DNA from: an archaeon | Lineage (GTDB): Archaea > Thermoproteota > Nitrososphaeria > Nitrososphaerales > Gagatemarchaeaceae | Direction: 5' to 3' | NCBI GenBank assembly: GCA_016432545.1 | Contig: CP066694.1 | Location: 62,001-126,000 of the forward strand | DNA: 64,000 nucleotides | Shown: piece after piece, positions 1 through 64,000 of the stretch | Layout of the letters: each line of letters opens with the position of its first letter | How positions within the stretch are numbered: the stretch's first letter is position 1 | Notes under the pieces: generated by a model | The model's input: the letters and a program-made list of their open reading frames with translations, nothing else | Database searches by the model: none | Told to the model about the DNA's origin: nothing | Made by a program: the position numbers and the translations under genes

Positions 1-152
1 CCCCTCAAGTAGATTCGAGTGCTGTCCTCCTCAGTCACCACGAACCCGAGCGCCTCTGCGTAGAACCTCCTCGCCCTATCCAGGTCGGTAACCAGGAATT
101 CTATGTGCCCCGCCTTGACGATCTCGAACCCCGGACTCTCCGTCAAAGTCAA
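1..152 (-). CDS. VOC-family extradiol ring-cleavage dioxygenase, N-terminal fragment (cut by window edge)
   Basis: Only the first ~50 codons are visible. The translation contains HIEFLVTDLDRARRFYAEAL followed by GFVVTEED, the beta-alpha-beta start of a vicinal-oxygen-chelate module; the His is placed like the first metal ligand of type I extradiol dioxygenases. The closest match by eye is 3,4-dihydroxyphenylacetate 2,3-dioxygenase, which also begins with an E/F-x-I-V-x-A-x-H pattern. The start is TTG at 152, overlapping the TGA of the upstream hydroxylase (149-151), or TTG at 146. The overlap implies translational coupling with the HpaB-like gene, so the pair would hydroxylate a phenol to a catechol and then cleave it. 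Glyoxalase-type VOC proteins are the main alternative, since the C-terminal half is not visible. Confidence 0.7.
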   Translation of the reverse strand, partial: MTLTESPGFEIVKAGHIEFLVTDLDRARRFYAEALGFVVTEEDSTRIYLR

Positions 153-1600
153 TCCTTCCTGTGGAGCAGGTCCCTGACCCTCTGTTTGTACGGCTCGCGG
201 TCGTACCAGTTGTAGTAGGCGCTGGCCATCCTCACCGGGTCGCCGAAGAAGAACCTCTCATAGAGCTCTTGCCTTCCGCCGAACGAGCTCCCGGCGACGT
301 CCCAGGCCAGCTTGAAGAGCCGGATCCTCTCCTCCGCATCAGCGAGCTTTGCCTGATAGTACCTGTCTACATCCGGCCTGACGTCGGACTTCAGGACCTC
401 CTCGGGCGGGATGGCCATCAGCCCGCTGGCTCCTATCTGCTTTATGACCACCGCGAGGTTCGGCGCAACGCGCGGCCAGAGGTTCCTGGCAGTGTTGATT
501 GGCACGTAGTCTGGGGTGAGCAGGCCCCACTTGTTCTGTTTGGCGTTCGCTTCGCTCCAGTTCAAGAGCGCTTTCATGGATTCCACCGTGATGAGGACAT
601 CGGCCACCTTCTCTTGGACGTGTGGGAACTGATCTGCCCCGATCGTCTCGGCGACAAGGGAGACGAGTCCCGCCACGAACTCCGCCTTCGCGACCTCTCG
701 TACGGTCGCCTGATGGGCCATGAAGACGATCGCGTCGGTGGCCTCGCTGACCTTGTTAGCCTTCTCAGGGTCCTCGAGGATGAAGACCCTGTCCCACGGC
801 ACGAGCACGTCGTCGAAGACTACGACCGCATCCTGCTCGTCGAACCTGGCTGCGAGTGGATGGTCGTACTTCGACTCGGCAGCGAACGACTCCCTGCAAA
901 TGAACTTCAGGCCTCTTGCGCTGACGGGCAGGGCGAACGCGATGGAGTACGGCATGTCGTCCTGGCCCGACCTCACCACCGTCGAAGGGAAGACCATGAT
1001 CTCGTCCGCGATGGGCAGGGTCGCGAGCATCCTTGCCCCCCTGATCACCACCCCCTCTGACTTCTTTTCCAGCACCCTGGCAGCCGTGAAGGGGTCGGCC
1101 TGCTTCGAAGGCCCAACACCCCTGTTGTTCTGAGGGTTGATCAGGGTGTGGGTCAGAACGAGGTCGTTTTCCCTGATGAATTCGTAGTAGTTCCTGATGT
1201 TCTGGCCGTAGTCGCGCCCGTCCGCGGCTCCGAAGAAGTCCGAGGCGGCGGCCATAGCCATTATCGAGCTGTTGAGGTAGTCGGCAGTCCGTCCAAGCAT
1301 GCCCCCCGAAAAGTCGGCCCACCTCTTCATCGCTCCCCTCCTCTTAGCGAGGTCTCCGACACTTTTCGGCTGCAGGAAGCTCGCGCCCACCCTCTTTCCG
1401 CTGGTAGGCGACCCGTAGGTCATCTCCTCTCTCGTCGCCTCGTCGACCTGCATGTCGTAAAGGGCAGCGAGAGACTTTGCTACGCTCGCGAACGCCTTGT
1501 GCTTCGAAACCTCCCCCGTAACCCTCTCATTGCCATACCACAGCTCTCTCCTGGTCGAGTCAAGCCTCTGGATGAATTCCTTCCCGCTCTTCGCGCCCAA
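149..1600 (-). CDS. hpaB: 4-hydroxyphenylacetate 3-hydroxylase-type flavin monooxygenase (HpaB family)
   Basis: 483 residues, the usual length for the HpaB oxygenase component, which uses reduced FAD from a separate reductase to ortho-hydroxylate phenols. Visible signatures are SGKEFIQRLDS at the N-terminus, THTLINPQNNR near residue 150, an acyl-CoA-dehydrogenase-like centre, and FDDVLVPWDRVF near 265. The fold is shared with 4-hydroxybutyryl-CoA dehydratase, but the only central cysteine is in FICRES and there is no C-x3-C pair for the dehydratase iron-sulfur cluster, so the monooxygenase reading is preferred. The start is TTG. It lies 43 bp downstream of the FAH-family gene and overlaps the dioxygenase start. 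No HpaC reductase is seen in the window. The exact substrate (4-hydroxyphenylacetate or another phenol) is inference. Confidence 0.82.
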   Translation of the reverse strand: MGAKSGKEFIQRLDSTRRELWYGNERVTGEVSKHKAFASVAKSLAALYDMQVDEATREEMTYGSPTSGKRVGASFLQPKSVGDLAKRRGAMKRWADFSGGMLGRTADYLNSSIMAMAAASDFFGAADGRDYGQNIRNYYEFIRENDLVLTHTLINPQNNRGVGPSKQADPFTAARVLEKKSEGVVIRGARMLATLPIADEIMVFPSTVVRSGQDDMPYSIAFALPVSARGLKFICRESFAAESKYDHPLAARFDEQDAVVVFDDVLVPWDRVFILEDPEKANKVSEATDAIVFMAHQATVREVAKAEFVAGLVSLVAETIGADQFPHVQEKVADVLITVESMKALLNWSEANAKQNKWGLLTPDYVPINTARNLWPRVAPNLAVVIKQIGASGLMAIPPEEVLKSDVRPDVDRYYQAKLADAEERIRLFKLAWDVAGSSFGGRQELYERFFFGDPVRMASAYYNWYDREPYKQRVRDLLHRKD

Positions 1601-1643
1601 ATCTCCAACGCCTACCTTCGACTTCTATCCGACCGCCCGGACT

Positions 1644-2570
1644 CTACTTTAGCTTTCCCAGAAGTCCTTCCTCCCTGACCACCGGATTGGTGAGCGTTCC
1701 AATCCCTTCGATAGACAGGTCCAACGTCCCCAGGGCCATTGGAAGTATGTATTCGGTCGGGTCGAGGTCCCCGATTGCCTCCCTGGTCCACCCGACGCTC
1801 CCGCACGAGACCACATCACCCGGCTCCAGAGTCAAGAAACCACTCACGTACGACGCAATCTCGGCCGGCCCGAAGATGTACTCAGACGTGTTGCCTTCCT
1901 GGACCTTCTTCCCTGCGAAACTCGTCGACATCGCCTTGCCCAAAGGATCCCCAAACTCATCCTGCGTGACTATCCAGGGTCCTATGGGGCAGAAGGTGTC
2001 GTGATTCTTAGACCTGAACAACGGACCCCTGAGGGTTCTTCTGGAGATGACTCCAGTACTGGGGTCCCTCCTGTAGGCCTCGTAGGCGTCCTCCTTCGAG
2101 TCTTTCGGCGCGGTCACGTCGTTGAGGATGGTGTATCCGAGGATCCTCCTTCTCGCCTCTCCGGGGCTGACGCGCGAAATCCTTTCGCCGATGACGGCGG
2201 CCAGCTCAACCTCCGGCCTGATGCCAGACTCGGGTGCGACGATTGCCTCTCCGGGCCCTGTCACCGAGTTGGGAGCCTTCATGTCGAGCCTAGGTCTCTC
2301 TAGCCTGACCTCTGGGCCGCCGAGCATGCCTATGGTGTTCACTATCGCGGCTACAATCTTCCCAGGTCTGCCAACTGGGGGCCCCAATACCACTTCCCCA
2401 AGTGAGAACTGCCGACCCCGACCCAGCTTGGTCGCACCGTCCATCCCTGATTCGAGAGCCTCGACGAGGCTGACCCCCCGACCCAGTTCAAACACACTCC
2501 CGCCCTCTACCGAACCCAGAGAGGTCTCTGCCCCAGGCTCAGAGCGGGGACGGAAGGCGCAGAGCTTCAC
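1644..2570 (-). CDS. Fumarylacetoacetate hydrolase (FAH) family protein, HpaG/2-keto-4-pentenoate hydratase-like
   Basis: 308 residues. The C-terminal two thirds carry the FAH fold: RPEVELAAVIG supplies the paired acidic metal ligands, GYTILNDVTAP follows, then the late EPGDVVSCGS segment. Family members hydrolyse or decarboxylate beta-keto acids, or hydrate dienols, using Mg2+ or Mn2+. In meta-cleavage pathways such enzymes act as 5-oxopent-3-ene-1,2,5-tricarboxylate decarboxylase/isomerase (HpaG). Here the gene is first in a minus-strand operon with the HpaB-like hydroxylase and the extradiol dioxygenase, which supports an aromatic-catabolism role. The start is GTG at 2570, 27 bp from an AT-rich box at 2594-2600. 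Acylpyruvase or ureidoglycolate lyase-like activity cannot be excluded. Confidence 0.82.
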   Translation of the reverse strand: MKLCAFRPRSEPGAETSLGSVEGGSVFELGRGVSLVEALESGMDGATKLGRGRQFSLGEVVLGPPVGRPGKIVAAIVNTIGMLGGPEVRLERPRLDMKAPNSVTGPGEAIVAPESGIRPEVELAAVIGERISRVSPGEARRRILGYTILNDVTAPKDSKEDAYEAYRRDPSTGVISRRTLRGPLFRSKNHDTFCPIGPWIVTQDEFGDPLGKAMSTSFAGKKVQEGNTSEYIFGPAEIASYVSGFLTLEPGDVVSCGSVGWTREAIGDLDPTEYILPMALGTLDLSIEGIGTLTNPVVREEGLLGKLK

Positions 2571-2593
2571 GATGACCAGCGAATCATGAAGCC

Positions 2594-2600
2594 TTTTTAC
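2594..2600. promoter_or_regulatory. Shared TATA-like box for two divergent genes
   Basis: TTTTTAC at 2594-2600 (GTAAAAA on the other strand) lies about 27 bp from the GTG of the FAH-family gene (2570, minus) and about 28 bp from the TTG of the acetoacetate decarboxylase-like gene (2626, plus). The 55-bp intergenic space has no other AT-rich stretch, so one box may drive both leaderless transcripts. Confidence 0.5.
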
Positions 2601-2625
2601 CTTTGGCGAATGTCGACACGAAGGA

Positions 2626-3387
2626 TTGCTCGAGCATCCACTAACCCCAGGAGAGACTTCTGCGATTGAGAAAGGGCCCTGGCACTACGGCGCTGACTAC
2701 GTCACGGTCTACTTCCGTGGCGACCGAAACAAACTGAGCGACCTCATCCCTGAGCCGTTCGAGGTTGCGGACGGCCAGTGCATGGCATACGCCTGCGAAA
2801 TAATCTCAGTCGCAGAGGGGAGGTCTGCAATGGTGTGGACTGACCCGGACAGGACAACCTACCAGGAGGCTGCGCTCGGCGTCAAAGTAAGACACTCAGG
2901 CACATCCGGGGTCTTCTTCCCTGTGATGTGGGTCACGACCGAGTGGTCTCTTCTCCGAGGCCTCCTGAACGGATACCAAAAGCGCCTCGCAGACAAGATC
3001 CGCCTGACCAAACTTCACCCTCTGAACCCCGGCCTCTCCCCAGCTGGTCCAGGGAGAAGTTTCTCCGGGTTCTGCGTGAAGGGCTCTGAGAAGCTGCTCT
3101 CGGTCAGGGTAGACGTCGATAGAGCAGGCACATCCGGGGACCTCCCGGCCTTCGGCCCCACCTACGGCCTCAGGTCCTTTCCCAGGACCAGTGACACCCA
3201 GTCCTTGGTCAAAGAGCCAGTGGAAATACTGAAGTCCAACTCGAGGGTCTCCGACGTCTGGCTGGGCAGGGGCTCAGTGGAGCTCAGAATGGACGTAGGG
3301 CCCATCGAGGAAGCTACTGGTGCAGTCTACAGATCAGGCTTCACGATCTCTGGCTCGAAGTCCCTCTCATCTCGACACACTTTATAA
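2626..3387 (+). CDS. Acetoacetate decarboxylase (ADC) family protein
   Basis: 253 residues, normal for the ADC family (PF06314). It begins with a GPWHYGADYVTVYFRGD segment and YVTVYF-type beta strands. A lysine-rich stretch, NGYQKRLADKIRLTK near residue 115-125, occupies the place of the family's Schiff-base lysine. ADC-like proteins decarboxylate or rearrange beta-keto acids; many clustered with catabolic genes are not true acetoacetate decarboxylases. The TTG start is chosen because it is about 28 bp downstream of the box at 2594-2600, and no in-frame ATG precedes the conserved region. It lies divergent from the aromatic operon and 24 bp before the aldehyde dehydrogenase, which has its own TATA box. 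A role on ring-cleavage products is inference. Confidence 0.75.
   Translation: MLEHPLTPGETSAIEKGPWHYGADYVTVYFRGDRNKLSDLIPEPFEVADGQCMAYACEIISVAEGRSAMVWTDPDRTTYQEAALGVKVRHSGTSGVFFPVMWVTTEWSLLRGLLNGYQKRLADKIRLTKLHPLNPGLSPAGPGRSFSGFCVKGSEKLLSVRVDVDRAGTSGDLPAFGPTYGLRSFPRTSDTQSLVKEPVEILKSNSRVSDVWLGRGSVELRMDVGPIEEATGAVYRSGFTISGSKSLSSRHTL
3381..3387 (+). promoter_or_regulatory. TATA box of the aldehyde dehydrogenase gene
   Basis: TTTATAA centred 28 bp upstream of the ATG at 3412, spacing that puts transcription start at the start codon (leaderless mRNA). It overlaps the final codons and stop of the upstream decarboxylase-like gene. Confidence 0.65.
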
Positions 3388-3411
3388 CGACTCGAGCCTT
3401 CGAGAGCCAAG

Positions 3412-4899
3412 ATGCAGGCCAAACACGCGGTCCGCACCTACTCTAACTTCATCGGCGGCCGCTGGCTAGAGTCCCAGGGGGGGACCCTCTCCACCAGCGA
3501 CCCGGCGACCGGCCGCACGGTCTCCAAGGCTGCCCAGTCGACGCAGGACGACGCGGCCCAGGCGGTCGAAGAGGCGAGGAAGGCCTTCGACTCTGGGGTC
3601 TGGAGTTCTAAGCGGCCCGGCGACAGGGCCAAGGCGATCAGAGAAATCTCGGAGCTCCTCAGGAGGGAGGTCGAATCGCTCGCGGTGCTCCTCACCCTTG
3701 AGACCGGCAAGCCTCTGGCAGACTCAAGGGGGGAGCTCTCCAACGCGGCCAATGTCCTCGAATACTACGCCTCCGCCGCGAGGCACATCGTCGGCAGGGT
3801 TCCAAGATACACGGGGTCAGACGTCAGCCTGGTCGTGCACGAACCCGTTGGTGTCTGCGGACTCATTGTCCCATGGAACTCTCCCATCTCCTTGCTCTCG
3901 TGGAAGCTGGGGCCTGCCCTTGCTGCCGGGTGCACGGTCGTGATCAAGCCCGCGACCTACACCTCCGGGGTCTCGATGGAATTTGTGAAGCTCCTCAGCT
4001 CGATAGAGGGCATACCCGCGGGCGTCGTCAACGCGGTAACGGGTCCAGGAGAGTCCGTCGGTTCCGAGATTGTGAGAAGCCCGCACGTCGACAAGGTCTC
4101 CTTCACCGGCTCCACTGAGACTGGAAAGAAGATCATGGAGATCGCCTCCTCGAACCTCAAGAAGGTCAACCTCGAGTGTGGCGGAAAGTCCGCCGATATC
4201 GTCTTCGACGACGCCAACCTCGAAGCTGCTTTGCCGAGCGCAGTCTGGTCCATCTTCAGGAGCGCCGGGCAGTCTTGCAATGCCGGCTCCCGACTCCTCG
4301 TCCAGGACACCATCTACGATTCGTTCATGAAGGAATACAGGCGGGCGGCCGAGGCGATCAGGGTCGGCAACGGGATGGATCCCCAGACCGAGATGGGACC
4401 AATCATCTCAGAGTCTCAGATGAAGCGCGTCCTCTCCTACATCCAGTCCGGGCAGGACGACAGCGCACGCCTGACCTCGGGTGGGAGCCGGATAGTCGAA
4501 GGCGACTACGCAAAGGGCTTCTTCGTCCAGCCCACGGTCTTCGAAGGTGTTGAAAGGCACATGCGCATCTTCCAGGAGGAGATCTTCGGCCCGGTCGTCT
4601 GCGTACTCCCCTTCAGGGACGAGGAAGACGCGATCTCAATCGCCAACGACACCAAGTTCGGCCTCGCCGGCGACATCTGGTCGAAGAGCCTGGTCAGGAC
4701 AATGAAGGTCTCCCAAGGAGTCAGGGCTGGTACTCTGTGGGTCAACAGGCACCTTAACCCAGGCCCCGAGGTCCCCTTCGGGGGCTACAAGCAGAGCGGA
4801 GTAGGGAGGGAGACGGGCATGGAGGGCCTCAGGGAGTTCCTCCAGACCAAGCACATCAGCCTACAGCTTACGGATTCCTTCGAAAGGGTCCGCAGGTAA
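3412..4899 (+). CDS. NAD(P)+-dependent aldehyde dehydrogenase, HpaE/hydroxymuconic semialdehyde type
   Basis: 495 residues, full length for the ALDH superfamily. Visible landmarks: FIGGRW near residue 14, VPWNSPISLLSWKLGPALAAG with the catalytic Asn, FTGSTETGKKI for NAD binding, LECGGKSADIVFDDA with the general-base Glu, SAGQSCNAGSRL with the nucleophilic Cys, and EEIFGPVV near the C-terminus. In homoprotocatechuate degradation the equivalent enzyme oxidises 5-carboxymethyl-2-hydroxymuconic semialdehyde. Proximity to the dioxygenase and FAH-family genes suggests that role here, but ALDH substrates cannot be read from sequence. Two more ALDH genes occur in the window (15694-17154 and 53641-55104). 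Confidence 0.88.
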   Translation: MQAKHAVRTYSNFIGGRWLESQGGTLSTSDPATGRTVSKAAQSTQDDAAQAVEEARKAFDSGVWSSKRPGDRAKAIREISELLRREVESLAVLLTLETGKPLADSRGELSNAANVLEYYASAARHIVGRVPRYTGSDVSLVVHEPVGVCGLIVPWNSPISLLSWKLGPALAAGCTVVIKPATYTSGVSMEFVKLLSSIEGIPAGVVNAVTGPGESVGSEIVRSPHVDKVSFTGSTETGKKIMEIASSNLKKVNLECGGKSADIVFDDANLEAALPSAVWSIFRSAGQSCNAGSRLLVQDTIYDSFMKEYRRAAEAIRVGNGMDPQTEMGPIISESQMKRVLSYIQSGQDDSARLTSGGSRIVEGDYAKGFFVQPTVFEGVERHMRIFQEEIFGPVVCVLPFRDEEDAISIANDTKFGLAGDIWSKSLVRTMKVSQGVRAGTLWVNRHLNPGPEVPFGGYKQSGVGRETGMEGLREFLQTKHISLQLTDSFERVRR

Positions 4900-4906
4900 T
4901 CGCTCT

Positions 4907-6034
4907 TCAGCCCCGGGTGGTCTCGATCTGCACGCCCCTCCGCCTCAACTCCGCCAACAGATGCCCGACGCTCTCTCCCCTTACCAGGGTCTCGGGCGGC
5001 ACGACTCCTCTCCCTTCCAACTTGCCCGAACCGACCATCTGGGCTACGATCGAGGCAGTGTAGCCCGTCGTCTTGCCCATCGAAGTCACTCCAGTCGACT
5101 CGTCATACCTGTCGACCATGTCGTACCTCATCCACTTCTCACCCGACTTGGCCTCGACTCTCATGACCGTCAAGTCTCTCGGGTCGCCCTCCGAGAGCTT
5201 CTTTCCCAGCACGCTCCACGACATCTCTAGCGGGGAGAGGTTCGCCCCTCCGAACTTGACCGCCTCCTTCGAGAAGAACCCCGACTCGATGAACAGGTTC
5301 ATCCGCTCAGCGTGCCCCGGATACCTCAGTGTCTTCTCGTCGAGAACCCTCATCCCCTTCATGGTGTAAACTAGTGACGCGAGGCCGTCTGTGCAGAAGG
5401 CCTCGAGCCTTCCGACGGGGTCGGGGAACTCGACCGGCTCAACCGTGTCGAAGGGCTTGACCCTGACCAACTTCCCCTCCCTGTAGACCCTCGCTTCGTC
5501 GATGTACTCCCTCAGCAGGCCTACGATTGAGAAGACAAGACGGTACCCGAACGGGGGGACCGGCTTCTGCGGCAGCCCTCCCACCATGATGTGCCCTTCA
5601 TCGCCTCCACCGAGCTCTTCGAGGCCCCGCGCCAGCAAGATCCCGCCGAGTCCCGGCGCGACCCCGCAACCCGGCACCAAGAGCGCCCCAGACTTCTGTG
5701 CCGCCTCGCCCAGCTCCATCTGCTCGTCCTCGAAGGCTATGTTGACCATCTTCGCCCCCGCCCTGACCGCGGCCAGGTCAGAAGAGTGCACGACACCGTG
5801 GGGCAGGGCAGACACCGCGACGTCGAACGCCCCCAGGAACTTCGCGACCCCGCCCACGTCCTTCAAGTCGAGCACTCGGGTCGACAGGCTTCCTCCTTTA
5901 GAACGGGCCTTCACGGCTTCGAGCTTCGAAGGGTCGATGTCGGCGACCACGACTTCACTTATGCCCCCAGAGCGGGACAGGTCGAGAGCCACGACCGAGC
6001 CCATCATGCCGGCCCCTAAGACGGCTGCCTTCAC
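4907..6034 (-). CDS. Saccharopine dehydrogenase/lysine 6-dehydrogenase-like oxidoreductase
   Basis: 375 residues. The N-terminal Rossmann fold starts with MKAAVLGAGMMGSVVALDLS, a clear dinucleotide-binding glycine motif, followed by VVVADIDPSKLEAV. The central part, LVPGCGVAPGLGGILL, and the C-terminal domain match the saccharopine dehydrogenase superfamily, which includes lysine 6-dehydrogenase, carboxynorspermidine dehydrogenase and saccharopine reductase. The physiological substrate is therefore an amino acid, but is unresolved. Start GTG at 6034 is about 28 bp from ATTCATAA (6058-6065, read on the minus strand). It ends 7 bp from the convergent aldehyde dehydrogenase. There is no lysine-pathway neighbour. 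Confidence 0.75.
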   Translation of the reverse strand: MKAAVLGAGMMGSVVALDLSRSGGISEVVVADIDPSKLEAVKARSKGGSLSTRVLDLKDVGGVAKFLGAFDVAVSALPHGVVHSSDLAAVRAGAKMVNIAFEDEQMELGEAAQKSGALLVPGCGVAPGLGGILLARGLEELGGGDEGHIMVGGLPQKPVPPFGYRLVFSIVGLLREYIDEARVYREGKLVRVKPFDTVEPVEFPDPVGRLEAFCTDGLASLVYTMKGMRVLDEKTLRYPGHAERMNLFIESGFFSKEAVKFGGANLSPLEMSWSVLGKKLSEGDPRDLTVMRVEAKSGEKWMRYDMVDRYDESTGVTSMGKTTGYTASIVAQMVGSGKLEGRGVVPPETLVRGESVGHLLAELRRRGVQIETTRG

Positions 6035-6099
6035 GCGGCTAGTTCGGCTCCTCGGGTTTATGAATTGAGCCGCAACATCTTAAGTAGAGGCAGAGGCGT

Positions 6100-6654
6100 G
6101 TGAATCCTGTGGGCCTCCGAGAGTCCCTCGACGATCCAATCTCAAAGTACACCTCCACATCCTACACGAAAGTGAGCGTTGAAGACTCGGTCATGACCGC
6201 TGCCAAGGTCATGATGAAGGCCGGAAGCACCGAGGCCATAGTGGTCCGCGACGGGTCCCCCGCCGGGGTCGTGACAGAGCGCGACATCCTCTACAAGGTC
6301 GTGGCAGTCGGCTCGGATGCCTCAGTCGTAGACGTTGAGCAAGTGATGAGCTCCCCCATCCAGTCCATCGAGGAGTCCTCCAAGGTCGGAGACGCGATAG
6401 CAAAGATGACCAAGCTGGGCCTGCGCAGGCTCGGCGTCACGAGAGAGGGCATGCTGGTCGGATTGGTCACTCAGAAGGCTCTCGTCGCCGGCGGCCTCAA
6501 CAAGAGCGTCGGCCTCCCCGAGCTGGTCTCGCCCACCCAGATCTCCTGTCCATACTGCGACGCGGTCATGAAGGACCGGGCAGAACTCTCCAAACACATC
6601 GACCAGGTCCATCTGGGCCTCGGCCTCCTCGAAGGAAACCTGAGCAACTGGTAG
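6100..6654 (+). CDS. CBS-domain pair protein with C-terminal C2H2 zinc finger
   Basis: 184 residues. Two CBS motifs cover residues ~17-135 (VVTERDILYKV in the first, GLVTQKALVA in the second). A classical C2H2 finger follows: CPYCDAVMKDRAELSKHIDQ then VH, ligands C-x2-C-x12-H-x4-H. CBS pairs bind adenosine nucleotides and act as energy or redox sensors. The finger suggests attachment to nucleic acid or protein. The GTG at 6100 is used here; a second GTG at 6109 is better spaced from a TTAAGTA-like box near 6080-6086. It is convergent and nearly overlapping with the peptidase downstream. The target is unknown. Confidence 0.75.
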   Translation: MNPVGLRESLDDPISKYTSTSYTKVSVEDSVMTAAKVMMKAGSTEAIVVRDGSPAGVVTERDILYKVVAVGSDASVVDVEQVMSSPIQSIEESSKVGDAIAKMTKLGLRRLGVTREGMLVGLVTQKALVAGGLNKSVGLPELVSPTQISCPYCDAVMKDRAELSKHIDQVHLGLGLLEGNLSNW

Positions 6655-8010
6655 CTAATTCGCGAACTGTTCTACCGTCTCTGCGATCCACAGGATCCCT
6701 TTGTGGAGCAGGTCCAGCCTCAAGTTCTCGTTGGGGGCATGTATCGCGCTGTCCTCAGCTGAGACCCCGATGTCCACCGAAGGCATCCCATAGGTCCTCG
6801 TGAAGATATAGAGGGGGCCCGTGCCGGGAGAGCTCAGCTCCACCACCGGCTCCTTGCCGTAGACCTTTGACGCGGCCCTTATCGCGGCCTGTGCGAACGG
6901 GTCCTTGTACGAAGTCCTCGCCGCAGGCTCCATGCTCTCCAGCTGCATCTCGACGTCGGAGAAGCCCTTGTCGTCGATGTACTTCCTCATCTTCTTCCAC
7001 AGGTCGGCCGGGTCCTGGTTCGGCACCAGGCGGAAGTCCATCTTGGCGTGTATCTCCTTGGGGAGGACCGTCTTGGACCCTGGCCCTGTGTACCCCGCCC
7101 AGATTCCGGCTATGTTCCCGGTCGGCCTCTGGACGAGGGCTTTCTTGGCCACGTCCGCGGTCATCTTCCCTACGAATTCCTTGGCCCCGTATGTCTTCTT
7201 GAACTCCTCACCTTCGAACGGCATCTTCTGCAGCACCCCGACCTCGTCCTCAGACAGGGTCTCGACCCCGTCGTACCAGCCCGGCACAAGGACCCTCTCG
7301 TTCTCGTCCTTGAGCAGGTTGAGCATCCTGACCAGCCTCCAGGGGGCGCTGGGGAGCGCAGCGGCGTAGCTGCTATGGGCGTCCTGGGAGAGCGAGCTGA
7401 GCACGAACTCCAAGTAGATCATCCCCTTGACCCCGAGGATCACCTTCGGGCGGTCCTGGAGGTCCACGGTCCCGAACTCCCACACGACCGCGTCGGCCTT
7501 GAAGAGCTCGCTATTCTTCGAAATGTACTCCTCCAGGTGCACGCTGCCCGTCTCCTCCTCGCCTTCGAAGCAGAACTTGATGTTGCAGGGAGGCTCTCCC
7601 GACGTCTTCAGATACGACTCGACCAGCTTGAGCCTCGATACGAGCTCTCCCTTGTCGTCCGACACTCCTCGCCCGTATATCCTCCCGTCCCTGATCTCAG
7701 GCTTGAAGGGAGGGGACTTCCAGAGCTCGAGCGGCTCCTCTGGCTGGACGTCGTAGTGGTTGTAGAACAAGACCGTCTTCTTGGATTTCGTCGACTTCAC
7801 TTCGCCGTAAACGAGAGGTGCGACCCCCTCCTGCTTCAGGACCTTGGTGGTCGCTCCGATCTCACTGAGCATCTTTTCGACCAAGACCGCGCACTCCTCG
7901 ACTCCTTCCTTCCTCGCCGAGACGCTCCTCTGAGATGCGAGGGCGATGATCTGCTTCGCGAACGAGTTCAGGTTGCTCTTGACATACTCCTGATACTTCG
8001 CGTCTACCAA
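6655..8010 (-). CDS. M20-family metallopeptidase (carnosinase/CNDP dipeptidase-like)
   Basis: 451 residues. Metal-site landmarks of the M20 family are clear: FYNHYDVQP (His ligand plus catalytic Asp), GRGVSDDKGE (bridging Asp), EGEEETGS (general-base Glu and ligand Glu), and a final IHAPNENLRL His ligand. The dimerisation lid domain lies between residues ~190 and 320. The pattern NHYDVQP and length fit CNDP-type dipeptidases or ArgE/DapE relatives that hydrolyse a small peptide or acyl-amino acid in the cytoplasm, with two zinc ions. Start TTG at 8010. It stands alone and is convergent with the CBS protein. The substrate is not predictable. Confidence 0.85.
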   Translation of the reverse strand: MVDAKYQEYVKSNLNSFAKQIIALASQRSVSARKEGVEECAVLVEKMLSEIGATTKVLKQEGVAPLVYGEVKSTKSKKTVLFYNHYDVQPEEPLELWKSPPFKPEIRDGRIYGRGVSDDKGELVSRLKLVESYLKTSGEPPCNIKFCFEGEEETGSVHLEEYISKNSELFKADAVVWEFGTVDLQDRPKVILGVKGMIYLEFVLSSLSQDAHSSYAAALPSAPWRLVRMLNLLKDENERVLVPGWYDGVETLSEDEVGVLQKMPFEGEEFKKTYGAKEFVGKMTADVAKKALVQRPTGNIAGIWAGYTGPGSKTVLPKEIHAKMDFRLVPNQDPADLWKKMRKYIDDKGFSDVEMQLESMEPAARTSYKDPFAQAAIRAASKVYGKEPVVELSSPGTGPLYIFTRTYGMPSVDIGVSAEDSAIHAPNENLRLDLLHKGILWIAETVEQFAN

Positions 8011-8086
8011 GGTCTCAGCTCGAACCCTGCCCCGCGCGCCTCAGGAAATAAAGATGAGTCTATGCGGGGGAGAGAGTGCCAGCCAA

Positions 8087-8236
8087 CTAGGCGTGGTGCG
8101 CGTACCGGTGCGGGTCCTTGTCGAAGGTGTTCTTACACCCAGGCGAACAGAAGTAGAACTTGACGCCGTCGTGCTCTGAGGTGAACCTCGCCTTGGATTC
8201 GTCCACGAACATCCCACATATAGGGTCCTTTGCCAA
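8087..8236 (-). CDS. Small YHS-domain metal-binding protein (49 aa)
   Basis: An unlisted small gene from TTG at 8236 to TAG at 8087. It translates as a complete YHS (TRASH-like) domain: KDPICGMFVDES at the N-terminus, then FYFCSPGCKNTF and a His-rich tail RYAHHA. YHS domains bind copper or other soft metals through the CGM cysteine and the CxxxC pair. The divergent copper ATPase starts with the same KDPICGM signature, so the small protein looks like a free copy of its N-terminal domain and may act as a copper chaperone or buffer. The palindromic promoter at 8254-8268 is about 25 bp upstream, supporting a leaderless transcript. Confidence 0.75.
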   Translation of the reverse strand: MAKDPICGMFVDESKARFTSEHDGVKFYFCSPGCKNTFDKDPHRYAHHA

Positions 8237-8253
8237 CCAAGGGCCGTCTTCCT

Positions 8254-8268
8254 CTCATATTATATGAG
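8254..8268. promoter_or_regulatory. Palindromic bidirectional promoter/operator between YHS protein and CopA
   Basis: CTCATATTATATGAG is a perfect 7+1+7 palindrome with a TATA-like core. Its centre is 25 bp from the small YHS gene start (8236, minus) and 37 bp from the copA ATG (8298, plus). It can serve as a TATA box in both directions and has the symmetry of a repressor site, fitting copper-regulated co-expression (inference). Confidence 0.55.
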
Positions 8269-8297
8269 GGTTTGAGCGCGGGGTTCATCAGATTCCG

Positions 8298-10376
8298 ATG
8301 GCCAAAGACCCCATCTGCGGGATGTATGTCGAAGAGGGCCCCGACGCCCTCAGCTCCGTCCAGAGAGGGTCCACTTTCTACTTCTGCAGTGACACCTGCC
8401 TCCAGACCTTCGTCGCCCCGGGAGAGGAGCTCTCTCTCCTCAAGAAACTGACGATCCTCAGCTTCGCCCTCGGCACGCCCACGCTCCTGCTCACTTGGTT
8501 CCAATTTCTCCCCCTCGGCTCTCTGAACGGGCTGGTCCTCCTCGCCCTCGCCACTCCCGTCCAGTTCGTCGCGGGCTGGATGTTCTACCGCGGGGCTTGG
8601 CACGCGATAAGGGCCCGAGCCGCCAACATGGACACGCTCACCGCGATAGGCACGAGCGCGGCCTGGCTCTACAGCGCGATCGTCGTCCTTGCGCCGGGGC
8701 TACTGCCTGACGGGACGTACTTCGACGTTTCCGCGTTAATCATCGGGTTCATCTTACTGGGCAAGGTCCTCGAGAACACGATGAGGGGAAGGGCCTCAGA
8801 GTCGGTGAGGAGGCTCTTGGACCTCAGGCCCAAGACCGCCACCGTCGTATCGGGCGCCACGGAGAAGCAGGTGCCTGTCGAAGAGGTAGTCGTCGGCGAC
8901 CTCGTGAGGGTGAAGCCTGGTGAAAGCATTCCTACCGACGGGGAGATCGTGGACGGCTCTGGGTCGCTCGATGAGAAGATGCTGACCGGCGAAAGTATGC
9001 CGGTGGACAAGAGGCAGGGGGAGGGGGTCTTCGGCGGGACCGTCAACCTCACCGGCTTGCTGACCATAAGGGCGACTAAGGTCGGGAGCGACACAGCCCT
9101 CGCTCAGATTGTGAAGCTGGTCGAGGACGCCCAGGCTGGCCAGGCTCCCGTCCAGCGACTGGCCGACCGGATATCGGCCTACTTCGTGCCTCTAGTGGTC
9201 TTCGTGGCTGTGGCCTCGATGGCGGCCTGGTACTTCACGGGCGCCGGCCTTCTTCGGGGATTCACCGCCTTCGTCGCCGTCCTGATCATCGCGTGTCCGT
9301 GCGCCCTCGGACTGGCCACACCGGCCGCGCTTGTCGTCGGGACCGGAAAGGGGGCTTCGAACGGAATCCTGATCAAGGGCGGAGAGACACTCGAGAGAGC
9401 GAACGGGGTCGACACTGTGGTCTTCGACAAGACCGGGACCCTCACGCTGGGGAGGCCCGAACTGACGGACGCAGAAGCGGTCGGCGACGTCACCGAGGAG
9501 GAGCTCCTCGGGCTCGCAGCTTCAGCCGAGTCGGGCTCGGAGCACCCCATAGGAAGGGCCCTCATTGAATCCGCGAAGGCACACAAGCTCAGGATAGAGA
9601 GGCCGACCTCATTCGAGGCAGTGCCCGGAAAGGGGGTCAGGGCGACGGTCGGCAAGGCCAGGGTCTCCGTGGGTAACAGGGCCCTCCTCCGGGACGACGG
9701 GGTCGAGGCGGGGCTTGCAGAGACGTCAGCCTCTGAACTTGAGGGGGCAGGGAAGACCGCCATGTTCGTAGTGATCAACGGGAAGGTCGCCGGCATTCTG
9801 GCCGTCGCGGACACCGTCAAGCCCGACGCTGCCGCCACTGTCTCGGCTCTGAGACGGATGGGTCTCAGGGTCATGATGGTCACGGGGGACAATGAGAAGA
9901 CCGCCCGCTCCATAGGTTCCCAGGTTGGCATCGAGGAGGTCCTCTCGGGGGTCCTGCCTGGTCAGAAGGCGGAGACCATAGCCAAGCTCAAGCAGGAAGG
10001 GAGGGTCGTCGCAATGGTGGGCGACGGAATCAACGACGCACCGGCGCTCGCCAAGGCAGACCTGGGCATCGCAATAGGAAGCGGGACCGACGTCGCGATC
10101 GAGACAGCCGGCATCGTCCTGATCAAGGACTCCCTCAGCGGCGTTGCGGGGGCCCTGAAGCTCAGCAGGGCCACGATGCGCAAGATCAAGCAGAACCTGT
10201 TCTGGGCCTTCGCCTACAACGCCGTGCTGGTCCCGGTGGCCGCCACCGGGTTCCTGAACCCGATCCTGGCCGGCGTAGCGATGGCTTTCAGCTCGGTGAG
10301 CGTCGTCGGTAACTCCCTCGCCCTGAACTCGGTCAAGCTCGCCGTCCCCGACTCTGGCGCCGGCAAACAGACTTGA
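8298..10376 (+). CDS. copA: Cu+-exporting P1B-type ATPase with N-terminal YHS domain
   Basis: 692 residues. Residues 1-45 form a YHS domain (AKDPICGM...FYFCSDTC) in place of the usual HMA domain. Then follow eight membrane helices and the ATPase core: MLTGESMP (actuator), IACPCALGLATPAAL (the CPC metal site in TM6), VVFDKTGTLTLG (phosphorylated Asp), SEHPIG in the nucleotide domain, and MVGDGINDAPALA (hinge). The last helices carry FAYNAVLVP and AMAFSSVSVVGN, the YN and MxxSS residues that specify Cu+ in P1B-1 pumps. The protein exports copper from the cytoplasm, driven by ATP. It is divergent from a stand-alone YHS protein. Confidence 0.92.
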   Translation: MAKDPICGMYVEEGPDALSSVQRGSTFYFCSDTCLQTFVAPGEELSLLKKLTILSFALGTPTLLLTWFQFLPLGSLNGLVLLALATPVQFVAGWMFYRGAWHAIRARAANMDTLTAIGTSAAWLYSAIVVLAPGLLPDGTYFDVSALIIGFILLGKVLENTMRGRASESVRRLLDLRPKTATVVSGATEKQVPVEEVVVGDLVRVKPGESIPTDGEIVDGSGSLDEKMLTGESMPVDKRQGEGVFGGTVNLTGLLTIRATKVGSDTALAQIVKLVEDAQAGQAPVQRLADRISAYFVPLVVFVAVASMAAWYFTGAGLLRGFTAFVAVLIIACPCALGLATPAALVVGTGKGASNGILIKGGETLERANGVDTVVFDKTGTLTLGRPELTDAEAVGDVTEEELLGLAASAESGSEHPIGRALIESAKAHKLRIERPTSFEAVPGKGVRATVGKARVSVGNRALLRDDGVEAGLAETSASELEGAGKTAMFVVINGKVAGILAVADTVKPDAAATVSALRRMGLRVMMVTGDNEKTARSIGSQVGIEEVLSGVLPGQKAETIAKLKQEGRVVAMVGDGINDAPALAKADLGIAIGSGTDVAIETAGIVLIKDSLSGVAGALKLSRATMRKIKQNLFWAFAYNAVLVPVAATGFLNPILAGVAMAFSSVSVVGNSLALNSVKLAVPDSGAGKQT

Positions 10377-10440
10377 TCGAACGGGGCGCTCGCTCCGGCC
10401 ACTGAGAGAGCACAAATAACTCCGCCCTGCGGCGCTTCTT

Positions 10441-11772
10441 ATGCCCAGGCGGAAGCGAGTGGGAGACCCCTCCAAAGAGGCCCTGAAGCTCTCCAAGTTC
10501 TACGGGGCAAAGGTCACCTCTGCTCCAAACGTCCCCGTGCGGTCGCTGAGCGACTTCTCGATCTGGTACACCCCTGGGGTCGCCGCCGTCTCTCGGGCCA
10601 TCGCCTCGGACCCCGACCTCGCCTTCGAGTACACGGGCCGCTGGAACACTGTCGCAATCCTCACCGACGGAAGCCGGGTCCTGGGGCTGGGGAAGATCGG
10701 GCCGGTGGCCGCACTCCCGGTCATGGAAGGGAAGGCCCTGATCTACAACTACCTCGGGGGCGTCAACGCAGTCCCCCTTCCTGTCCAGACTGGCTCGGAG
10801 GAGGAGCTCATCGCGTTCGCCAGGGCCCTCGAGCCTGCGGTGGGAGGCATCAACCTCGAGGACATCGAGTCTCCGAAGTGTTTCGAAGTCCTGGACACGC
10901 TGAGGGGGAAGATGGCCGTCCCCGTATGGCACGACGACCAGCAGGGAACAGCGGGGGTCGTGCTGGCTGGCCTCTTCAACGCCCTCGAGCTAACGGACAG
11001 GAAGCTGAGGGGGTCAAGGATAGTCCTTCTTGGAGCGGGTGCGGCGAACGTTGCTGCGGTCAGGCTCCTCACCGAGGCCGGGGCCGACCCTCACGACATC
11101 ATCGTCCTCGACTCCAAGGGCATCCTACAGTTAGAGAGGGAGGACGTCGACCAGCTTTCTCTGCGGAACCGATGGAAGTACGACATAGCCCTGACCACCA
11201 ACGGCGACCGCAGGACCGGCGGGGTCGACGACGCGCTGGCAGGCGCTGACGTCCTCGTGGCCGCCGCGGGGCAGGGACCTCATCTCGTCCGCCGCTCCGA
11301 CGTCTCGCTCATGAACAAACGGGCGATCGCTTTCTTCCTGGCCAACCCTGTCCCGGAGATGCTCCCCTCAGACGCCATCGCAGCTGGCGTCGAGATAGTC
11401 GCGACGGGGCGCTCGGACTTTCCCAACCAGGTCAACAACAGCCTCCTCTTCCCTGCCATCTTCCGCGGGGCCCTCGATGTCAGGGCGAGGACGATCACGG
11501 ACGCGATGGTCATCGCAGCCGCCAACGAGCTCGCCGCCTTCGCCAGGAGACGCGGAATCGACTCGACGCACATCCTCCCTACGATGGTCGAATGGGAAGT
11601 CTATCCTCGGGTTGCTGCTACCGTTGGCCAAGCAGCGGTCAAAGGCGGTCAGGCCAGGAAGAAACTGACCTGGAAGGAGTCGCTGCGGAGCGCGACCGAC
11701 ACGATAGACCGCGCCCGGCAGACGATGGCGGTACTCAGAAGGAGCGGAGTCATACGTGAGCCCCCTGCGTAA
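10441..11772 (+). CDS. NAD(P)-dependent malic enzyme
   Basis: 443 residues, the short bacterial/archaeal form that lacks the phosphotransacetylase domain. Landmarks: FSIWYTPGVAAVSRAIA, TDGSRVLGLGKIGPVAALPVMEGKALIY with the catalytic Lys, INLEDIESPKCF with metal ligands, VWHDDQQGTAGVVLAGL, and a Rossmann IVLLGAGAANVAAVRLL. It decarboxylates malate to pyruvate with Mg2+/Mn2+ and supplies NAD(P)H or pyruvate for gluconeogenesis. This suits an organism growing on acids or acetyl-CoA-yielding substrates. ATG at 10441 is ~25 bp after CAAATAAC (10413-10420). The GNAT gene follows with its own box. Confidence 0.92.
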   Translation: MPRRKRVGDPSKEALKLSKFYGAKVTSAPNVPVRSLSDFSIWYTPGVAAVSRAIASDPDLAFEYTGRWNTVAILTDGSRVLGLGKIGPVAALPVMEGKALIYNYLGGVNAVPLPVQTGSEEELIAFARALEPAVGGINLEDIESPKCFEVLDTLRGKMAVPVWHDDQQGTAGVVLAGLFNALELTDRKLRGSRIVLLGAGAANVAAVRLLTEAGADPHDIIVLDSKGILQLEREDVDQLSLRNRWKYDIALTTNGDRRTGGVDDALAGADVLVAAAGQGPHLVRRSDVSLMNKRAIAFFLANPVPEMLPSDAIAAGVEIVATGRSDFPNQVNNSLLFPAIFRGALDVRARTITDAMVIAAANELAAFARRRGIDSTHILPTMVEWEVYPRVAATVGQAAVKGGQARKKLTWKESLRSATDTIDRARQTMAVLRRSGVIREPPA

Positions 11773-11806
11773 GCCTAAATCCGCTCGACCCTCACCTCGG
11801 GGAAGC

Positions 11807-12271
11807 ATGAAGGTCAGGCGCGCCAGGAGGTCGGACGTCCCGGCTGTCGCAGAGCTGATCGTCAGGACCAAGCGGCTCAACAACGAGTTCGACCCACTCT
11901 TCGCCCTAGTCCCAGACGCCAAGGCAAGAGCGCGGAAGTACGCTACCTCGTCACTCACCTCGCCCCAGGACCTCCTGCTTGTCGCCACCGACGGAGAGAA
12001 GGTCGTCGGGGTCATCAGGGCCGAACTCAGGGAGCGGATCTTCTACAAGCCCCACAGAGAGGGCCTGATCACCGACTTCTACATCCTCCCAGAGTTCAGA
12101 CGGAAGGCCCTCGGGGCAGAGATGCTCCAGGCGGCTTCCAGGGCCCTGAAGAAGATGGGCGCAGAGATCATAGTCGGAGAGGTCCCATCCCGGAACGAGA
12201 TAGCGATGAAATTCTACGCCAAGCGCGGCTTCCGGCCGCTCGTCCAGCTCTTCGGGACCAGCCCTCAGTAG
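11807..12271 (+). CDS. GNAT-family N-acetyltransferase
   Basis: 154 residues from the chosen ATG. A GNAT core is visible: KVRRARRSDVPAVAELI at the start, ADFYILPEFRRKALGAEML-like acetyl-CoA pyrophosphate-loop region (here DFYILPEFRRKALGAEM, residues ~85-105), and EVPSRNEIAMKFYAKRGF near the end. An in-frame TTG/ATG-type extension to 11756 exists but overlaps the malic enzyme. The ATG at 11807 is preferred because CCTAAAT lies ~28 bp upstream (11774-11780). The target amine is unknown; protein N-terminal or small-molecule acetylation are both possible. Confidence 0.75.
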   Translation: MKVRRARRSDVPAVAELIVRTKRLNNEFDPLFALVPDAKARARKYATSSLTSPQDLLLVATDGEKVVGVIRAELRERIFYKPHREGLITDFYILPEFRRKALGAEMLQAASRALKKMGAEIIVGEVPSRNEIAMKFYAKRGFRPLVQLFGTSPQ

Positions 12272-12417
12272 TCCAATAGACTGCCCAGGCTTGGGCTCGA
12301 ACAGGCCCCCATGATCAGCCCGCACCTATAGCAGACTAGCCTGCCCCCGTCGCACCTGGGTGCGTGCTCATGTGTCCTGACGCAGTTTGCCTCGGCTTCG
12401 ACAGCAAAGAGGCGCAT
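12265..12417 (-). CDS. Small Cys/His-rich (zinc-ribbon-like) protein, 50 aa
   Basis: Unlisted small ORF starting at ATG 12417 and ending TGA at 12265, overlapping the last codons of the convergent GNAT gene by 7 bp. The translation holds NCVRTHEHAPRCDGG followed by LVCYRCGLIMGAC, giving a CxxC pair and several further Cys/His that could bind one zinc. TATTTAA at 12444-12450 is exactly 30 bp upstream, the best argument that this is a real leaderless gene. No homolog is recognised. It fills most of an otherwise empty 216-bp gap. Confidence 0.5.
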   Translation of the reverse strand: MRLFAVEAEANCVRTHEHAPRCDGGRLVCYRCGLIMGACSSPSLGSLLDY

Positions 12418-12443
12418 CTAGTCGAGCGCGACGGCGGGTTCCG

Positions 12444-12450
12444 TATTTAA
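12444..12450 (-). promoter_or_regulatory. TATA box for the small Cys/His-rich gene
   Basis: TATTTAA (TTAAATA on the minus strand) centred 30 bp upstream of ATG 12417. It lies in the gap after the membrane-protein gene ending at 12488 and has no other appropriately spaced start. Confidence 0.5.
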
Positions 12451-12487
12451 CCTTAGGCGATAGGGTAACTCGCATTCGTCGTTTGCC

Positions 12488-13219
12488 TTAGTGCTTCCTT
12501 CCGCCCATGGCCGCCACCCTCCCGTGGCCCTCTATCTCGAGGACTGTGTCAAACGACCTTGGGTCCTCCAGCTTGACCCCTCCGGAGGTCCCCCACTCGC
12601 GGAAGGAGCCGTCGTCTGCGACATCCGCCCTGAGAGTGTGGACCGAGTTGTTGGCCATGGTCCTCGTCTTGCCTGTAAAGTCCTTCCCGTCCACGAGCAC
12701 CTTGATGGCCTCTGGGTCTTCGCTGGTGAACTCTATTCTCCTCGTGTACCTCGAGTAGAACCTCCCCATCAGCAGCCCGAAGAGGATGGTCCATGCGGGG
12801 TAGAAGAAAGCGAACTCGAGGTCGACCGGCGGACCTTGGTAGACGAGAGCCAGATTGAACGGCACGAGCAGGGCGGCCCCGACGAGAACCGCGACTACTG
12901 CTGACTTGATGGAGCTCCTTCTCCCGGGCAGCCCGTCGTAGGCAGCGCCGAAGATGCCCGCAAAGGCCAGGACCACGAAGAACCCCAGGAATGCCGCGTA
13001 TGGTACGTAGAGGGAGAGCACGGACGTGTAGCAGTCGTCGAGGCTGGTGGCGTTGGCGCCGGCTCCTGCCACGCAGGTCTGCGGGAAGGACTTTGAGATC
13101 TGAGCCAGCACATCCGGCTTGTACGCGACCAGGGTCGCAACATTGAACGCGGCGAGCCCAGCTACGTAGACAATCCCCGCGACCGTCCCGGACTTTATCC
13201 CTGCGAAGAACGAGCCCAA
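12488..13219 (-). CDS. Membrane protein with four predicted helices and a C-terminal soluble domain
   Basis: 243 residues, not recognised. Hydrophobic segments lie at about residues 8-32, 71-95, 105-126 and 135-156. The loop between the first two contains two Cys (QTCVAGAG, DDCYTS) and is probably extracellular. The last ~80 residues are soluble and beta-rich (IEFTSEDPEAIKVLVDGKDF). It is 12 bp from the peroxiredoxin start on the same strand, so the two are likely co-transcribed. It could be an archaeal membrane sensor or envelope protein; no catalytic motif is visible. Confidence 0.6.
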   Translation of the reverse strand: MGSFFAGIKSGTVAGIVYVAGLAAFNVATLVAYKPDVLAQISKSFPQTCVAGAGANATSLDDCYTSVLSLYVPYAAFLGFFVVLAFAGIFGAAYDGLPGRRSSIKSAVVAVLVGAALLVPFNLALVYQGPPVDLEFAFFYPAWTILFGLLMGRFYSRYTRRIEFTSEDPEAIKVLVDGKDFTGKTRTMANNSVHTLRADVADDGSFREWGTSGGVKLEDPRSFDTVLEIEGHGRVAAMGGRKH

Positions 13220-13231
13220 CCAGGCCCGGAC

Positions 13232-13705
13232 CTACGCTGAGATTGCTTGCAGGACCTCCGCCTCGTGTCCGTCTACCTTGACGCGCCTGAAGATCTTCTT
13301 GATCCTTCCGTCCGCACCGATCACGAACGTGGACCTCTCTGTGCCCCAGTAGGTCTTCCCGTAGTTGTTCTTGAGCCTCCAGGTGTCATAGAGCTTGTGC
13401 GCGACCAGGTCGACGTCGCTCAGGAGCGTGAAGTTGAGAGAGTACTTGTCGGTGAACTTCTTGTGAGACTCGAGCGAGTCCTTGCTCACCCCAAGGATGA
13501 CCGCGTCCAGCCCCTCGAACTTCGGAAGGTTGTCCCTGAAGGCGCACGCCTCCCTGACGCACCCCGGCGTGTCGTCCTCGGGGTAGAAGTAGAGGACCAC
13601 TTCCTTACCTCTCAGGGCGCTCAGCCTGACCGCTTCGCCCGACGTGCTTGGAAGCGAGATGTCCGGCGCCAAGTCCCCTTCCGAGAGCCCCTTCTGTTCC
13701 TCCAT
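13232..13705 (-). CDS. bcp: Thioredoxin-dependent peroxiredoxin, Bcp/PrxQ type
   Basis: 157 residues. The N-terminal GDLAPDISLPSTSGEAVRLS and VVLYFYPEDDTPGCVREACAF are diagnostic: the first Cys is peroxidatic and the second, five residues later, is the PrxQ-type resolving Cys. SKDSLESHKKF and the late WGTERSTFVIG complete the thioredoxin fold. It reduces H2O2 and alkyl hydroperoxides using thioredoxin. The ATG at 13705 opens MEEQKGLSEGDLAP. The AT-rich stretch just upstream (13728-13742) is shared with the divergent amidohydrolase. Confidence 0.92.
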   Translation of the reverse strand: MEEQKGLSEGDLAPDISLPSTSGEAVRLSALRGKEVVLYFYPEDDTPGCVREACAFRDNLPKFEGLDAVILGVSKDSLESHKKFTDKYSLNFTLLSDVDLVAHKLYDTWRLKNNYGKTYWGTERSTFVIGADGRIKKIFRRVKVDGHEAEVLQAISA

Positions 13706-13767
13706 GGGAGCCCGGCAATCGGGGGCGCAAAAAAACTTAATGATTGTCGCCCGAACGGCGCAGAACC

Positions 13768-14613
13768 GTGCCCTTCGACTGCCACGTCCATCCTTGGACC
13801 CTGGAATTCATGAAGAAGAACGGCCCGATCATGAAGGCATGCGACTTCTTCAAAGTCGACACGGCCAAGCTCCCCAGAACCACCGGGCAGCTGCTCGAGG
13901 AGATGGAGGCAGCCGGCGTCGAGAAAGCCATAATCCTCGGACAGGACACCCACGCGACCCAGAACAAGAACTTCAAGAACTACACTATCCGCAACGACGA
14001 GCTCTCGGCTCTCGCGAGGAAGTCGGGCGAGAAGCTCGTCGCATTCGCTGGGGTCGACCCTAACGCGGGCAGGGACGCTGTAAGAGAGCTCCGCCGGGCC
14101 TTCAAGGACCTCGCTATGAGGGGACTGAAGATCCACAGCAGCGCCAACTCTGTGTATCCAAACGATGAAAGGCTGATGTTCCCGATCTACGACCTCTGCC
14201 AGGAAGTAGGGGCCCCGATCCTCTTCCACACCGGGACCACGGGCCTTGGGGACTGCGAGATCAAGTATAGCAAGCCCGAGTTCCTCGACGAGGTCTGCCA
14301 GCGCTTCCCTGACCTGAGGGTCGTGATGGCCCACATGGGCTGGCCCTGGGCCGACGTTGCCATAGCCATCGCGCTGAGGAACCCCAACGTCTTCATCGAC
14401 GTATCTGGGTGGAAGCCGAGGTACATCCCCTCCGGGGTCCTTCCCTACCTGAACGGGATTCTGAAGGACCGCTTCATGTTCGGCACCGACTACCCAATGC
14501 TGAGACAGAAGGAGTGGATGGAGGACTTCGACGCCAACCTGCGTCCTAGACTCAAGCCCGGGGTCTCGGATCTTCTGCTCCAGCGCAACGCGGAGAGGCT
14601 CCTTGCCCGCTAG
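13768..14613 (+). CDS. Amidohydrolase-2 family metal-dependent hydrolase/decarboxylase (ACMSD-like TIM barrel)
   Basis: 281 residues from the GTG start. The family's metal motif H-x-H is present (FDCHVHPWT). Later landmarks are GLKIHSSANSVYPND, ILFHTGTTG (His ligand), VVMAHMGWPWADVAIAIA, and MFGTDYPML with the catalytic Asp. Relatives decarboxylate aromatic or unsaturated acids (ACMSD, gamma-resorcylate decarboxylase) or hydrolyse ring compounds, so a link to aromatic metabolism is possible but unproven. GTG at 13768 is preferred over TTG at 13744 because CTTAATGA (13735-13742) lies ~30 bp upstream. The stop overlaps the convergent DUF2203 stop in a shared CTAG. Confidence 0.8.
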   Translation: MPFDCHVHPWTLEFMKKNGPIMKACDFFKVDTAKLPRTTGQLLEEMEAAGVEKAIILGQDTHATQNKNFKNYTIRNDELSALARKSGEKLVAFAGVDPNAGRDAVRELRRAFKDLAMRGLKIHSSANSVYPNDERLMFPIYDLCQEVGAPILFHTGTTGLGDCEIKYSKPEFLDEVCQRFPDLRVVMAHMGWPWADVAIAIALRNPNVFIDVSGWKPRYIPSGVLPYLNGILKDRFMFGTDYPMLRQKEWMEDFDANLRPRLKPGVSDLLLQRNAERLLAR

Positions 14614-15044
14614 GGCTGAATGAGCTGGATCTTCAGGGACCTACGGCCGTTGTACCCCTCAGTGGGCTTGTGCCAGTATGAGACCAACGACTCCCCGTAC
14701 CTCCAGCAGAGCAGGACGTTCTCGCCGTACCTCTCAGCCGGGAAGTCCACGAGCCCAAAGTCGAGGTCCTTCACTATGACCCCCAGGTCTTCGAGCTCCG
14801 CGAGCTTCTGGGTCATGCCTTCGACGAGCGCGTCAAGCAGGGCCGCCTTCTCGGCGACCTCGGCGGTCTTGAACCCAAGTAGGTTGTACCTCTCCATCTC
14901 CTGGTGCAGCGTGCTCAGGACCTTCTTCCGCTCGATCAGTTCCTTGACCTTCGGCTTGATGTCGGAGAGGAGCTTGGACGCTTCCTGCGGGGTGAAGAGG
15001 TGCTTGTCCTTGAAGTCGAACGACGTTTTGTGACTCGCCGCTAT
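14610..15044 (-). CDS. DUF2203 family protein lacking an obvious start codon
   Basis: The reading frame open between 15050 and 14610 encodes a full DUF2203 domain: HLFTPQEASKLL (typical FTPEEAN-LL start), a long coiled-coil region, then DLGVIVKDLDFGLVDFPA and LLCWRYGE-SLVSYWH. The first ATG is internal (14897, ERYNLLGF) and would delete the conserved N-terminal helix. Between the upstream in-frame TAG (15051-15053) and that ATG there is no ATG, GTG or TTG. A TTTATC box near 15062-15068 would put transcription start close to an ATA codon at 15044, used here as the provisional start. A sequencing error or damaged 5' end is also possible. The family's function is unknown. Confidence 0.6.
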   Translation of the reverse strand: MAASHKTSFDFKDKHLFTPQEASKLLSDIKPKVKELIERKKVLSTLHQEMERYNLLGFKTAEVAEKAALLDALVEGMTQKLAELEDLGVIVKDLDFGLVDFPAERYGENVLLCWRYGESLVSYWHKPTEGYNGRRSLKIQLIQP

Positions 15045-15131
15045 CTTGCTCTAAGTTGCTGATAAATTCCTTCCTACTGGAAAATATGCGACCAATGTGT
15101 AAGATTCTTTGACACCAATCTTCCCGCATCT

Positions 15132-15138
15132 CTTATAA
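15132..15138 (+). promoter_or_regulatory. TATA box of the cobalamin adenosyltransferase gene
   Basis: CTTATAA centred 28 bp upstream of ATG 15163, indicating a leaderless transcript. Confidence 0.65.
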
Positions 15139-15162
15139 TTCTCGGCTCGCGGAGCGACCCGC

Positions 15163-15693
15163 ATGTACACGCGCAGGGGCGACCGCGGAGAGACCTCGCT
15201 CTTCGGGCCCAAGCGGGTTCGGAAGGACGCTCCGCTCGTGGAGGCGTACGGCACGATCGACGAGCTGAGCAGCTTCATCGGGGTCGCAATCTCGACCGCG
15301 AAGGACCGGGAGGTCGTCTCATCCCTCAAGACCGTCCAGAAGCTCCTGTTCGTCGCCGGCGCCGACGCTGCGAGCCCTTCTCTCAAGACCAAGGCCAGCA
15401 GGATCACCGAGGCGGACACCCAGACCATTGAGAGGATGACTGACGACCTCCTCGCGAAACTCCCTTCTCTGAGGAACTTCATCCTGCCGGGCGGCACGCC
15501 AACGGCTGCCTCCATTCAGGCCGCAAGGACGGTCTGCAGGAGGGCCGAACGGCGGATCGTGGCGGCGTCGGAGGCCGAGAGGGTCAACCCAGAACTGGTC
15601 CCCTTCTTCAACCGACTCTCCTCCTACCTCTTCAACCTCTCAAGGTTCGCCAACATGAAAGCCGGGAGAAAGGAAGAACTCTGGAGGGGCTGA
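15163..15693 (+). CDS. Cob(I)yrinic acid a,c-diamide adenosyltransferase, PduO/MMAB type
   Basis: 176 residues. N-terminal YTRRGDRGETSLFGPKRVRKD is the PduO signature (the ATP-binding T-x-x-G-D-x-G-x-T). VEAYGTIDELSSFIG follows and FILPGGT lies mid-protein. RTVCRRAERRIVA provides the conserved Arg/Glu pair and FFNRLSSYLFNLSRFAN the C-terminal helix. It transfers the adenosyl group of ATP to cob(I)alamin, making the coenzyme for mutases such as methylmalonyl-CoA mutase. That would fit propionyl-CoA disposal alongside the acyl-CoA oxidation genes downstream, although no mutase is in the window. It has its own TATA box at 15132-15138 and is convergent with the ALDH. Confidence 0.92.
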   Translation: MYTRRGDRGETSLFGPKRVRKDAPLVEAYGTIDELSSFIGVAISTAKDREVVSSLKTVQKLLFVAGADAASPSLKTKASRITEADTQTIERMTDDLLAKLPSLRNFILPGGTPTAASIQAARTVCRRAERRIVAASEAERVNPELVPFFNRLSSYLFNLSRFANMKAGRKEELWRG

Positions 15694-17154
15694 CTAGTCC
15701 AGGTTGACGGACACGTTCTTGACCCTCACGTAGGAGTTGATGGCGTCCATCCCCTGCTCGGAGCTGTTCCCGCTCCGCTTGAACCCGCCGAACGGAGTCT
15801 GCGGGAAGGTGATGGGCTCCTCGTTGACAGTCACAATGCCTGACTCCAGGCTCCCGGCGACCCTGTGGGCCCTGCTCAGGTCCTTGGTCCAGACGCCGGC
15901 CCACAGGCCGTACTCGGCGTCGTTGGCCTTCTCCACAGCGTCCGCCTGCCCCGAGAATCCGGTCACGGTGAGGACCGGACCAAAGATCTCCTCGCGCGCG
16001 ACCTTCATGTCCTGAGTGACTTCATCCAGGATGGTCGGGCTGAAGAAGAACCCCTGTCCTAGCCCTGGGAGGTCGGGCTTCGACCCACCGACTGCCACCT
16101 TCGCTCCCTCCGAGACCCCGGTTTGGACGTACCCTGACACCCTCTCACGATGCTGCGCGGAGACCAGAGGGCCCATGGCAGTCTCTGGCTGGAGCCCGTC
16201 GCCCAGCTTCATCGCGCGGGCCCCTTCGACGAGCATCGACACGAAAGAGTCCTTCACGCTCTCCTCCACCAGGAGCCTTGAACCTGCCCAGCACATCTGA
16301 CCCGCATTCGTAAAGATCCCGTTGAGGACTCCCTTGGCCGCCTTTGAGAGGTCCGCGTCGCCGAAGACGATGTTCGGATTCTTCCCTCCTAACTCCAACA
16401 CCACTCTTGAAAGGCTCCCGGACGCGAGCTCCATCACCTTCATCCCGGTTTCGACAGATCCTGTGACCGCCACGAGCCTGACGTCCGGGTTCTTCGCAAG
16501 AGCACCTCCGACCTCATCCCCGCCCCCCGTGACTACATTGACGACTCCGTCAGGGACCCCTGCTGCCTTGCAGATTTCTGCGAACTTCAGTAGCGTGAGG
16601 GGTGTGAGCGAGGCAGGCTTGGCGACGACCGTGTTGCCTGCCGCGAGAGCCGGAGCCATGCTCCTTGCCGCCATGACCAGCGGGTAGTTCCACGGGACGA
16701 TGTGGGCCGTGACCCCGAGGGGCTCCTTGACCGTGTAGTCCAGCCTGTTGCCCGGGACTGGGATGGTGCTTCCTTGGACTTTGTCCGCCAGTCCCGCGAA
16801 GTACTCAAAGTGCCTGGCCGACATCGCGACGTCCCCTTTCGCCTGCCCTAGCGGCTTGCCGTTGTTCATGGTCTCCGTCTGGGCCAGATAGGTCATGCCT
16901 TCCCTGAGCAACTGCGCGATCTTGTACAGAATCCGCCCCCTCTTGCTGGGGTCCATCGTTCTCCAGGACGGGTCCTCGAACGCCGCCTTCGCCGCCTCTA
17001 CGGCAGCGTCCGCGTCCTGGGCGCCGCCTTTGGAGACAGCCGCCAGCTGGCTACCCAGGGCAGGGTTGAGGACCGAGTACGTCTGGCCCGACCGCGACGG
17101 GACCCACTTTCCGCCGATGAACATCTGAAACTGAGGAAGTGCCTCTGCTTGCAT
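15694..17154 (-). CDS. Aldehyde dehydrogenase (betaine-aldehyde/phenylacetaldehyde type)
   Basis: 486 residues, full-length ALDH. FIGGKWVPSRSGQTYSVLNP starts the fold. HIVPWNYPLVMAARSMAPAL carries the catalytic Asn, VTGSVETGMKVM the NAD turn, LELGGKNPNIVFGDA the Glu, NAGQMCWAGSRLLV the Cys, and EEIFGPVLTV and PFGGFKRSGNSSEQGMDA the C-terminal motifs. Stop abuts the convergent adenosyltransferase stop. Upstream by 33 bp on the same strand is a thiolase, so the pair may form one unit for aldehyde to acid or acyl-CoA metabolism. Substrate is unresolved. Confidence 0.88.
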   Translation of the reverse strand: MQAEALPQFQMFIGGKWVPSRSGQTYSVLNPALGSQLAAVSKGGAQDADAAVEAAKAAFEDPSWRTMDPSKRGRILYKIAQLLREGMTYLAQTETMNNGKPLGQAKGDVAMSARHFEYFAGLADKVQGSTIPVPGNRLDYTVKEPLGVTAHIVPWNYPLVMAARSMAPALAAGNTVVAKPASLTPLTLLKFAEICKAAGVPDGVVNVVTGGGDEVGGALAKNPDVRLVAVTGSVETGMKVMELASGSLSRVVLELGGKNPNIVFGDADLSKAAKGVLNGIFTNAGQMCWAGSRLLVEESVKDSFVSMLVEGARAMKLGDGLQPETAMGPLVSAQHRERVSGYVQTGVSEGAKVAVGGSKPDLPGLGQGFFFSPTILDEVTQDMKVAREEIFGPVLTVTGFSGQADAVEKANDAEYGLWAGVWTKDLSRAHRVAGSLESGIVTVNEEPITFPQTPFGGFKRSGNSSEQGMDAINSYVRVKNVSVNLD

Positions 17155-17187
17155 TCTGGCTTTCGCTCTCTCCCCGGAAGATAACTC

Positions 17188-18453
17188 TTACCCGACCAAC
17201 TCGAATGCCGTCGAGATCCCCTGACCGACGCCTATGCACATGGTCGCAAGCCCGTACTTAGTCCCCGTCCTCCTCATCTCATGGAGGAGAGTGGTCGCGA
17301 TCCTGGCGCCGCTGCAGCCCAGAGGGTGCCCCAGAGCTATGGCACCCCCGTTGGGATTCATCTTCTCCTCCTCGAACGCGGGCATCTCAGCCATGCAGGC
17401 CAAGACTTGCGCAGCGAAGGCTTCGTTAAGTTCTATGATTCCGAACTCCTCCAACGACATGGACAGCCTGGAGAGGAGCTTTCTGGTGGAGTAGACGGGC
17501 CCGATCCCCATGTAGGATGGGTGGACCCCCGCGGTTGCCGAACCGAGGACCCTTGCAATGGGTCTGAGCCCTTTCTCTTTGGCGTAGCCTTCCTCTGACA
17601 AGACCAAGGCCGCGGCCCCGTCGTTGATTCCTGACGAATTTCCTGGAGTTACGGTGCCGTTGCGTCTGAATACCGGTTTCAGAGCCGCAAGCTTCTCTAT
17701 AGAAGTGTCCTTCCGGGGCCCCTCGTCTGCCTCGATTCCCTCGGGATGCTCCAGGGTCTTCACCTGAGTCATTTCCTGTTTGAACTTCTGTGCAGACGTC
17801 GCCTCAACCGCCTTCCTATGACTCCTGAAGGCGAACTCGTCCTGCGCGGAGCGGGGGACTCCATACTTCTCCGCGAGGTTCTCAGCCGTCTCTCCCATTG
17901 AAATCGGAGGATACTCTTCCGGAAAGGCCGAGTTCACGAACCTCCAGCCTATCGTTGAGTCGACAAGTGAGACTCCTCCCCTCCCGTAGCCGACCTCCGG
18001 CTTCAAGGCGACTAGGGGCGCTCTGGTCATGCTCTCGACACCGCCCGTGAGAACCAGCCTGCCTTCCCCGGACCAAATCACCCTGGCGCCTGAGTTCAGA
18101 GCCTCAAGCCCTGACCCGCAGAGCCTGTTGACAGTCGCGGCAGGCACATCGTAGGGAATTCCGGCCAGTAGGGTGGCCATCCTTGCGACGTTCCTGTTAT
18201 CCTCGCCTCCCTGGTTCGAGCATCCAAAGTACGCGTCGTCCAAAGACGCCGGGTCGATCTTTGTCCTTCCCACCACATCTTTAATCGCGAGAGCGCCGAG
18301 GTCGTCCGGCCGGACAGATTTCAGGATACCTCCGTACTTCCCGATCGGTGTCCTCACTGCGCCAAGGACGACTACTTGCCGGTCCACGATTTTCCGCGGG
18401 CTTGCCGTCTTAATGTTCTTTCCCTCTCCAGTACCATCACAACAAGTGGTCAC
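17188..18453 (-). CDS. Acetyl-CoA C-acyltransferase (thiolase)
   Basis: Thiolase family, about 400 core residues. VVVLGAVRTPIGKYGGILKS begins the fold. NRLCGSGLEALNSGA contains the acylated Cys, GVESMTRAP follows, and NPNGGAIALGHPLGCSGAR plus TMCIGVGQGISTAFE give the catalytic His and second Cys. It cleaves 3-ketoacyl-CoA or condenses two acetyl-CoA. The listed start is GTG 18453, but TATAATAC-like DNA at 18468-18475 is only ~18 bp away, so a start nearer GTG 18387 (just before DRQVVVLGAVRTP) fits a leaderless transcript better; the extra N-terminal ~22 residues look non-conserved. It works with the hydratases and dehydrogenase downstream at 20.6-24 kb. Confidence 0.9.
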   Translation of the reverse strand: MTTCCDGTGEGKNIKTASPRKIVDRQVVVLGAVRTPIGKYGGILKSVRPDDLGALAIKDVVGRTKIDPASLDDAYFGCSNQGGEDNRNVARMATLLAGIPYDVPAATVNRLCGSGLEALNSGARVIWSGEGRLVLTGGVESMTRAPLVALKPEVGYGRGGVSLVDSTIGWRFVNSAFPEEYPPISMGETAENLAEKYGVPRSAQDEFAFRSHRKAVEATSAQKFKQEMTQVKTLEHPEGIEADEGPRKDTSIEKLAALKPVFRRNGTVTPGNSSGINDGAAALVLSEEGYAKEKGLRPIARVLGSATAGVHPSYMGIGPVYSTRKLLSRLSMSLEEFGIIELNEAFAAQVLACMAEMPAFEEEKMNPNGGAIALGHPLGCSGARIATTLLHEMRRTGTKYGLATMCIGVGQGISTAFELVG

Positions 18454-18529
18454 CTAAAGTGAGCCAAGTATAATACCGCCACTTCATCGACCAAACGAAG
18501 TTGGCGAACACAGTCCAAGGCGCTACGCA

Positions 18530-19834
18530 TTGACTCAGGCTAGCCAGGCTGACCCGGCCACTGTCAGGGCTCCTTCTCTCTTCCACCACTATGATTTCAT
18601 GAAACTGTGGATTGGGGAGTCCATCTCCGTCTTCGGGAGCCAGTTCTCGCCAATTGCAATTCTATTCGTCGCTACCAACACCCTGAACTTCCAGCCCATT
18701 CAGTTCGGAATCCTCGCCGCCCTCGGGACGCTTGCCTTTCTAGTGTTCGGGCTTCCGGTTGGGGTCTGGGCGGACAGGAAGAGGAGGAAGAGGACCATGA
18801 TCGGCGCCGACGTGGGACGGGCCGTGATTCTCCTGGCGATCCCACTCGCCGCGATTTTCGGAGGCCTCTCTGCGGAGCTCCTCTACGCTGTCGCGTTGAC
18901 GACAGGCATCCTCACGGTCTTCTTTGAGATATGCTACCAGTCCTATTTGCCGACTCTGGTAGAGCGCCGTCAGCTCGTCGAGGCTAACAGCAAGCTTCAG
19001 GCAAGCGCTGCCTCCGCCCAGACCACTGGCCCAACCCTCGCGACGGTGGTGATTTCGCTGATTTCCGCCCCAGCCGCCATCGTCGGGGACGTGATCGGCT
19101 ACTTCAGCTCCGCCGCTTTCCTCACTTCAATCAGGAGGCCCGAGGTGGTGGTTCCGATGAGAGAGGGGCGCTCCGCCTTGATGGACATCAAGGAGGGCCT
19201 CGCCGTAGTCTTCGGGGACGCCAGGCTAAGGTCGATCGCAGGAAGCACCGCCACCGCAAACCTGTTCTCTAGCGCTTGGGGGGCAATCCTCTTCCCGTAT
19301 CTCATTCGGGAACTGGGCCTTCCTCTAGTCGAGCTGGGGGTCATCTTCTCGATAGGAGCGGCCGGAGGGATTCTAGGGGCAATCGTCGCTTCCAGAATCG
19401 CCAAGAACATTGGCGTGGGAACCACCGTCATCCTCTCGGCCTTCGTGTTCAGCCTCCTCCAGACTCCCCTCTACTTCGTGTCGTCCTCTAACGCCTTCTT
19501 CTTGCTCGTACCGGCCTTCTTCGGCGCCAGCCTAGGCAGCGTCGTCTACAACGTGGGCCAGGTCAGCTTCCGGCAGGCTCTGGTCTCAGTCGAGCTTCAA
19601 GGGAGGATGAACGCGACCATGAGGACCCTCGTCTGGGGCACCCTCCCTATCGGCGGACTCCTAGGTGGGCTACTCGGTCAGCTCTATGGCTATCACACTG
19701 CTATCGGGATAGCTGTCGCCGGAGGGATGCTGGCCTTCCTCTGGGTCCTCTTCTCCCCGGTGAGGGGAATCAAAGATATCCCCAATGCCCCGCTCATCTC
19801 GTCCAATCCCGAAGGGACCTTGAAGTCTGTCTAG
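18530..19834 (+). CDS. MFS transporter (MdtH/enterobactin-exporter-like)
   Basis: 434 residues with about 12 hydrophobic helices. The start of the fold (LFHHYDFMKLWIGESISVFG) and the loop GVWADRKRRKRTMIGADVGRA between helices 2 and 3 match the MFS_3 subgroup, which contains exporters of drugs and siderophores. The TTG start at 18530 is used; an in-frame ATG at 18599 lies inside the first conserved segment, so it is too late. It is divergent from the thiolase, and a shared ~75-bp region contains the thiolase TATA box. The transported compound is unknown. Confidence 0.8.
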   Translation: MTQASQADPATVRAPSLFHHYDFMKLWIGESISVFGSQFSPIAILFVATNTLNFQPIQFGILAALGTLAFLVFGLPVGVWADRKRRKRTMIGADVGRAVILLAIPLAAIFGGLSAELLYAVALTTGILTVFFEICYQSYLPTLVERRQLVEANSKLQASAASAQTTGPTLATVVISLISAPAAIVGDVIGYFSSAAFLTSIRRPEVVVPMREGRSALMDIKEGLAVVFGDARLRSIAGSTATANLFSSAWGAILFPYLIRELGLPLVELGVIFSIGAAGGILGAIVASRIAKNIGVGTTVILSAFVFSLLQTPLYFVSSSNAFFLLVPAFFGASLGSVVYNVGQVSFRQALVSVELQGRMNATMRTLVWGTLPIGGLLGGLLGQLYGYHTAIGIAVAGGMLAFLWVLFSPVRGIKDIPNAPLISSNPEGTLKSV

Positions 19835-19843
19835 TGAACGACG

Positions 19844-20648
19844 CTATCTGATTACGCCCAGAGCTTCGACAACTATCCCACGCTTCTCCAACTCTCTCAG
19901 GAAGACATTGATCCCGATCGAGTCACCAGCCATATGGCCCAGGACGACCAGGTTCCCTTCGCACTCTCTCTTTAGCCGCTGAACCTCATCGTAGTCAACG
20001 TGGAGGTACACAACCGTGTCGACCCCGTGCTCGAAGTATGCCTTTGCGACCGGATACCCGCCGTTGGTGCCCGCTGCGAAGACCAGTACCCAGTTTCCCA
20101 ACCGCCTACCGGGCCCTCCCATCCTCACTTCGATCTTCGTCTTGGCGCTCTTGAATTCAGGGATTCCGCTGAGTGCTTTGACCATGCGCCCCACTGAGCC
20201 GCCTTCCGCTCTCGAAATCGCCTTTAGCAGCAAGTCCCTCGTCACCTGGTCGATAGGAAGATGGATGTTCATGAACGGCATTCCAAGTCTCCTCGCAAAG
20301 TCCACTTCATGCATGTAGTTCGCCGGATGGGCACGAAAGTCCAGCTTAGACACCAATTGGGAGGTCGCATCCTCAGCAGTGCGTCTCGGCACATGTTTTG
20401 TCGAGCATGAAGTCCACGTGCCTACGGACAACCTTGGAGAAGGTAAGCCTGGCCGGGCCGACCGGATGGTGGGCGATTAACAGGTCGTAGCCCTCCTGTT
20501 TGGCGAGTAGGAGCTCCGGGGCTCCCGCGTCGATCGCGAACAGCACCTTTCTGATTCTACGTCCCGGCACCCAGATGCCGCTGTCTGCGGGCACATCCTT
20601 CAGCCCCGCCAGGTCGAGCGCGAGGCGCATGACGCCCGTTGTGTCCAC
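19844..20648 (-). pseudogene. NIF3/DUF34-like metal-binding protein, reading frame broken by a 1-nt slip
   Basis: Two overlapping frames together make one NIF3-like protein. The first (from GTG 20648) contains YDLLIAHHPVGPARL with the metal-binding HH, and stops after MLDKTCAETHC. The second continues as KHVPRRTAEDATSQLVSKL, then HEVDFARRLGMPFMNIHLP, and ends with the GHMAGDSIGINVFLREL metal motif. Deleting one A from the AAAA run at 20396-20399 (T's on the plus strand) gives a continuous ~267-residue protein reading LDKHVPRRTAED at the join. Either a sequencing slip, a recent mutation or slippage during expression explains this. DUF34 proteins bind two metals; their role is unclear (GTP cyclohydrolase-like or metal chaperone). 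Confidence 0.75.
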
Positions 20649-20658
20649 GGGCCCTCTC

Positions 20659-21459
20659 CTATTGCCCTGAGAAGCTGGGCTCTCTCTTCTCGAAGAAGGC
20701 CTTGACTCCCTCGACGTGGTCGCGCGTCCTTCCGGCCACGTCCTGCAGGTAGGTTTCGTACTCGAGGGCCGAGTCCATGTCCACCACTATCGCGCGGTTC
20801 AACGCCCTCTTCGTGAGCCCCAATGCCCGGGTGGGCCCTCTTGCGAGCCGCTCTGCAATCCGCCCAAGCTCTTCTACGAACTTGTCCTCCGGGAAGACCC
20901 AGTTAACCAGCCCTAGGTTCATCGCCACCTTCGAGTCGATCGGCTCTCCGAGGAGGCCGACCTCCATTGCCTTTGCCAGCCCGAGGATCCTGGTGAGCCA
21001 GAAGCTCGTCCCGGAGTCGGGCGCGAGCCCGACCTTGATGAAAGCTTCGTGGAACGTTGCCTTCTCGGAGGCGACCCTCAGGTCGCAGGCGAGGGCGAGC
21101 CCGAGGCCAGCGCCAGCGGCGACCCCGTTTATTCCTGCTACGATGGGCTTCTCCATCTTCCTCATCCTCTGGACTATCGGGTTGTACTTTCGCTTCAGCA
21201 CCTCTCCCAAGAGCATCGGCTTGCCGCTGTCGTATGCCGCACGATTCGTGTTGAGGTCCTCACCGACCGAGAAGGCCCTCCCCTCGCCCGTGAGGACCAG
21301 GCACCTCGCTTCAGCCGACTTCTCTCCCTCCTTGAGCGCCTCCATGAGGTCCGTGCCCATCTGCTCGTTGAACGCGTTGAGCTTGTCGGGCCTGTTGAGG
21401 GATATCCACTGGACCCCGTTCCTGACCTCCGTCTTTACCGTCTGGTAGTCCACACTCAT
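20659..21459 (-). CDS. Enoyl-CoA hydratase/isomerase family protein (PaaG-like)
   Basis: 266 residues of the crotonase fold. WISLNRPDKLNAFNEQM starts the domain, GRAFSVGEDLNTNRAA forms the first oxyanion segment, and GINGVAAGAGLGLALACDLRVA the second. APDSGTSFWLTRILG replaces the usual hydratase GGGGTQRL with its catalytic Glu. That PDSG pattern is typical of PaaG/2-(1,2-epoxyphenylacetyl)-CoA isomerase-like members rather than ordinary hydratases. The C-terminus ends FFEKREPSFSGQ. The start codon region overlaps the stop of the next crotonase gene by 4 bp (21456-21459), so they are co-translated. A phenylacetyl-CoA role is only a suggestion. Confidence 0.85.
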   Translation of the reverse strand: MSVDYQTVKTEVRNGVQWISLNRPDKLNAFNEQMGTDLMEALKEGEKSAEARCLVLTGEGRAFSVGEDLNTNRAAYDSGKPMLLGEVLKRKYNPIVQRMRKMEKPIVAGINGVAAGAGLGLALACDLRVASEKATFHEAFIKVGLAPDSGTSFWLTRILGLAKAMEVGLLGEPIDSKVAMNLGLVNWVFPEDKFVEELGRIAERLARGPTRALGLTKRALNRAIVVDMDSALEYETYLQDVAGRTRDHVEGVKAFFEKREPSFSGQ

Positions 21460-22232
21460 CGACCAGTGAATTCCGGCTTTCGCTTCTCCAGGAACGCCTT
21501 CATCCCCTCTCTCTTGTCCTCGGAGGCAAAAAGCAGGTAGAAGAGCTCCCTCTCAAAGTCCAGGCCGTCGCTGAGCCCCATCTCGAACGCCTTGTTGACC
21601 GCCATCTTCGCAAGCCTCACGGCCACCGGGGACTTCGCCGCTATCTCGCCAGCTACCTTCTTCGCCTCGGTCAGGTAGGCTTCCTTCGGCACGACCCTGC
21701 TGACCAGTCCCAGGGCCTTCGCGTCCTCCGCCCCGATCCTGCGGCCTGAAAGGACCATCTCCATCGCCTTGTACTTCCCGACGGCGCGGGTGAGCCTCTG
21801 GGTCCCCCCTCCTCCCGGCATCACACCGATGTCGATCTCAGGCTGCCCGAGCTGTATGGTCTCGGACGCGATTAGCACGTCGCAGCTCATGGCCAGCTCA
21901 AGCCCTCCTCCGAGCACGAAGCCGCTGAGGGCGCCCACGATAGGCTTCGGGTACTTGCCGACCTTGTCCCAGAGTGGGAAGAAGTGCCCGGTCATGGCCA
22001 TCTGGACGGCTGTGATGTCCGCCATCTCCTTGATGTCGGCCCCGGCAGAAAATGCGCGCTCGCTCCCTGTGATGACAAGGCATCTGACCTCCTCGTCCTT
22101 GTCGAAGTCCTCGAGGGCGGCTATCAACTCCGTGACCATCTTGGTGTTCAGCGCGTTGAGAGCTTCCGGCCTGTTGAGAGCTATGACACCCAGGCTCCCC
22201 TCCTTCGAAACTACCAGAGTCTCGTACGGCAC
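21456..22232 (-). CDS. Enoyl-CoA hydratase (crotonase)
   Basis: 258 residues. VIALNRPEALNALNTKMV, RAFSAGADIKEMADI (first oxyanion loop), ALSGFVLGGGLELAMSCDVLIA (second), and IDIGVMPGGGGTQRLTRAVG are all textbook crotonase motifs. The Glu positions for water activation (ELAMSCD and QPEIDIGV) are present. It hydrates 2-enoyl-CoA to 3-hydroxyacyl-CoA in beta-oxidation, upstream of the 3-hydroxyacyl-CoA dehydrogenase (23171-24058) and thiolase. It is the first gene of a two-crotonase operon with a 4-bp overlap. Confidence 0.9.
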   Translation of the reverse strand: MPYETLVVSKEGSLGVIALNRPEALNALNTKMVTELIAALEDFDKDEEVRCLVITGSERAFSAGADIKEMADITAVQMAMTGHFFPLWDKVGKYPKPIVGALSGFVLGGGLELAMSCDVLIASETIQLGQPEIDIGVMPGGGGTQRLTRAVGKYKAMEMVLSGRRIGAEDAKALGLVSRVVPKEAYLTEAKKVAGEIAAKSPVAVRLAKMAVNKAFEMGLSDGLDFERELFYLLFASEDKREGMKAFLEKRKPEFTGR

Positions 22233-22271
22233 GGCCCTTCCGCCCCGGCTGATTGTAATAAAGCGTAGCGC

Positions 22272-22724
22272 CTACTTCGAAGCCTTCGCGAACCGTCCGA
22301 GTGAGTCTTCCCTGAGGACCTTCCCGTGGAGGGTCAGAGCCTCGTGGTGCCCATAGCCCATCTCATCGAAGAACGCCAGGGACGCCCCGTTCCAGCTGAA
22401 GACGACCGCGTTGACCTTCGAGACCCCCTTCCTCCTCATCCTCTTCTCGACCTCTGTGACAAGCTCCCTGGCGATTCCCCTCCGCTGGTACTCCGGAAGA
22501 ACGCCGAGGTGGTAGATCCACCCTCTGCGCCCGTCCCAGGCTCCCAGCACTGTCCCCACGATCCTCCCTCCCTCTTCTGCGACGAGGAAGAGTTCGCGGT
22601 CCCTCCTCAACTTCTTCCTGACCTCCTCCCTCCCGTCACCGCGGCTCGCCTTCAGACCGCTCTTATCCCAGACCCCCCTGACCTCTTCGTAGTCGTCCAT
22701 GCGAAAACCTCTGAGCCTCGCCAT
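22272..22724 (-). CDS. GNAT-family acetyltransferase (RimI-like)
   Basis: About 150 residues from ATG 22724. ARLRGFRMDDYEEVRGVWDK begins the fold, WIYHLGVLPEYQRRGIAREL is the acetyl-CoA binding A motif (QRRGIA), and VNAVVFSWNGASLAFFDEMGY the B motif. A longer frame to 22832 exists but would run across the shared promoter into the divergent thioesterase, so the ATG 29 bp from the TTAAAA box (22749-22756) is preferred. Substrate is unknown. Confidence 0.78.
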   Translation of the reverse strand: MARLRGFRMDDYEEVRGVWDKSGLKASRGDGREEVRKKLRRDRELFLVAEEGGRIVGTVLGAWDGRRGWIYHLGVLPEYQRRGIARELVTEVEKRMRRKGVSKVNAVVFSWNGASLAFFDEMGYGHHEALTLHGKVLREDSLGRFAKASK

Positions 22725-22748
22725 GCCCCGGCCTCGCGAGCACCCCAC

Positions 22749-22756
22749 GTTAAAAG
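22749..22756. promoter_or_regulatory. Shared TATA box, divergent GNAT and thioesterase genes
   Basis: GTTAAAAG at 22749-22756 is 29 bp from the GNAT ATG (22724, minus) and 27 bp from ATG 22780 of the thioesterase (plus), indicating two leaderless transcripts from one AT-rich box. Confidence 0.5.
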
Positions 22757-22779
22757 TCGAGAAGAACCACCGCATGAGC

Positions 22780-23184
22780 ATGGGAAGCTGGCACGAGTCC
22801 CGACTCAGAGTCCGGTTCGAGGAGACCGACACGATGCAGGTGGTATACTACGGCAAGTTCTTCGTCTGGATGGAGGTGGGGAGGGTCAACCTGATGCGTG
22901 ACATCGGGCTGCCGTACGGCGACTGGGAGAAGCAAGGACTTGCGATCCCCGTCGTCCAGGCTCATGCGGACTACCGGGCGTCCGCCCACTTCGACGAGGA
23001 GATACTTGTGAAGACCCGCGTGTCTGAGGTCGGAAACAGGTCGGTGAAGTTCGAAAACGAAGTCCACAGGCTCCCTGAGGGTGAGTTGCTGTGCACCGGG
23101 CATACCGTGCACGCTCTCACGGGCAAGGGCGGCTTGGCGGTCGTCTTCTCGGAAGAACTGAGGCAGAGGCTTATTTCGTCTTAG
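22780..23184 (+). CDS. Acyl-CoA thioesterase, 4HBT hot-dog family (YbgC-like)
   Basis: About 134 residues. RLRVRFEETDTMQVVYYGKFFVWMEVGRV is the 4-hydroxybenzoyl-CoA thioesterase pattern, with the catalytic Asp in ETDTMQVVYYG (conserved D-x-M/G-x-V-Y/H). A single hot-dog fold follows, ending VFSEELRQRL. It hydrolyses short acyl-CoA or aromatic acyl-CoA and so sits naturally beside beta-oxidation genes. ATG 22774 is also possible; 22780 has better TATA spacing. The 3' end overlaps the convergent dehydrogenase gene by 14 bp. Confidence 0.85.
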   Translation: MGSWHESRLRVRFEETDTMQVVYYGKFFVWMEVGRVNLMRDIGLPYGDWEKQGLAIPVVQAHADYRASAHFDEEILVKTRVSEVGNRSVKFENEVHRLPEGELLCTGHTVHALTGKGGLAVVFSEELRQRLISS

Positions 23185-24058
23185 ACGAGCCGGGCGAGCC
23201 CCACTCGTAGAAGCCCTTGCCGCTCTTGCGCCCCAGCATCCCCGCCCTGACCATCTCCTTCAGGAGGGGCGGCGGACGATACTTCGAATCTTGGAACTCC
23301 TCCATGAACACCTGTGTGATGTTCAACGTCGTGTCGAGGCCTACGTAGTCCAGCAGCTGTAGCGGCCCCATGGGCCAGTTCAGTCCCAGCTTGACTGCCT
23401 TGTCGATGTCTTCGGGCTCCGCAACTCCTTCCTGAACGAGGAAGATGGCCTCGTTGAGCGCGGGCACCAGCATCCTGTTTACGATGAATCCAGGCGAATC
23501 CTTCTTGCAAAGGACCGTCTCTTTGCCCATCTTGGTGGAGACGCTCCTCACCAGGCTGACGGTCTCGTCCGAGGTCTTCTTTCCCTTTATGATCTCGACC
23601 AGGCTCATGAGCTGAGGCGGGTTGAAGAAGTGCATCCCGCAGACGTTGGCCGGGTTCTTCGTCGCCGAAGCGAGCAGGGTGATGCTGATCGAGGATGTGT
23701 TCGACGCAATCACTGCGTCCTCGGGAAGGAGGGCGGCCACGTTCCTGTAGAGCTCAAGCTTCAGCTTCGGGTCCTCTGTCGCTGCCTCGATGACGAGCTG
23801 GCTCCCCTTCAGTGCGGCGGCCAGGTCAGTCGTAGGATGGATCCTTGAGATCGCGGCCTCTCCCTGCTCCTTCGTGAGCCGGCCTTTCTCGACGAACTTC
23901 GTTACGCTACCGGAGATCATCTGCATCCCCCTGTCAACGAACTCCTGCTTGACGTCTAACAGAGAGACATCGTACCCGCCGACCTGTGCGGCGACCTGGG
24001 CAATCCCGTGCCCCATGAGCCCCGCTCCAAGGACGGCGATCTTCCTTACTTCGGCCAT
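23171..24058 (-). CDS. 3-hydroxyacyl-CoA (3-hydroxybutyryl-CoA) dehydrogenase
   Basis: 295 residues, the single-function short form. The Rossmann motif is VRKIAVLGAGLMGHGIAQVAA, and VIEAATEDPKLKLELY, ASNTSSISITLLA and GMHFFNPPQLMSLVEIIKG (with the catalytic His) follow. FIVNRMLVPALNEAIFLVQEGV and WPMGPLQLLDYVGLDTTL form the C-terminal domain. It oxidises 3-hydroxyacyl-CoA with NAD+, third step of beta-oxidation. It lies upstream (on the same strand) of the enoyl-CoA hydratases, with a divergent thioesterase between them. Confidence 0.92.
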   Translation of the reverse strand: MAEVRKIAVLGAGLMGHGIAQVAAQVGGYDVSLLDVKQEFVDRGMQMISGSVTKFVEKGRLTKEQGEAAISRIHPTTDLAAALKGSQLVIEAATEDPKLKLELYRNVAALLPEDAVIASNTSSISITLLASATKNPANVCGMHFFNPPQLMSLVEIIKGKKTSDETVSLVRSVSTKMGKETVLCKKDSPGFIVNRMLVPALNEAIFLVQEGVAEPEDIDKAVKLGLNWPMGPLQLLDYVGLDTTLNITQVFMEEFQDSKYRPPPLLKEMVRAGMLGRKSGKGFYEWGSPGSSKTK

Positions 24059-24082
24059 AGAAGCCCCGCCGTGCCGATGGTT

Positions 24083-24937
24083 TTAACCCTTGGCGGCGCT
24101 TCTCTCGAAAAGTATCAGCGAGCCCATCCGGGTGAAGGCCCTCCGCCTGAGGTCTCCGATTATGGGGCTTCCTTGAGCGAGGTACACGAGCCTCCTTCTT
24201 GGGCGCACCTTTCCCTCGAGGGAGAGCGCGTGCCTTACCACCCGAGAGGAGTCTGCGAGAGGGCCCCCTGCGAAGCAGACCTGCCTCCACTGTTCCCCTC
24301 CTTCCCCGCCCACCCGAGTCACCGCGACTCCCTTCCCGGAGTGCCAGACTGCGCCTTCGCGAACGAGCCCTCCGATCACTCCAGGCGTCAGGGAGGCAGC
24401 GGCGAAACCGTCCCAGAAGACCCCCGAGCCCATCTTGAACTCCTTGGTGCCCCTGATCAGCCTCACCAGCTTCTTCTCGTCTCCTCCTTCGGCCCTCCTG
24501 ACCGTCGGGTCGCCCTCGAGCCTCCTCTTCGGGGCCTCGTACACGCTGATCCTAGACGCTTCCTTGAACTTCATCCTTGCGATCTGCCTATGAGCCGTGT
24601 GGTTCCTCGAACCGCTCGTCAGCCTGAAGGTCTTCACGCCCTTGGCCCTCGCCAGGCGCATGGAGTTCTCCCCGAGCAGCGATGCCAGGCCCTGACCCCG
24701 ATACTTTGGGTGGACCCTCACCCCCTCGAACCACGCCGACCCGTCCTCGAGGATGCGAAACCTGTTCATCCCGACGGGCACTCCCCCGACCTCCACCACA
24801 AACATGCTTCCCTTCCTATCGCCGAGCCAGTCGTCCCAGACCTGGGGGATGTAGTCGTGCCCTCCCCAGATCCCCCGGATGAACTTCATCAGCTCAGACC
24901 TGTCTGAAGGCCTTGCCTTCCTCACGACCGCTCGCAT
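24083..24937 (-). CDS. GNAT-family acetyltransferase with C-terminal extension
   Basis: 284 residues from ATG 24937. Residues ~1-150 are a GNAT domain (VRKARPSDRSELMKFIRGIW, VRVHPKYRGQGLASLLGENS as the acetyl-CoA loop). The remaining ~130 residues form an extra domain seen in two-lobed GNATs. A frame open as far as 25927 overlaps the MFS gene out of frame and is not coding there. The MFS gene stops 9 bp upstream, so the two are in one operon. Substrate is unknown. Confidence 0.72.
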   Translation of the reverse strand: MRAVVRKARPSDRSELMKFIRGIWGGHDYIPQVWDDWLGDRKGSMFVVEVGGVPVGMNRFRILEDGSAWFEGVRVHPKYRGQGLASLLGENSMRLARAKGVKTFRLTSGSRNHTAHRQIARMKFKEASRISVYEAPKRRLEGDPTVRRAEGGDEKKLVRLIRGTKEFKMGSGVFWDGFAAASLTPGVIGGLVREGAVWHSGKGVAVTRVGGEGGEQWRQVCFAGGPLADSSRVVRHALSLEGKVRPRRRLVYLAQGSPIIGDLRRRAFTRMGSLILFERSAAKG

Positions 24938-24945
24938 CCAGGCTC

Positions 24946-26166
24946 TCAAGGCCGCTCTGGGCGTAATAACCGATTCGCGACCTGCGTCGCCGGAGGGGCC
25001 TGGACCCGTCCGCCCTTTGCCGCCTCCAGCGCGCCTGCGGGCAGCCTGAGGTGAAGCAGGGCCGCGAAGGCGCGTCCGGCAGCAGACACTACGTAGAGGA
25101 TGGCGAGCGACTCCCACAGGCCCAGTCCTGAGCTCACCAGAGTGAGCAGGTATGCGGACAGAAGGGAGCCGAACATCGTGGTCACGCCCGTGACCACGTT
25201 GAACTCCGCGCCCCTCCTGCCGCGTTGCCCCGTCGGCGAGATGTCGAAGAGATAGGCCGCGAAGGCCACGTTGAGCAGGGCGTTGGTGAAGCCCGAGAAG
25301 ACGTTCAGGACGTAGAGCTCCCACGGGGCGCCGATCACCATGTAAGCTAGAGGGTAGACGACCAGTCCCATCCTCCCCCAGAAGACCCACTTCCGCTTGT
25401 CGCTGTCCACCAGCCTCCCTACCAGTGGCTGGAACGCGATGGTAGAGGCGACCGCGATGACCTGTGACACTGCGAACTCGAGCAGGGTCATGTTCACGAT
25501 CTTGACGGTGGTTATTGTGAAGAGTGGCCATGCGAAACCCCAGAAGAGCCCGTAGACTGCCGTCACCCCGTAGTAGAGCCTCAGCCTCGAGACACCAGGG
25601 GCGGTCATCTCTCCCTTCTCGACCGTCTGCTCCCTCTGGCCCTTCAGTACGAACGCGGAGGCCAGGAAGACGGCTCCAGACAGCAGGTCCAGGATCACGT
25701 ACTTGTTGTCCACAGCCGCGATCGGGGTCGCGACCAGGAGCCCTGCAAGCGCCCCTATGCCCGAGAGCCTCGCGAAGGTCGAGAGGAAAGAGCCCCTCCC
25801 CTCTCCTTCTGAAGCCTCGCCGAGGAACGCAGTCCATCCCGCCTGATAGAAACCAAGGCCCAAGGTTATCGCGGTCCAGGAGACAGCCAAAGCAAGGTTG
25901 TCGGAGATCCCCGCGGTCCCGACCCAAAGAGCCCCGACGAAGACGCTGAAGAGCGTCGCCATCAAGATGCGCTTCCCGAATCTGTCGGCGACTCCTCCGC
26001 CAAGGAGCTGAGCGACGGAAGAGGCGAGGGTGCTGATCGCCTGCACGTACCCGATCAGCAGGTTGCTCGCTCCGGAGGCTGTCTCGTTGTAGCCCACGAA
26101 GGGGCCCGCCAGGTTGCTCGCGAGGGAGTTGAGCAGGGCGTGTACCTTGAGCCGTGTGCCCTTCAA
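24946..26166 (-). CDS. MFS transporter
   Basis: 406 residues, about 11-12 hydrophobic helices, starting VHALLNSLASNLAGPFVGY. The inter-helix loop GGVADRFGKRILMATLFSVF is the MFS motif A (G-x-x-D-R-x-G-x-R). A weaker second copy, GRLVDSDKRKWVFWGRMG, begins the second half. Substrate and direction are unknown. The first codons lie about 105 bp from the divergent tRNA-Ser. It is followed by the GNAT gene after 8 bp. Confidence 0.8.
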   Translation of the reverse strand: MKGTRLKVHALLNSLASNLAGPFVGYNETASGASNLLIGYVQAISTLASSVAQLLGGGVADRFGKRILMATLFSVFVGALWVGTAGISDNLALAVSWTAITLGLGFYQAGWTAFLGEASEGEGRGSFLSTFARLSGIGALAGLLVATPIAAVDNKYVILDLLSGAVFLASAFVLKGQREQTVEKGEMTAPGVSRLRLYYGVTAVYGLFWGFAWPLFTITTVKIVNMTLLEFAVSQVIAVASTIAFQPLVGRLVDSDKRKWVFWGRMGLVVYPLAYMVIGAPWELYVLNVFSGFTNALLNVAFAAYLFDISPTGQRGRRGAEFNVVTGVTTMFGSLLSAYLLTLVSSGLGLWESLAILYVVSAAGRAFAALLHLRLPAGALEAAKGGRVQAPPATQVANRLLRPERP

Positions 26167-26270
26167 GGAAAACTATTGCCCGCCGCCTTCGGCCCCTCTA
26201 TCAACCTGTCTCGGCGCCAAGGCTTCTAGCGCTTATGAAGGGGCAGGCGCGCCGAAGCGCGTCGGATTGC

Positions 26271-26365
26271 GCCGGGGTGGCAGAGTGGTTAATGCGCGGG
26301 CCTTGAGAATGCACGGGAAAGCCCGTGACCTTCGGGTCGCGTGGGTTCGAATCCTACCCCCGGCG
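26271..26365 (+). tRNA. tRNA-Ser (anticodon TGA), class II, with a 12-nt intron
   Basis: Acceptor GCCGGGG (26271-26277) pairs with CCCCGGC (26358-26364), discriminator G. D stem is GCA/TGC, anticodon stem CGGGC (26297-26301)/GCCCG (26321-26325), long variable arm GACC-TTCG-GGTC (26327-26338), T arm GTGGG-TTCGAAT-CCTAC. The class II arm and 7-nt loop CTTGAGA after splicing give anticodon TGA (26304-26306). The intron (26308-26319) sits at the canonical 37/38 position. CCA is not encoded. Confidence 0.93.
26308..26319 (+). other. tRNA intron, canonical 37/38 site, BHB motif
   Basis: Twelve nucleotides follow the base 3' of the anticodon. A strict BHB fold is possible: outer helix is the anticodon stem, bulge 1 AG^A (26306-26308), 4-bp centre CUUG/CGGG (26302-26305 with 26314-26317, two G-U pairs), bulge 2 AA^A (26318-26320). 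Cutting after the second nucleotide of each bulge removes exactly these 12 nt. Confidence 0.85.
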
Positions 26366-26380
26366 CCTCTTCTTGCCACT

Positions 26381-27220
26381 TCATCGGGCTGGCTGGTCGA
26401 TCCTGAATATCTCGACCTCGCCTGCCACGTTCTTGAGCTCGGTCAAGCCTAGCTCCGTGACGTGGCTCTCCAGCTTGTTCCAGACTTGGTCGAAGACCTG
26501 GCGAGAGATGCAGATGCCTCCCGGCTCGGCCGCCGTGTGTATCCTGGACGCTATGTTGACCGCATCGCCGACTATGTCCCTCCCGTCCCTCTCCACGTCC
26601 CCCACATGAATCCCAATCCTCAGCATCACCTGCCCGCTCTTCCCTGCCTTCGAATTCCTGCTCCTCACCGCCTTCTGGATCTCGACCGCGCACAGACTGG
26701 CCTCCAGGGCGCTCGCGAACTCGACCATGAACGCGTCCCCCATTGTCTTGACCTCCCTCCCGTGGAACCTCGGAAGGAGGGACCTGACGATCGTCTGTTG
26801 TTCTCCCCTCAGCTTCAGGGCGTTCTTCTCGTCTTTCTGGGCCAGAGAAGTGTAGCCGACCACGTCGGTGAACATTATCGCAGCGAGCCCTCTTGTCGGA
26901 GCTTCCTTGAAAGTCTCCAAGAACCCGTTCATCTTCCAGTACGTCTCGAGGAAGTCGAGGCCTCTCTGTGAGGCCGCATATCTTGTCTCTCCATCTTCCT
27001 GCGAGACCCTGGCAAGTCCAAAGTCGCAGAGCTCCTGGATCATGAGCCTGAGCCTGTCGATGGGGACCCCGACCGCGTATGAGATCCTGGTGATCCTTCC
27101 CCCGCCCGGATATCTCCTGACGACCTCCAGTATCTCCGCGTAGATGTCCAGCTTGGTCCTCTTGGAGGTCTGGCCGGGCTCGTCTCCCCTCTCTCCGCCA
27201 CGGGACGTCCTTGGCCTCAC
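26381..27220 (-). CDS. Class III adenylate cyclase with N-terminal winged-helix domain
   Basis: 279 residues from GTG 27220. Residues ~20-95 look like a winged helix (LDIYAEILEVVRRYPGG, then ISYAVGVPIDRLRLMIQEL), as in archaeal HTH regulators. Residues ~113-275 are a class III nucleotide cyclase domain: MFTDVVGYTSLA (metal Asp ~119), GREVKTMGDAFMVEF (Lys ~158 and metal Asp ~162), RDIVGDAVNIASRI (adenine-selecting Asp ~215, Asn ~222, Arg ~226). All catalytic residues are present and the Lys/Asp pair favours ATP. It begins 5 bp after the bactofilin-like gene, so they are one operon. A frame open to 27334 and another to 27440 are shadows. Confidence 0.85.
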   Translation of the reverse strand: MRPRTSRGGERGDEPGQTSKRTKLDIYAEILEVVRRYPGGGRITRISYAVGVPIDRLRLMIQELCDFGLARVSQEDGETRYAASQRGLDFLETYWKMNGFLETFKEAPTRGLAAIMFTDVVGYTSLAQKDEKNALKLRGEQQTIVRSLLPRFHGREVKTMGDAFMVEFASALEASLCAVEIQKAVRSRNSKAGKSGQVMLRIGIHVGDVERDGRDIVGDAVNIASRIHTAAEPGGICISRQVFDQVWNKLESHVTELGLTELKNVAGEVEIFRIDQPAR

Positions 27221-27225
27221 CAGCC

Positions 27226-28395
27226 TCAGATTGGGGGCTCGGGCAGGGCGTCCACCTTCTTCGGGGGCACGTCCAGGCGGACCGCCCTGCCGAGGCTGAG
27301 CTCCTTCGTGTAGTTGACCTCCTTTGCAGTGCACCCGTCCTCGATCTCCACACTCTCCGCGAAGACCCTTCCCATCCTTGACACCTTCTTCGCCCTGAAG
27401 TCCTTCGCGTAGACGTCTTCCACCGTGCAGCCCTTCTCAAGCTCCACCTCGTCAGCGACCAGGGCCCCCTTTGCCCTCGACCCCTTCCCCATGGAAATCG
27501 CGCGGGCCCTCAGACCCAATGCGGTCTCGACCTCCCTGCCCACTGCTACTTCACCTGATAGTACCGCTTTCTTCGCCTTGAACGAGCCTCCGACGCTCAG
27601 GCTGTGCCCCACCATGTCTTCCCGCACCTCGACCTTCCCTCCCACGCTGAGGTCCTCCGTAAGGGTCAGCTTCCCCTCGACCTCGAGCCTCCCTCCCACC
27701 TGGATGCTTCCGCCTTCGTAGTCCCCTACTATCCTTACCTCCCCTCCTGCTTTGATCTCCTCGCATTTCATCGAGCCGTTGGCCGTTAGTCTCCCGCCGA
27801 CCTTGATCGACTCCCCGACGCAGTCGCCCTGCACCTCGATCAGTCCTCCGACCTTGCACTCTTCGAAGACGACCTTTGAGATCATCAGCAGGGTTCCGCC
27901 TACTTTGATCTCTCCAGTGACCCTTCCCGAGCCGATCTCCGCCTTGCCTCCAACGTCCAGGTCACCCAGGGATACGATCCCGGGCGCAGAGACCATCCCT
28001 CCGACCCTGACGCTCGCCGAGTCGAACGCCCCGGCCACATCCAGGGAGCCTCCCACGCTCACCTCGGGTGAAGTCAAAGAGCCTCCCACCGAAGCGCGCC
28101 CACCGACCTCGACCTCTGAGGCTGTGAGGTCCCCCTTCACGTAGAGCGCGTCGTCGACCTCTATCGACCCGTGGGCCCTCAGCGACCCGTTGGCCCTGAC
28201 CATCCCGTCCTCAGACTCCATCGCCAGGCACTCTAGGTCGCACTCAATCTCCGCGTCGCCCTCCAGCTTGACAGTCCCGCTCACTTTCACCCCTGCGCCC
28301 GCCCTGCCTCTTATCACCGCCCCATCCTCGACCTCGAGGTCGCCGTCGACGTCCCCTAGGCTCTCCTCGCGTCCCCTCTCCACCCTGGTCGTCAT
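27226..28395 (-). CDS. Bactofilin-like polymer-forming beta-solenoid protein
   Basis: 389 residues almost entirely built from short glycine-rich repeats, with VGG recurring about every 17 residues (IKVGGRL, IKAGGEV, IQVGGRL, LSVGGKV, LSVGGSF). This is the pattern of a right-handed beta-solenoid as in bactofilins and polymer-forming cytoskeletal proteins. There is no signal peptide or membrane helix, so it is probably cytoplasmic and may assemble into filaments or scaffold partners. It is more than twice the length of a typical bacterial bactofilin. TATA box at 28421-28428. The downstream cyclase gene is only 5 bp away. Confidence 0.72.
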   Translation of the reverse strand: MTTRVERGREESLGDVDGDLEVEDGAVIRGRAGAGVKVSGTVKLEGDAEIECDLECLAMESEDGMVRANGSLRAHGSIEVDDALYVKGDLTASEVEVGGRASVGGSLTSPEVSVGGSLDVAGAFDSASVRVGGMVSAPGIVSLGDLDVGGKAEIGSGRVTGEIKVGGTLLMISKVVFEECKVGGLIEVQGDCVGESIKVGGRLTANGSMKCEEIKAGGEVRIVGDYEGGSIQVGGRLEVEGKLTLTEDLSVGGKVEVREDMVGHSLSVGGSFKAKKAVLSGEVAVGREVETALGLRARAISMGKGSRAKGALVADEVELEKGCTVEDVYAKDFRAKKVSRMGRVFAESVEIEDGCTAKEVNYTKELSLGRAVRLDVPPKKVDALPEPPI

Positions 28396-28420
28396 CTGTC
28401 ACTTCTAGGTGGTGGCCGCT

Positions 28421-28428
28421 CTTTATAG
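28421..28428 (-). promoter_or_regulatory. TATA box of the bactofilin-cyclase operon
   Basis: CTATAAAG on the minus strand, centred 29 bp upstream of ATG 28395. Confidence 0.65.
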
Positions 28429-28439
28429 TTGGCTCACGG

Positions 28440-28466
28440 CAAGTAATCACTTATTGTGACTGCTTG
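28440..28466. repeat. Imperfect inverted repeat between ABC permease and bactofilin genes
   Basis: CAAGTAATCAC and GTGACTGCTTG (9 of 11 complementary) are separated by TTATT. It lies 12 bp after the permease stop and about 12 bp upstream of the bactofilin TATA box, so it could end the ABC operon transcript or be an operator for the bactofilin operon. Confidence 0.4.
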
Positions 28467-28478
28467 GCCGGCTCGCCC

Positions 28479-29330
28479 TTAGGGCTGTCTTCGGGCGCCC
28501 TCGGCGGGAGTGCGGAGGTTCACGAAGAGCCACTTGCCCGCCCCGACCGCTAGGAAGACCCCGAGGGCTGCCACCACGATCATCGCTCCCGAGGCCACGT
28601 CGAGCACTATTGAGCCGAAGAGCCCGAAGACGACGCTCGCGACCCCCACAGCCACCGAGAGATAGACGGTCTGTCTGAAGGACCTGCTGACCTGGAGGCT
28701 CGTCAGGCCGGGCAGCACGATGAGGGCCGCGATCAGCAGGACGCCGACGACGGGCACTGAGACTATGACGCTTATCCCCGCGAGGGCGCTGAAGAGGTAG
28801 TCGTAGACCCAGGTCCTCACGCCCGAGGCCCTCGCCTGGGTCTCGTCAAACGTCACGTAGACAAGCTCCTTGAAGATCAGAGACAAGACCGCGAGCGTAA
28901 CAGCGAGGACCCCCAGAGCCACGTAGATCTGCGTGTTGGTGACCAGAAGTATGCTCCCGAAGAGGAGGCTCTCGAGGTTGAACCCGTACGCGTGAGAAAG
29001 GCTGATGAGCACAGTGCCGAAGCCGAGGCCCATCACTAGGAAGAGCGCAACCGCCGCATCGGGAGGTATCCTCCGCGTTCGCTGGGACTTCGTTATGCCC
29101 AGCGAGGCGAGGACCGCGACAACGGCCCCGCCCCAAACCGGAGGAACGCCCAGGTAGAGACCCAGGGCCAATCCCCCGTAGGACGAGTGGGCGAGGCCGT
29201 CCCCCAACAGCGAAACGCGCTTGAGGACCACGAAGACGCTGAGGACCGAAGTCAGGACCGCTATGATGACTGCGATAACGAACGCCCGTTGGATGAATGC
29301 CTGCCCCAGGAGCTGAAGGAGGTCAGGCAT
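28479..29330 (-). CDS. Metal ABC transporter permease (ZnuB/MntB family)
   Basis: 283 residues with about eight hydrophobic helices. RAFVIAVIIAVLTSVLSVFVVLKRVSLLGDGLAHSSYGG is the family signature (positions ~15-55; conserved G-D-x-L-A/S-H). Late segments VPVVGVLLIAALIVLPGLTS complete the ABC-3 fold. It forms the channel for Zn2+, Mn2+ or a related ion, partnered by the ATPase whose 3' end overlaps its start (29323-29330). Divergent NikR upstream makes nickel or cobalt a further possibility. Confidence 0.88.
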   Translation of the reverse strand: MPDLLQLLGQAFIQRAFVIAVIIAVLTSVLSVFVVLKRVSLLGDGLAHSSYGGLALGLYLGVPPVWGGAVVAVLASLGITKSQRTRRIPPDAAVALFLVMGLGFGTVLISLSHAYGFNLESLLFGSILLVTNTQIYVALGVLAVTLAVLSLIFKELVYVTFDETQARASGVRTWVYDYLFSALAGISVIVSVPVVGVLLIAALIVLPGLTSLQVSRSFRQTVYLSVAVGVASVVFGLFGSIVLDVASGAMIVVAALGVFLAVGAGKWLFVNLRTPAEGARRQP

Positions 29331-30096
29331 GCTCGTCGTGCCTCACCACTTCGACCGGGTACCCATAGACTTCCGAGAGCGCGGAGCTCTTCACGAACTC
29401 CGAAGTCGTGCCGTGGAAGAACACGGTGCCGTTCAGGCACGCGACCCTGTTGGAGTACCGTGTGACAACCCCGATGTCGTGCGAAGCAAGGACTACGGTG
29501 ATCCCATGGTCCTTGTTCAGGTGCCCGAGAGTCTCGTAGAACTCCGCCGAGGACCGAGAGTCGACCCCGCTCGTCGGCTCGTCCAGAATCATGAGGTCGG
29601 GGTCGCCCACCAGGGCCTTTGCGAGGAAGACGCGTTGCGACTGCCCGCCGGAGAGCTCGCCGATCCTCCTGTCCCTCAGTTCCTGGATGCCCAAGTGCTC
29701 CAGGGTCCTCTCTACAGCTTCCCTGTCCTCTCTCCCAAACCTCCTGAACGGGGAAGTCCTGGCGACCCGCCCCATCAGGACGGTCTCAAAGACTGTGGAC
29801 GGGAAGTTTACGTCTGATGCTATTGCCTTCTGGGGCACGTAGCCGACCCTCCTGAGGGCCTCCGGAGACAGCGGCTTCCCGAAGACCTCCACCGACCCGG
29901 TCGTGGGCCTCACCAGCCCGAGCATGGCGCCGATCATAGTCGTCTTGCCCGACCCGTTCGGCCCCACCAGGCCCAAGAAGTCCTTCCGGTTGACCTCTAG
30001 TGAAACTCCCTGAAGGGCCGCGAATCCGTTAGCAAAGACAACGCCGACGTCGCTGAGGCTGACTATGACCTCCTGTTGCGGAGTCTCTTCTTGCAT
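29323..30096 (-). CDS. Metal ABC transporter ATP-binding protein (ZnuC/MntA-like)
   Basis: 257 residues from ATG 30096. Walker A is GLVGPNGSGKTT, the Q-loop is VGYVPQKA, the signature LSGGQSQRVFLAKAL, Walker B LMILDEPTSGVD, and the switch His is in LASHDIGVV. The pattern FPSTVFETVLMGR is typical of zinc/manganese importers. A frame open to 30294 runs into the substrate-binding gene out of frame; the ATG overlaps that gene's TGA (TGATG), which fixes the start. It energises uptake with the adjacent permease. Confidence 0.9.
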   Translation of the reverse strand: MQEETPQQEVIVSLSDVGVVFANGFAALQGVSLEVNRKDFLGLVGPNGSGKTTMIGAMLGLVRPTTGSVEVFGKPLSPEALRRVGYVPQKAIASDVNFPSTVFETVLMGRVARTSPFRRFGREDREAVERTLEHLGIQELRDRRIGELSGGQSQRVFLAKALVGDPDLMILDEPTSGVDSRSSAEFYETLGHLNKDHGITVVLASHDIGVVTRYSNRVACLNGTVFFHGTTSEFVKSSALSEVYGYPVEVVRHDEHA

Positions 30097-31049
30097 CAGC
30101 AGTCCGCCTGGTTCAGCGCCTGGAGCAGTGAGTAAATGTCCAGCTGGAACTTTGCCAGATAGGTGGCGCCAGCGTTCGAATCGGACCCGGAGAGGCCCTC
30201 GATGGGGTCGAGTATCCAGACGTGCGCTCTCGTCTGGCTCGCAACCGCCTCCATCGGCGCCGGGTTCTCCAGGGACTCCGCGAACGCCACGCACAGATGA
30301 TTCTGGTTGATGGCTGCGACCGCGTTGGAGATCTCAGTGGGAGTCGGCTCTCCCTCGAAGGGGCCCGCGATTGCCACCTGGTTGAGGCCGTACTCCCTGG
30401 CAAGATACGCGAAGGCCAGATGGAACGAGACGAATGTCCTGGTCGCGACGTCAGACGTGCCCGTCCTAATCTCCCGGTCCAGGTACTGGAACTTCCCGAT
30501 CAGGGAGTCCGCGTTGGATGTGAAGTACTGCCGGTCGGCCTGGTCCGCCCTAGTCAGCCCTTCAAGGATGTTCCTCACCTGAATTTGGGCAAGGACTGGG
30601 TCGTTCCATACGTGGGGGTCGACCGTGCGATTGCCCTCCTGGAACTCTGAAGGGACCCTGATGAGCGGGATCCCCTCGCTCGAGTTGACCAGGATTAGCT
30701 TCGGGTTTCCCGCAGCGGCCACAAGTGCTGGGAGCCAAGGCTCGAGTCCTGCTCCGTTGAAGACAAGGACATCGGCATTCTGGACCGCGGAGACTGCGCT
30801 CGGAGTCGGCTCGAACTCGTGTACGTCTACCGCCAACGGCACCAACAGGTCGACCTCCCCCTTCACCCCCAGCACGTCTTTCGCATCGTCATACAGGGGG
30901 AGGAATGTGGCGAGGACCTTCAGGCCTCCCTCACCCCCGTTGCTCTGGGGCGCTCGCCCGACCGATGAACCTGCGGCATACCCCGCAAGCCCCGAACCGA
31001 GAATCAACAGCGCAACGACTGCGACCTGCGCGACGGCCCTGTTATTCAA
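30096..31049 (-). CDS. Metal ABC transporter substrate-binding protein (ZnuA family)
   Basis: 317 residues. The N-terminal hydrophobic segment (VAVVALLILGSGLAGYAAG, residues ~10-28) is a signal or membrane anchor; no lipobox Cys follows. The cluster A-1 fold starts LKVLATFLPLYDDAKDV. Metal ligands seen are VDVHEFEPTPS (His), DPHVWNDP (His), FVSFHLAFAYL (His) and WILDPIEG (Asp), the His3-Asp set of Zn/Mn binders. The His-rich loop of many ZnuA proteins is missing, so high-affinity zinc capture is less certain. Start TTG 31049 lies ~30 bp from ATTTATC (31076-31082). First gene of a three-gene importer operon. Confidence 0.88.
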   Translation of the reverse strand: MNNRAVAQVAVVALLILGSGLAGYAAGSSVGRAPQSNGGEGGLKVLATFLPLYDDAKDVLGVKGEVDLLVPLAVDVHEFEPTPSAVSAVQNADVLVFNGAGLEPWLPALVAAAGNPKLILVNSSEGIPLIRVPSEFQEGNRTVDPHVWNDPVLAQIQVRNILEGLTRADQADRQYFTSNADSLIGKFQYLDREIRTGTSDVATRTFVSFHLAFAYLAREYGLNQVAIAGPFEGEPTPTEISNAVAAINQNHLCVAFAESLENPAPMEAVASQTRAHVWILDPIEGLSGSDSNAGATYLAKFQLDIYSLLQALNQADC

Positions 31050-31072
31050 ATTGACTCTGTTCTTAATTCGAA

Positions 31073-31102
31073 GTTGATAAATGCTGAGGTTGTCTTATTA
31101 AC
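31073..31102. promoter_or_regulatory. Candidate metalloregulator operator over the ABC-importer promoter
   Basis: GTTGATAA-N14-TTATTAAC (7 of 8 arm positions complementary) spans 31073-31102 and covers the TATA element of the minus-strand importer. A related half site, TTATCAA, lies at 31160-31166, near the nikR promoter. Spacing resembles NikR sites (two half sites with a long spacer), though the bases differ from the E. coli operator. Confidence 0.4.
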
Positions 31103-31207
31103 TCCGCCGACCCGGTCGCAGGCGACGAAATCCTACCCACTCAGGCCAAGACCGAGTTATTATCAATCAGTCAGAAGCTTATATCACTCTTAAGACCCAT
31201 GCTGGGC

Positions 31208-31591
31208 GTGCCGATAATAAGCCTCTCGTTCCCCGAAAAGCTCCTCGCAGAGATGGACGGCCTCCAGAAGAGCTCGGCATTCACAGGCAGGTCTGAGCTC
31301 GTCCGCGCCGCCATCAGGATGATGATGGACGACGCACGCGAGAAGTCGACCCTGTCAGGGGAGATTAATGGATTGGTCGTCGTGACCCACGACCAAGAAC
31401 AGGAGGAGCCTGTGACCAAGCTAAAGCACAGGTTCGAGGACATAATCCGGACCCACATCCACAGCAAGACGAGCTCCTCGGTCTGCGTCGAGCTCTTCCT
31501 GGTCCACGGAAGCGCCAAGAAGGTCGTGGACATGACAAAGTCCTTCCAGGCCGAGGACAAGATGAAGAGCGCCAAGTTCATCCCGATATAG
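31208..31591 (+). CDS. nikR: NikR-like nickel-responsive ribbon-helix-helix regulator
   Basis: 127 residues from GTG 31208. PIISLSFPEKLLAEMDGLQ and GRSELVRAAIRMMM form the ribbon-helix-helix DNA-binding domain (residues ~1-45). The ACT-like C-terminal domain carries VVTHDQEQEE, THIHSKTSS and a following VCVELFLVHG: the H, HxH and Cys ligand set of NikR. GTG 31208 is preferred to ATG 31199 because CTTATATC (31178-31185) is then ~27 bp upstream and the protein begins like other NikR (M-P-I-I-S). Divergence from a metal importer suggests it controls that importer. Confidence 0.88.
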   Translation: MPIISLSFPEKLLAEMDGLQKSSAFTGRSELVRAAIRMMMDDAREKSTLSGEINGLVVVTHDQEQEEPVTKLKHRFEDIIRTHIHSKTSSSVCVELFLVHGSAKKVVDMTKSFQAEDKMKSAKFIPI

Positions 31592-31615
31592 CCCGCTCCG
31601 CAGCGGGGAGCCCAG

Positions 31616-32548
31616 TTACAGCCAGCCCTTGCGCCTAAAGTACGTGACCATCCCGAGAGCCGAGACTAGGCAGAGGGCCATCAACAGGATGAAGCTCGTG
31701 TAGGGCCCGAGGAAGGTCGGGGGCTCGTTCTGGATCCCTCCGGGCAGGGGGATGTTCATTCCGTATATCGCTCCGACCACAGTGACCGGAATAGTGATGG
31801 TGAAGATCACTGTCAGGACCGTCAGGACCTTGTTTGTCAGCTCCGTGCTGAGAACGTAGTCGGTGTCCTTGAAGATCTCGATCGTCTCCTGGGCTTCGTT
31901 GAGGACCTCCCATGCCTTCTCTGCGTGCTCAGCGACGTCCCCAAAGTACTTCGAGAGGTCCTCGTTCGTGAAAGACTTCGTCTTCGCCCAGAGCTCGACG
32001 GGCAGCGCTCTGAGGGGAGATATCATCCTCCTGAGGTCCGCTATGGCCCTCCTCAGCCTGCTCAGCTCCATGGCCACCGACTTCCTCTCGTCGAAGACCT
32101 TGTCCTCGATCTCGTCCATGTCGCCCCTGACCTTGCTGAGGATGGGGTACAGGTCGTCCACCAGGACGTCCAGGATATTGTGGACCACCCTGGGTGTCGA
32201 GTCCATGCCGTCCATCCGTAGCTTCTGGCTCTCCATGTAGTTGAGGAAGAGGCTGGTGAGCCGCTTCACATCGGTCCCGTGTATCGTGACGACGTAGTCT
32301 CTCCCTATGAACATAGATACCTGTGCCTTGACGACCAGCCGGCGCTTCTCGTCGTAGTTCGGGATGTGGAAGAGTACGAAGACGTGGTCCTCGTGCACCT
32401 CTATCTTTGGGAGCTGCCTGCGGGAGAGGCAATCGTCGAGGTTGAGCGGATGGAAGGGGTGGTCTCTCGAGAGCAGTTCTATGTCTTGCCTGGTCGGGCT
32501 CTCAACGTCAGTCCAGTTGACCCCCGCCTGCTCGACTACTTGCATCAT
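31616..32548 (-). CDS. corA: CorA-family divalent cation (Mg2+/Co2+) transporter
   Basis: 310 residues. The large N-terminal cytoplasmic domain includes FHPLNLDDCLSRRQLPKIE and EDHVFVLFHIP, typical of CorA, followed by a long helix (SKVRGDMDEIEDKVF to LRRAIADLRRMISPLR). Two C-terminal membrane helices flank the selectivity motif in AIYGMNIPLPGG (GMN). It forms a pentameric channel for Mg2+ or Co2+/Ni2+ in the cytoplasmic membrane. It is convergent with nikR, but is not clearly part of a metal regulon. Confidence 0.93.
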   Translation of the reverse strand: MMQVVEQAGVNWTDVESPTRQDIELLSRDHPFHPLNLDDCLSRRQLPKIEVHEDHVFVLFHIPNYDEKRRLVVKAQVSMFIGRDYVVTIHGTDVKRLTSLFLNYMESQKLRMDGMDSTPRVVHNILDVLVDDLYPILSKVRGDMDEIEDKVFDERKSVAMELSRLRRAIADLRRMISPLRALPVELWAKTKSFTNEDLSKYFGDVAEHAEKAWEVLNEAQETIEIFKDTDYVLSTELTNKVLTVLTVIFTITIPVTVVGAIYGMNIPLPGGIQNEPPTFLGPYTSFILLMALCLVSALGMVTYFRRKGWL

Positions 32549-32627
32549 GCCCGCTGCCCCACCTCCGCGTCCTCGGGCCGGATTATACGCTCTTCGAGGG
32601 TCATCGCTGGCTATCGCTTTCGTCAGG

Positions 32628-32921
32628 CTACCTTGCCTGCGCCCGTTTCACGGCGGCGACGACCTGTTCCAGTGAGAGGCCCTCTTGAGCCTCCGCCCCC
32701 GAGACCCTGAAGATCTCCTGCTCGATGAGCACGATCATGTGGTCGGCCCCGGCTTTGAAGGTCTTCCTTAGCATCCTCTCGTATACCTTCGGGTTCCTAG
32801 AAACGAGGCCTGAGTCGAAGTAGAACTCTATCGACCTGGCGGTCGAATCTCCAAAGTTCTTCCTCAGCGAGTCACTTACGGCCTTTGCTATGATGTCGTC
32901 CACCGAAGCCTGGGTCATCAT
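32628..32921 (-). CDS. Conserved-looking small soluble protein, unknown function
   Basis: 97 residues, helical throughout, no recognised domain. It starts TQASVDDIIAKAVSDSLRKN, contains SIEFYFDSGLVSRNPKVYER, and ends LSLEQVVAAVKRAQAR. The start ATG sits 3 bp downstream of the membrane protein gene's stop, so it belongs to the operon 33518-32628. It could be a cytoplasmic partner of the two small membrane proteins, or a regulator; no metal or catalytic residues are evident. Confidence 0.6.
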   Translation of the reverse strand: MMTQASVDDIIAKAVSDSLRKNFGDSTARSIEFYFDSGLVSRNPKVYERMLRKTFKAGADHMIVLIEQEIFRVSGAEAQEGLSLEQVVAAVKRAQAR

Positions 32922-32924
32922 GGA

Positions 32925-33224
32925 TCACTTTGCCCTCAGGAATCCGTAGATGCGGTATGCCAGGAATCCCGTCAGGAGGACCATCGAGACGCTGTGAACC
33001 TCCAGCCCGTAGTCCGCGAGCCAGGACAGGTCGACTATCCCTATGGTCCAGAGGATCCGCGGGAGCTCAGCCGCGAAAATGATCAGGACGACCACGAACA
33101 TCTGCCCTTGCAGGCTCCTCAGCGACCTCGACTTCATCGCCAGGATGGCGAACGTCAGGAACGCGAAGATCACCAGGACGAGTGAGATGTATTCACCTGT
33201 CTGAGTAATCGGTTCTAGGCTCAT
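32925..33224 (-). CDS. Small membrane protein (three helices), unknown function
   Basis: 99 residues with hydrophobic segments at ~12-30, 41-62 and 72-92 (ISLVLVIFAFLTFAILAM, MFVVVLIIFAAELPRILW, VSMVLLTGFLAYRIYGFL) separated by a basic loop KSRSLRSLQG. It resembles the next gene upstream in size and layout, suggesting a paired duplication. Nine bp separate the two genes. No family is recognised. Confidence 0.6.
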   Translation of the reverse strand: MSLEPITQTGEYISLVLVIFAFLTFAILAMKSRSLRSLQGQMFVVVLIIFAAELPRILWTIGIVDLSWLADYGLEVHSVSMVLLTGFLAYRIYGFLRAK

Positions 33225-33233
33225 AGGTCCGAC

Positions 33234-33518
33234 CTATCCCGAAGTCCTGTAGAGGTAAACGCCGAAGACGATCAACACAAGATAGCTCACCGGCTCTAAG
33301 AGTCCGTCCGAGAGGAAGTCGAGCACCTCGATGCCATAGACCTCGTTCAGGGCGCCCATTAGGTGGTACAGCCCGTGCAGCACGAAGAAGGACGCGAGGA
33401 GCAGCCCCAAAACCCGCAGCCTGGGCACCGGGATCTTCATGGCCACCACCGCCGAGGGCACTGAGACGCCAAGGATTAGAAGCGCGTCTGAGGCGTTCAG
33501 CAACATCTCTAGGGTCAA
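33234..33518 (-). CDS. Small membrane protein, unknown function, possible paralog of the neighbouring membrane gene
   Basis: 94 residues. Hydrophobic segments lie at ~8-28, 35-57 and 68-90 (LGLLLASFFVLHGLYHLMGAL, PVSYLVLIVFGVYLYRTSG). HGLYHLMG contains two His in the second helix. It is the first gene of an operon with 32925-33224 and 32628-32921. Function is not predictable. Confidence 0.6.
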   Translation of the reverse strand: MTLEMLLNASDALLILGVSVPSAVVAMKIPVPRLRVLGLLLASFFVLHGLYHLMGALNEVYGIEVLDFLSDGLLEPVSYLVLIVFGVYLYRTSG

Positions 33519-33603
33519 TTGCAGGGTCTGGGCCGCGACTGGCGAGTCTTAAACATGCGTGAAGCGGGGCCCGCGAAACCTCGGTGATGATACGACTCCG
33601 CCT

Positions 33604-35196
33604 CTAGAGCGAGAGCTCTTTCCCGGTCTTCCCGTCGACCAGCACGTGTCTCCTCTTCCTCCTGAGGGCCAGGTCCACTTTGAAGACCGGGTAGAGCAAG
33701 GTCTCGAAACTTGCGAGGTCCGACCCCTGCCAGAGCCCCTTGACCACTTCCCTGAGAGCTTCTTCATCGAAGCTCGCAGGCTGGACGGCTGCATCTCCTA
33801 CCTTCACCTGCCCAACCTCCAATCCCGCGATGTCTGACGGCTCCTCAGGCAGGTCGACGAGCCTCCTGTAGAGCTTCTTCCTTCCCAGTTCGACCGTCCT
33901 TACGAGCCGCTTCTGGTTGAGCAGGTTGAGCAACCGCGAGACCGTCGTCCCCGGAATCCCCACACCGCTCGCTATGTCGAGGGCGCTGGTGTCCGAGTCG
34001 GGGGCGACCTCCCTGAGCACCTCGACCTGGAGTGCCGAGAGCCCGATCAGGCGCTCAAACCCCTTCTTCGCCTCGAGGCCTTTGTTGACCTGGACCCTCT
34101 TCCCGGTCAGCCCATCGAGCATGACGTAGGCGGTCTCGAATCTCCTCCTCAGGACACCCTTCCGTACCCTGACCCCAACTTGGACCAGCGTCCTGAACTG
34201 CGCTTCCACCTTTGTCACCGTCTCCTTGGGACCGAATATTCCGAAGGACCTCTCCCTCCTTACGAACCCGGAGATGTCGTCGGCCCATATCGATGGCTCG
34301 ATACCCATACTTGCATTGCCATTCGCGCGTTCCTCCCCAGCCGGCGCAGTCCCGGCCGCCGGGACCCCCTTTGCCCCTCCGCTCACATACTTGTGGATGA
34401 CCCTCTTCACGAGCGCCGGGGTGACCCCTCCGTGCCTCGTGATCCTGCTCCTCACAGCGACCAGCTTCGGAACTTCCGAGAACCCGCCCATGGCGAAGAA
34501 CCTCCCTGAGCTGAGAGATGTCAGCTCCTTCGGCAAGCCCCTCCCGGGGAAGAACTGTGCAACCGACTGAAGGTCGTTCTGAATGATCAGCTTTCCGATG
34601 AGCTGATTCGCGCACTGGCTCAACACGTTCTTGTCGACAAGAGAAGGCCTCTGCGTGCAGATCATCATCCCCATCCCCCTCTTCCTCCCCCTCCTCGCGA
34701 CTTCGCCGAAGATCGGGATCCTCTCGCCCGCCTGCGGAACGAACTTGTCCGCCTCCTCCACGACGACGAGATAGGGCGTCCGCCTCTCAGTCAGCGTCGC
34801 ATAGAGCGCCGTCAGGAACTCGGCCACCTTCTCCTTGGGGTCCGGCAGGTCAGACACGTCCAGAATTAGCGGGGAGATGTCTGGGGCCTGCTTGGCGAGA
34901 TCGGCGAGGTCGAGACCCTCCCACGCCAAGTCGCATCCAGGCTCCTCTCCCACCCATATCGCCTCGAACTTCTCCTTGATCCCAGAGTACTCGCCCTCGG
35001 TGTCTATGATGCAGAAGGGGACGCCGTCTCTGCAGAGCTCCTCGCAGAGTACGCCGACCGCGTAGCTCTTCCCGCTCCCTGAGCTTCCGATTACGCAGGT
35101 CCTCCCTGTCGCGACCAGCTCTGCAGGGACTCGCAGAGGCCCGACGTCTGTGCTCCCCAGAAGGAGACCCCCTGATTCCTTCTCTTCGGAGCTCAC
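33604..35196 (-). CDS. HerA/FtsK-like ATPase (DUF87) with C-terminal winged helix
   Basis: 530 residues. Walker A is CVIGSSGSGKSYAVGVL, Walker B YLVVVEEADKFVP, followed by RRGRKRGMGMMICTQRPSLVDKNVLSQ (a HerA/VirB4 sensor region) and the arginine-rich ICTQRP. After ~residue 280 comes a linker, then LSALQVEVLREVAPDSDTS and GTTVSRLLNLLNQKRLVR, a winged helix. HerA-type hexameric pumps move DNA, here possibly in repair or conjugation-like transfer. No NurA or Mre11/Rad50 gene is adjacent, so this is more likely one of the HerA-like paralogs than the canonical resection motor. Upstream gap of 85 bp is empty. Confidence 0.82.
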   Translation of the reverse strand: MSSEEKESGGLLLGSTDVGPLRVPAELVATGRTCVIGSSGSGKSYAVGVLCEELCRDGVPFCIIDTEGEYSGIKEKFEAIWVGEEPGCDLAWEGLDLADLAKQAPDISPLILDVSDLPDPKEKVAEFLTALYATLTERRTPYLVVVEEADKFVPQAGERIPIFGEVARRGRKRGMGMMICTQRPSLVDKNVLSQCANQLIGKLIIQNDLQSVAQFFPGRGLPKELTSLSSGRFFAMGGFSEVPKLVAVRSRITRHGGVTPALVKRVIHKYVSGGAKGVPAAGTAPAGEERANGNASMGIEPSIWADDISGFVRRERSFGIFGPKETVTKVEAQFRTLVQVGVRVRKGVLRRRFETAYVMLDGLTGKRVQVNKGLEAKKGFERLIGLSALQVEVLREVAPDSDTSALDIASGVGIPGTTVSRLLNLLNQKRLVRTVELGRKKLYRRLVDLPEEPSDIAGLEVGQVKVGDAAVQPASFDEEALREVVKGLWQGSDLASFETLLYPVFKVDLALRRKRRHVLVDGKTGKELSL

Positions 35197-35309
35197 TGCG
35201 CAGCCTCCCTGTCCGATTCAACGGAGTTGTCCAATCTTCCCAGAACCACGGGCGACGAACCCTTTATCAGAATAAACCCTTCGCCGAGAGCCTCCCCGAG
35301 GAGGACAAA

Positions 35310-35768
35310 TTGGAGAGCCTTCAGAAGCGATACTCACCCAACAGCGTCTGCTACGGATGCGGCCCGAAGAACCCCCATGGCCTCCACTTAGACAGCACCC
35401 CACAAGGAGACACCCTCGTGGCGGACTGGACTCCTCAGCCTTACCACTCGGCCTTCGCCGACTTTGCGAGCGGTGGGATCGTCTCCGTCCTGCTCGACTG
35501 CCACGGCAACTGGACCGCAGCCCACACCCTCATGAAGTCTAGGAACCTCGACGCTCCTCCGGGGACAGTCACGGCGGAGCTGACTGTGAAGTTCCTCAGG
35601 CCGACCCCGCTCGTCCCATGGCATCTTGGAGCCTGGCCCACGAAGATCGACGGCGACAAGGTGTGGGTAGAGGGCTCTCTCGAGGCGAACGCGAAGCAGA
35701 CAGCGACGATGACGGGCCTCTTCGTGGCAGTCAAGGAGGGGCACCCGGCCTTCCACAGGTGGAAATAA
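35310..35768 (+). CDS. Hot-dog fold thioesterase (PaaI-like)
   Basis: 152 residues from TTG 35310. NSVCYGCGPKNPHGLHLD is a typical PaaI/THEM4-like opening, followed by HSAFADFASGGIVSVLLDCHGNW (catalytic Asp/His region) and VTAELTVKFLRPTPL. It hydrolyses acyl-CoA or phenylacetyl-CoA-type thioesters. A TTTATC/AATAAAC region near 35261-35275 provides a promoter. It sits between the divergent HerA-like gene and an amidase. Substrate is unproven. Confidence 0.82.
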   Translation: MESLQKRYSPNSVCYGCGPKNPHGLHLDSTPQGDTLVADWTPQPYHSAFADFASGGIVSVLLDCHGNWTAAHTLMKSRNLDAPPGTVTAELTVKFLRPTPLVPWHLGAWPTKIDGDKVWVEGSLEANAKQTATMTGLFVAVKEGHPAFHRWK

Positions 35769-35816
35769 CCACGTTGCGAGACTGATAAGAGGAGTCTCCG
35801 ACCCCCCACCTTCGCA

Positions 35817-37202
35817 TTGAAGTCCATCAGAGAATCAGCGACCGAGTTCGCGAAGGGCACCTCGTCGCCGACCGCCCTCCTCGAAGACATGCTCTACCGG
35901 ATCGAACGCCTAAACCCGCAGCTGAACTGCTACATCACCGTCCTGGGCGAATCGGCAATGGAGGCAGCGCTCGAGTCTGAGAAGCGGCTCGCCGAGGGGT
36001 CGCCTCTCGGGCCTCTGGACGGAATCCCCGTTGCGGTCAAGGACCTGATCTACATCAGAGGAGTGAGGTGTACAGCAGGCTCCAAGATCCTGTCCGAGAG
36101 CCTCGCGCCGTACGACGCGCCCGCGGTCACGCGCCTGAAGTCTGCAGGCGCAGTCCTCATCGGGACTACCAACCTCCACGAGTTCGCGGCCGGCGTGACC
36201 AGCGAGAACCCACACTTCGGCCCCGTGCGCAACCCCTGGGACACGAAGAGAATCCCCGGAGGCTCGAGCGGAGGCTCGGCGGCCGCCGTAGCCTCTGGCT
36301 TGGCCCTCGCTGCTCTCGGGACCGACACCGCAGGCTCGGTAAGGGTCCCTGCCGCGCTGTGCGGGACCCTCGGCCTGAAGCCCACCTATGGCAGGGTCAG
36401 CCGCCTCGGGGTCGTCCCCCTCGCTCCCTCCTTTGACACCGTCGGCACGATCACCTCATGCGCTTGGGACGCAGCTGCCCTCCTTGGGACGCTCGCGGGG
36501 CATCAGGAGGGCGATCTGACCACGGCCACTGACCCCGTGCAAAACTATCTTGGCGCCATGGGCGCCCGGGTGCCGACAAGGGTGGGGGTGCCTCGAAACT
36601 TCTTCTTTGACACACTTTCAGACGGGGTCCGGACTGCCTTCGAGGCCTTCGTAGGTCGTCTCCCCGACCTGGGTTTTCCTGTCACCCAGACGGACCTTCG
36701 GGGCGCAGACAGGGCCTACCCGGCGTGGCTTCCTGTGAGACTCGCAGAGGCAACCTCCTTCCATCTGAGGTGGCTGGAAGCGACTCCCGAGCTCTACGGG
36801 GAGGATGTCAGGAGGTCGCTTGAGCTTGGAAAGAGCGTCCTCGCGGTGGACTATGTGGGGGCACTCAACTCTCGCCCCGGACTCATCGAAGGGTTCCTAG
36901 CCTCAATGAAAGACGTCGACCTGCTCGTCGTGCCTACGACCTGCGTAGCCGCGCCTTCTATAGGGCAGACGAAGGTCCAGGCCGGAGGCACGGAGCTGGA
37001 CGTCCGAACTGCGCTCATCCGCCTGACGACTCCATTCAACCTCGCAGGCTTCCCTGCCGTCTCGGTTCCCTGCGGGATGGCGGAGGGCCTTCCCGTGGGC
37101 GCCCAGATCGTCGGCAAGCCCTTCGAGGAGGCAAGGGTGCTCTCACTCGCCAACGCCCTCGAAGAAAAGTTCGGCCCGTATCCCTCGCCTTCCTCGGCTT
37201 GA
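35817..37202 (+). CDS. Amidase signature family enzyme (GatA-like)
   Basis: 461 residues. The Ser-cisSer-Lys triad is visible: IPVAVKDLIYIRG (Lys), GGSSGGSAAAVASGLALAAL and GTDTAGSVRVPAALCG (cis-Ser and nucleophile). GVVPLAPSFDTVGTI and the C-terminal FNLAGFPAVSVPCGMAEGLPVGAQ fit the fold. It could be an amide hydrolase (indoleacetamide-, phenylacetamide- or 6-aminohexanamide-like) or the GatA subunit of Glu/Asp-tRNA amidotransferase. No gatB, gatC or gatD lies nearby and the length is slightly short, so a free-standing amidase is preferred. TTG start at 35817. Confidence 0.85.
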   Translation: MKSIRESATEFAKGTSSPTALLEDMLYRIERLNPQLNCYITVLGESAMEAALESEKRLAEGSPLGPLDGIPVAVKDLIYIRGVRCTAGSKILSESLAPYDAPAVTRLKSAGAVLIGTTNLHEFAAGVTSENPHFGPVRNPWDTKRIPGGSSGGSAAAVASGLALAALGTDTAGSVRVPAALCGTLGLKPTYGRVSRLGVVPLAPSFDTVGTITSCAWDAAALLGTLAGHQEGDLTTATDPVQNYLGAMGARVPTRVGVPRNFFFDTLSDGVRTAFEAFVGRLPDLGFPVTQTDLRGADRAYPAWLPVRLAEATSFHLRWLEATPELYGEDVRRSLELGKSVLAVDYVGALNSRPGLIEGFLASMKDVDLLVVPTTCVAAPSIGQTKVQAGGTELDVRTALIRLTTPFNLAGFPAVSVPCGMAEGLPVGAQIVGKPFEEARVLSLANALEEKFGPYPSPSSA

Positions 37203-37254
37203 AGCGAAGGGAACGCGTTAATAATCGGCCTCAACCGGAACCCGAAGCAGACTC

Positions 37255-37620
37255 TTGAAGGCAACTTGGGGCGTCGGAGCTGCCCTGTCAATCCTCATTC
37301 CCGTCGCGCTTTCCCTCTTCCAGGTCCTCGACCCTGTGCATTCCTTCTCGCTGATCCTCCTGCTTCTTGGGCTCTGGACGCTGGTGGCAGGTCTGGTGAT
37401 AATGAACGCCGAGGACCGGAACTACTACGTCGGCTGGGGCATAGTGCTCGCCGTGATCTCCCTCTTTGCCTACCTTCCCCTCAGCTACACCTTCGGGTTG
37501 ATAGTAGTCGCAGTCATAGTGGTCATCCTCATCAACGTGTACACCGGCCAGACCGGGAAGGTCGCCTCCGCGACTCCCGGGCCTCCCCAGCCTGCAGGCG
37601 GCTCTCCTGCACCTAACTGA
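37255..37620 (+). CDS. Small membrane protein, unknown function
   Basis: 121 residues with four hydrophobic segments (~5-25, 30-52, 63-80, 82-100: ALSILIPVALSLFQVL, FSLILLLLGLWTLVAGLVIM, YVGWGIVLAVISLFAYLPL, FGLIVVAVIVVILINVYTG) and a proline-rich tail. The TTG start at 37255 is weakly supported; TTAATAAT near 37217-37224 is ~34 bp upstream. It is convergent with pyrC, and overlaps its stop by 8 bp. No family is recognised. Confidence 0.55.
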   Translation: MKATWGVGAALSILIPVALSLFQVLDPVHSFSLILLLLGLWTLVAGLVIMNAEDRNYYVGWGIVLAVISLFAYLPLSYTFGLIVVAVIVVILINVYTGQTGKVASATPGPPQPAGGSPAPN

Positions 37621-38881
37621 CCAACTCGTAGCCGCTCAGGAGCGGTTCTCCTCCCCTGATCGTCCACTTGACCCTGCCTGGGAACTCGTACCCCTCATAG
37701 GGCGACCAGCCGCACTTGGTCTGCAGATCCTCGGACTTCACCTTCTCGGGGGAAGCAGGGTCCAGTATCGCAAAGTCTCCCCGCATTCCGACCTCCACCC
37801 TCCCCCTGTCACTGAGGCCGAGGAACTCCGCCGGGGATGCCGCAGCCGCCCTGCAGAGGGTCACTGGGTCGACCCCCTGGTCCCTGAGCAGCCAGCTGAC
37901 CAGGTGCCCGTAGTCGTCGAGTCCCGGGACCCCTGCCAGGCCGAGTTCCTCCTTCTCCTCCCTTCCATGGGGCGCATGGTCGGTCACAAGGAAGGAGACC
38001 TTCCCTGTCTTTAGCCCATCCACAATCGCCTCCCTGTCCACCTCTTCCCTAAGAGGCGGGTTCGTCTTCAACAGCCCGTTCCTCTTCATGGCCTCTCTGT
38101 TGAAGAACAGGTGATGCAGAGCCGCCTCGCAGCTCACCCTGAGCCCGCGCGCTCTAGCCTGGAGCACCGCATCCACAGCCCCCTCCGAGGACGCGTGGCA
38201 GACGTTTACCCTCGCGCTCGTCCCTTCCCCCAGGCCCGAAATCGCAGTCCTCACCGACTCCACCTCCGCTTCCACAGGCCTCAAGTCGCTGTAGAGGTCG
38301 GCCCTCTCCACCCCTGAGAGCTTAGACTCCATGAGGTCGATCGTCGCCTGATCTTCGCAGTGAAGGCTCACCGGCAAGCCAGAGCGCGCCGCTGCCGAGT
38401 AGAGCTCACCCAACCTCCCTGCCGGGAAGATCAGGCCTCCGGTCGACCGCGCCAGGTAGGCCTTGTATCCGGATGCAATCCCCGCCACCTCCGGGATGGG
38501 CTGTTTCCCCACAACTCCGGCGTAGAGTTTCACGTCCACGAGCGACTTCGCGGACAGCCGCCTCTTTTCGAGCAGCGCCTCGCGGGTAGTAGTCGGGATC
38601 CGATTGTTCGGCATGTCGGCCACGGTGGTCACCCCCCCGTGCAGCGCAGCTCGAGAGCCGGTTCGAAAGTCCTCCTTCTCCTCCCAGCCCGGCTCCCTCA
38701 TGTGGACGTGCGCGTCCACGAAGCCAGGGAAGATCAGACACCTCCCGGCCTTGACCCTCCTCGACCCCTTGACCCCCTGCCTCCTGACTTCTGCTATCAT
38801 CCCGTCCGTGACCCCGACCTCAAGTTCCTGCACCTCAACGGGGCCCACGACCCTCCCCTCGAGGACGAGGTCGTGCTCCAT
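37613..38881 (-). CDS. pyrC: Dihydroorotase
   Basis: 422 residues, class I dihydroorotase. FPGFVDAHVHMREPGWEEKEDF has the H-x-H metal pair. SLHCEDQATIDLM, NVCHASSEGAV and VTDHAPHGREEKE supply the further His and the catalytic Asp. TKTNPPLREEVDREA contains the substrate loop (KTNPPLR). It closes carbamoyl-aspartate to dihydroorotate, step 3 of UMP synthesis. It is the last gene of a pyrB-pyrI-pyrC operon on the minus strand, facing carAB, so five pyrimidine genes share one divergent locus. Confidence 0.92.
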   Translation of the reverse strand: MEHDLVLEGRVVGPVEVQELEVGVTDGMIAEVRRQGVKGSRRVKAGRCLIFPGFVDAHVHMREPGWEEKEDFRTGSRAALHGGVTTVADMPNNRIPTTTREALLEKRRLSAKSLVDVKLYAGVVGKQPIPEVAGIASGYKAYLARSTGGLIFPAGRLGELYSAAARSGLPVSLHCEDQATIDLMESKLSGVERADLYSDLRPVEAEVESVRTAISGLGEGTSARVNVCHASSEGAVDAVLQARARGLRVSCEAALHHLFFNREAMKRNGLLKTNPPLREEVDREAIVDGLKTGKVSFLVTDHAPHGREEKEELGLAGVPGLDDYGHLVSWLLRDQGVDPVTLCRAAAASPAEFLGLSDRGRVEVGMRGDFAILDPASPEKVKSEDLQTKCGWSPYEGYEFPGRVKWTIRGGEPLLSGYELVS

Positions 38882-38888
38882 GGCCGTA

Positions 38889-39377
38889 CTAGGTCCTCAC
38901 GTACTCCGGGACCCTGTCGAACCCGAGCACGGCGTCGCAGTACTGGCACTGGAGCAGCCTGTCCTTTTTCAGGGTCGTGAACCTCGGCACGACCGGCTCC
39001 CTCTCTGCGTTGGTGATGCAGAGGACCTCCGGGCACCTCACCCTCCCCTCAATCGCGTCCGGGACGCGAGCCTCGTACTTCGAGACCTTCCACTCCGAGA
39101 TGTAGTTGACCGTAATGGTCGGGAAGACCAGGGTCAGTATGTCCGCGTCCCTCTCGTCCACGTGCCAGCGGTCGATCTTGATCACGTCCTTCCTTCCGAG
39201 CGTCTTGCTCTCGACGTTCTGGAGAATCGCGACAGAGACATCGGCCTGCATCCTCGCCAGCTTGTCAAGTCTCAGGACCTGCGAGACCGTGTCGGCCTTC
39301 CAGTCCGGGATGTGGTCCACCACTGTCCCCTCCTCGATCTTCCTGACCAGCATGCTCTCGCCCTCCTTTCCAGCCAA
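38889..39377 (-). CDS. pyrI: Aspartate carbamoyltransferase regulatory subunit
   Basis: 162 residues. VRKIEEGTVVDHIPDWKADTV is the conserved allosteric-domain start. RVRCPEVLCITNAERE and LLQCQYCDAVLGF supply the four Cys of the structural zinc site that contacts PyrB. It transmits CTP/ATP regulation to the catalytic trimers. Start may be TTG 39377, directly after the PyrB stop, or ATG 39353 (LVRKIEEG). Gene order pyrB-pyrI-pyrC with near-zero spacing indicates an operon. Confidence 0.92.
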   Translation of the reverse strand: MAGKEGESMLVRKIEEGTVVDHIPDWKADTVSQVLRLDKLARMQADVSVAILQNVESKTLGRKDVIKIDRWHVDERDADILTLVFPTITVNYISEWKVSKYEARVPDAIEGRVRCPEVLCITNAEREPVVPRFTTLKKDRLLQCQYCDAVLGFDRVPEYVRT

Positions 39378-40316
39378 CTACTTCCCACCTCCGAGTATCA
39401 GGCTCATCAGCACCATCCGCAGCGGCAGGCCTCCCGCCGCCTGAACAAAGTACTGCGCGTAGTTGGTCGCGTCGAGCTCAGTCGCAAGCTCGTCCACCCT
39501 CGGCAGCGGGTGGAGGACCTTCAGTGAGGGCTTCGCCTCGCGCAGCGCCTCAAGGTTGACCTCGTACATCCCCTTGACCCTCTCGAACTCGGTGGGGTCG
39601 GGGATCCTCTCCTTCTGGATCCTTGTGACATAGAGAACGTCCAGCTTCCCCGCAACCGCCTTCAGGGCGCTCTCTTTCTTCGGAGTCATCCCTCGCTGCT
39701 TCAAGAATTGTCCGACCTCCGGCCTCATCTGCAGGGCGTCAGGGGCGATGAAGGTCAGGTCGACGTCGTAGTTTGAGAGCGCGTATGCGAGAGAGGACGA
39801 GGTCCTCCCATACCTCAGGTCGCCCAACATCCCCACCTTCAGGCCGTCGATCTTGCCGAACGCCTTCTTGATCGCGTATAGGTCCACCATTGCCTGGGTC
39901 GGGTGTTCCCTGCTGCCGTCGCCGGCGTTGATCACGGGTACTCCGCTGACCTCCGCAGCGAACCTCGCGGCTCCCATCCTGGGGTGCCTTATCACGAAGC
40001 AGTCGGCGCCATAACCTTCGAACATCTTCACCGTGTCGTTGAGCGTCTCTCCCTTTGAGACCGAGGTCCCAGACGTGCCCGCGAAGCCGGAGACCTTCAT
40101 CCCGAGCTTTTCTGCAGCTATCTGGAAGGTCGAGTAGGTCCTTGTGGACGGCTCGAAGAACAGGAGCACGGCGAGCTTTCCTCCCAGCACCCCGTCGAGG
40201 CTTCCCGGGTGCTTCTCCAGCGAATCTACCGATTGCAGGATGAGGTCCAGGTGCTCTCTCTTGAAGTCGCGGACGCTGACGACGTCCCTTCCCAGGAAGT
40301 CAGCGCTGGGCTTCAT
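39378..40316 (-). CDS. pyrB: Aspartate carbamoyltransferase catalytic subunit
   Basis: 312 residues. LLFFEPSTRTYSTFQIAAEKLG is the carbamoyl-phosphate loop (S-T-R-T; the next residue is Tyr rather than the common Arg). Further landmarks are GDGSREHPTQAMVDLYAI, MLGDLRYGRTSSSLAYAL, and VLHPLPRVDELATELD. It condenses carbamoyl phosphate with aspartate, the committed step of pyrimidine synthesis, in complex with PyrI next door. Start ATG 40316 is first in the operon; an AATAGTCAAAAG stretch near 40338-40350 may be its promoter. Confidence 0.93.
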   Translation of the reverse strand: MKPSADFLGRDVVSVRDFKREHLDLILQSVDSLEKHPGSLDGVLGGKLAVLLFFEPSTRTYSTFQIAAEKLGMKVSGFAGTSGTSVSKGETLNDTVKMFEGYGADCFVIRHPRMGAARFAAEVSGVPVINAGDGSREHPTQAMVDLYAIKKAFGKIDGLKVGMLGDLRYGRTSSSLAYALSNYDVDLTFIAPDALQMRPEVGQFLKQRGMTPKKESALKAVAGKLDVLYVTRIQKERIPDPTEFERVKGMYEVNLEALREAKPSLKVLHPLPRVDELATELDATNYAQYFVQAAGGLPLRMVLMSLILGGGK

Positions 40317-40464
40317 CCTGACAGCCCCTCGGTGGTGGGGCTTTTGACTATTCGCGCATCGGAATGTCTCTCCTGTTGGTTCTCAACGGCCTCGAACTGC
40401 GACTGAATGATGAACCCGATTTCTCTCAAACGGACGACGCAATTTAAGCCTTCATCGCCAAACC

Positions 40465-40472
40465 CTTAAATC
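40465..40472 (+). promoter_or_regulatory. TATA-like box of carAB
   Basis: CTTAAATC centred ~33 bp upstream of GTG 40501 and ~15 bp upstream of GTG 40483. The spacing favours 40501 as the carA start. The 184-bp gap to divergent pyrB holds nothing else that I can support. Confidence 0.5.
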
Positions 40473-40500
40473 CGCAACGCCGGTGCGTTTCATTCTTAGA

Positions 40501-41664
40501 GTGTCCAGGGAACGAAAGGATGCGCTTCTGCTCCTCGAGGACGGCTCTACCTTCTTCGGCAAGGCCTTCGGCTCTGAAAAGGACTCAATCGGCGAGGTCG
40601 TCTTCAACACCGGAATGGTCGGATACTGCGAATCGATGACCGACCCGTCCTACGCGGGCCAGATCCTCTGCTTCACCTACCCTCTCCTGGGCAACTACGG
40701 CGTCCCAGACTACAAGGACCTGGACGGGTTCGGGCTGCCCAGATCGTTCGAATCCAACTCGATCAAAGTCAAGGGGATAGTAGTGCAGGAGGCGTGCGAG
40801 AGGCCGAGCCACTGGGCATCCAGGAGGTCCCTCTCGCAGTGGATGGAGGCCGAGGGGATTCCAGGAATCGAAGGCGTCGACACCAGGGCCCTCGTCACGA
40901 GGCTCCGCGAGTCTGGCGTCATGATGGGGGTCCTGGCCAACGGGGACGCGGCAGAGGACAGGGAGAAGCTCTCTGGCATGCTTCAGAAGGCCTCGAAGTA
41001 CTCTAGCACGAACTTCGTAAAGGGCGTCTCGGTGACCAAGCCCCTCGCCCACGGCGACTCTGAAAGGAACGTCGTCTTGATCGACTGCGGCACCAAGCTC
41101 GGCATCGTCAGGAACTTGTTGAGCAGAGGGTTCAGGGTGGTCAGGGTCCCTTATGACGCGAAGTACTCCGATGTCATGAAGCACGACCCCGAAGGGGTGG
41201 TGATCAGCAACGGTCCCGGCGACCCTCAGATCTGCGTCGAGACCGCTGCGACCGTCGGGGCCCTGGTGGAATCCGAGGTCCCTGTCCTGGGTATCTGCTT
41301 CGGGGAACAGATCGTCGGAATGTCGCAGGGGGCCACCACGTTCAAGCTGAAGTACGGCCACAGAGGCCAGAACAAGCCCTGCGTGGAGGTGGCCACAAAG
41401 CGCGGGTACGTCACCAGCCAAAACCACGGATATTCGATAGAGCACAAGTCGCTGCAGAAGACGGAGCTGAGGCCCTGGTTCGTCAACGCAGACGACAAGA
41501 CCATCGAGGGGGTGATGCACAAGTCCAAGCCGTGCATGGCAGTCCAGTTCCACCCGGAGGCGACTCCCGGGCCGTACGACACGAACTTCGTCTTCGACAG
41601 GTTCGTCGAGGCAACAAATGGCAAGCTCAAAAGAGGTGAGGAGATTCGAAGCGTGAACAGGTGA
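40501..41664 (+). CDS. carA: Carbamoyl-phosphate synthase small (glutaminase) subunit
   Basis: 387 residues from GTG 40501. The N-terminal LLLEDGSTFFGKAFG and GEVVFNTGMVGYCESMTDPSY match CarA. The class I glutaminase triad is present: PVLGICFGEQIVGMSQG (nucleophile Cys) and AVQFHPEATPGPYDT (His-Glu). It hydrolyses glutamine and channels ammonia to CarB. The longer start GTG 40483 is possible but badly spaced from the TATA-like box. TGA overlaps the carB GTG (41661-41664), giving translational coupling. Confidence 0.93.
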   Translation: MSRERKDALLLLEDGSTFFGKAFGSEKDSIGEVVFNTGMVGYCESMTDPSYAGQILCFTYPLLGNYGVPDYKDLDGFGLPRSFESNSIKVKGIVVQEACERPSHWASRRSLSQWMEAEGIPGIEGVDTRALVTRLRESGVMMGVLANGDAAEDREKLSGMLQKASKYSSTNFVKGVSVTKPLAHGDSERNVVLIDCGTKLGIVRNLLSRGFRVVRVPYDAKYSDVMKHDPEGVVISNGPGDPQICVETAATVGALVESEVPVLGICFGEQIVGMSQGATTFKLKYGHRGQNKPCVEVATKRGYVTSQNHGYSIEHKSLQKTELRPWFVNADDKTIEGVMHKSKPCMAVQFHPEATPGPYDTNFVFDRFVEATNGKLKRGEEIRSVNR

Positions 41665-44600
41665 AGCGGGCCCTCGTAATAGGGAGCGGGGCAATCAAGG
41701 TCGGAGAAGCAGGCGAAAGCTGGTAGAACCAGCCGCAAGTTCGACTACTCCGGCAGCCAGTGCCTCAAGGCCCTGAAGGAAGAGGGCGTCGAGTCTGTGC
41801 TCGTCAACCCCAACATAGCCACGATACAGACCAGCCCCCAGTTCTCGGACCGCATACACTTCGTCCCCATCTCGGTCGAGTCGGTCACCCGGGTCATTGA
41901 GAAGGAACGGCCCGACGCGATACTCCTCGGCTTCGGGGGCCAGACGGCCCTGAACTGCGGGATAGAGCTCGCCGAGAAGGGGGTCCTCGAGAAGTACGGG
42001 ATTCGGGTCCTAGGCACCCAGATCAGGGGGATCCAGCTGACCGAGGACAGGGACCTCTTCAAGAAGACGATGCTCGGGGCGGGCATACCCGTGCCGACCA
42101 GCACGGCCGTCTACTCTGCCGACGAGGCGAGGCGGGTCGCCCGCGAGCTGGGGTATCCGGTCATCGTCCGCGTGGCCTACACCCTGGGCGGAAAAGGAGG
42201 GGGTGTCGCCAGGTCGGACCTTGAGCTTGGGCAGATTGCCGAGAGGGGGCTCAACAGCTCGCTCACCCACCAGGTCCTCGTCGAAGAGTACCTGGGCGGC
42301 TGGAAGCAGGTCGAGTACGAAATCATGCGCGACGCTGCCGACAACAGCGTCATCATCTGCAACATGGAGAACATGCTCGGGATGAGGGTCCACACTGGGG
42401 ACAACATCGTGGTCGCGCCGTCGCAGACCCTGAACAACTCGGAGTACCACAAGCTCAGGACTGCTTCGCTCCTTGCGGCACGGACCTGCGGGATAGTCGG
42501 GGAGTGCAACATCCAGTTCGCGCTACACCCCGAGTCCGAGAGGTACGCCGCGATCGAGATCAACGCGAGGCTCTCGAGGTCCTCGGCCCTCGCCTCGAAG
42601 GCGACCGGTTACCCTCTCGCCTACATCGCGACCAAGCTCGCGCTGGGATACGACCTGACAGAGCTCAAGAACAAGGTCTCCGGGGTCACGACGGCGCTCT
42701 TCGAGCCGTCGCTCGACTACCTCGTCGTCAAGATGCCACGCTGGGACACGGACAAGTTCGACGGCGCCTCCAGGACGATCGGCACCTCAATGAAGTCGAT
42801 CGGCGAGGTAATGGCGATAGGGCGGGGCTTCGAAGAGGCGATCCAGAAGGCAGCGAGGATGGCCAACCCGCAGAATGACGGCGTGGTTAGAACCAGGCCC
42901 GGATTCTCCTCGAAGGCTGCGGCCCTCGAGAAGCTCCAGCACCCGACGGACACCATCACCTTCGACCTCGTAGATGCGCTGAGGGCCGGCGTACCTGTCG
43001 AGCAAGTAGCCTCCGAAAGCGAGGTCGACCCATGGTTCGTCTACAAGTTCAAGAACGTGGTCGACTTCCACGGGCGCCTCGAGACGCTCCCTCCAGGAAC
43101 GGTCCCCAACCGCGACACCCTCTCGAAGGCGAAGAAGCTCGGGTTCTCCGACCGCCAGTTGGGGGACCTCCTGGGGGTGGACGAGGACATCGTCCGCGAC
43201 TCGAGGGTAAGGATGGGCGTAGTCCCCGCAACAAAGATCATCGACACCCTCGCCGCCGAGTGGCCTTCTAAGACCAACTACCTCTACCAGACCTTTGACG
43301 CGTCTGTCGACGAGGCCCCCTCGACCGACAAGCGCAAGGTGATCGTCCTGGGCGCCGGGCCCTACAGGATCGGGAGCTCGGTCGAATTTGACTGGGGGAC
43401 GATGAACATGGCCTGGGCACTGAAGGACAACGGGATCCAGGAAGTGATAGTCGTCAACTGCAACCCCGAGACTGTGTCAACCGACTTCGACATGAGCGAC
43501 AGGCTCTACTTCGAGGAGCTGTCCGTCGAGCGGCTCCTCTCGATATACGACAAGGAGAAGCCGGAGGGGATAGTCCTCTGCGTCGGGGGGCAGACTCCCA
43601 ACGACCTGGCGCAGGCCCTCGAAAAACGCGGGGTCACGATACTGGGTACATCCTCGCAGTCGATAGAGACGGCCGAAGACCGGTCCAAGTTCAGCGCACT
43701 CCTCGACCGTCTCGGGATACCTCAGCCTGGGTGGGGCAGCTTCCGTTCGCCAGCGCAGGCAGCAACCTTCTGCGCCAGGGTCGGGTACCCTGTCGTCGTC
43801 AGGCCCTCCCATGTACTAAGCGGCTCCGCGATGCGCGTCATCTGGGACCCTTCCGAGCTCGAAACCTACATCACGAAAGCGGCCATGGTCAACCCGGACT
43901 ACCCGGTCACCGTCAGCGAGTTCATCGAGGGGGCCCGCGAGGTTGAGGTCGACGCCGTCTCCGACGGAGCCAATACCGTCATCGGAGCGATAATCGAGCA
44001 CGTCCAGAACGCGGGCGTACACTCGGGAGACGCGATCATGTCGATACCGACCGTCTCCATAGGCAGGGCCGCGAAAGAGAAGATCAGGACCTACACCAGA
44101 AGCATCGCCCGGGAGCTGAAGGCGATGGGTCCTCTCAACATCCAGTTCCTCGTCAGGGGGATGTCGGTCTACGTGATCGAGTGCAACCTCAGGGCCTCGA
44201 GGTCCCTTCCCTTCGTCTCGAAGGCGACAGGGGTCAACCTCATCGACCTGGTCGCCCCGGTCATGGTCGGGGGCAAGCTGAAGAGGAAGGCAGACGTAGA
44301 AGAGCCCAAGCTGTACGCGGTGAAGGCCCCCCAGTTCTCTTTCCTCCAGATGGACGGCGCGGACCCGAGGCTCGGGGTCGAGATGAGGTCAACAGGAGAA
44401 GTGGCGTGCTTCGGGAGCACCTTCGCGGAGGCCCTCTCTCAGGCGTTCCTGGCCTCAGGCCACAAGATCCCAAAGGAGGGGGACGGGGGGCTGATGCTCT
44501 TCGAGCCCTGGCAGGACCCCGGAGCCGCCGCGGGACTCATCTCCAAGTTCGGAGAGAAGGGGATCGCGGTCACCTCTCTGAGCGACGCCTCCTCGCAGTC

Positions 44601-44787
44601 GCAGGTGGACGGTGCGGCAAGGATGATCTCTGACGGCAAGGCCTCCTTCGTCCTCTCCTTCAACACAAATTCGAACACGACTTCGGAGAGGATGAGGGCA
44701 ATCAGGCGGAAGGCCGTCGACCTCCAGGTGCAGATCATATCCACCAAGGAGGAAGCGGAAGCCCTCCTCCTCTGCGTCGGGGGCTGA
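41661..44787 (+). CDS. carB: Carbamoyl-phosphate synthase large subunit, interrupted by a 22-nt insertion (candidate intron)
   Basis: Starts GTG 41661 (KRALVIGSGAIKVGEAGE), but after GAA 41715-41717 comes a 22-nt insertion with an in-frame TAG. From TTC 41740 the normal sequence resumes as FDYSGSQCLKALKEEG. Removing the insertion gives 1034 residues, close to the usual ~1070, and recreates the universal G-E-A-x-E-F-D-Y-S-G motif. Both ATP-grasp halves are complete: GGQTALNCGIELAEKG, AYTLGGKGGGVARSD, and VLGAGPYRIGSSVEFDWGT. The short C-terminal domain ends LLLCVGG. It makes carbamoyl phosphate with CarA. An unspliced product starting at ATG/GTG codons near 41797 would lack the first nucleotide-binding loop. 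Confidence 0.88.
41718..41739 (+). other. carB: Candidate 22-nt BHB-type intron inside carB
   Basis: The insertion begins AGCTGGTAGAACCAGCC. It folds as GCTGGT (41719-41724) pairing with ACCAGC (41728-41733) over an AGA loop. Exon GCG (41713-41715) pairs with intron CGC (41734-41736), leaving a 3-nt bulge AA^A (41716-41718). With G41712 opposite A41737 as a fourth (mismatched) centre pair, the other bulge is AG^T (41738-41740). Cuts after the second nucleotide of each bulge remove exactly the 22 nt that homology says are extra. The outer helix is weak (only A11-T41, then CGGAG 41702-41706 with CTCCG 41748-41752 further out). Confidence 0.6.
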
Positions 44788-44794
44788 CCTTCGA

Positions 44795-45325
44795 ATGGCC
44801 ACCGAGCTCATAGAGATCGTCGATGAGAAGGACAGGCCGGTGGGAAGCGCCATGCTCTCCGAAGCCCTCGAAGAGGGACTGCTCCACAGGGCTGTGGCCG
44901 TCCTCGTCGAGAGGAAGGGGGGCAGGTTCCTGCTCCAGCAGCGGAACAAGAGAGACCTGTGGCAGCCTGGCCTCTGGACTCTGTCATGCACGGGACACGT
45001 GCGCATCGGCGAAACGTACCTGGAGGCAGCACGCCGCGAGCTGAAAGAAGAGCTGGGGCTCAGGTCGTCCCTAAAGCCAGTCTCAAAGATCCTCCTCGCT
45101 CCGATCAAGAGCGGGTCTCTCACCGAACACGAGTGGGTGGTGCTATTTCACTCGGCCTCCAATGCCAGGGCCCGAATCGACCCGGTCGAGCTCGAGCAGG
45201 TCAAGGACTACAGCCTGGCTTCACTTGAAAGGCTCGCCGGGTCTAAGCGGCTCACGAAGGACGCCAGGATACTCCTGCGCATCTTCCTGCGGTCCCGTCT
45301 TCGGAAGGCGAAACGCTCCCGATGA
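44795..45325 (+). CDS. NUDIX hydrolase, isopentenyl-diphosphate isomerase type I-like
   Basis: 176 residues. HRAVAVLVERKGGRFLLQQRNKRDLWQPGLWTLSCTGHV resembles IDI-1 (the LLQQR-x-x-K-x-x-W-P-G-x-W run, with a Cys in TLSCTGH; positions ~30-70). The NUDIX helix is EAARRELKEELGL and the later HEWVVLF supplies the Glu. IDI-1 isomerises IPP to DMAPP for archaeal lipid synthesis, but many archaea use type II enzyme. Other NUDIX pyrophosphatases are therefore possible. Starts 7 bp after carB; the next gene overlaps its stop by ATGA. Confidence 0.72.
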   Translation: MATELIEIVDEKDRPVGSAMLSEALEEGLLHRAVAVLVERKGGRFLLQQRNKRDLWQPGLWTLSCTGHVRIGETYLEAARRELKEELGLRSSLKPVSKILLAPIKSGSLTEHEWVVLFHSASNARARIDPVELEQVKDYSLASLERLAGSKRLTKDARILLRIFLRSRLRKAKRSR

Positions 45326-45753
45326 CGCTTTTATACGGTCAGGCGGACGAGGATTTGTTGGACTTTCGGCTCGAGGTATCATCCCTACTTTCGAGCGGGT
45401 CCCGCGTGATTATCATCGCGGAGAAGGACGTCGACCTTAGGAGTTCCGCGGTAGACAACAGGATGTTCTTCCTCGCGATCGCAGACGGCTCGCTTGCCGG
45501 TGGCGGGAGGGGCGGAGGGTTTGGAGAGAGGAAGGTCGCGAGAGTGTCCGCCTACGCGGGCGTAGCGGGGTCTTGGTCAAAGCTTTACGATACCGAGGAC
45601 GGAGAGAAGGCGTCGCTCTTCGAGATACCCTACTATGTCTCCCGCATCCCAATCACCCTCGCCGACGGCGCCGAGTCGATGGGGTATGGCGTCGTCGAGC
45701 CCGAGCTAGTGAAGAAGATGTCCGATTTGGCAGGAATCGGTTCGCCACCTTGA
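45322..45753 (+). CDS. Unknown protein translationally coupled to the NUDIX gene
   Basis: 143 residues. ATGA overlap with the NUDIX gene (45322-45325) indicates coupling. No family is recognised. Seen are SRVIIIAEKDVDLRSSAVDN, a glycine run LAGGGRGGGFGERK that could be a flexible loop, and a C-terminal PITLADGAESMGYGVV. It is soluble and of mixed alpha/beta composition. Ends 31 bp before the epimerase start. Confidence 0.6.
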   Translation: MTLLYGQADEDLLDFRLEVSSLLSSGSRVIIIAEKDVDLRSSAVDNRMFFLAIADGSLAGGGRGGGFGERKVARVSAYAGVAGSWSKLYDTEDGEKASLFEIPYYVSRIPITLADGAESMGYGVVEPELVKKMSDLAGIGSPP

Positions 45754-45784
45754 AATACGGTTGGGGCTGCTCTGGCCGACCGAG

Positions 45785-46678
45785 ATGAAGGTCCTCATCA
45801 CTGGGGCCTCAGGCATGGTGGGCAGGAACCTCGTCTCGTACTTCGAATCAAAGGGCGTCCATGCACTCCCTACCGACCTGTCAGGGTGGGATACCTCCGG
45901 CGACCTTCTCGACAAAGAGTTCGTGTTCAACCGTCTTGGTTCGATGGAGTTCGACGCCATCATCCATCTGGCCGCGATAACCGAGATCAAGAAGACCATC
46001 GAGGAACCTCGGCTGTGCTTCGAAGTTAACTGCGTCGGCACCCTCAACATGCTCGAGCTTGCGCACAGGAAGAAGGTGAACCGGTTCCTCTGCGCCTCTA
46101 GCGCCAACGTCTTCGGGGCTCCCAAGGCCAACCCAGTGACTGAGGATTCCCCCTTCGACCCGCGTGTCCCCTACGACTACTCCAAGGTGATCTGCGAGAG
46201 TCTGGCCTCAAGCTTCCACAAGACGAAGGGGCTCCCGGTCGCCGTGACAAGGAGCTGGTTGCTCTTTGGCGAATACGACCAGCCCAGCCGGGCCACGATC
46301 CGGTTCATCAGGGCCTGCCTGAAGGACGAGCCGCTCACGCTCTTCAACGAGGGCAAGGACACGACCTCTCCTACCCACGCCCTGAACTTCGCCAAGCTCG
46401 CTCTCACCATACTGACCGAAGAGAAAGCCATCGGCCAGGCCTTCAACTTCGGCGGTGAGAGACCCGTGACCATCAGGGAGCTCGCCGAGACCGTCAAAGA
46501 GCTGACAGCCTCAAAGTCCAAACTGGTCCTTGCCCCACCGAGAAGCGACTTGGAGAAGGACCCCCAAGTGAGCTACCCTTCCCTTGCGAAAGTCGAGAAG
46601 CTTCTTGGGTACTCTCCCGAGCTCACTCTTGAGGCTGGACTCGAGCGGACTATCGAGTGGGTCAGAAAGCAGACCTGA
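45785..46678 (+). CDS. NAD-dependent epimerase/dehydratase (extended SDR)
   Basis: 297 residues from ATG 45785. MKVLITGASGMVGRNLVSYF is the SDR nucleotide site, DAIIHLAAITEIKKTIEEP the next strand, FLCASSANVFG the catalytic Ser region, and YDYSKVICESLA the YxxxK pair. TRSWLLFGEYDQPSRATI and the C-terminal LLGYSPELTLEAGLERTIEWV complete the fold, as in UDP-glucose 4-epimerases and dTDP-sugar enzymes. The nucleotide sugar is unknown. It is convergent with the DUF2182 gene. Confidence 0.85.
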   Translation: MKVLITGASGMVGRNLVSYFESKGVHALPTDLSGWDTSGDLLDKEFVFNRLGSMEFDAIIHLAAITEIKKTIEEPRLCFEVNCVGTLNMLELAHRKKVNRFLCASSANVFGAPKANPVTEDSPFDPRVPYDYSKVICESLASSFHKTKGLPVAVTRSWLLFGEYDQPSRATIRFIRACLKDEPLTLFNEGKDTTSPTHALNFAKLALTILTEEKAIGQAFNFGGERPVTIRELAETVKELTASKSKLVLAPPRSDLEKDPQVSYPSLAKVEKLLGYSPELTLEAGLERTIEWVRKQT

Positions 46679-46680
46679 GT

Positions 46681-47475
46681 CTACCCTAGCATAGGAAGGA
46701 GCAGTATCAGGCCGCCCGCCCCTATGAAGCCGACCGCCACCGCCCTCTCGAACCAGGCGGCACCCCTGACCACGACCTTCTCGAGCCCGATCACTCCCGC
46801 GAGCGCAGCCATGTACGGAAGGCTCATCGCTCCCACTGCGAGCATGACGAGCATGAAGGTCCAGCAGCACGACACGCAATAGAATCCATGAGTGATTCCC
46901 ATCCGGAGGCTCCCGGACAGGCCCCTGCGCAGGTGGACTGTGAAGAACGTCAGCGGAGAGACACAATGCGTGAGCGCGGTGAGCTTCATAGGCGAGAGCT
47001 GGTAGGCCCCAGCCAGAATCAGGACCAGACTGGGGCCTAGGTAAACCAGCGAGGCGGACGCCGCGGACGTTCCCGCCAGCCAGAGAGCGACGTACACGGC
47101 AAGATACGCCAAGGCACCGAGGGCTGCATAGACCCCCACGTAGCCCAGTAGGAATAGTGATGTGCCCACAGTCTTGGCGAGGCGAGGATCCGGCTCGTCC
47201 TCGGCGACCATCCGGTTGTAGAAGACAACGATCGGGACCATCGCGGGGAACATCATCGCGACCATGCCGACCACCCAGATCAGTTCGAATAGAGCGACCG
47301 ATGCCGGCAGAAGGGAGGACACCATGGAGGCGACACCAACTGTCCCCGTGCCGGTCGGCCCAGTCCCCCCCAGGTAGTACGTTGCTACCCAGGAAGCCCC
47401 CGCCACCGAAAGAAGGATCGCGCTCACGGAGAGCGACAACCTGTCAGCAGTCACGATTGGAGGCTCATTGGGCAA
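46681..47475 (-). CDS. DUF2182 multi-pass membrane protein
   Basis: 264 residues with about seven hydrophobic segments. VVGMVAMMFPAMVPIVVFYNRM, then GVYAALGALAYLAVYVALWL, and YQLSPMKLTALTHCVSPL plus GITHGFYCVSCCWTFMLVML (CVSCCW) are characteristic of DUF2182, annotated as predicted metal-binding integral membrane proteins. The Cys/His cluster in the CVSCCW helix and THC segment suggests metal or heme binding. It faces the DUF1326 gene across a short promoter region, a pairing seen repeatedly in other genomes. Confidence 0.8.
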   Translation of the reverse strand: MPNEPPIVTADRLSLSVSAILLSVAGASWVATYYLGGTGPTGTGTVGVASMVSSLLPASVALFELIWVVGMVAMMFPAMVPIVVFYNRMVAEDEPDPRLAKTVGTSLFLLGYVGVYAALGALAYLAVYVALWLAGTSAASASLVYLGPSLVLILAGAYQLSPMKLTALTHCVSPLTFFTVHLRRGLSGSLRMGITHGFYCVSCCWTFMLVMLAVGAMSLPYMAALAGVIGLEKVVVRGAAWFERAVAVGFIGAGGLILLLPMLG

Positions 47476-47602
47476 GAATGCAGGACGGCGCGCCAGTTTT
47501 CCTAGTTAAGTCGTTTCGCGGCGCCCTACTCCCCTTTGCACCTGTGCGGCGCGATGAGCTCCATCTCGTTCTTTATTAGAAAGAATCAGGAGGGAGCGAC
47601 GC

Positions 47603-48253
47603 TTGGCGGGCAAGCCACAGAGTCAGAAAGCTATGCAGCAAGTTCAGTGGCACTACAAGGCTGACATCGTGACCACTTGCAACTGCGATTGGGGATGCCC
47701 GTGCAACTTCGACGCTCCCCCCACCTTCGGATACTGCAACGGCGGGTGGGCCCTAGCCATTCACCAGGGACACTACAGGGATGTCAAGCTGGACGGCCTG
47801 CACTTTGCGTACATGGCTATGTGGCCCAAGGCCATCCATGAAGGGCGCGGAACAGGGAAGTTGTTCATCGACGAGGCCGCATCCAAGGCGCAGAGGGACG
47901 CGCTCGAACAGATCCTGATGGGCAAGGCCGGAGGCATTCCCTGGCCCCTGTTCGCGAAGACCATTGACAAGTGGCTCGAGAGTTCATTCGTGAAATTCGA
48001 TTGGAAGTTCGACGGCTCCAGGACTCGGTACAAAGCCGGGGACGCAGTATTGGTTGCGCTCGAGCCCATCAGAAACCCGGTCACCGGAGCGGAGATGGAC
48101 GCGAAGATATCCTTGCCCCAAGCCCTAACCTGCCACGAACTGAACATGACCTCCACGAGGTCGTTCTCTGTCTTTACGAGCGGGATGAAGATCGCATCGC
48201 CGGGCAAGAATGGCTGGTACGGCTCGGCAGAGCACGGCGCTGTTCTGGTCTAG
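47603..48253 (+). CDS. DUF1326 protein
   Basis: 216 residues. IVTTCNCDWGCPCNFDAPPTFGYC is the DUF1326 signature (CNCDWGCPCNF), a Cys-rich segment likely to bind metal or be redox-active. The rest is beta-rich. TTG at 47603 lies ~30 bp after TTTATTAGAAAG (47571-47582). It is paired with a DUF2182 membrane protein and possibly forms a complex with it; function is not established. It is convergent with TFB and stops 1 bp before the TFB stop. Confidence 0.82.
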   Translation: MAGKPQSQKAMQQVQWHYKADIVTTCNCDWGCPCNFDAPPTFGYCNGGWALAIHQGHYRDVKLDGLHFAYMAMWPKAIHEGRGTGKLFIDEAASKAQRDALEQILMGKAGGIPWPLFAKTIDKWLESSFVKFDWKFDGSRTRYKAGDAVLVALEPIRNPVTGAEMDAKISLPQALTCHELNMTSTRSFSVFTSGMKIASPGKNGWYGSAEHGAVLV

Positions 48254-49192
48254 CTAGATTCCGAGGACTTCTCTCAGGCCCTTGTACCTGTTCCTGATCG
48301 TGACCTCGGTGACTCCTGCCGCCTCTGCGACGTCCTTCTGAGTCTTCTCTTCTCCCTCAAGAGTGCACGCGACGTACAGTGCGGACGCCGCTAGGCCCAT
48401 GGGGTCCTTACCTGCCGAGATGCCCATCTTCTTGGCCATGAATAGAATCTCCCGCGCCCTCCTCTGCGTCTTCTCAGACATCTTAGCCCTCGAGGCGATT
48501 CCAGACACGCACCTCGATGCCTCTGCGACTGGCATCTTGAAGTCCATCTCCCTGTGCAGTAGCCTGTACGACCTCGCGAGGTCCTTCTTCTTGACGTTGG
48601 TCACAGCCGCCACGTCCTTGAGGGTCCTCGGGATTTCGCCGTCTCTGCAGGCTGCGTAGAGCGACGCTGCCATTATCGCAGTTATGGACCTCCCTCTGAC
48701 CAGGCCTCTCTCCAGCGCCTTCCTGTAGAAGTAAGCCGCCTTCTCTGTCACCGCGTCTGACACGTTGAGTTTGTCGGTGTACCTTCGTAGCTCGCTGAAC
48801 GCCTGCTTCAGGTTCCTGTCGGACGACTCGCGGGCCTGGCTCCTCCTGTCCCACGTCCTCATTCTCTCCACCGTGGACTTCATCGAGCCTGAGAGCGACC
48901 TGCCCGAGGCGTCCTTGTTGAGCGTCCCAATCACAGTGGCAAGCCCCATGTCGTGAATCGCAATCGAGGTCGGTATCCCGGTCCTGCTGCGGTCGCCCTT
49001 CTCATCGCCAGAGAAGGACCTCCACTCCGGGCCCATGTCGACGATTTTCTCCTTCACGACCAGCCCGCAGTCGCTGCAGTAGAGCTCGGCCCCGGAGCCA
49101 TCCATGAGCATCTTGCCCTTCCCGCATCGTGGGCACTTGTCCGAGTTCCTCTCCTGCCTAAGGAGCCGCGAAAAGTTGGTACTAGAGGTCAT
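48254..49192 (-). CDS. tfb: Transcription initiation factor B (TFIIB homolog)
   Basis: 312 residues from ATG 49192. Zinc ribbon: CPRCGKGKMLMDGSGAELYC then SDCGLVV (C-x2-C-x15-C-x2-C). The B-reader/linker follows (EKGDRSRTGIPTS), then two cyclin folds (SELRRYTDKLNVSDAVTEKA, and ASALYVACTLEGEEKTQKDVAEAAGVTEVTIRNRYK with the recognition helix). It recruits RNA polymerase to TATA/TBP. ATG 49213 is the longest frame, but the TATA box at 49227-49233 would put transcription start near 49205, so the next ATG at 49192 is chosen. The mobile element lies immediately upstream. Confidence 0.93.
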   Translation of the reverse strand: MTSSTNFSRLLRQERNSDKCPRCGKGKMLMDGSGAELYCSDCGLVVKEKIVDMGPEWRSFSGDEKGDRSRTGIPTSIAIHDMGLATVIGTLNKDASGRSLSGSMKSTVERMRTWDRRSQARESSDRNLKQAFSELRRYTDKLNVSDAVTEKAAYFYRKALERGLVRGRSITAIMAASLYAACRDGEIPRTLKDVAAVTNVKKKDLARSYRLLHREMDFKMPVAEASRCVSGIASRAKMSEKTQRRAREILFMAKKMGISAGKDPMGLAASALYVACTLEGEEKTQKDVAEAAGVTEVTIRNRYKGLREVLGI

Positions 49193-49226
49193 TTTGCACC
49201 GGAGAAGACACATCCCAGAGTCCTTG

Positions 49227-49233
49227 TATATAA
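49227..49233 (-). promoter_or_regulatory. TATA box of tfb, 15 bp from the mobile-element edge
   Basis: TTATATA on the minus strand. With the GGGGCG-rich side as a possible BRE (49234-49239), its upstream DNA ends at the target duplication (49241-49247) and the element's left end at 49248. It is ~38 bp from ATG 49192. Confidence 0.7.
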
Positions 49234-49247
49234 GGGGCGAACCTTTG

Positions 49248-49271
49248 GGATTCTGTTAACTTATCTGCGCA
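49248..49271 (+). repeat. Left terminal inverted repeat of the mobile element
   Basis: Begins GGATTCTGTTAAC and ends TCTGCGCA. It is complementary over all 24 bases to 53152-53175; the match stops at the 25th base. Flanked by ACCTTTG. Confidence 0.92.
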
Positions 49272-49285
49272 GTTGGGGTGTTATT

Positions 49286-49795
49286 CTAAGACACGGCGAG
49301 AGTCAAACTACCTTCAACTGATGTATCTTCGAGATGCAAGACTATGAAGACCTTGAAGAGTCCTCCCGAAGAAGGCGTTTTGACATTGACGCACATTGGA
49401 CTACTCTCCCTTCTTGAAAAGTAGAATTGAGGCAGACTCACATAGCGATAGTTAGCGAATCGTCCCGTTGTTGCTTCAGGAAATAGTTGAATGATTGCTA
49501 CGGGGCTACCTTCTGCCTCTGCTTTGGTTAGGGTAAACGACGATGGAACATACACGAAACCAGCCTCTATCTTCCTTCCTTGGCCACGACTTTGATTTGT
49601 AATCTCAATGCAGATTTTTCGGTCTTCTCCCATGTTCAGATGCAGCTTGTCGGACTTATCAGCGAAGGTGAAGTCGAAACGCGCCCGATAGTAACGCCTG
49701 AAGAGTGCCCCGCCGACTATGCCTACGCCTCCCAATGCTGCAACCGCCGTGAGGGCGAGTAGTAATTCGTCCGCCAATTGAACATCACTACCCAC
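49286..49795 (-). CDS. Element-borne single-pass membrane protein, unknown function
   Basis: Up to 169 residues. One N-terminal helix (LLLALTAVAALGGVGIVGGALF, about residues 10-32; basic RRYYRARFDF after it) puts a beta-rich soluble domain on the cytoplasmic side or outside. Strands such as DKLHLNMGEDRKICIEITNQ and IEAGFVYVPSSFTL look Ig-like. TTG 49777 (followed by ADELLLALTAV) may be the true start, because a CTTAAAG-type box lies ~29 bp upstream near 49803-49809. No family is recognised. The only minus-strand gene in the element. Confidence 0.55.
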   Translation of the reverse strand: MGSDVQLADELLLALTAVAALGGVGIVGGALFRRYYRARFDFTFADKSDKLHLNMGEDRKICIEITNQSRGQGRKIEAGFVYVPSSFTLTKAEAEGSPVAIIQLFPEATTGRFANYRYVSLPQFYFSRRESSPMCVNVKTPSSGGLFKVFIVLHLEDTSVEGSLTLAVS

Positions 49796-49855
49796 CTAAC
49801 CATCTTTAAGCGGTTGCCAGAGTCCCAAGTATGTCCATTAAGACATATATACTGA

Positions 49856-49873
49856 CATATCCATACGGATATG
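49856..49873. promoter_or_regulatory. Operator-like palindrome between TATA and transposase start
   Basis: CATATCC-ATAC-GGATATG, a perfect 7-bp-arm palindrome ending 10 bp before the transposase ATG (49884). A TATATA stretch lies just upstream (49845-49850) and GACATAT is repeated at 49842-49848 and 49854-49860. This arrangement suits a repressor site limiting transposase transcription. Confidence 0.45.
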
Positions 49874-49883
49874 CGCGAGAAAC

Positions 49884-50783
49884 ATGACTTGCAAATACTG
49901 CCTCTCGGAAACGACAAGGCCAGATGGTTCGGCCAAGGGCAGCAAACTCCTTCGATGTCTTACCTGTGGGAAGAGATACGTCGAGAATGGCAACCTTCCC
50001 AAGATGAGAGTAAACAAACACGCCATCACGACCGCCATCTCCCTCTACTACGAAGGCCTTAGCGTCAGGAAGGTTTCAAGGCAACTGGAAAGCATCTTCG
50101 GGGAGAAGGTAAGCCAAGTCGCCGTTTGGAAGTGGGTCCAGAAATACTCGAAGCTGGTTAGCGAATACACCAAGACACTTAGCCCGAACATCGGCGGGAA
50201 GTGGCATCACGACGAGACGGTAATCAGATGCGACGGCCGGAACGAATGGTTCTGGGAGATGATTGATGAAGAAACTCGGTTCTTGGTGGCGTCCCACCTG
50301 TCAGGGACAAGATCGCTTCAGGACACAATCACGGTATTCAGGAAGGCCGTAGAGACGGCCAAGGGGAGGCCCCAAGCTCTCTTCGTAGACGGTTCTATGC
50401 AGTATGACGCCGCCTTCAACAAGGTCTTCTATACACGATACAAGGCCGCTCAGGTCGAGTTGGTCAAGAGGATAGGCATCCGTTCAAGAGAGACCAACAA
50501 CATCGTCGAGAGGCTTCACGAGACGGTCAAAGAGCGAGTAAGGCCGATGCGCGGGTTCAAGAACGAGGACTCGGCCAGAATCATCCTGGATGGCTATGTA
50601 GTCAATTACAACTTCGCCCGACCACATCTGAGCCTGAAGGGGAAGACTCCTGCCGAAGTCGCCGGCGTAACCGTGAAGGGCTGGAAGCAACTAATCGAGA
50701 ACGCTATTCAAACCGAGGCCAAGGAACTGAAGGCGTCAGTCGGAGGAATTTCAGTCGAGGCTGTGCAGGTGGTTCGGAAATGA
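49884..50783 (+). CDS. DDE transposase with N-terminal zinc ribbon (IS6/IS240-like)
   Basis: 299 residues. A zinc ribbon (CKYC near residue 3, LRCLTCGKRY near 23) and an HTH (AISLYYEGLSVRKVSRQL) are followed by the catalytic domain: KWHHDETVIR (first Asp), ALFVDGSMQYDA (second Asp) and NNIVERLHETVKERVRPMRGF (Glu), a complete DDE triad. The C-terminal FARPHLSLKGKTPAEVAGV is the usual family tail. It cuts and joins the 24-bp ends. TGA overlaps the ATG of the next small ORF (50780-50783). IS6 members usually make 8-bp duplications; 7 bp here is a slight misfit, so the family assignment is tentative. Confidence 0.88.
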   Translation: MTCKYCLSETTRPDGSAKGSKLLRCLTCGKRYVENGNLPKMRVNKHAITTAISLYYEGLSVRKVSRQLESIFGEKVSQVAVWKWVQKYSKLVSEYTKTLSPNIGGKWHHDETVIRCDGRNEWFWEMIDEETRFLVASHLSGTRSLQDTITVFRKAVETAKGRPQALFVDGSMQYDAAFNKVFYTRYKAAQVELVKRIGIRSRETNNIVERLHETVKERVRPMRGFKNEDSARIILDGYVVNYNFARPHLSLKGKTPAEVAGVTVKGWKQLIENAIQTEAKELKASVGGISVEAVQVVRK

Positions 50784-50950
50784 AGAAGGCACTCGTTGCT
50801 TTGCCCGACCAAATCTGGGACATTATCGATCGAGACTTGGAGGGCAAACTGGGGACAGGGTATTCGGACACCATCAGGAACATCGTCCTCAACTGGCTAA
50901 GCGAGAAGGGATACCTCGACAAAAGTGGAAAAAGTGGCAAAGAAAAGTAG
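50780..50950 (+). CDS. Small ribbon-helix-helix-like protein coupled to the transposase (56 aa)
   Basis: Starts ATGA overlapping the transposase stop. KKALVALPDQIWDIIDRDLE resembles a ribbon-helix-helix strand-helix start, followed by YSDTIRNIVLNWLSEKGYLD, the second helix. Such small MetJ/Arc-type proteins often bind palindromic operators; the palindrome at 49856-49873 is the obvious candidate. Lys-rich tail. Not listed as a long frame because it has only 56 codons. Confidence 0.65.
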   Translation: MKKALVALPDQIWDIIDRDLEGKLGTGYSDTIRNIVLNWLSEKGYLDKSGKSGKEK

Positions 50951-51077
50951 GGTCAAGGACGACGAAGTTGACCTTCTGGACACCATGATAACGTCCTTAG
51001 CGGAGCTTCTTGATGAGAAGGGCGTGGTCTCTCAGGAAGAATGGGAACAGAGGATTAAGAGGAACCTGAAGGGGTAG
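50925..51077 (+). CDS. Second small coupled ORF (50 aa), charged helical protein
   Basis: GTG 50925 overlaps the end of the RHH-like gene by 26 bp. The translation contains RVKDDEVDLLDTMITSLAEL followed by VSQEEWEQRIKR, two amphipathic helices that could dimerise or bind the transposase. ATG 50985 would give a shorter product. Overlapping layout (transposase, RHH, this ORF) suggests a co-translated set. No family is recognised. Confidence 0.5.
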   Translation: MEKVAKKSRVKDDEVDLLDTMITSLAELLDEKGVVSQEEWEQRIKRNLKG

Positions 51078-51138
51078 AAAATGACTTCAGAAAGCCATAA
51101 TAGGCTTCAACCGCTCGAATTGAAGGGTAAGCTACTCC

Positions 51139-52263
51139 TTGAATGAAGCCCCACCCCAGCGTAAGGTGAAGAATCGAGCAGAACTGAGGAGTTTGCTGGA
51201 GGATAGCCTGATTTCTCCAGAACCAGACACAGAAGCCATGCGTTTCCTTGGCGAAGAGGAAGACAGATCGCTCAAACCAAAGACCTACATAATCGAATCT
51301 AATACAGATGTCAAGACCATCATCGAGAACGGACATCAACTTCAGGCGACCGAGGACCGAACGCTCTGGAATATTCGAGTCGATAACTCGCAATATCCTT
51401 TCTATGTCTACCTTGACACTTTGGACGAGAGATTCTGGTATATCCATTCAACAAATTACGCGCCCTCAACAGACAGGTTCGTAAGGTCCTTCGTCAGCGG
51501 TAGTGCCAACCATCTTGACCATGTCTGGCTCGCATCCGATGACCTCCAAATTCTAACCAAAGGAAAAACGCCTCTCGGTTTCGGACTTACTTACGCGGAT
51601 GTCTTCGCTGGAGACGAGGAGGGTTCTGGCCTATCGGCCACGCACTACGGGGCGCGGATTGGGGAAGTCCTGCAAGGAATGAGGGAAATCACGCCAATCA
51701 AGAACCAAATTGCCCTAAGTAACATCAGAGTTGGATATGACTCCAACGCGGGCTCCGTCAAGGAAGACATCTACAAGTGGGGCAAGATGATTGCTAAGAA
51801 AGGCGACTCTGTCGATGCGCACTTGAACTTGGTGGAGTCCGTTCGTGACTACTATTCCAGAACCATAGAGAAGGTGGAAAAAGAGTATGTTACGCGATTC
51901 ATCTACTCAGAAGAACACGCCTCTGTCGAAGGGTCGTATAGTGTCATACACTTTTCGTCAGACCTGAAGAACCTAAGCAGGCTCGCTGACTTACTAACCT
52001 CAGGGAGTCGTCCCTTCAGAATCTGGGGACTTTGGCGAGCTGTTGACGAGGAACAAATCAAGATTAGCGGAATTGACCAACACACTAACAGTCCATTGCA
52101 GATGGAACTCTTCAGAAATGAATTGCGGGTGATCTTGAATGAAGGGTCGTGTGGGAATGTGGTTACAAGGCTATTCTCGAACCTTCAGTCTGGGCTCGAT
52201 TCCAACTGTGAGCTTAGGGGCCTCGACAATGGTTACATTATCAAGCCACACGCGGTTAATTAA
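51139..52263 (+). CDS. Element cargo protein of unknown function, 5' partner of the nuclease gene
   Basis: 374 residues from TTG 51139 (in-frame ATG at 51238 is possible). No recognised domain. Mixed alpha/beta: FYVYLDTLDERFWYIHSTNY, then HLDHVWLASDDLQIL and SYSVIHFSSDLKNLSRLADL. A CATAATAG box at 51096-51103 suggests its own promoter. It overlaps the downstream nuclease gene by 35 bp, so the two are co-translated and probably act together, for example as sensor/adaptor and effector. No transmembrane segment. Confidence 0.65.
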   Translation: MNEAPPQRKVKNRAELRSLLEDSLISPEPDTEAMRFLGEEEDRSLKPKTYIIESNTDVKTIIENGHQLQATEDRTLWNIRVDNSQYPFYVYLDTLDERFWYIHSTNYAPSTDRFVRSFVSGSANHLDHVWLASDDLQILTKGKTPLGFGLTYADVFAGDEEGSGLSATHYGARIGEVLQGMREITPIKNQIALSNIRVGYDSNAGSVKEDIYKWGKMIAKKGDSVDAHLNLVESVRDYYSRTIEKVEKEYVTRFIYSEEHASVEGSYSVIHFSSDLKNLSRLADLLTSGSRPFRIWGLWRAVDEEQIKISGIDQHTNSPLQMELFRNELRVILNEGSCGNVVTRLFSNLQSGLDSNCELRGLDNGYIIKPHAVN

Positions 52264-53146
52264 CGCATTACTGGCGCTCTCGCGCCACACTCCCGACCTA
52301 AAGCATCCACTGGATGACTTGGGATACTCTCTCGAACGCATCGGAATGAAGATAGCATTACCGCTTGGCGAGCCCTTGGTTCCCGACCTCTCCTTCAAGA
52401 ACGCGAATCCAAACGAGCTACTTCTCATTGAAGCTAAGAGCGGTGGGGTGGACTCTGAACAAGGCAAGAAGTATTCGAAGCTTCAACCTCTTGACATTTC
52501 CAAGAAGGGCCTAACTTCTTTGGACGCAAAGGACCTCTCAATTCAAGTTTGCTACGCATGCACTGCGAGCAACAAACAGAAGGTTTTGGAGAACGAGAAG
52601 AGGAACAAGCTCGGTTTCCCCATCATAGCGTTCGAGAACAACAGGATAGTCAAGGAGCCGTCTTCAGCCCTGTTCAAGAATCACAAACTTGAGAAGTTCT
52701 TCTCCGCAGGGGTCAGTTTCGAGAGAAGCCCTTCGACTGATGTTTATCCCTTTAGCGCAGACGATTCACGGGGCTGGATTGCTTTCTATGTGATGGCGAA
52801 ACTCGTGGAACTTCATGCCGTCGGGAAGACGAGATTCTCTGAGAAAGACCTGATGCTCAAGTGTCACCCACTAATCTCATACTTTAGCAATGAGCATCAA
52901 GGAGAAGTTCACAGCGTTGTCCACAAGGCATTGGTGAGCATAGTCGAGATCGGTTCAACGAGGGTCCAGATTCGTTCAGTTGGCAATCAGGAGTGGGAAA
53001 TTACAAAGTTCCATAGGGTGAAATCGGTCAGAAAGATGCTTATGGACTTGGCTGAAAAGCTTGATTCGGAACCTCAAGACCTTCGAAGATTCCTTACTGA
53101 AGCGGCGAGTTTGGAAGAACAAGAAGCGGCCGAGACGTTAGATTAG
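52229..53146 (+). CDS. PD-(D/E)XK nuclease-like cargo protein
   Basis: 305 residues from ATG 52229, inside the end of the previous gene. LGEPLVPDLSFKN then ELLLIEAKSGG gives the PD...ExK pattern: Asp53, Glu68, Lys70, with hydrophobic strand LLLI before the Glu, as in restriction endonuclease-like folds. The later part is helical (WIAFYVMAKLVELHAVGKTRF, ending SEPQDLRRFLTEAA). A frame open to 52139 is out of register with the conserved start. It lies 29 bp before the right end of the element. A defence or element-maintenance nuclease is plausible; substrate (DNA or RNA) is unknown. Confidence 0.65.
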   Translation: MVTLSSHTRLINALLALSRHTPDLKHPLDDLGYSLERIGMKIALPLGEPLVPDLSFKNANPNELLLIEAKSGGVDSEQGKKYSKLQPLDISKKGLTSLDAKDLSIQVCYACTASNKQKVLENEKRNKLGFPIIAFENNRIVKEPSSALFKNHKLEKFFSAGVSFERSPSTDVYPFSADDSRGWIAFYVMAKLVELHAVGKTRFSEKDLMLKCHPLISYFSNEHQGEVHSVVHKALVSIVEIGSTRVQIRSVGNQEWEITKFHRVKSVRKMLMDLAEKLDSEPQDLRRFLTEAASLEEQEAAETLD

Positions 53147-53151
53147 TCAGA

Positions 53152-53175
53152 TGCGCAGATAAGTTAACAGAATCC
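53152..53175 (-). repeat. Right terminal inverted repeat of the mobile element
   Basis: TGCGCAGATAAG...GAATCC, the exact reverse complement of 49248-49271, followed directly by the ACCTTTG duplication at 53176-53182. The 100 bp from there to the uS10 stop (53283) hold no feature I can support. Confidence 0.92.
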
Positions 53176-53282
53176 ACCTTTGGACCCCCTCTGCCACTCC
53201 CCAGAGCGGGCGGGCTTCGCTACTTCTCATGGGATTCAACCAGGAACTGCGTTTAGGTGCGCGCTGAATGAAGAAACTACGC

Positions 53283-53594
53283 CTAAGCCGTCAGAATCAG
53301 TTCGACCTTTACTTCCTCTGGAATCCTGAGCTTCGTAATCTGCCTCATAGTCCTGTCGTCCGGCTGGACGTCCAGTATCCTCCTGTGGACCCTGAGCTGC
53401 CAGTGGTCAAAGGTGTGGCTCCCCTCGCCGGTCGGCGCCTTCCGTGTGGTGATCTTCAGCTTCTTGGTCGGCAGTGGCTGAGGGCCTCTGACCTTGACGC
53501 CTGTCTTGTCCGCGATGTCTCTGATGTCTTTCGCGACCTTCTCAAGCTCAGGAAGGTTCGTCGAAGTGAGCTTGATTCTGGCGAACTGAGCCAT
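53283..53594 (-). CDS. rps10: Small ribosomal subunit protein uS10
   Basis: 103 residues, the standard archaeal length. FARIKLTSTNLPELEKVAKDIRDIADKTG, GPQPLPTKKLKITTRKAPTGEGS-type loop (residues ~37-62) and RVHRRILDVQPDDRTMRQITKLRIPEEV are conserved S10 segments. It is part of the 30S head. In many archaea rps10 follows the EF-1A gene; here the upstream gene is an aldehyde dehydrogenase, so that pairing is lost. It lies on the same strand as tfb, separated by the element. Confidence 0.95.
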   Translation of the reverse strand: MAQFARIKLTSTNLPELEKVAKDIRDIADKTGVKVRGPQPLPTKKLKITTRKAPTGEGSHTFDHWQLRVHRRILDVQPDDRTMRQITKLRIPEEVKVELILTA

Positions 53595-53640
53595 TTTCGT
53601 TCGAGACGACGCCAGACCGTATTTAGAGATTTAGCCGGAT

Positions 53641-55104
53641 TCAGATGGGAAAGCCCCACTTGCGTCCCTTCCCATACTCCAGGACCTGGATGCTCTTCGT
53701 CTCGTAGTAGTGGTCCAGGCCCTCGACCCCGTTCTCTCTTCCCAGGCCGCTCTGCTTGAAGCCCCCGAAGGGGACCTCTGCCCTCGAAATCGGTGGCGAG
53801 TTCACCCACGTGGTCCCTGCCTCAATCTTCTCCGAAGCCCTGTACGCCTTCTCGAGGTTCTTGGTCCAGATTGACGAGCCAAGCCCGTAGGGAGTGTCGT
53901 TGGCCCTCTCAATCGCCTCCTCGAGGTCCTTGACAACGAAGACGGGCAGGGCCGGCCCGAAGCACTCCTCTCGGGCCATCTGGGCTTCGTAGCTGACCCC
54001 TTCCAGGATGACCGGGAGATAGTAGTTGCCCTTCCCGAGGCTCCCCTCGGGAGGCTTTCCTCCCTGTACGGTCTGCGTCGCGCCTTTCCCTACAGCATCC
54101 GAGACCATCGCCTCGACCTTGTCCCTCTGCTCCTCCGTGTGGACCGGGCCCATGTGCGTCGTCTTGCTCATCCCGTCGCCGACGCTGATCGAGGCGACTC
54201 TCTCTGCGAGCGCCTTCACGAAGCCCTCAGCTATCGAATCCATCAGGAAGAGCCTCTTGACGGAAGTGCACGACTGGCCGCAGTTCCTGAACCTGCCCCA
54301 TACGGCGCCCTCTACGGCCAGCTCGAGGTCCGCATCCTCGCAGACTATCATCGGGTCCGACCCCCCAAGCTCCAGGGTCAGTCTCTTGATCTGTTGGGCA
54401 GACCCCTCCATTATCCTCCGCCCAGTCGCCGTCTCTCCCGTGAACGCGATCTTGCCGACCTTCGGGTTCTGCAGGAGCTCTTCGCCTACCACGCTCCCCG
54501 GACCAGTGACGATGTTCACCACACCCGAAGGGACGCCGGTCTTGACAAGCAGGGCCACCACCGCAATGTCAGTAAGCGGGGTTGTGCTCGCGGGCTTCAC
54601 CACGAACGTGTTCCCTGCCGCGAGGCCTGGTGCAAGCTTCCACCCCATCAGAGAGACTGGGAAGTTCCACGGCAGGATCGCCCCCACGACCCCGATTGGC
54701 CTCTTCGTGACCACGAAGTATCCCTCACCCGTCGATAGCGGAGTCTGCGCTCCCCGCTCGCGCCCTACCAGCCCCGCGTAGTACTCGAAGGTGTTCGCAA
54801 ATGAATTGATCTCGCTCCTCGCCTCCCCCAGGGGCTTCCCCTGCTCCGTTGTCAAGCTCCTGGCTAGCTCTTCGATGTTCTCCCTGACCGCGTCTGCTAT
54901 CTTCAGCAGAAGGCGCGACCTCTCGATCGCTGGCCCCTCCGACCATCCGGCGAAGGCCTCCTTCGCCGCGTCCACGGCCCTCTTCGTATCCTCTCGGTCC
55001 GCCTTTGGGACTGTGTCTATCTTCTTCCATGTTGCCGGGTTGAAGACTTCCGAGGTCTCCCCCGACTGTGCGTCTGCCCACTCACCGCCCACTATCATCT
55101 TCAA
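53641..55104 (-). CDS. Aldehyde dehydrogenase (succinate-semialdehyde/lactaldehyde type)
   Basis: 487 residues. VGGEWADAQSG opens the fold. GAILPWNFPVSLMGWKLAPGLA carries the catalytic Asn, FTGETATGRRIM the NAD turn, LELGGSDPMIVCEDADLE the Glu, NCGQSCTSVKRLFL the Cys, and EECFGPALPVFVV and VPFGGFKQSGLGRENGVEGL the end motifs. Pattern around FTGE (rather than FTGS) and GGSDP resembles succinate-semialdehyde dehydrogenases, a hint only. Third ALDH in the window. Confidence 0.87.
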   Translation of the reverse strand: MKMIVGGEWADAQSGETSEVFNPATWKKIDTVPKADREDTKRAVDAAKEAFAGWSEGPAIERSRLLLKIADAVRENIEELARSLTTEQGKPLGEARSEINSFANTFEYYAGLVGRERGAQTPLSTGEGYFVVTKRPIGVVGAILPWNFPVSLMGWKLAPGLAAGNTFVVKPASTTPLTDIAVVALLVKTGVPSGVVNIVTGPGSVVGEELLQNPKVGKIAFTGETATGRRIMEGSAQQIKRLTLELGGSDPMIVCEDADLELAVEGAVWGRFRNCGQSCTSVKRLFLMDSIAEGFVKALAERVASISVGDGMSKTTHMGPVHTEEQRDKVEAMVSDAVGKGATQTVQGGKPPEGSLGKGNYYLPVILEGVSYEAQMAREECFGPALPVFVVKDLEEAIERANDTPYGLGSSIWTKNLEKAYRASEKIEAGTTWVNSPPISRAEVPFGGFKQSGLGRENGVEGLDHYYETKSIQVLEYGKGRKWGFPI

Positions 55105-55254
55105 ACTAGGGTCGGTCTCACGAGCCGGCCGGACCCGCGTTTAAGACTTGCCGAGGTCTCAGAACCGAAGAATCGTTTTAAGCCCAACTCGGCGTCCGAA
55201 GTTCTGTGCTTCACTTGAACATTTCACTGGGCGTGAACCCAAGAGATTGAGACG

Positions 55255-56055
55255 ATGAGTCGTCCACCGACTCCAAGACGAGGGCTCTTCCGGGACAAGA
55301 AGCTCTTCCTCTTCGACCTCGACGGGGTCTTCTACAAGGGCAAGGAGACCAGGATCAGGCTGGGGGGCTCACGGGCTGTGGAAGCGATCCGCGGTCAAGG
55401 AAAGAAGATCTTCGTTCTGACGAACAACTCAACTGACTCCATCGCCACCATCCATGCCCGCCTGCAATGGGCCGGCGTCGACGTGAAGAGAAGTGAAATC
55501 CTGTCAAGCTCCCTCCTTACTGCAGAATACATCCGTGATAGGTTCGGCCCCTCCGAATACTTCCTGGTAGGCGAGGCGGGCCTTCAGCGGGAGATGGACC
55601 GCTGTGGCCACGTCCGGACTGACTCGCAGAGCCCGGCCTGCGTCGTGGTGGGCCTGGACCGAAAGGTAACCTATGCGAAGCTGGACCGTGCCTCCCGCGC
55701 CGTCAGGGGAGGCGCCAAGCTGATCGCGACCCACTCCGCAAGGCTCTACATGTACACGGACGGGCCTGCGATGGCCACCGGGCCTCTAGTCAAGGCGATA
55801 GAATACGCCTCCGGGCGAAGGGCCGTTGTGATAGGGAAGCCATCCCCGCTGATGTTCAGGGCTGCCCTGACCAGAGCCCGCTGTTCGGCCAAGGATGCTG
55901 TCATGCTAGGGGACCAGGTAGAGACCGACATCATCGGGGCCAAGGCCGCTGGCATAGACCCTGTCCTTGTGACGACTGGTGTGGATGCCGACGACCAGGG
56001 CGAAGGGGCGGTCGCGACCCTCTCTAACGTGGACGCCTTGGCACCTCTCGTCTGA
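55255..56055 (+). CDS. HAD-superfamily phosphatase, NagD/4-nitrophenylphosphatase type
   Basis: 266 residues. KLFLFDLDGVFYKG (motif I, D-x-D nucleophile), VLTNNSTDS (motif II), KPSPLMFRAAL (motif III Lys), and VMLGDQVETDIIGAKAAGID (motif IV) are complete. The large C2 cap between motifs II and III places it with NagD and phosphoglycolate phosphatases. It dephosphorylates a small sugar phosphate or glycerol phosphate, substrate unknown. ATG 55255; AT-rich run near 55170-55180 may be the promoter. Confidence 0.9.
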   Translation: MSRPPTPRRGLFRDKKLFLFDLDGVFYKGKETRIRLGGSRAVEAIRGQGKKIFVLTNNSTDSIATIHARLQWAGVDVKRSEILSSSLLTAEYIRDRFGPSEYFLVGEAGLQREMDRCGHVRTDSQSPACVVVGLDRKVTYAKLDRASRAVRGGAKLIATHSARLYMYTDGPAMATGPLVKAIEYASGRRAVVIGKPSPLMFRAALTRARCSAKDAVMLGDQVETDIIGAKAAGIDPVLVTTGVDADDQGEGAVATLSNVDALAPLV

Positions 56056-56098
56056 CGCCGCACATCTTTAAATTCCGAGGCGTCCCTCAGCTCAGTCC

Positions 56099-56512
56099 AT
56101 GCAGCACACGTCGACGAAGTCGCCCGCGAAGTGCGCCATCTGCGGCACCCTGGAGCCAGAACCTGGCACCTATCCCATGGTGGTCGGCGTCGGACGGGTC
56201 TGCCTAAGGGACGGGATGACGAAGGTTAAGTGCGAAATCTGCGGCAACGAGGTCAAGCTGATCACTTCTTCTCGCCTTCAGGGTAGGACTCTCTGCCTCT
56301 CGGACCACGTGAAGGAGGTGGAGAAGTTCCGCCAGCATCTGGTTGTGAACTTTGACGAGGACAACGAGCCAGCGTCACAGATCATGGCCAAGGCTCTCAT
56401 GGAGGCCCCCGAGGGATACACCCTCCTGACCGTGCGGCGGGGGCGCAACAGCACTCATCTCTGGGAAGCTGAGTACGAGAAGACCGAAGTTTTTCAGATG
56501 CGCTGCAGTTAG
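56099..56512 (+). CDS. Zinc-binding protein with two Cys-pair modules, unknown function
   Basis: 137 residues. CAICGTLEPEPGTY and VCLRDGMTKVKCEICGNEV give CxxC pairs, with further CLSDH near residue 75, so one or two zinc knuckles are likely. The C-terminal part, EAPEGYTLLTVRRGRNSTHLW, looks like a small alpha/beta domain. TATA-like CTTTAAAT at 56066-56073 lies ~29 bp before ATG 56099, supporting the start. No family assigned. Confidence 0.65.
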   Translation: MQHTSTKSPAKCAICGTLEPEPGTYPMVVGVGRVCLRDGMTKVKCEICGNEVKLITSSRLQGRTLCLSDHVKEVEKFRQHLVVNFDEDNEPASQIMAKALMEAPEGYTLLTVRRGRNSTHLWEAEYEKTEVFQMRCS

Positions 56513-56581
56513 AGCCAACTCGAGGGCTCAACAACTTTTCACACTCGTTTCTTTAGCCAGCCGTCCCCGTCACAACCTAAC

Positions 56582-56905
56582 ATGGCCAACGAAGAGCTAC
56601 TGGTCCTAAACAAACTCCTCAAGGAGTTCGAGGACATGAAACTCGGGCTCGACCCTTCGGTCCTGTCAGGCTGGTACTCCAAGGTCGCCGAGGACGCCCG
56701 GGCTCGGGCCCCTGCGCACCTTGTCGATTCAATCGACGTCATCCAAGATCCGATCCTCCCAATGAAGTTCGAGTTCAAGACCTCGAAGCGAGCTGTCAGG
56801 TACGTCCTCGAGGCGATTGACCAGAACTTGGATGAGATGCCGATGGCGACTCGACTATACTTCCAGAAGCTCTCTGAGCTGATCCAGGCCGAGACCCTGC
56901 GCTAG
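56582..56905 (+). CDS. Small conserved-looking protein, unknown function
   Basis: 107 residues, mostly helical: LLVLNKLLKEFEDMKLGLDPSVLSGWYSKVAEDARARA (residues ~6-45), then a beta pair VIQDPILPMKFEFKTSKRAV and a C-terminal helix FQKLSELIQAETL. ATG 56582 lies after a TTTCTTTAGCC stretch. The 3' end overlaps the convergent cupredoxin gene by 4 bp. No motif suggests an activity. Confidence 0.6.
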   Translation: MANEELLVLNKLLKEFEDMKLGLDPSVLSGWYSKVAEDARARAPAHLVDSIDVIQDPILPMKFEFKTSKRAVRYVLEAIDQNLDEMPMATRLYFQKLSELIQAETLR

Positions 56906-57912
56906 GGCGCAGCCTTCACGACCACGTTCCCATCCATGAACGGATGGAATACGCAACCATAGCTGTAGTTCCCGGGGGTCGTGAAAGTGAATGAGTACCG
57001 GCCTCCCGGCTCGATGTTAGGGGACTTGAAGACCCCTGTCAGGGAGGTGACTGTGTGCGTGATCGTGTCGTCGTTGGTCCAGGTGACGGTGTTGTTCAAC
57101 CCAATCACAACGGTAATCGTCCGTGGCGCGAAACCGACTGGGTTCGTGTAGGACCCAGCCCCTGCCCCGATGCCCACGTGCGTGCCAGAGACCGTTTGGG
57201 AAGTGGTAGTGGTGGTCGTGCTCTGCCCAGAGTATGCCGAGTTCGGCAGGACCACAAGGTACCCGAACATCCCAAGGTGGATGTGGTAGATGCAGTAGTA
57301 CAGGTAGATCCCGGAGTGCTTCGCCACGAACGAGCCGTGACCGGTCACATTGCCCGACGTACCACCGACGGTTACTCCCGGAGAGTTGTTCTTGGGGAAG
57401 GTGTCATTGAAGACCTTGCCCGTCACGTCGTTCACCGTCCCCGCGATCGACCCGTTGATCTGGAAGTCGTATGGAGCGTCGATGGTGAAGGTGTGGCTCG
57501 CTGTGTCGTTGCTGATGTAGGTCAGGTCTACCGTGTCTCCCTGGTTGACGATTATGAAATTGGTGAAGAACCTGTCCTGTTCCGATAGGAACTCGGCCCA
57601 CTCTACAGTTATGACCCTGAGCGTCGGCGGCTGGTCTACGGAAGGAAGGGCCTTGGCGAGGTTCTTCAGCGTCCCATTCAATGCCGCTTGCTGGAGAGTC
57701 AGTCTCTGAACTTGCGCCTGGAGGGCATTGATCCTGCTGTTCTGCGCGTCCACGCTGCTGGAAGCAGTCTGTGAGGTGTCCAGATAGACCGTCGTCAGCG
57801 CGGCTAGGCCTATGAGAAGGAGGACGACCGCGACGCCCGCCTGGGTCAACCCTCTCCTCGTCCTGCCGGCCGTGGACTCCCCACTGGCTCCTCGCGTATA
57901 GGGGGTGGTCAT
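56902..57912 (-). CDS. Membrane-anchored protein with two cupredoxin domains
   Basis: 336 residues. One N-terminal helix (GVAVVLLLIGLAALTTVYL, residues ~27-46) anchors it, followed by a coiled coil. Cupredoxin 1 holds SHTFTIDAP and YYCIYHIHLGMFG (His, Cys-x2-His-x4-Met). A Thr/Ser-rich linker follows. Cupredoxin 2 holds THTVTSL and YGCVFHPFMDG (His, Cys-x2-His-x2-Met). Both type I copper sites are complete. It likely shuttles electrons or binds copper outside the membrane, as do the plastocyanin-like proteins common in Nitrososphaeria. Overlaps the membrane protein gene upstream by 4 bp. Confidence 0.88.
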   Translation of the reverse strand: MTTPYTRGASGESTAGRTRRGLTQAGVAVVLLLIGLAALTTVYLDTSQTASSSVDAQNSRINALQAQVQRLTLQQAALNGTLKNLAKALPSVDQPPTLRVITVEWAEFLSEQDRFFTNFIIVNQGDTVDLTYISNDTASHTFTIDAPYDFQINGSIAGTVNDVTGKVFNDTFPKNNSPGVTVGGTSGNVTGHGSFVAKHSGIYLYYCIYHIHLGMFGYLVVLPNSAYSGQSTTTTTTSQTVSGTHVGIGAGAGSYTNPVGFAPRTITVVIGLNNTVTWTNDDTITHTVTSLTGVFKSPNIEPGGRYSFTFTTPGNYSYGCVFHPFMDGNVVVKAAP

Positions 57913-58184
57913 GTCTTCGACCTCGCCAATGAATAGACGATGATGAAGAATCCGATCGCTTGGCTTGCCGCCTGGACTGTGACCACCGTCGCCAGGTCAT
58001 TGCTAGTCAGGTTGAAGAGCACTCCCGCTATCACCGCTCCCGCGGTTACGAAGGCGAAACCAAGTGCCAGCAGAAGCATCGACTCGCTCCTTGTCCTGCG
58101 GTAGGACCTCCAGGCGTAGAAGACGACTACGCTCCCGAAACCCAAGATGAGGGCTTGGGCTACGTCCAGCACTAGGAGATCCAT
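57909..58184 (-). CDS. Three-helix membrane protein co-transcribed with the cupredoxin gene
   Basis: 91 residues from ATG 58184 (LLVLDVAQALILGFGSVVVFYAW begins it after Met-Asp). Further hydrophobic segments are MLLLALGFAFVTAGAVIAGVLF and IGFFIIVYSLA. A frame open to 58250 is longer, but ATG 58184 is ~30 bp from the TTTTAATT box near 58212-58219. ATG/TGA overlap with the cupredoxin gene indicates coupling. Possible electron-transfer partner or anchor; no heme ligands are obvious. Confidence 0.7.
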   Translation of the reverse strand: MDLLVLDVAQALILGFGSVVVFYAWRSYRRTRSESMLLLALGFAFVTAGAVIAGVLFNLTSNDLATVVTVQAASQAIGFFIIVYSLARSKT

Positions 58185-58233
58185 TGTTGTCACTCGCCGC
58201 TCCGGACGCCAATTAAAACCTGGACGCTGTTTC

Positions 58234-58608
58234 TCATTTTTGAAAATCACTCGGGGCCTTCATTGTGAGCCATATCCTCCACAACTTGTCCGCCACGTCT
58301 TCGTTGATGACCACGTCAACCCTCACCGTCCCTCCGTCAAAACTGAAGCTGATCGCCCTGTAGGCGCTTCTGAGGACTTCGTGCTTCTTCCCCTCTGGCG
58401 TCAGGATTATCCTGTCGACAACGAGAAGTCGTGCCTCCAAGAGTTCGTGGACCCTCCTGTAACACGTGCTCAGAGGTATGTCGTTCTCACGGCTCACGTC
58501 CTCGACTGACTTGGAGGCTGGGATCGCCGAGAGCAAGATCTTCCTTGAGTACTCGTCTCCCATGCTCTGAATCAGTGCGTTTGCCCGGGCGGGGTCGGTT
58601 ATTTCCAA
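58234..58608 (-). CDS. ArsR/winged-helix transcription regulator
   Basis: 124 residues. RKILLSAIPASKSVEDVSREN followed by IPLSTCYRRVHELLEARLLVV is a winged helix with its recognition helix. The C-terminal half (FSFDGGTVRVDVVINEDVADKLWRIW) is a small beta domain. It is immediately upstream of the membrane/cupredoxin pair on the same strand, so it may regulate them, perhaps in response to copper or redox change. No Cys-rich metal site is seen. Confidence 0.72.
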   Translation of the reverse strand: MEITDPARANALIQSMGDEYSRKILLSAIPASKSVEDVSRENDIPLSTCYRRVHELLEARLLVVDRIILTPEGKKHEVLRSAYRAISFSFDGGTVRVDVVINEDVADKLWRIWLTMKAPSDFQK

Positions 58609-58713
58609 GACTCAACACCAAGGCGGACGCACAAGCCCGCCTCTCTCTTCACGCCGCTGTGTTTCGTATTTGAGTCTATTCGGAGTCCGAAAAAGGGGGT
58701 CAGAAGCAGGCCC

Positions 58714-59247
58714 CTACTTCATCCTGCTTCTGAGAAGATACCCAAGGCCTCCGAGGATCGCCCCCAGGACCGCGACCCCGACCATGTACCCTATCGGGGT
58801 CACCCATGGTGACAGGATGTTGACGTGCGCGTACCCGATGGCGGTCGCGTTGGAGACGCCGTGTTGTGCTAGGTAGCTCCCGCCTTCGTACCCCGCGTAC
58901 ATCAAGGCCCAGGTCGAACCCGCGACCCCGATGTTCATGAAGACGAAGTGCATCCAGGCGAGTGCGTTGGTGAACCCGGCGTAGACCTTTCCCATGATCT
59001 CCTCGATGAAGTAGTAGAAGAGGCCGGTGACCGCCACCGCGATTACTCCGATCATGATGTAGAGGATGTAGCCGAAGGCGAACCACGATCCGGCGCTCCC
59101 AAGGGCGATCATCCTCGAAGGCGCGACCTGGCCAAAGAGCTGGTACCAAGGATTGACGATGAAGAGTGTCCACATGACAGCGAAGAAGCCTTGGATTGTG
59201 GCAGCCCAGATGAATCTGGACGTCCACTTGCCTTTCAATGTCTGCAA
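58714..59247 (-). CDS. Membrane protein, four to five helices, possibly respiratory
   Basis: 177 residues. Helices at ~10-30 (FIWAATIQGFFAVMWTLFIV), 45-75, 90-112 (NALAWMHFVFMNIGVAGSTWAL) and 150-170 (LGAILGGLGYLLRSR). The first and third helices carry conserved-looking Trp/His (WMHFVFMN) in positions that could bind heme, reminiscent of a split heme-copper oxidase subunit I fragment, though too short to be one. Start ATG 59247 follows an AATATGG-like box. Unknown function; next to the cupredoxin gene set. Confidence 0.55.
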   Translation of the reverse strand: MQTLKGKWTSRFIWAATIQGFFAVMWTLFIVNPWYQLFGQVAPSRMIALGSAGSWFAFGYILYIMIGVIAVAVTGLFYYFIEEIMGKVYAGFTNALAWMHFVFMNIGVAGSTWALMYAGYEGGSYLAQHGVSNATAIGYAHVNILSPWVTPIGYMVGVAVLGAILGGLGYLLRSRMK

Positions 59248-59447
59248 TTTTTCTCCCTCGGGCTCGTGCGCAAGTCCACCATATTTAATGAGCCACGACG
59301 GTTATCGAATCTGAGAACCAGAGGCACAAGGCGCGGTCTGGCGCCAACTGTCGGAAAGAGAGACGACCATTGCCTTCGAGAGGTCGGGACTGGGCCCTCA
59401 ACATTGAACCGGAACCGAAAATAAGTCCCGTAGTCCGGGAGTGACGA

Positions 59448-59765
59448 ATGCCCCTCCCCGAGTACTTAATCACCATCGACTACGTCAGCGAGGGAGAGGT
59501 CGCAAACCTGATCCGCGGCTTCATCGAGATTCAAGGAAAGAAAGTGAGGTTCTCAGGGGTCGCCTACGGAAGGTTCGGAGGGCAGAACTTCTCCCCCCAA
59601 TTCACACCCTCTGCCAAGAAGTCGCTCAGCGCCCTGTCGGGAGACTTCGAGAAACTTGAGGAGGACATCCAGATGCGGCTCGTGAGGGGCGAGTTCGACG
59701 CGAAGCCTGGCAAGGACGAGAAGCACCATCATCATCACCTCGGTGAGGAGCAAGAACACAAGTGA
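59448..59765 (+). CDS. Small protein with a natural His-rich tail, unknown function
   Basis: 105 residues. EYLITIDYVSEGEVANLIRG and FIEIQGKKVRFSGVAYGRFG suggest a compact alpha/beta fold. The tail contains five consecutive His (DEKHHHHHLGEEQEHK), able to bind Ni, Zn or Co. AAAATAAG at 59418-59425 is ~27 bp upstream of ATG 59448. The next gene, an epimerase, starts 4 bp before its stop (59762), so the two are coupled. It may be a metal buffer or nickel-handling protein. Confidence 0.65.
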   Translation: MPLPEYLITIDYVSEGEVANLIRGFIEIQGKKVRFSGVAYGRFGGQNFSPQFTPSAKKSLSALSGDFEKLEEDIQMRLVRGEFDAKPGKDEKHHHHHLGEEQEHK

Positions 59766-60685
59766 ACCTCCTGGTAGGAGCCACGGGGTTCATTGGCGGG
59801 CATCTTGTGGAGTATCTGTTCAAGCAAGGCGAGATCTCGAAGGGCACCTTTCGCATGGGTTCGCACCTCAAGATCCTCGACTCGAACGGCGTCCAGGTCA
59901 TGGAGGCAGACCTCCTGGACCATCACTCACTTCACGAGGCGATGGAGGGCGTGGACACCGTGTACAACCTGGCCTCTCCCATGCCTGGCTCTGACTCTGA
60001 CTTCATGAAGGTCAACACCGAGGGGGTCCTCAATCTCCTCGAAACTGCCTCCGAGGCAAAGGTCAGGACCTTCATCCACCTAAGCACCCTTGACGTTCAC
60101 GGCTTTTCCTCAAAGGAAGTGAGTGACCCTTCGAAGACCTCCCCCGCAGGGGATTACCAGACCTCCAAGGCCGAAGCAGAGAGGCTGCTCCAGGAGTTCG
60201 CGAAAAGAAACCCATCCACCCGGGTCGTCATCATCAGGCCGGCCAAAGCAATAGGATCCAGAGACTCTCAGCTCACGGCCCCTGTCATCCGGATGATGAC
60301 CGACGGTAAGGTCGTGCTCCCCTCATCCGGGACCATGTCCTTCTCGCACCCGCTCGACATCGCCCAAGCGATGTACAAGGCCGCAACCGGTACCTCTGTT
60401 TCGGGGAGCGTCTTCCTGACGAAGTCCTTCGACGCCACCCCGGAGGCCCTCTCCACAGCCCTTGGAACCGAACTGGGCAAGGCTGCGAAGTTCTCGAAGC
60501 CCGGCGTCTTCTCCCGGTCTGCCCTCCCTGAGTACACCGCGACACAGCTTCGGGCGGCACTCCTACTCCAGGCCCAGGGGTCTTGGCAGAGCCTTGGGTA
60601 TTCACCCAGCTTTGACCTTGCCTCGACATGCTCAGAAATAGCTGCTTGGTACCGAAAGGACCCTTGGGGCGCAGAAGAGGCCTAG
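59762..60685 (+). CDS. NAD-dependent epimerase/dehydratase (extended SDR)
   Basis: 307 residues from GTG 59762 (GTGAACCTCCTG). LLVGATGFIGGHLVEYLFKQ is the nucleotide-binding loop, TVYNLASPMPGSDSDFMKVN the next, FIHLSTLDVHG the Ser region, and YQTSKAEAERLLQEF the YxxxK catalytic pair. VVIIRPAKAIGSRDS is typical of 3beta-hydroxysteroid dehydrogenase/flavonol reductase-type SDRs. Substrate is unknown. Coupled to the His-tail protein and overlapping the endonuclease III gene. Confidence 0.82.
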   Translation: MNLLVGATGFIGGHLVEYLFKQGEISKGTFRMGSHLKILDSNGVQVMEADLLDHHSLHEAMEGVDTVYNLASPMPGSDSDFMKVNTEGVLNLLETASEAKVRTFIHLSTLDVHGFSSKEVSDPSKTSPAGDYQTSKAEAERLLQEFAKRNPSTRVVIIRPAKAIGSRDSQLTAPVIRMMTDGKVVLPSSGTMSFSHPLDIAQAMYKAATGTSVSGSVFLTKSFDATPEALSTALGTELGKAAKFSKPGVFSRSALPEYTATQLRAALLLQAQGSWQSLGYSPSFDLASTCSEIAAWYRKDPWGAEEA

Positions 60686-61356
60686 CAATCTCCCGCGTCC
60701 TTCCCGAGATGCGGAAGATGGTCTACGGGTCCAAGGACAAGAGGGCGACCGCGCTTGCACAGCTCCAAGAGGTGGAGGGCGGAGATCCGTTCAGGATCCT
60801 CATAGGAACGATCCTCTCACACAGAACCAAGGATGAAAACACATCGCGGGCGACTGAAAACCTGTTTTCACGGTACAAGACCCCGTCAGAACTTGCCGGC
60901 GCTGACCCGAGGTCGGTCAGGCGGCTCATACGCCCGTCGGGCTTTTACAACATGAAGACCAGGAACATAATGAAGGCTTCCAGACAGCTGTTGGACGAGT
61001 TCGGCGGCGTGGTGCCGCAGACCGAGGAAGAGCTGCTGAGGATCCACTCTGTGGGGAGGAAGACAGCCAACTGCGTCCTCGTGTACGCTTTCAACAAGCC
61101 GGCGATCCCCGTCGACACACACGTGCACAGGATCTCCAACAGGCTGGGTCTCGTAAAGACGAAGAAGCCGGAAGAGACGGAAGCGGCTCTCGTGAGGAGA
61201 GTCCCCAAGCGTTACTGGCTTGACCTCAACGACCTCTTCGTGAGGTTCGGCCAGACCGTCTGCAAGCCGATCGGCCCGAAGTGTGGCACATGTACCCTGT
61301 CAGGAGATTGCAACTACTTCAGGACCGTCGTCGCTCCTCGCGAGAAATCTTCTTAG
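60664..61356 (+). CDS. nth: Endonuclease III (bifunctional DNA glycosylase/AP lyase)
   Basis: About 230 residues. The helix-hairpin-helix motif is RIHSVGRKTANCVLVYAF with the catalytic Lys, followed by IPVDTHVHRISNRLG with the catalytic Asp. The iron-sulfur motif is CKPIGPKCGTCTLSGDC (C-x6-C-x2-C-x5-C). GTILSHRTKDENTSRAT opens the enzyme. It removes oxidised pyrimidines and cuts the abasic site. The 5' end overlaps the epimerase 3' end by 22 bp; TTG 60664 keeps the first helix, while ATG 60709 would delete part of it. Confidence 0.9.
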   Translation: MGRRRGLAISRVLPEMRKMVYGSKDKRATALAQLQEVEGGDPFRILIGTILSHRTKDENTSRATENLFSRYKTPSELAGADPRSVRRLIRPSGFYNMKTRNIMKASRQLLDEFGGVVPQTEEELLRIHSVGRKTANCVLVYAFNKPAIPVDTHVHRISNRLGLVKTKKPEETEAALVRRVPKRYWLDLNDLFVRFGQTVCKPIGPKCGTCTLSGDCNYFRTVVAPREKSS

Positions 61357-61379
61357 CACCCCGGAGATTGGCGATCCTC

Positions 61380-61703
61380 GTGCCCAGCCTTGAGGAGGCA
61401 AGGAGGAAGGTCGGCGAACTCGTTGTTGCAAAGGGCTTCGGCAATACACCCGAGGACATCCCGAACAAGCTACTCTTCGCGTTCATAGAGCTGGGCGAGG
61501 CGGGGGACTCTTGGAAGAAGGGGAGGCCCAAGGAGGAGACGATCGAGGAACTCATCGACGTCATCTTCTACGTCCTCGACGCGTCGAGGCTCATCTCTCC
61601 CGAGGCAGACCTTGACGAGGCCTTCGAACGCAAGTTGGCGAAGAACATGACCAGGCCTCACAGATACGGCGAAGGGTTCAGAGCGCCACAGGCAGAGTCC
61701 TAG
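61380..61703 (+). CDS. MazG-like nucleotide pyrophosphohydrolase
   Basis: 107 residues from GTG 61380. LLFAFIELGEAGDSWKKG and EELIDVIFYVLDASRLI supply the E-x2-E...E-x2-D metal cluster of MazG/all-alpha NTP pyrophosphatases. Single-domain short members hydrolyse nucleoside triphosphates (house-cleaning) or ppGpp-like molecules. A frame open to 61281 overlaps nth and is not conserved. It is convergent, overlapping by 4 bp, with the zinc-ribbon gene. Confidence 0.75.
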   Translation: MPSLEEARRKVGELVVAKGFGNTPEDIPNKLLFAFIELGEAGDSWKKGRPKEETIEELIDVIFYVLDASRLISPEADLDEAFERKLAKNMTRPHRYGEGFRAPQAES

Positions 61704-61909
61704 GCTGCCCGTACCCAGATTACGCGCTTGTCCTTGTGGCAGACGTAGCCGTCGTACTTTCGCCCGCTGGAGTCGACCGCCGGTTCTGATCTCATCATGG
61801 CGTCTCCGCACTCTGAGCACTTCTGGTCAGAGGACGACTGCTCCACCTTCGCCCAGTCGATCATGTAGTACGTCCAGTAGATGAGGTCGCTCGCCTTCTC
61901 GATCTTCAC
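61700..61909 (-). CDS. Small zinc-ribbon protein (69 aa), unknown function
   Basis: 69 residues. KCSECGDAMMRSEP (CxxC) and GYVCHKDKRVIW (C-H) leave a four-ligand zinc site. The N-terminal part, DLIYWTYYMIDWAKVEQ, is a hydrophobic helix. TTTAGTAA on the minus strand (61931-61938) is ~27 bp upstream of ATG 61909, supporting a leaderless transcript. Family unassigned. Confidence 0.65.
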   Translation of the reverse strand: MKIEKASDLIYWTYYMIDWAKVEQSSSDQKCSECGDAMMRSEPAVDSSGRKYDGYVCHKDKRVIWVRAA

Positions 61910-61995
61910 GACACGAAGAGCCCGCCACGGTTACTAAAGAGTGTGAGACCACGCCGCGATGGTTATAGAGACCCGAAGCCTGCCTCCGCGAATAG

Positions 61996-63219
61996 ATGGA
62001 ACCTCTATTCAAGGCCTCGATGGACGAGGTCAAGGCCCTCTTGGGCCTCTCAGACGAAGAGGTCAAGATACTCGAAGACGCAGACCTTGCTGCCACCGAG
62101 CTAATCGTCTCCGAGTTCGAGCGCTACGTGGAGCGCAAGTACAACCCAGAGGTGCCCATCGTTCTCAAGCGCCACGACCTGATGGGAGTTCCCATCGCCA
62201 AGAAGTATGGTGGGCGAGGCGCAAGACAGCTAGTCCAGTCGCTCTTCCTCGAGCGCCTGGGGCAGGCCGGCTTGGGGGTGATAACCTTCGTCGACGTCCA
62301 CCAGTGCCTGGGCAGCCTCACTATCCAAGACTGGGGCAGTGAGGAGCAAAAAGCCCGGTACCTCCCAAAGGCCGCAAAGGGGGAGGCGGTGCTCGCTTAC
62401 GCCCTCACCGAGCCTGAGGCTGGGAGCGACCCGGGCTCTCTCAAGACTACCTACGAGCGGGACGGGGACTCCTACCTTCTGACCGGCTCGAAGTATCTCA
62501 TCTCGAACGGATCGGTCGCTACGAACCTTATCGCCTTCGCCTATCCGAAAGAGGGTGGAAAGGGCCCCAGTGCTTTCATCGTCGACGCAAAGCAAGAAGG
62601 GTTCTCCGTCGACATGAAGCTCGAGGAGAAGATCGGGCTCTTCACCTCGGACACTTCGATGCTCTCCTTCGACCGCCTGCGCGTTCCAAAAGAGGACCTC
62701 CTAGGGCAAGAAGGCAGAGGGTTTGCCGTAGCCTACTCGGCCCTCCTCAACGGAAGGATCGGGATCGGTTCCGGATGCGTCGGCGTCATGGAAGACTGCC
62801 TCAATCAGGTCAAGGAGCGCGCTACCTCGAGGGTACAACACGGAAAACCAATCGGAAGGCACCAGCTCATCCAGAGGCACATAGCGTACATCGAGTCAAG
62901 CCTCGAGGCATCGCGCTGGCTGGTCTACCGGGCCGCCATCAAAAAGGACGAGTACGAGAAGGCCCCCGCCGACCTGGCCCTCAGGGCGGACGCAGACAGG
63001 CTCTCTGCGGTCGCGAAGTACGTGTCCTCAAAGTCTGCCTTCGAGTCCGCGGACAGGGCCGTCCAAGCCTTCGGCGGTTTCGGATATTCGATCATGTCTC
63101 CAGTCGCAAAGCACTTCCTGGACACCAGGGTCGCCCGGATTTACGAAGGGACGGACGAGATCATGGAGCTCAAGATAGCCTCGTCGGTCCTCGGCAAGGA
63201 ATTCGAGGCCTACAAGTGA
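61996..63219 (+). CDS. Acyl-CoA dehydrogenase
   Basis: 407 residues. YALTEPEAGSDPGSLKTTYERDG is the FAD-binding loop and SKYLISNG the next strand. GIGSGCVGVMEDCLNQ starts the C-terminal helical domain, which ends with FGGFGYSIMSPVAK and RIYEGTDEIMELKIA, where the Glu of YEGT is the position of the catalytic base in many acyl-CoA dehydrogenases. It oxidises acyl-CoA to enoyl-CoA, first step of beta-oxidation, complementing the hydratase, dehydrogenase and thiolase at 17-24 kb. GTTATAGA (61962-61969) lies ~30 bp upstream of the ATG. Confidence 0.92.
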   Translation: MEPLFKASMDEVKALLGLSDEEVKILEDADLAATELIVSEFERYVERKYNPEVPIVLKRHDLMGVPIAKKYGGRGARQLVQSLFLERLGQAGLGVITFVDVHQCLGSLTIQDWGSEEQKARYLPKAAKGEAVLAYALTEPEAGSDPGSLKTTYERDGDSYLLTGSKYLISNGSVATNLIAFAYPKEGGKGPSAFIVDAKQEGFSVDMKLEEKIGLFTSDTSMLSFDRLRVPKEDLLGQEGRGFAVAYSALLNGRIGIGSGCVGVMEDCLNQVKERATSRVQHGKPIGRHQLIQRHIAYIESSLEASRWLVYRAAIKKDEYEKAPADLALRADADRLSAVAKYVSSKSAFESADRAVQAFGGFGYSIMSPVAKHFLDTRVARIYEGTDEIMELKIASSVLGKEFEAYK

Positions 63220-63253
63220 CCTTTTTACCGCCGACAGACGGCCGGGCTCCCTG

Positions 63254-63703
63254 ATGCAGATCCACCTCGAAGGCTCCAACAAGATCAACGCCCCCAGGGA
63301 GAGGGTCTTCTCCATGCTGACGGACCCACACTTCCTCGCGAAGACACTCCCGGACGCCGAGGACGTTCGTGTCCTCGACGCTTCGAGCCTCGAAGCCAAG
63401 CTCAAACTCAGAGTCGCGGTCGTGTCGAGCACCCTCAAGGTCAGGATGTCGATAGCCGACAAAACCCCCCCTTCCAAGGCTACACTTTTGGCCGAAGGCT
63501 CTGGGAGCGGGAGCAACATGAGGATCAACAGCACCTTCACTCTTGAAGGCGACTCCCCGACCACGATGTCTTGGTCCGCGGACGCCGACATTACCGGAGT
63601 AATGGCAGGGCTGGGCTCGGCACTCCTGAAGGGCTTCGCCACAAAGAAGGTCGCAGAAATCTTCTCTGGCATAACGAAGGCCGTAGAGCAGGCCTCCGCC
63701 TGA
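63254..63703 (+). CDS. CoxG-like SRPBCC family protein
   Basis: 149 residues. HLEGSNKINAPRERVFSMLTDPHFLAKTLPDAEDV is the SRPBCC start (positions ~3-40) and matches CoxG (carbon monoxide dehydrogenase subunit G), a membrane-recruiting factor for molybdenum CO dehydrogenase-type enzymes. ATADITGVMAGLGSALLKGFA-like C-terminus continues the fold (residues ~113-140). No coxL, coxM or coxS occurs in the window, so it may serve another molybdo-hydroxylase or bind a lipid. TTTTTACC (63222-63229) is ~28 bp upstream of ATG 63254. Confidence 0.8.
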   Translation: MQIHLEGSNKINAPRERVFSMLTDPHFLAKTLPDAEDVRVLDASSLEAKLKLRVAVVSSTLKVRMSIADKTPPSKATLLAEGSGSGSNMRINSTFTLEGDSPTTMSWSADADITGVMAGLGSALLKGFATKKVAEIFSGITKAVEQASA

Positions 63704-63749
63704 AGTCCTCCCTTTCCCGTTAAATACCTAGAAGGCCCGCGCGGCCCTG

Positions 63750-64000
63750 TTGCCGAGGCTCTTCTTCATCACCGACGTCCACGCGTCAGACAGGTGCTTC
63801 CGCAAGTTCCTCAACGCTGCCAAGGCTTACAAAGCCGACGTACTCATCCTGGGTGGCGACATCACCGGCAAGGTCATGATACCGATTGTCGAGCAGGCCA
63901 AAGGCACCTACGCCCTCTCCCTGTTCGGAAAGCAGACCACGATCAGGAGAGAGCGCCTTGCGGAGACGCGGAAGTCCCTACTCGATGCGGGCCAGTATTC
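63750..64000 (+). CDS. Calcineurin-like metallophosphoesterase, N-terminal fragment (cut by window edge)
   Basis: TTG 63750, about 83 codons to the window end. LFFITDVHASDRCFRKFLN gives the D-x-H metal motif, and ADVLILGGDITGK the G-D motif. These are the first two conserved blocks of metallophosphoesterases. Substrate is unknown. GTTAAATACC (63720-63729) lies ~26 bp upstream, fitting a leaderless start. Confidence 0.8.
   Translation, partial: MPRLFFITDVHASDRCFRKFLNAAKAYKADVLILGGDITGKVMIPIVEQAKGTYALSLFGKQTTIRRERLAETRKSLLDAGQY

Follow-up and report, generated by a model that had tools for sequence, protein, structure and literature searches.

A widespread archaeal pairing of a bactofilin-like solenoid with a winged-helix protein, and its fusion to a predicted adenylate cyclase in one Nitrososphaerales lineage

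In bactofilins, a beta-helical core of about 100 residues lies between N- and C-terminal regions that are variable and disordered (PMC12364344). Archaea have such proteins too: the halofilins of Haloferax are bactofilin homologs that act in cell shape (cited in PMC12186497). In Myxococcus, bactofilins organise the ParABS system (PMC5703909), and a beta-helix is predicted for the larger SegB proteins of Metallosphaera (PMC12284271). As for the cyclases, a paper published in 2021 states that very few of those predicted in archaea are of class III, that the cAMP of most archaea probably comes from a cyclase class not yet recognised, and that its enzyme source is unknown for the model species (PMC8646023). 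Here we describe an archaeal operon in which the gene of a bactofilin-like solenoid is followed by that of a class III cyclase fused to a winged helix, trace its relatives, and compare it with these systems.

The operon lies in a 64-kb stretch of DNA (hereafter the window) within a genome that forms a single contig of 1,504,237 bp. Its nearest named relatives are Nitrososphaerales/Thaumarchaeota MAGs, and the original prediction, made from the letters of the window, was thus right in calling the operon archaeal. The features are listed in Table 1. Reading across the junction of the two genes (...ATC TGA GGCTG GTG AGG...) gives exactly 5 bp between the solenoid stop and the GTG start of the cyclase, as first claimed, and the operon transcript is predicted to be near-leaderless. 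A sigma-70 promoter scan found no promoter, this model being of no use for archaea. A tRNA-Leu (GAG) gene of 97 nt lies on the opposite strand at 26271-26367, 13 bases away from where the cyclase gene ends. On the 5' side of the operon the window holds genes of a ZnuABC-type zinc transporter and a divergent NikR-like regulator (28479-31591). A functional link to the zinc transporter was rejected: in the sister locus G026 (genomes, loci and families carry our own labels) the NikR-like gene is retained and ZnuABC is swapped for another membrane-protein gene, and ZnuABC is missing from all other loci.

Table 1. Positions in the window of the operon, its promoter elements and the second operator-like site.
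Feature	Position	Strand	Remarks
Bactofilin-like beta-solenoid protein	27226..28395	-	389 aa, ATG start, 17-residue VGG repeats, C-terminal tail P-x-K-V-x-x-L-P-x-P-P-[LIV]
Winged helix / linker helix / predicted class III adenylate cyclase fusion	26381..27220	-	279 aa, GTG start
Operator-like inverted repeat TCACAATAAGTGATTACTTGCCGTGAG	28433..28459	-	0 mismatches to family pattern, directly 5' of TATA box
Operon TATA box (TATAAA)	28422..28427	-	~32 nt 5' of ATG
Second operator-like site TCACAACAAGTGGTCACCTAAAGTGAG, then CCAAGTATAATA	18437..18463	+	only other such place found in genome
MFS exporter gene 3' of second operator-like site	18530..19834	+	

The solenoid protein had been described as 389 residues of VGG repeats about 17 residues long, and both the reading frame and the autocorrelation agree with this: the motifs are mostly spaced by 17 residues, and the autocorrelation at 17 and 34 exceeds that of all 500 shuffles. 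The sequence matches the Pfam family Bactofilin (PF04519), at 40.0 bits against a cut-off of 27.9, and the profile of the solenoid family weakly matches the solved bactofilins TtBac (6ria, E 0.0012) and Caulobacter BacA (2n3d, E 0.042). The AlphaFold2 model, with a mean pLDDT of 96.3 over the 389 residues and no residue below 70, is one continuous beta-solenoid without disordered tails. The solenoids of relatives have equal length and anatomy and end in the same conserved C-terminal tail, size and tail being the same with or without a cyclase partner, and the bactofilin plan of a ~100-residue core between disordered regions was found neither in the model nor in these relatives. Among the matches listed by a Foldseek search with the model there was no bactofilin, and no solved relative reached significance (best E 0.12). 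Because the Pfam and profile matches exist while the bactofilin anatomy and a significant structural match are missing, we call the protein bactofilin-like; it would be a rod-shaped scaffold, which may polymerise. Two genomes, G365 and G400 (loci L124, L125, L128 and L130), possess two solenoid genes each, and every one of these genes is paired with a separate winged helix from the subfamily described below.

The second protein contains, in its predicted model, a winged helix at residues 23-83 (Pfam ~20-98), a linker helix at 85-104 and a cyclase domain at 109-275. The N-terminal winged helix of the original prediction is a member of Pfam HTH_45 (PF14947; 37.3 bits, cut-off 25.5), as are the stand-alone winged-helix partners described below, which score 44-53 bits. 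The cyclase domain matches Guanylate_cyc (PF00211) at 65.2 bits (cut-off 21.9). Its closest solved relatives are Rv1900c, 3mr7 and Ma1120, and the structural match to Rv1900c (1ybu) has an E-value of 5.9e-16, a TM (target) of 0.88 and 37% identity. Every catalytic residue is indeed in place: D119 and D162 for the metal, K158 and D215 for adenine selection, and N222 and R226 for the transition state, and all six are invariant in the 7 fused cyclases and in all 45 aligned cyclase domains. With this intact ATP-type active site the fusion is predicted to have adenylate cyclase activity. The fused cyclase is under strong purifying selection (dN/dS 0.08-0.15 where computable), which together with the intact residues excludes a degenerate cyclase or pseudogene. 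An apparent stop in the G026 copy coincides with a run of N in the assembly and was dismissed. Class III cyclases are active only as dimers, the active site forming at the dimer interface, and a coupling of cyclase activity to dimerisation of the winged helix is therefore plausible.

The original prediction proposed a survey of archaeal genomes as its check, non-conservation in relatives counting against it, and the pair turned out to be conserved. The solenoid with the winged-helix-cyclase fusion occurs in seven genomes, a small sample in which six are MAG assemblies: the window genome (G000), G026, G020, G011, G002, FK5.bin12 and YP4.bin50. Other neighbours vary among the G000/G026, G020, G011, G002 and FK5/YP4 loci, G000/G026 and FK5/YP4 being close pairs; the pair persists while the surrounding genes change, and we therefore rejected chance neighbourhood. 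In eight further loci among relatives the solenoid gene is followed by a winged helix alone, with no cyclase, and the two genes overlap as ATGA in G015, G028, G029 and G008. A class-wide scan of 400 Nitrososphaeria genomes added ten loci; each of them has the winged helix, and in no case is a cyclase fused to it. The same winged-helix subfamily is thus present at all 25 Nitrososphaeria solenoid loci with downstream sequence (7 with a cyclase and 18 without), a count that takes in three near-identical copies (G007, G008 and G030). At the level of the phylum the solenoid was found in 72 of 398 genomes. In the 29 loci examined from other classes, the winged helix is located within 1.5 kb of the solenoid in 19, one of them weak (L159), and within about 5 kb in 23, where it may be downstream, upstream or divergent (three gene orders). 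Furthermore, of 13 genomes scored throughout for the winged-helix subfamily, 12 have their highest match next to the solenoid, at 85-149 bits, the next best reaching at most 58. In several loci of other archaeal classes the winged helix carries a fused KaiC-like ATPase domain, and a KaiC-family gene of its own standing lies close by; in L162-L165, from another archaeal class, a second KaiC-family gene stands between this fusion and the solenoid gene. From the cyclase-free loci and the KaiC-like fusions it follows that what regularly accompanies the solenoid is the winged helix, whose C-terminal domain can be exchanged, and by this comparison of sequences the ancient unit is solenoid plus winged helix. 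The pairing occurs in soil and groundwater archaea, and in the source genome the predicted DNA-binding partner is fused to an enzyme predicted to make cAMP.

These counts bear on the earlier reading, in which filaments of the solenoid would dock the cyclase as a spatially localised, filament-linked source of cAMP. It draws on the 5-bp distance between the genes, the retention of the pair in seven genomes, the Pfam bactofilin match and the profile match to 6ria, but most homologous loci are cyclase-free, the solenoid has the same size and tail beside a cyclase and without one, and its model has no disordered bactofilin tails. Docking would account neither for the cyclase-free loci nor for the palindrome described below, and we regard it as quite improbable. 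The cyclase is not the general partner of the solenoid, given the 18 other Nitrososphaeria loci and the majority elsewhere that have none; a filament-linked cyclase is therefore at best a local variation. Where the original prediction spoke of a filament-linked or DNA-binding cAMP module, the DNA-binding part fits the winged helix.

As for the origin of the cyclase, the domains of the fusions group together with 100/99 support, nested among the class III cyclases of the lineage itself, and in this tree the cyclase is a single, later fusion. In the solenoid tree the cyclase-linked members share a 100/100 clade with Nitrososphaera and others; the internal order is weak (86/60) and the cyclase-linked solenoids are not strictly one clade, so that one gain of the cyclase and a possible loss fit. 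Class III cyclases were said in the original prediction to be poorly known in archaea. The published impression is that they are rare there (PMC8646023). In Nitrososphaeria, by contrast, 308 of the 400 genomes contain class III cyclase domains, and a first look gave as many as 23 candidates in a single genome. The source genome has nine in 1.5 Mb, the fusion and eight others (L001-L008). Most of the nine are in proteins of ~650 aa. Seven of the eight lie in open frames of 646-899 aa, five of these being confirmed as a cyclase with C-terminal TPR repeats, an architecture that looks bacterial; the one in a shorter frame (L002) is a fusion of cyclase and ACT domain. Proteins that bind cyclic nucleotides (cNMP) were found in 28 of 29 genomes with such cyclases and in 8 of 32 without (Fisher p 6e-9, kinship ignored). 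Those inspected are small proteins of one domain, in which the phosphate-binding cassette (FGEMSLIDDEPRSADVVA type) is intact. Several of their genes adjoin a cyclase gene, and in G002 one is transcribed divergently from the solenoid operon. In the source genome a single cNMP-binding protein was found (L110:2426-2968); its gene is divergent beside a long cyclase gene (L110:3289-5268), an arrangement also seen in G003 (L111).

The sole strongly conserved DNA 5' of the solenoid gene is a palindrome, TCAC-N5-GTGATYAC-N5-GTGAG, which abuts the TATA box of the operon and touches the BRE/TATA region; the copy at the operon of the window reads TCACAATAAGTGATTACTTGCCGTGAG-CCAACTATAAA. It is present at all seven cyclase-fused promoters and at five aligned winged-helix-only promoters of the genus. 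In a search of five fusion-carrying genomes with up to 3 mismatches it was found at the operon promoter and at one other place, in the source genome, and shuffled versions of the window gave no match. A matrix built from the genus sites detected sites in 16 of 30 held-out loci from other families and classes at p<=0.02, where the combined p of 1.7e-16 is too small because the tested loci are related. The symmetric pattern with up to 2 mismatches has 1-6 matches in 13 of 16 genomes (range 0-6) and its reversed control none. In each of the two Nitrososphaera genomes it matches without mismatch at a single place, 5' of an operon of MFS, solenoid and winged-helix genes. No palindrome was found by matrix or pattern search in f9 and several other loci. 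The winged helix would bind the palindrome as a dimer, and another factor could bind it instead. In the latter case the palindrome would belong to an unrelated regulator, with solenoid and winged helix linked only through a shared protein complex, as three loci of family f47 might suggest, since they have solenoid and palindrome but lack a winged helix in the surrounding 5 kb or so. The winged helix is, however, encoded elsewhere in at least one f47 genome (G641, 90 bits), and the palindrome accompanies the winged helix across different gene orders, which leaves the unrelated regulator with a low probability.

Several of the further sites, which are rare, stand in front of genes for drug-type exporters (MFS, DrrA-like ABC). 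The MFS gene behind the second site of the window is 40% identical to the one directly 3' of the winged-helix-cyclase gene in G002, and MFS genes are linked to the site or the operon in G000, G002 and Nitrososphaera. The gene order behind the site in G328 and G384 is DrrA-like ABC ATPase, ABC-2 permease, solenoid, winged helix, and extra sites occur 5' of ABC ATPases in G029 and G540 and 5' of an MFS gene in G641. For several other two-mismatch sites (G002 C4:38559, G328 C12, one in G540 and four in G641) no exporter target was identified, and they may be due to chance. The conserved operator-like site and the exporter genes point to transcriptional regulation, and by this pattern the winged helix would be a regulator of its own operon and of exporters. 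The same evidence weighs against a reading in which the winged helix has an architectural role like that of Sso10a and anchors the solenoid to the chromosome, the cyclase being an added sensor. There are precedents in the bactofilin-PadC-ParABS system of Myxococcus (PMC5703909) and the beta-solenoid SegB of Metallosphaera (PMC12284271), and the winged helix does match NCBIfam Sso10a_fam, at 26.6 bits, which lies under the curated cut-off of 60 and places it outside that family. A palindrome that is nearly unique and sits at promoters with exporters behind them suits a gene regulator and not a chromosome-wide binder, and we give the architectural role little credence.

We consider the best explanation, with a probability of roughly 0.6, to be a dedicated winged-helix regulator of a solenoid/exporter regulon that in this lineage of Nitrososphaerales also acts as an adenylate cyclase. 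The sequences themselves show the pairing, the single fusion, the intact active site, the purifying selection and the nearly unique operator-like site, as well as the exporter genes behind several extra sites and the co-occurring cNMP-binding proteins; around these we infer site binding, the direction of regulation, cAMP production and the role of the solenoid. The operon would be a stress- or compound-responsive module of ancient archaeal origin. Its first part, a rod-like, bactofilin-related solenoid, may take part in the response to compounds or membrane stress that the exporters meet. Its second part would be a winged-helix homodimer sitting on the palindrome at the TATA box and controlling the operon as well as an exporter gene or two (MFS, DrrA-like ABC). 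A single event in this lineage of Nitrososphaerales added the predicted class III adenylate cyclase to the C-terminal linker helix of the regulator. Cyclase activity could then be set by dimerisation of the winged helix or by its binding to DNA, and cAMP could carry the state of the module to the single-domain cNMP-binding proteins encoded in the same genomes. A bolder version, which we hold to be unlikely, is a transcription factor whose cyclase depends on its state (bound to DNA, or free or bound to the solenoid), such that scaffold, expression and cAMP make one feedback loop and the winged helix is a hub for lineage-specific fusions of signalling domains.

What first appeared as a curious gene pair would then be a phylum-wide module of scaffold, dedicated regulator, operator-like site and exporters, in which scaffolding, gene control and second-messenger signalling are joined in one small operon. 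It gives the archaeal bactofilin-like proteins a concrete regulatory context, and the class III cyclases and cNMP-binding proteins make up a full predicted archaeal cAMP circuit. The exchange of cyclase and KaiC-like domains on one winged helix is a clean case of a signalling-domain swap on a regulator. A literature search, for which most subscription papers were out of reach, found the solenoid/winged-helix pair, the palindrome and the winged-helix-cyclase nowhere described. The cyclase-free version is present in Ca. Nitrososphaera evergladensis (G188) and in a second complete Nitrososphaera genome (G184), which we take to be N. viennensis EN76, and the module is therefore testable in culture.

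Among known systems, the bactofilins share with the solenoid the Pfam match above cut-off, the repetitive beta-solenoid and the weak profile match to 6ria and 2n3d. They differ in having a core of ~100 aa, whereas here the whole protein of 389-430 aa, about four times that, is one solenoid and has a constant winged-helix partner. The bactofilin-PadC-ParABS system of Myxococcus is alike in that a bactofilin is functionally joined to DNA-binding partners, but here the partner is a small winged helix with a promoter palindrome, and no ParA or ParB gene was seen beside the pair. One-component regulators of the MarR/PadR type control exporter genes, and have in common with the present protein the small winged helix, the promoter palindrome, the apparent autoregulation and the MFS or ABC targets. 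In contrast to them, the winged helix here is of the HTH_45 family, is accompanied by a co-regulated scaffold protein, and carries an exchangeable C-terminal cyclase or KaiC-like domain. The mycobacterial cyclase-ATPase-LuxR proteins, finally, are class III cyclases with DNA-binding domains, and share with the fusion the class III catalytic domain, the ATP-type K/D pair and the fused DNA-binding domain; the archaeal fusion differs by its N-terminal HTH_45 domain, the lack of an ATPase and the solenoid gene as partner, and its catalytic domain is nested in the cyclase-TPR family of its own lineage.
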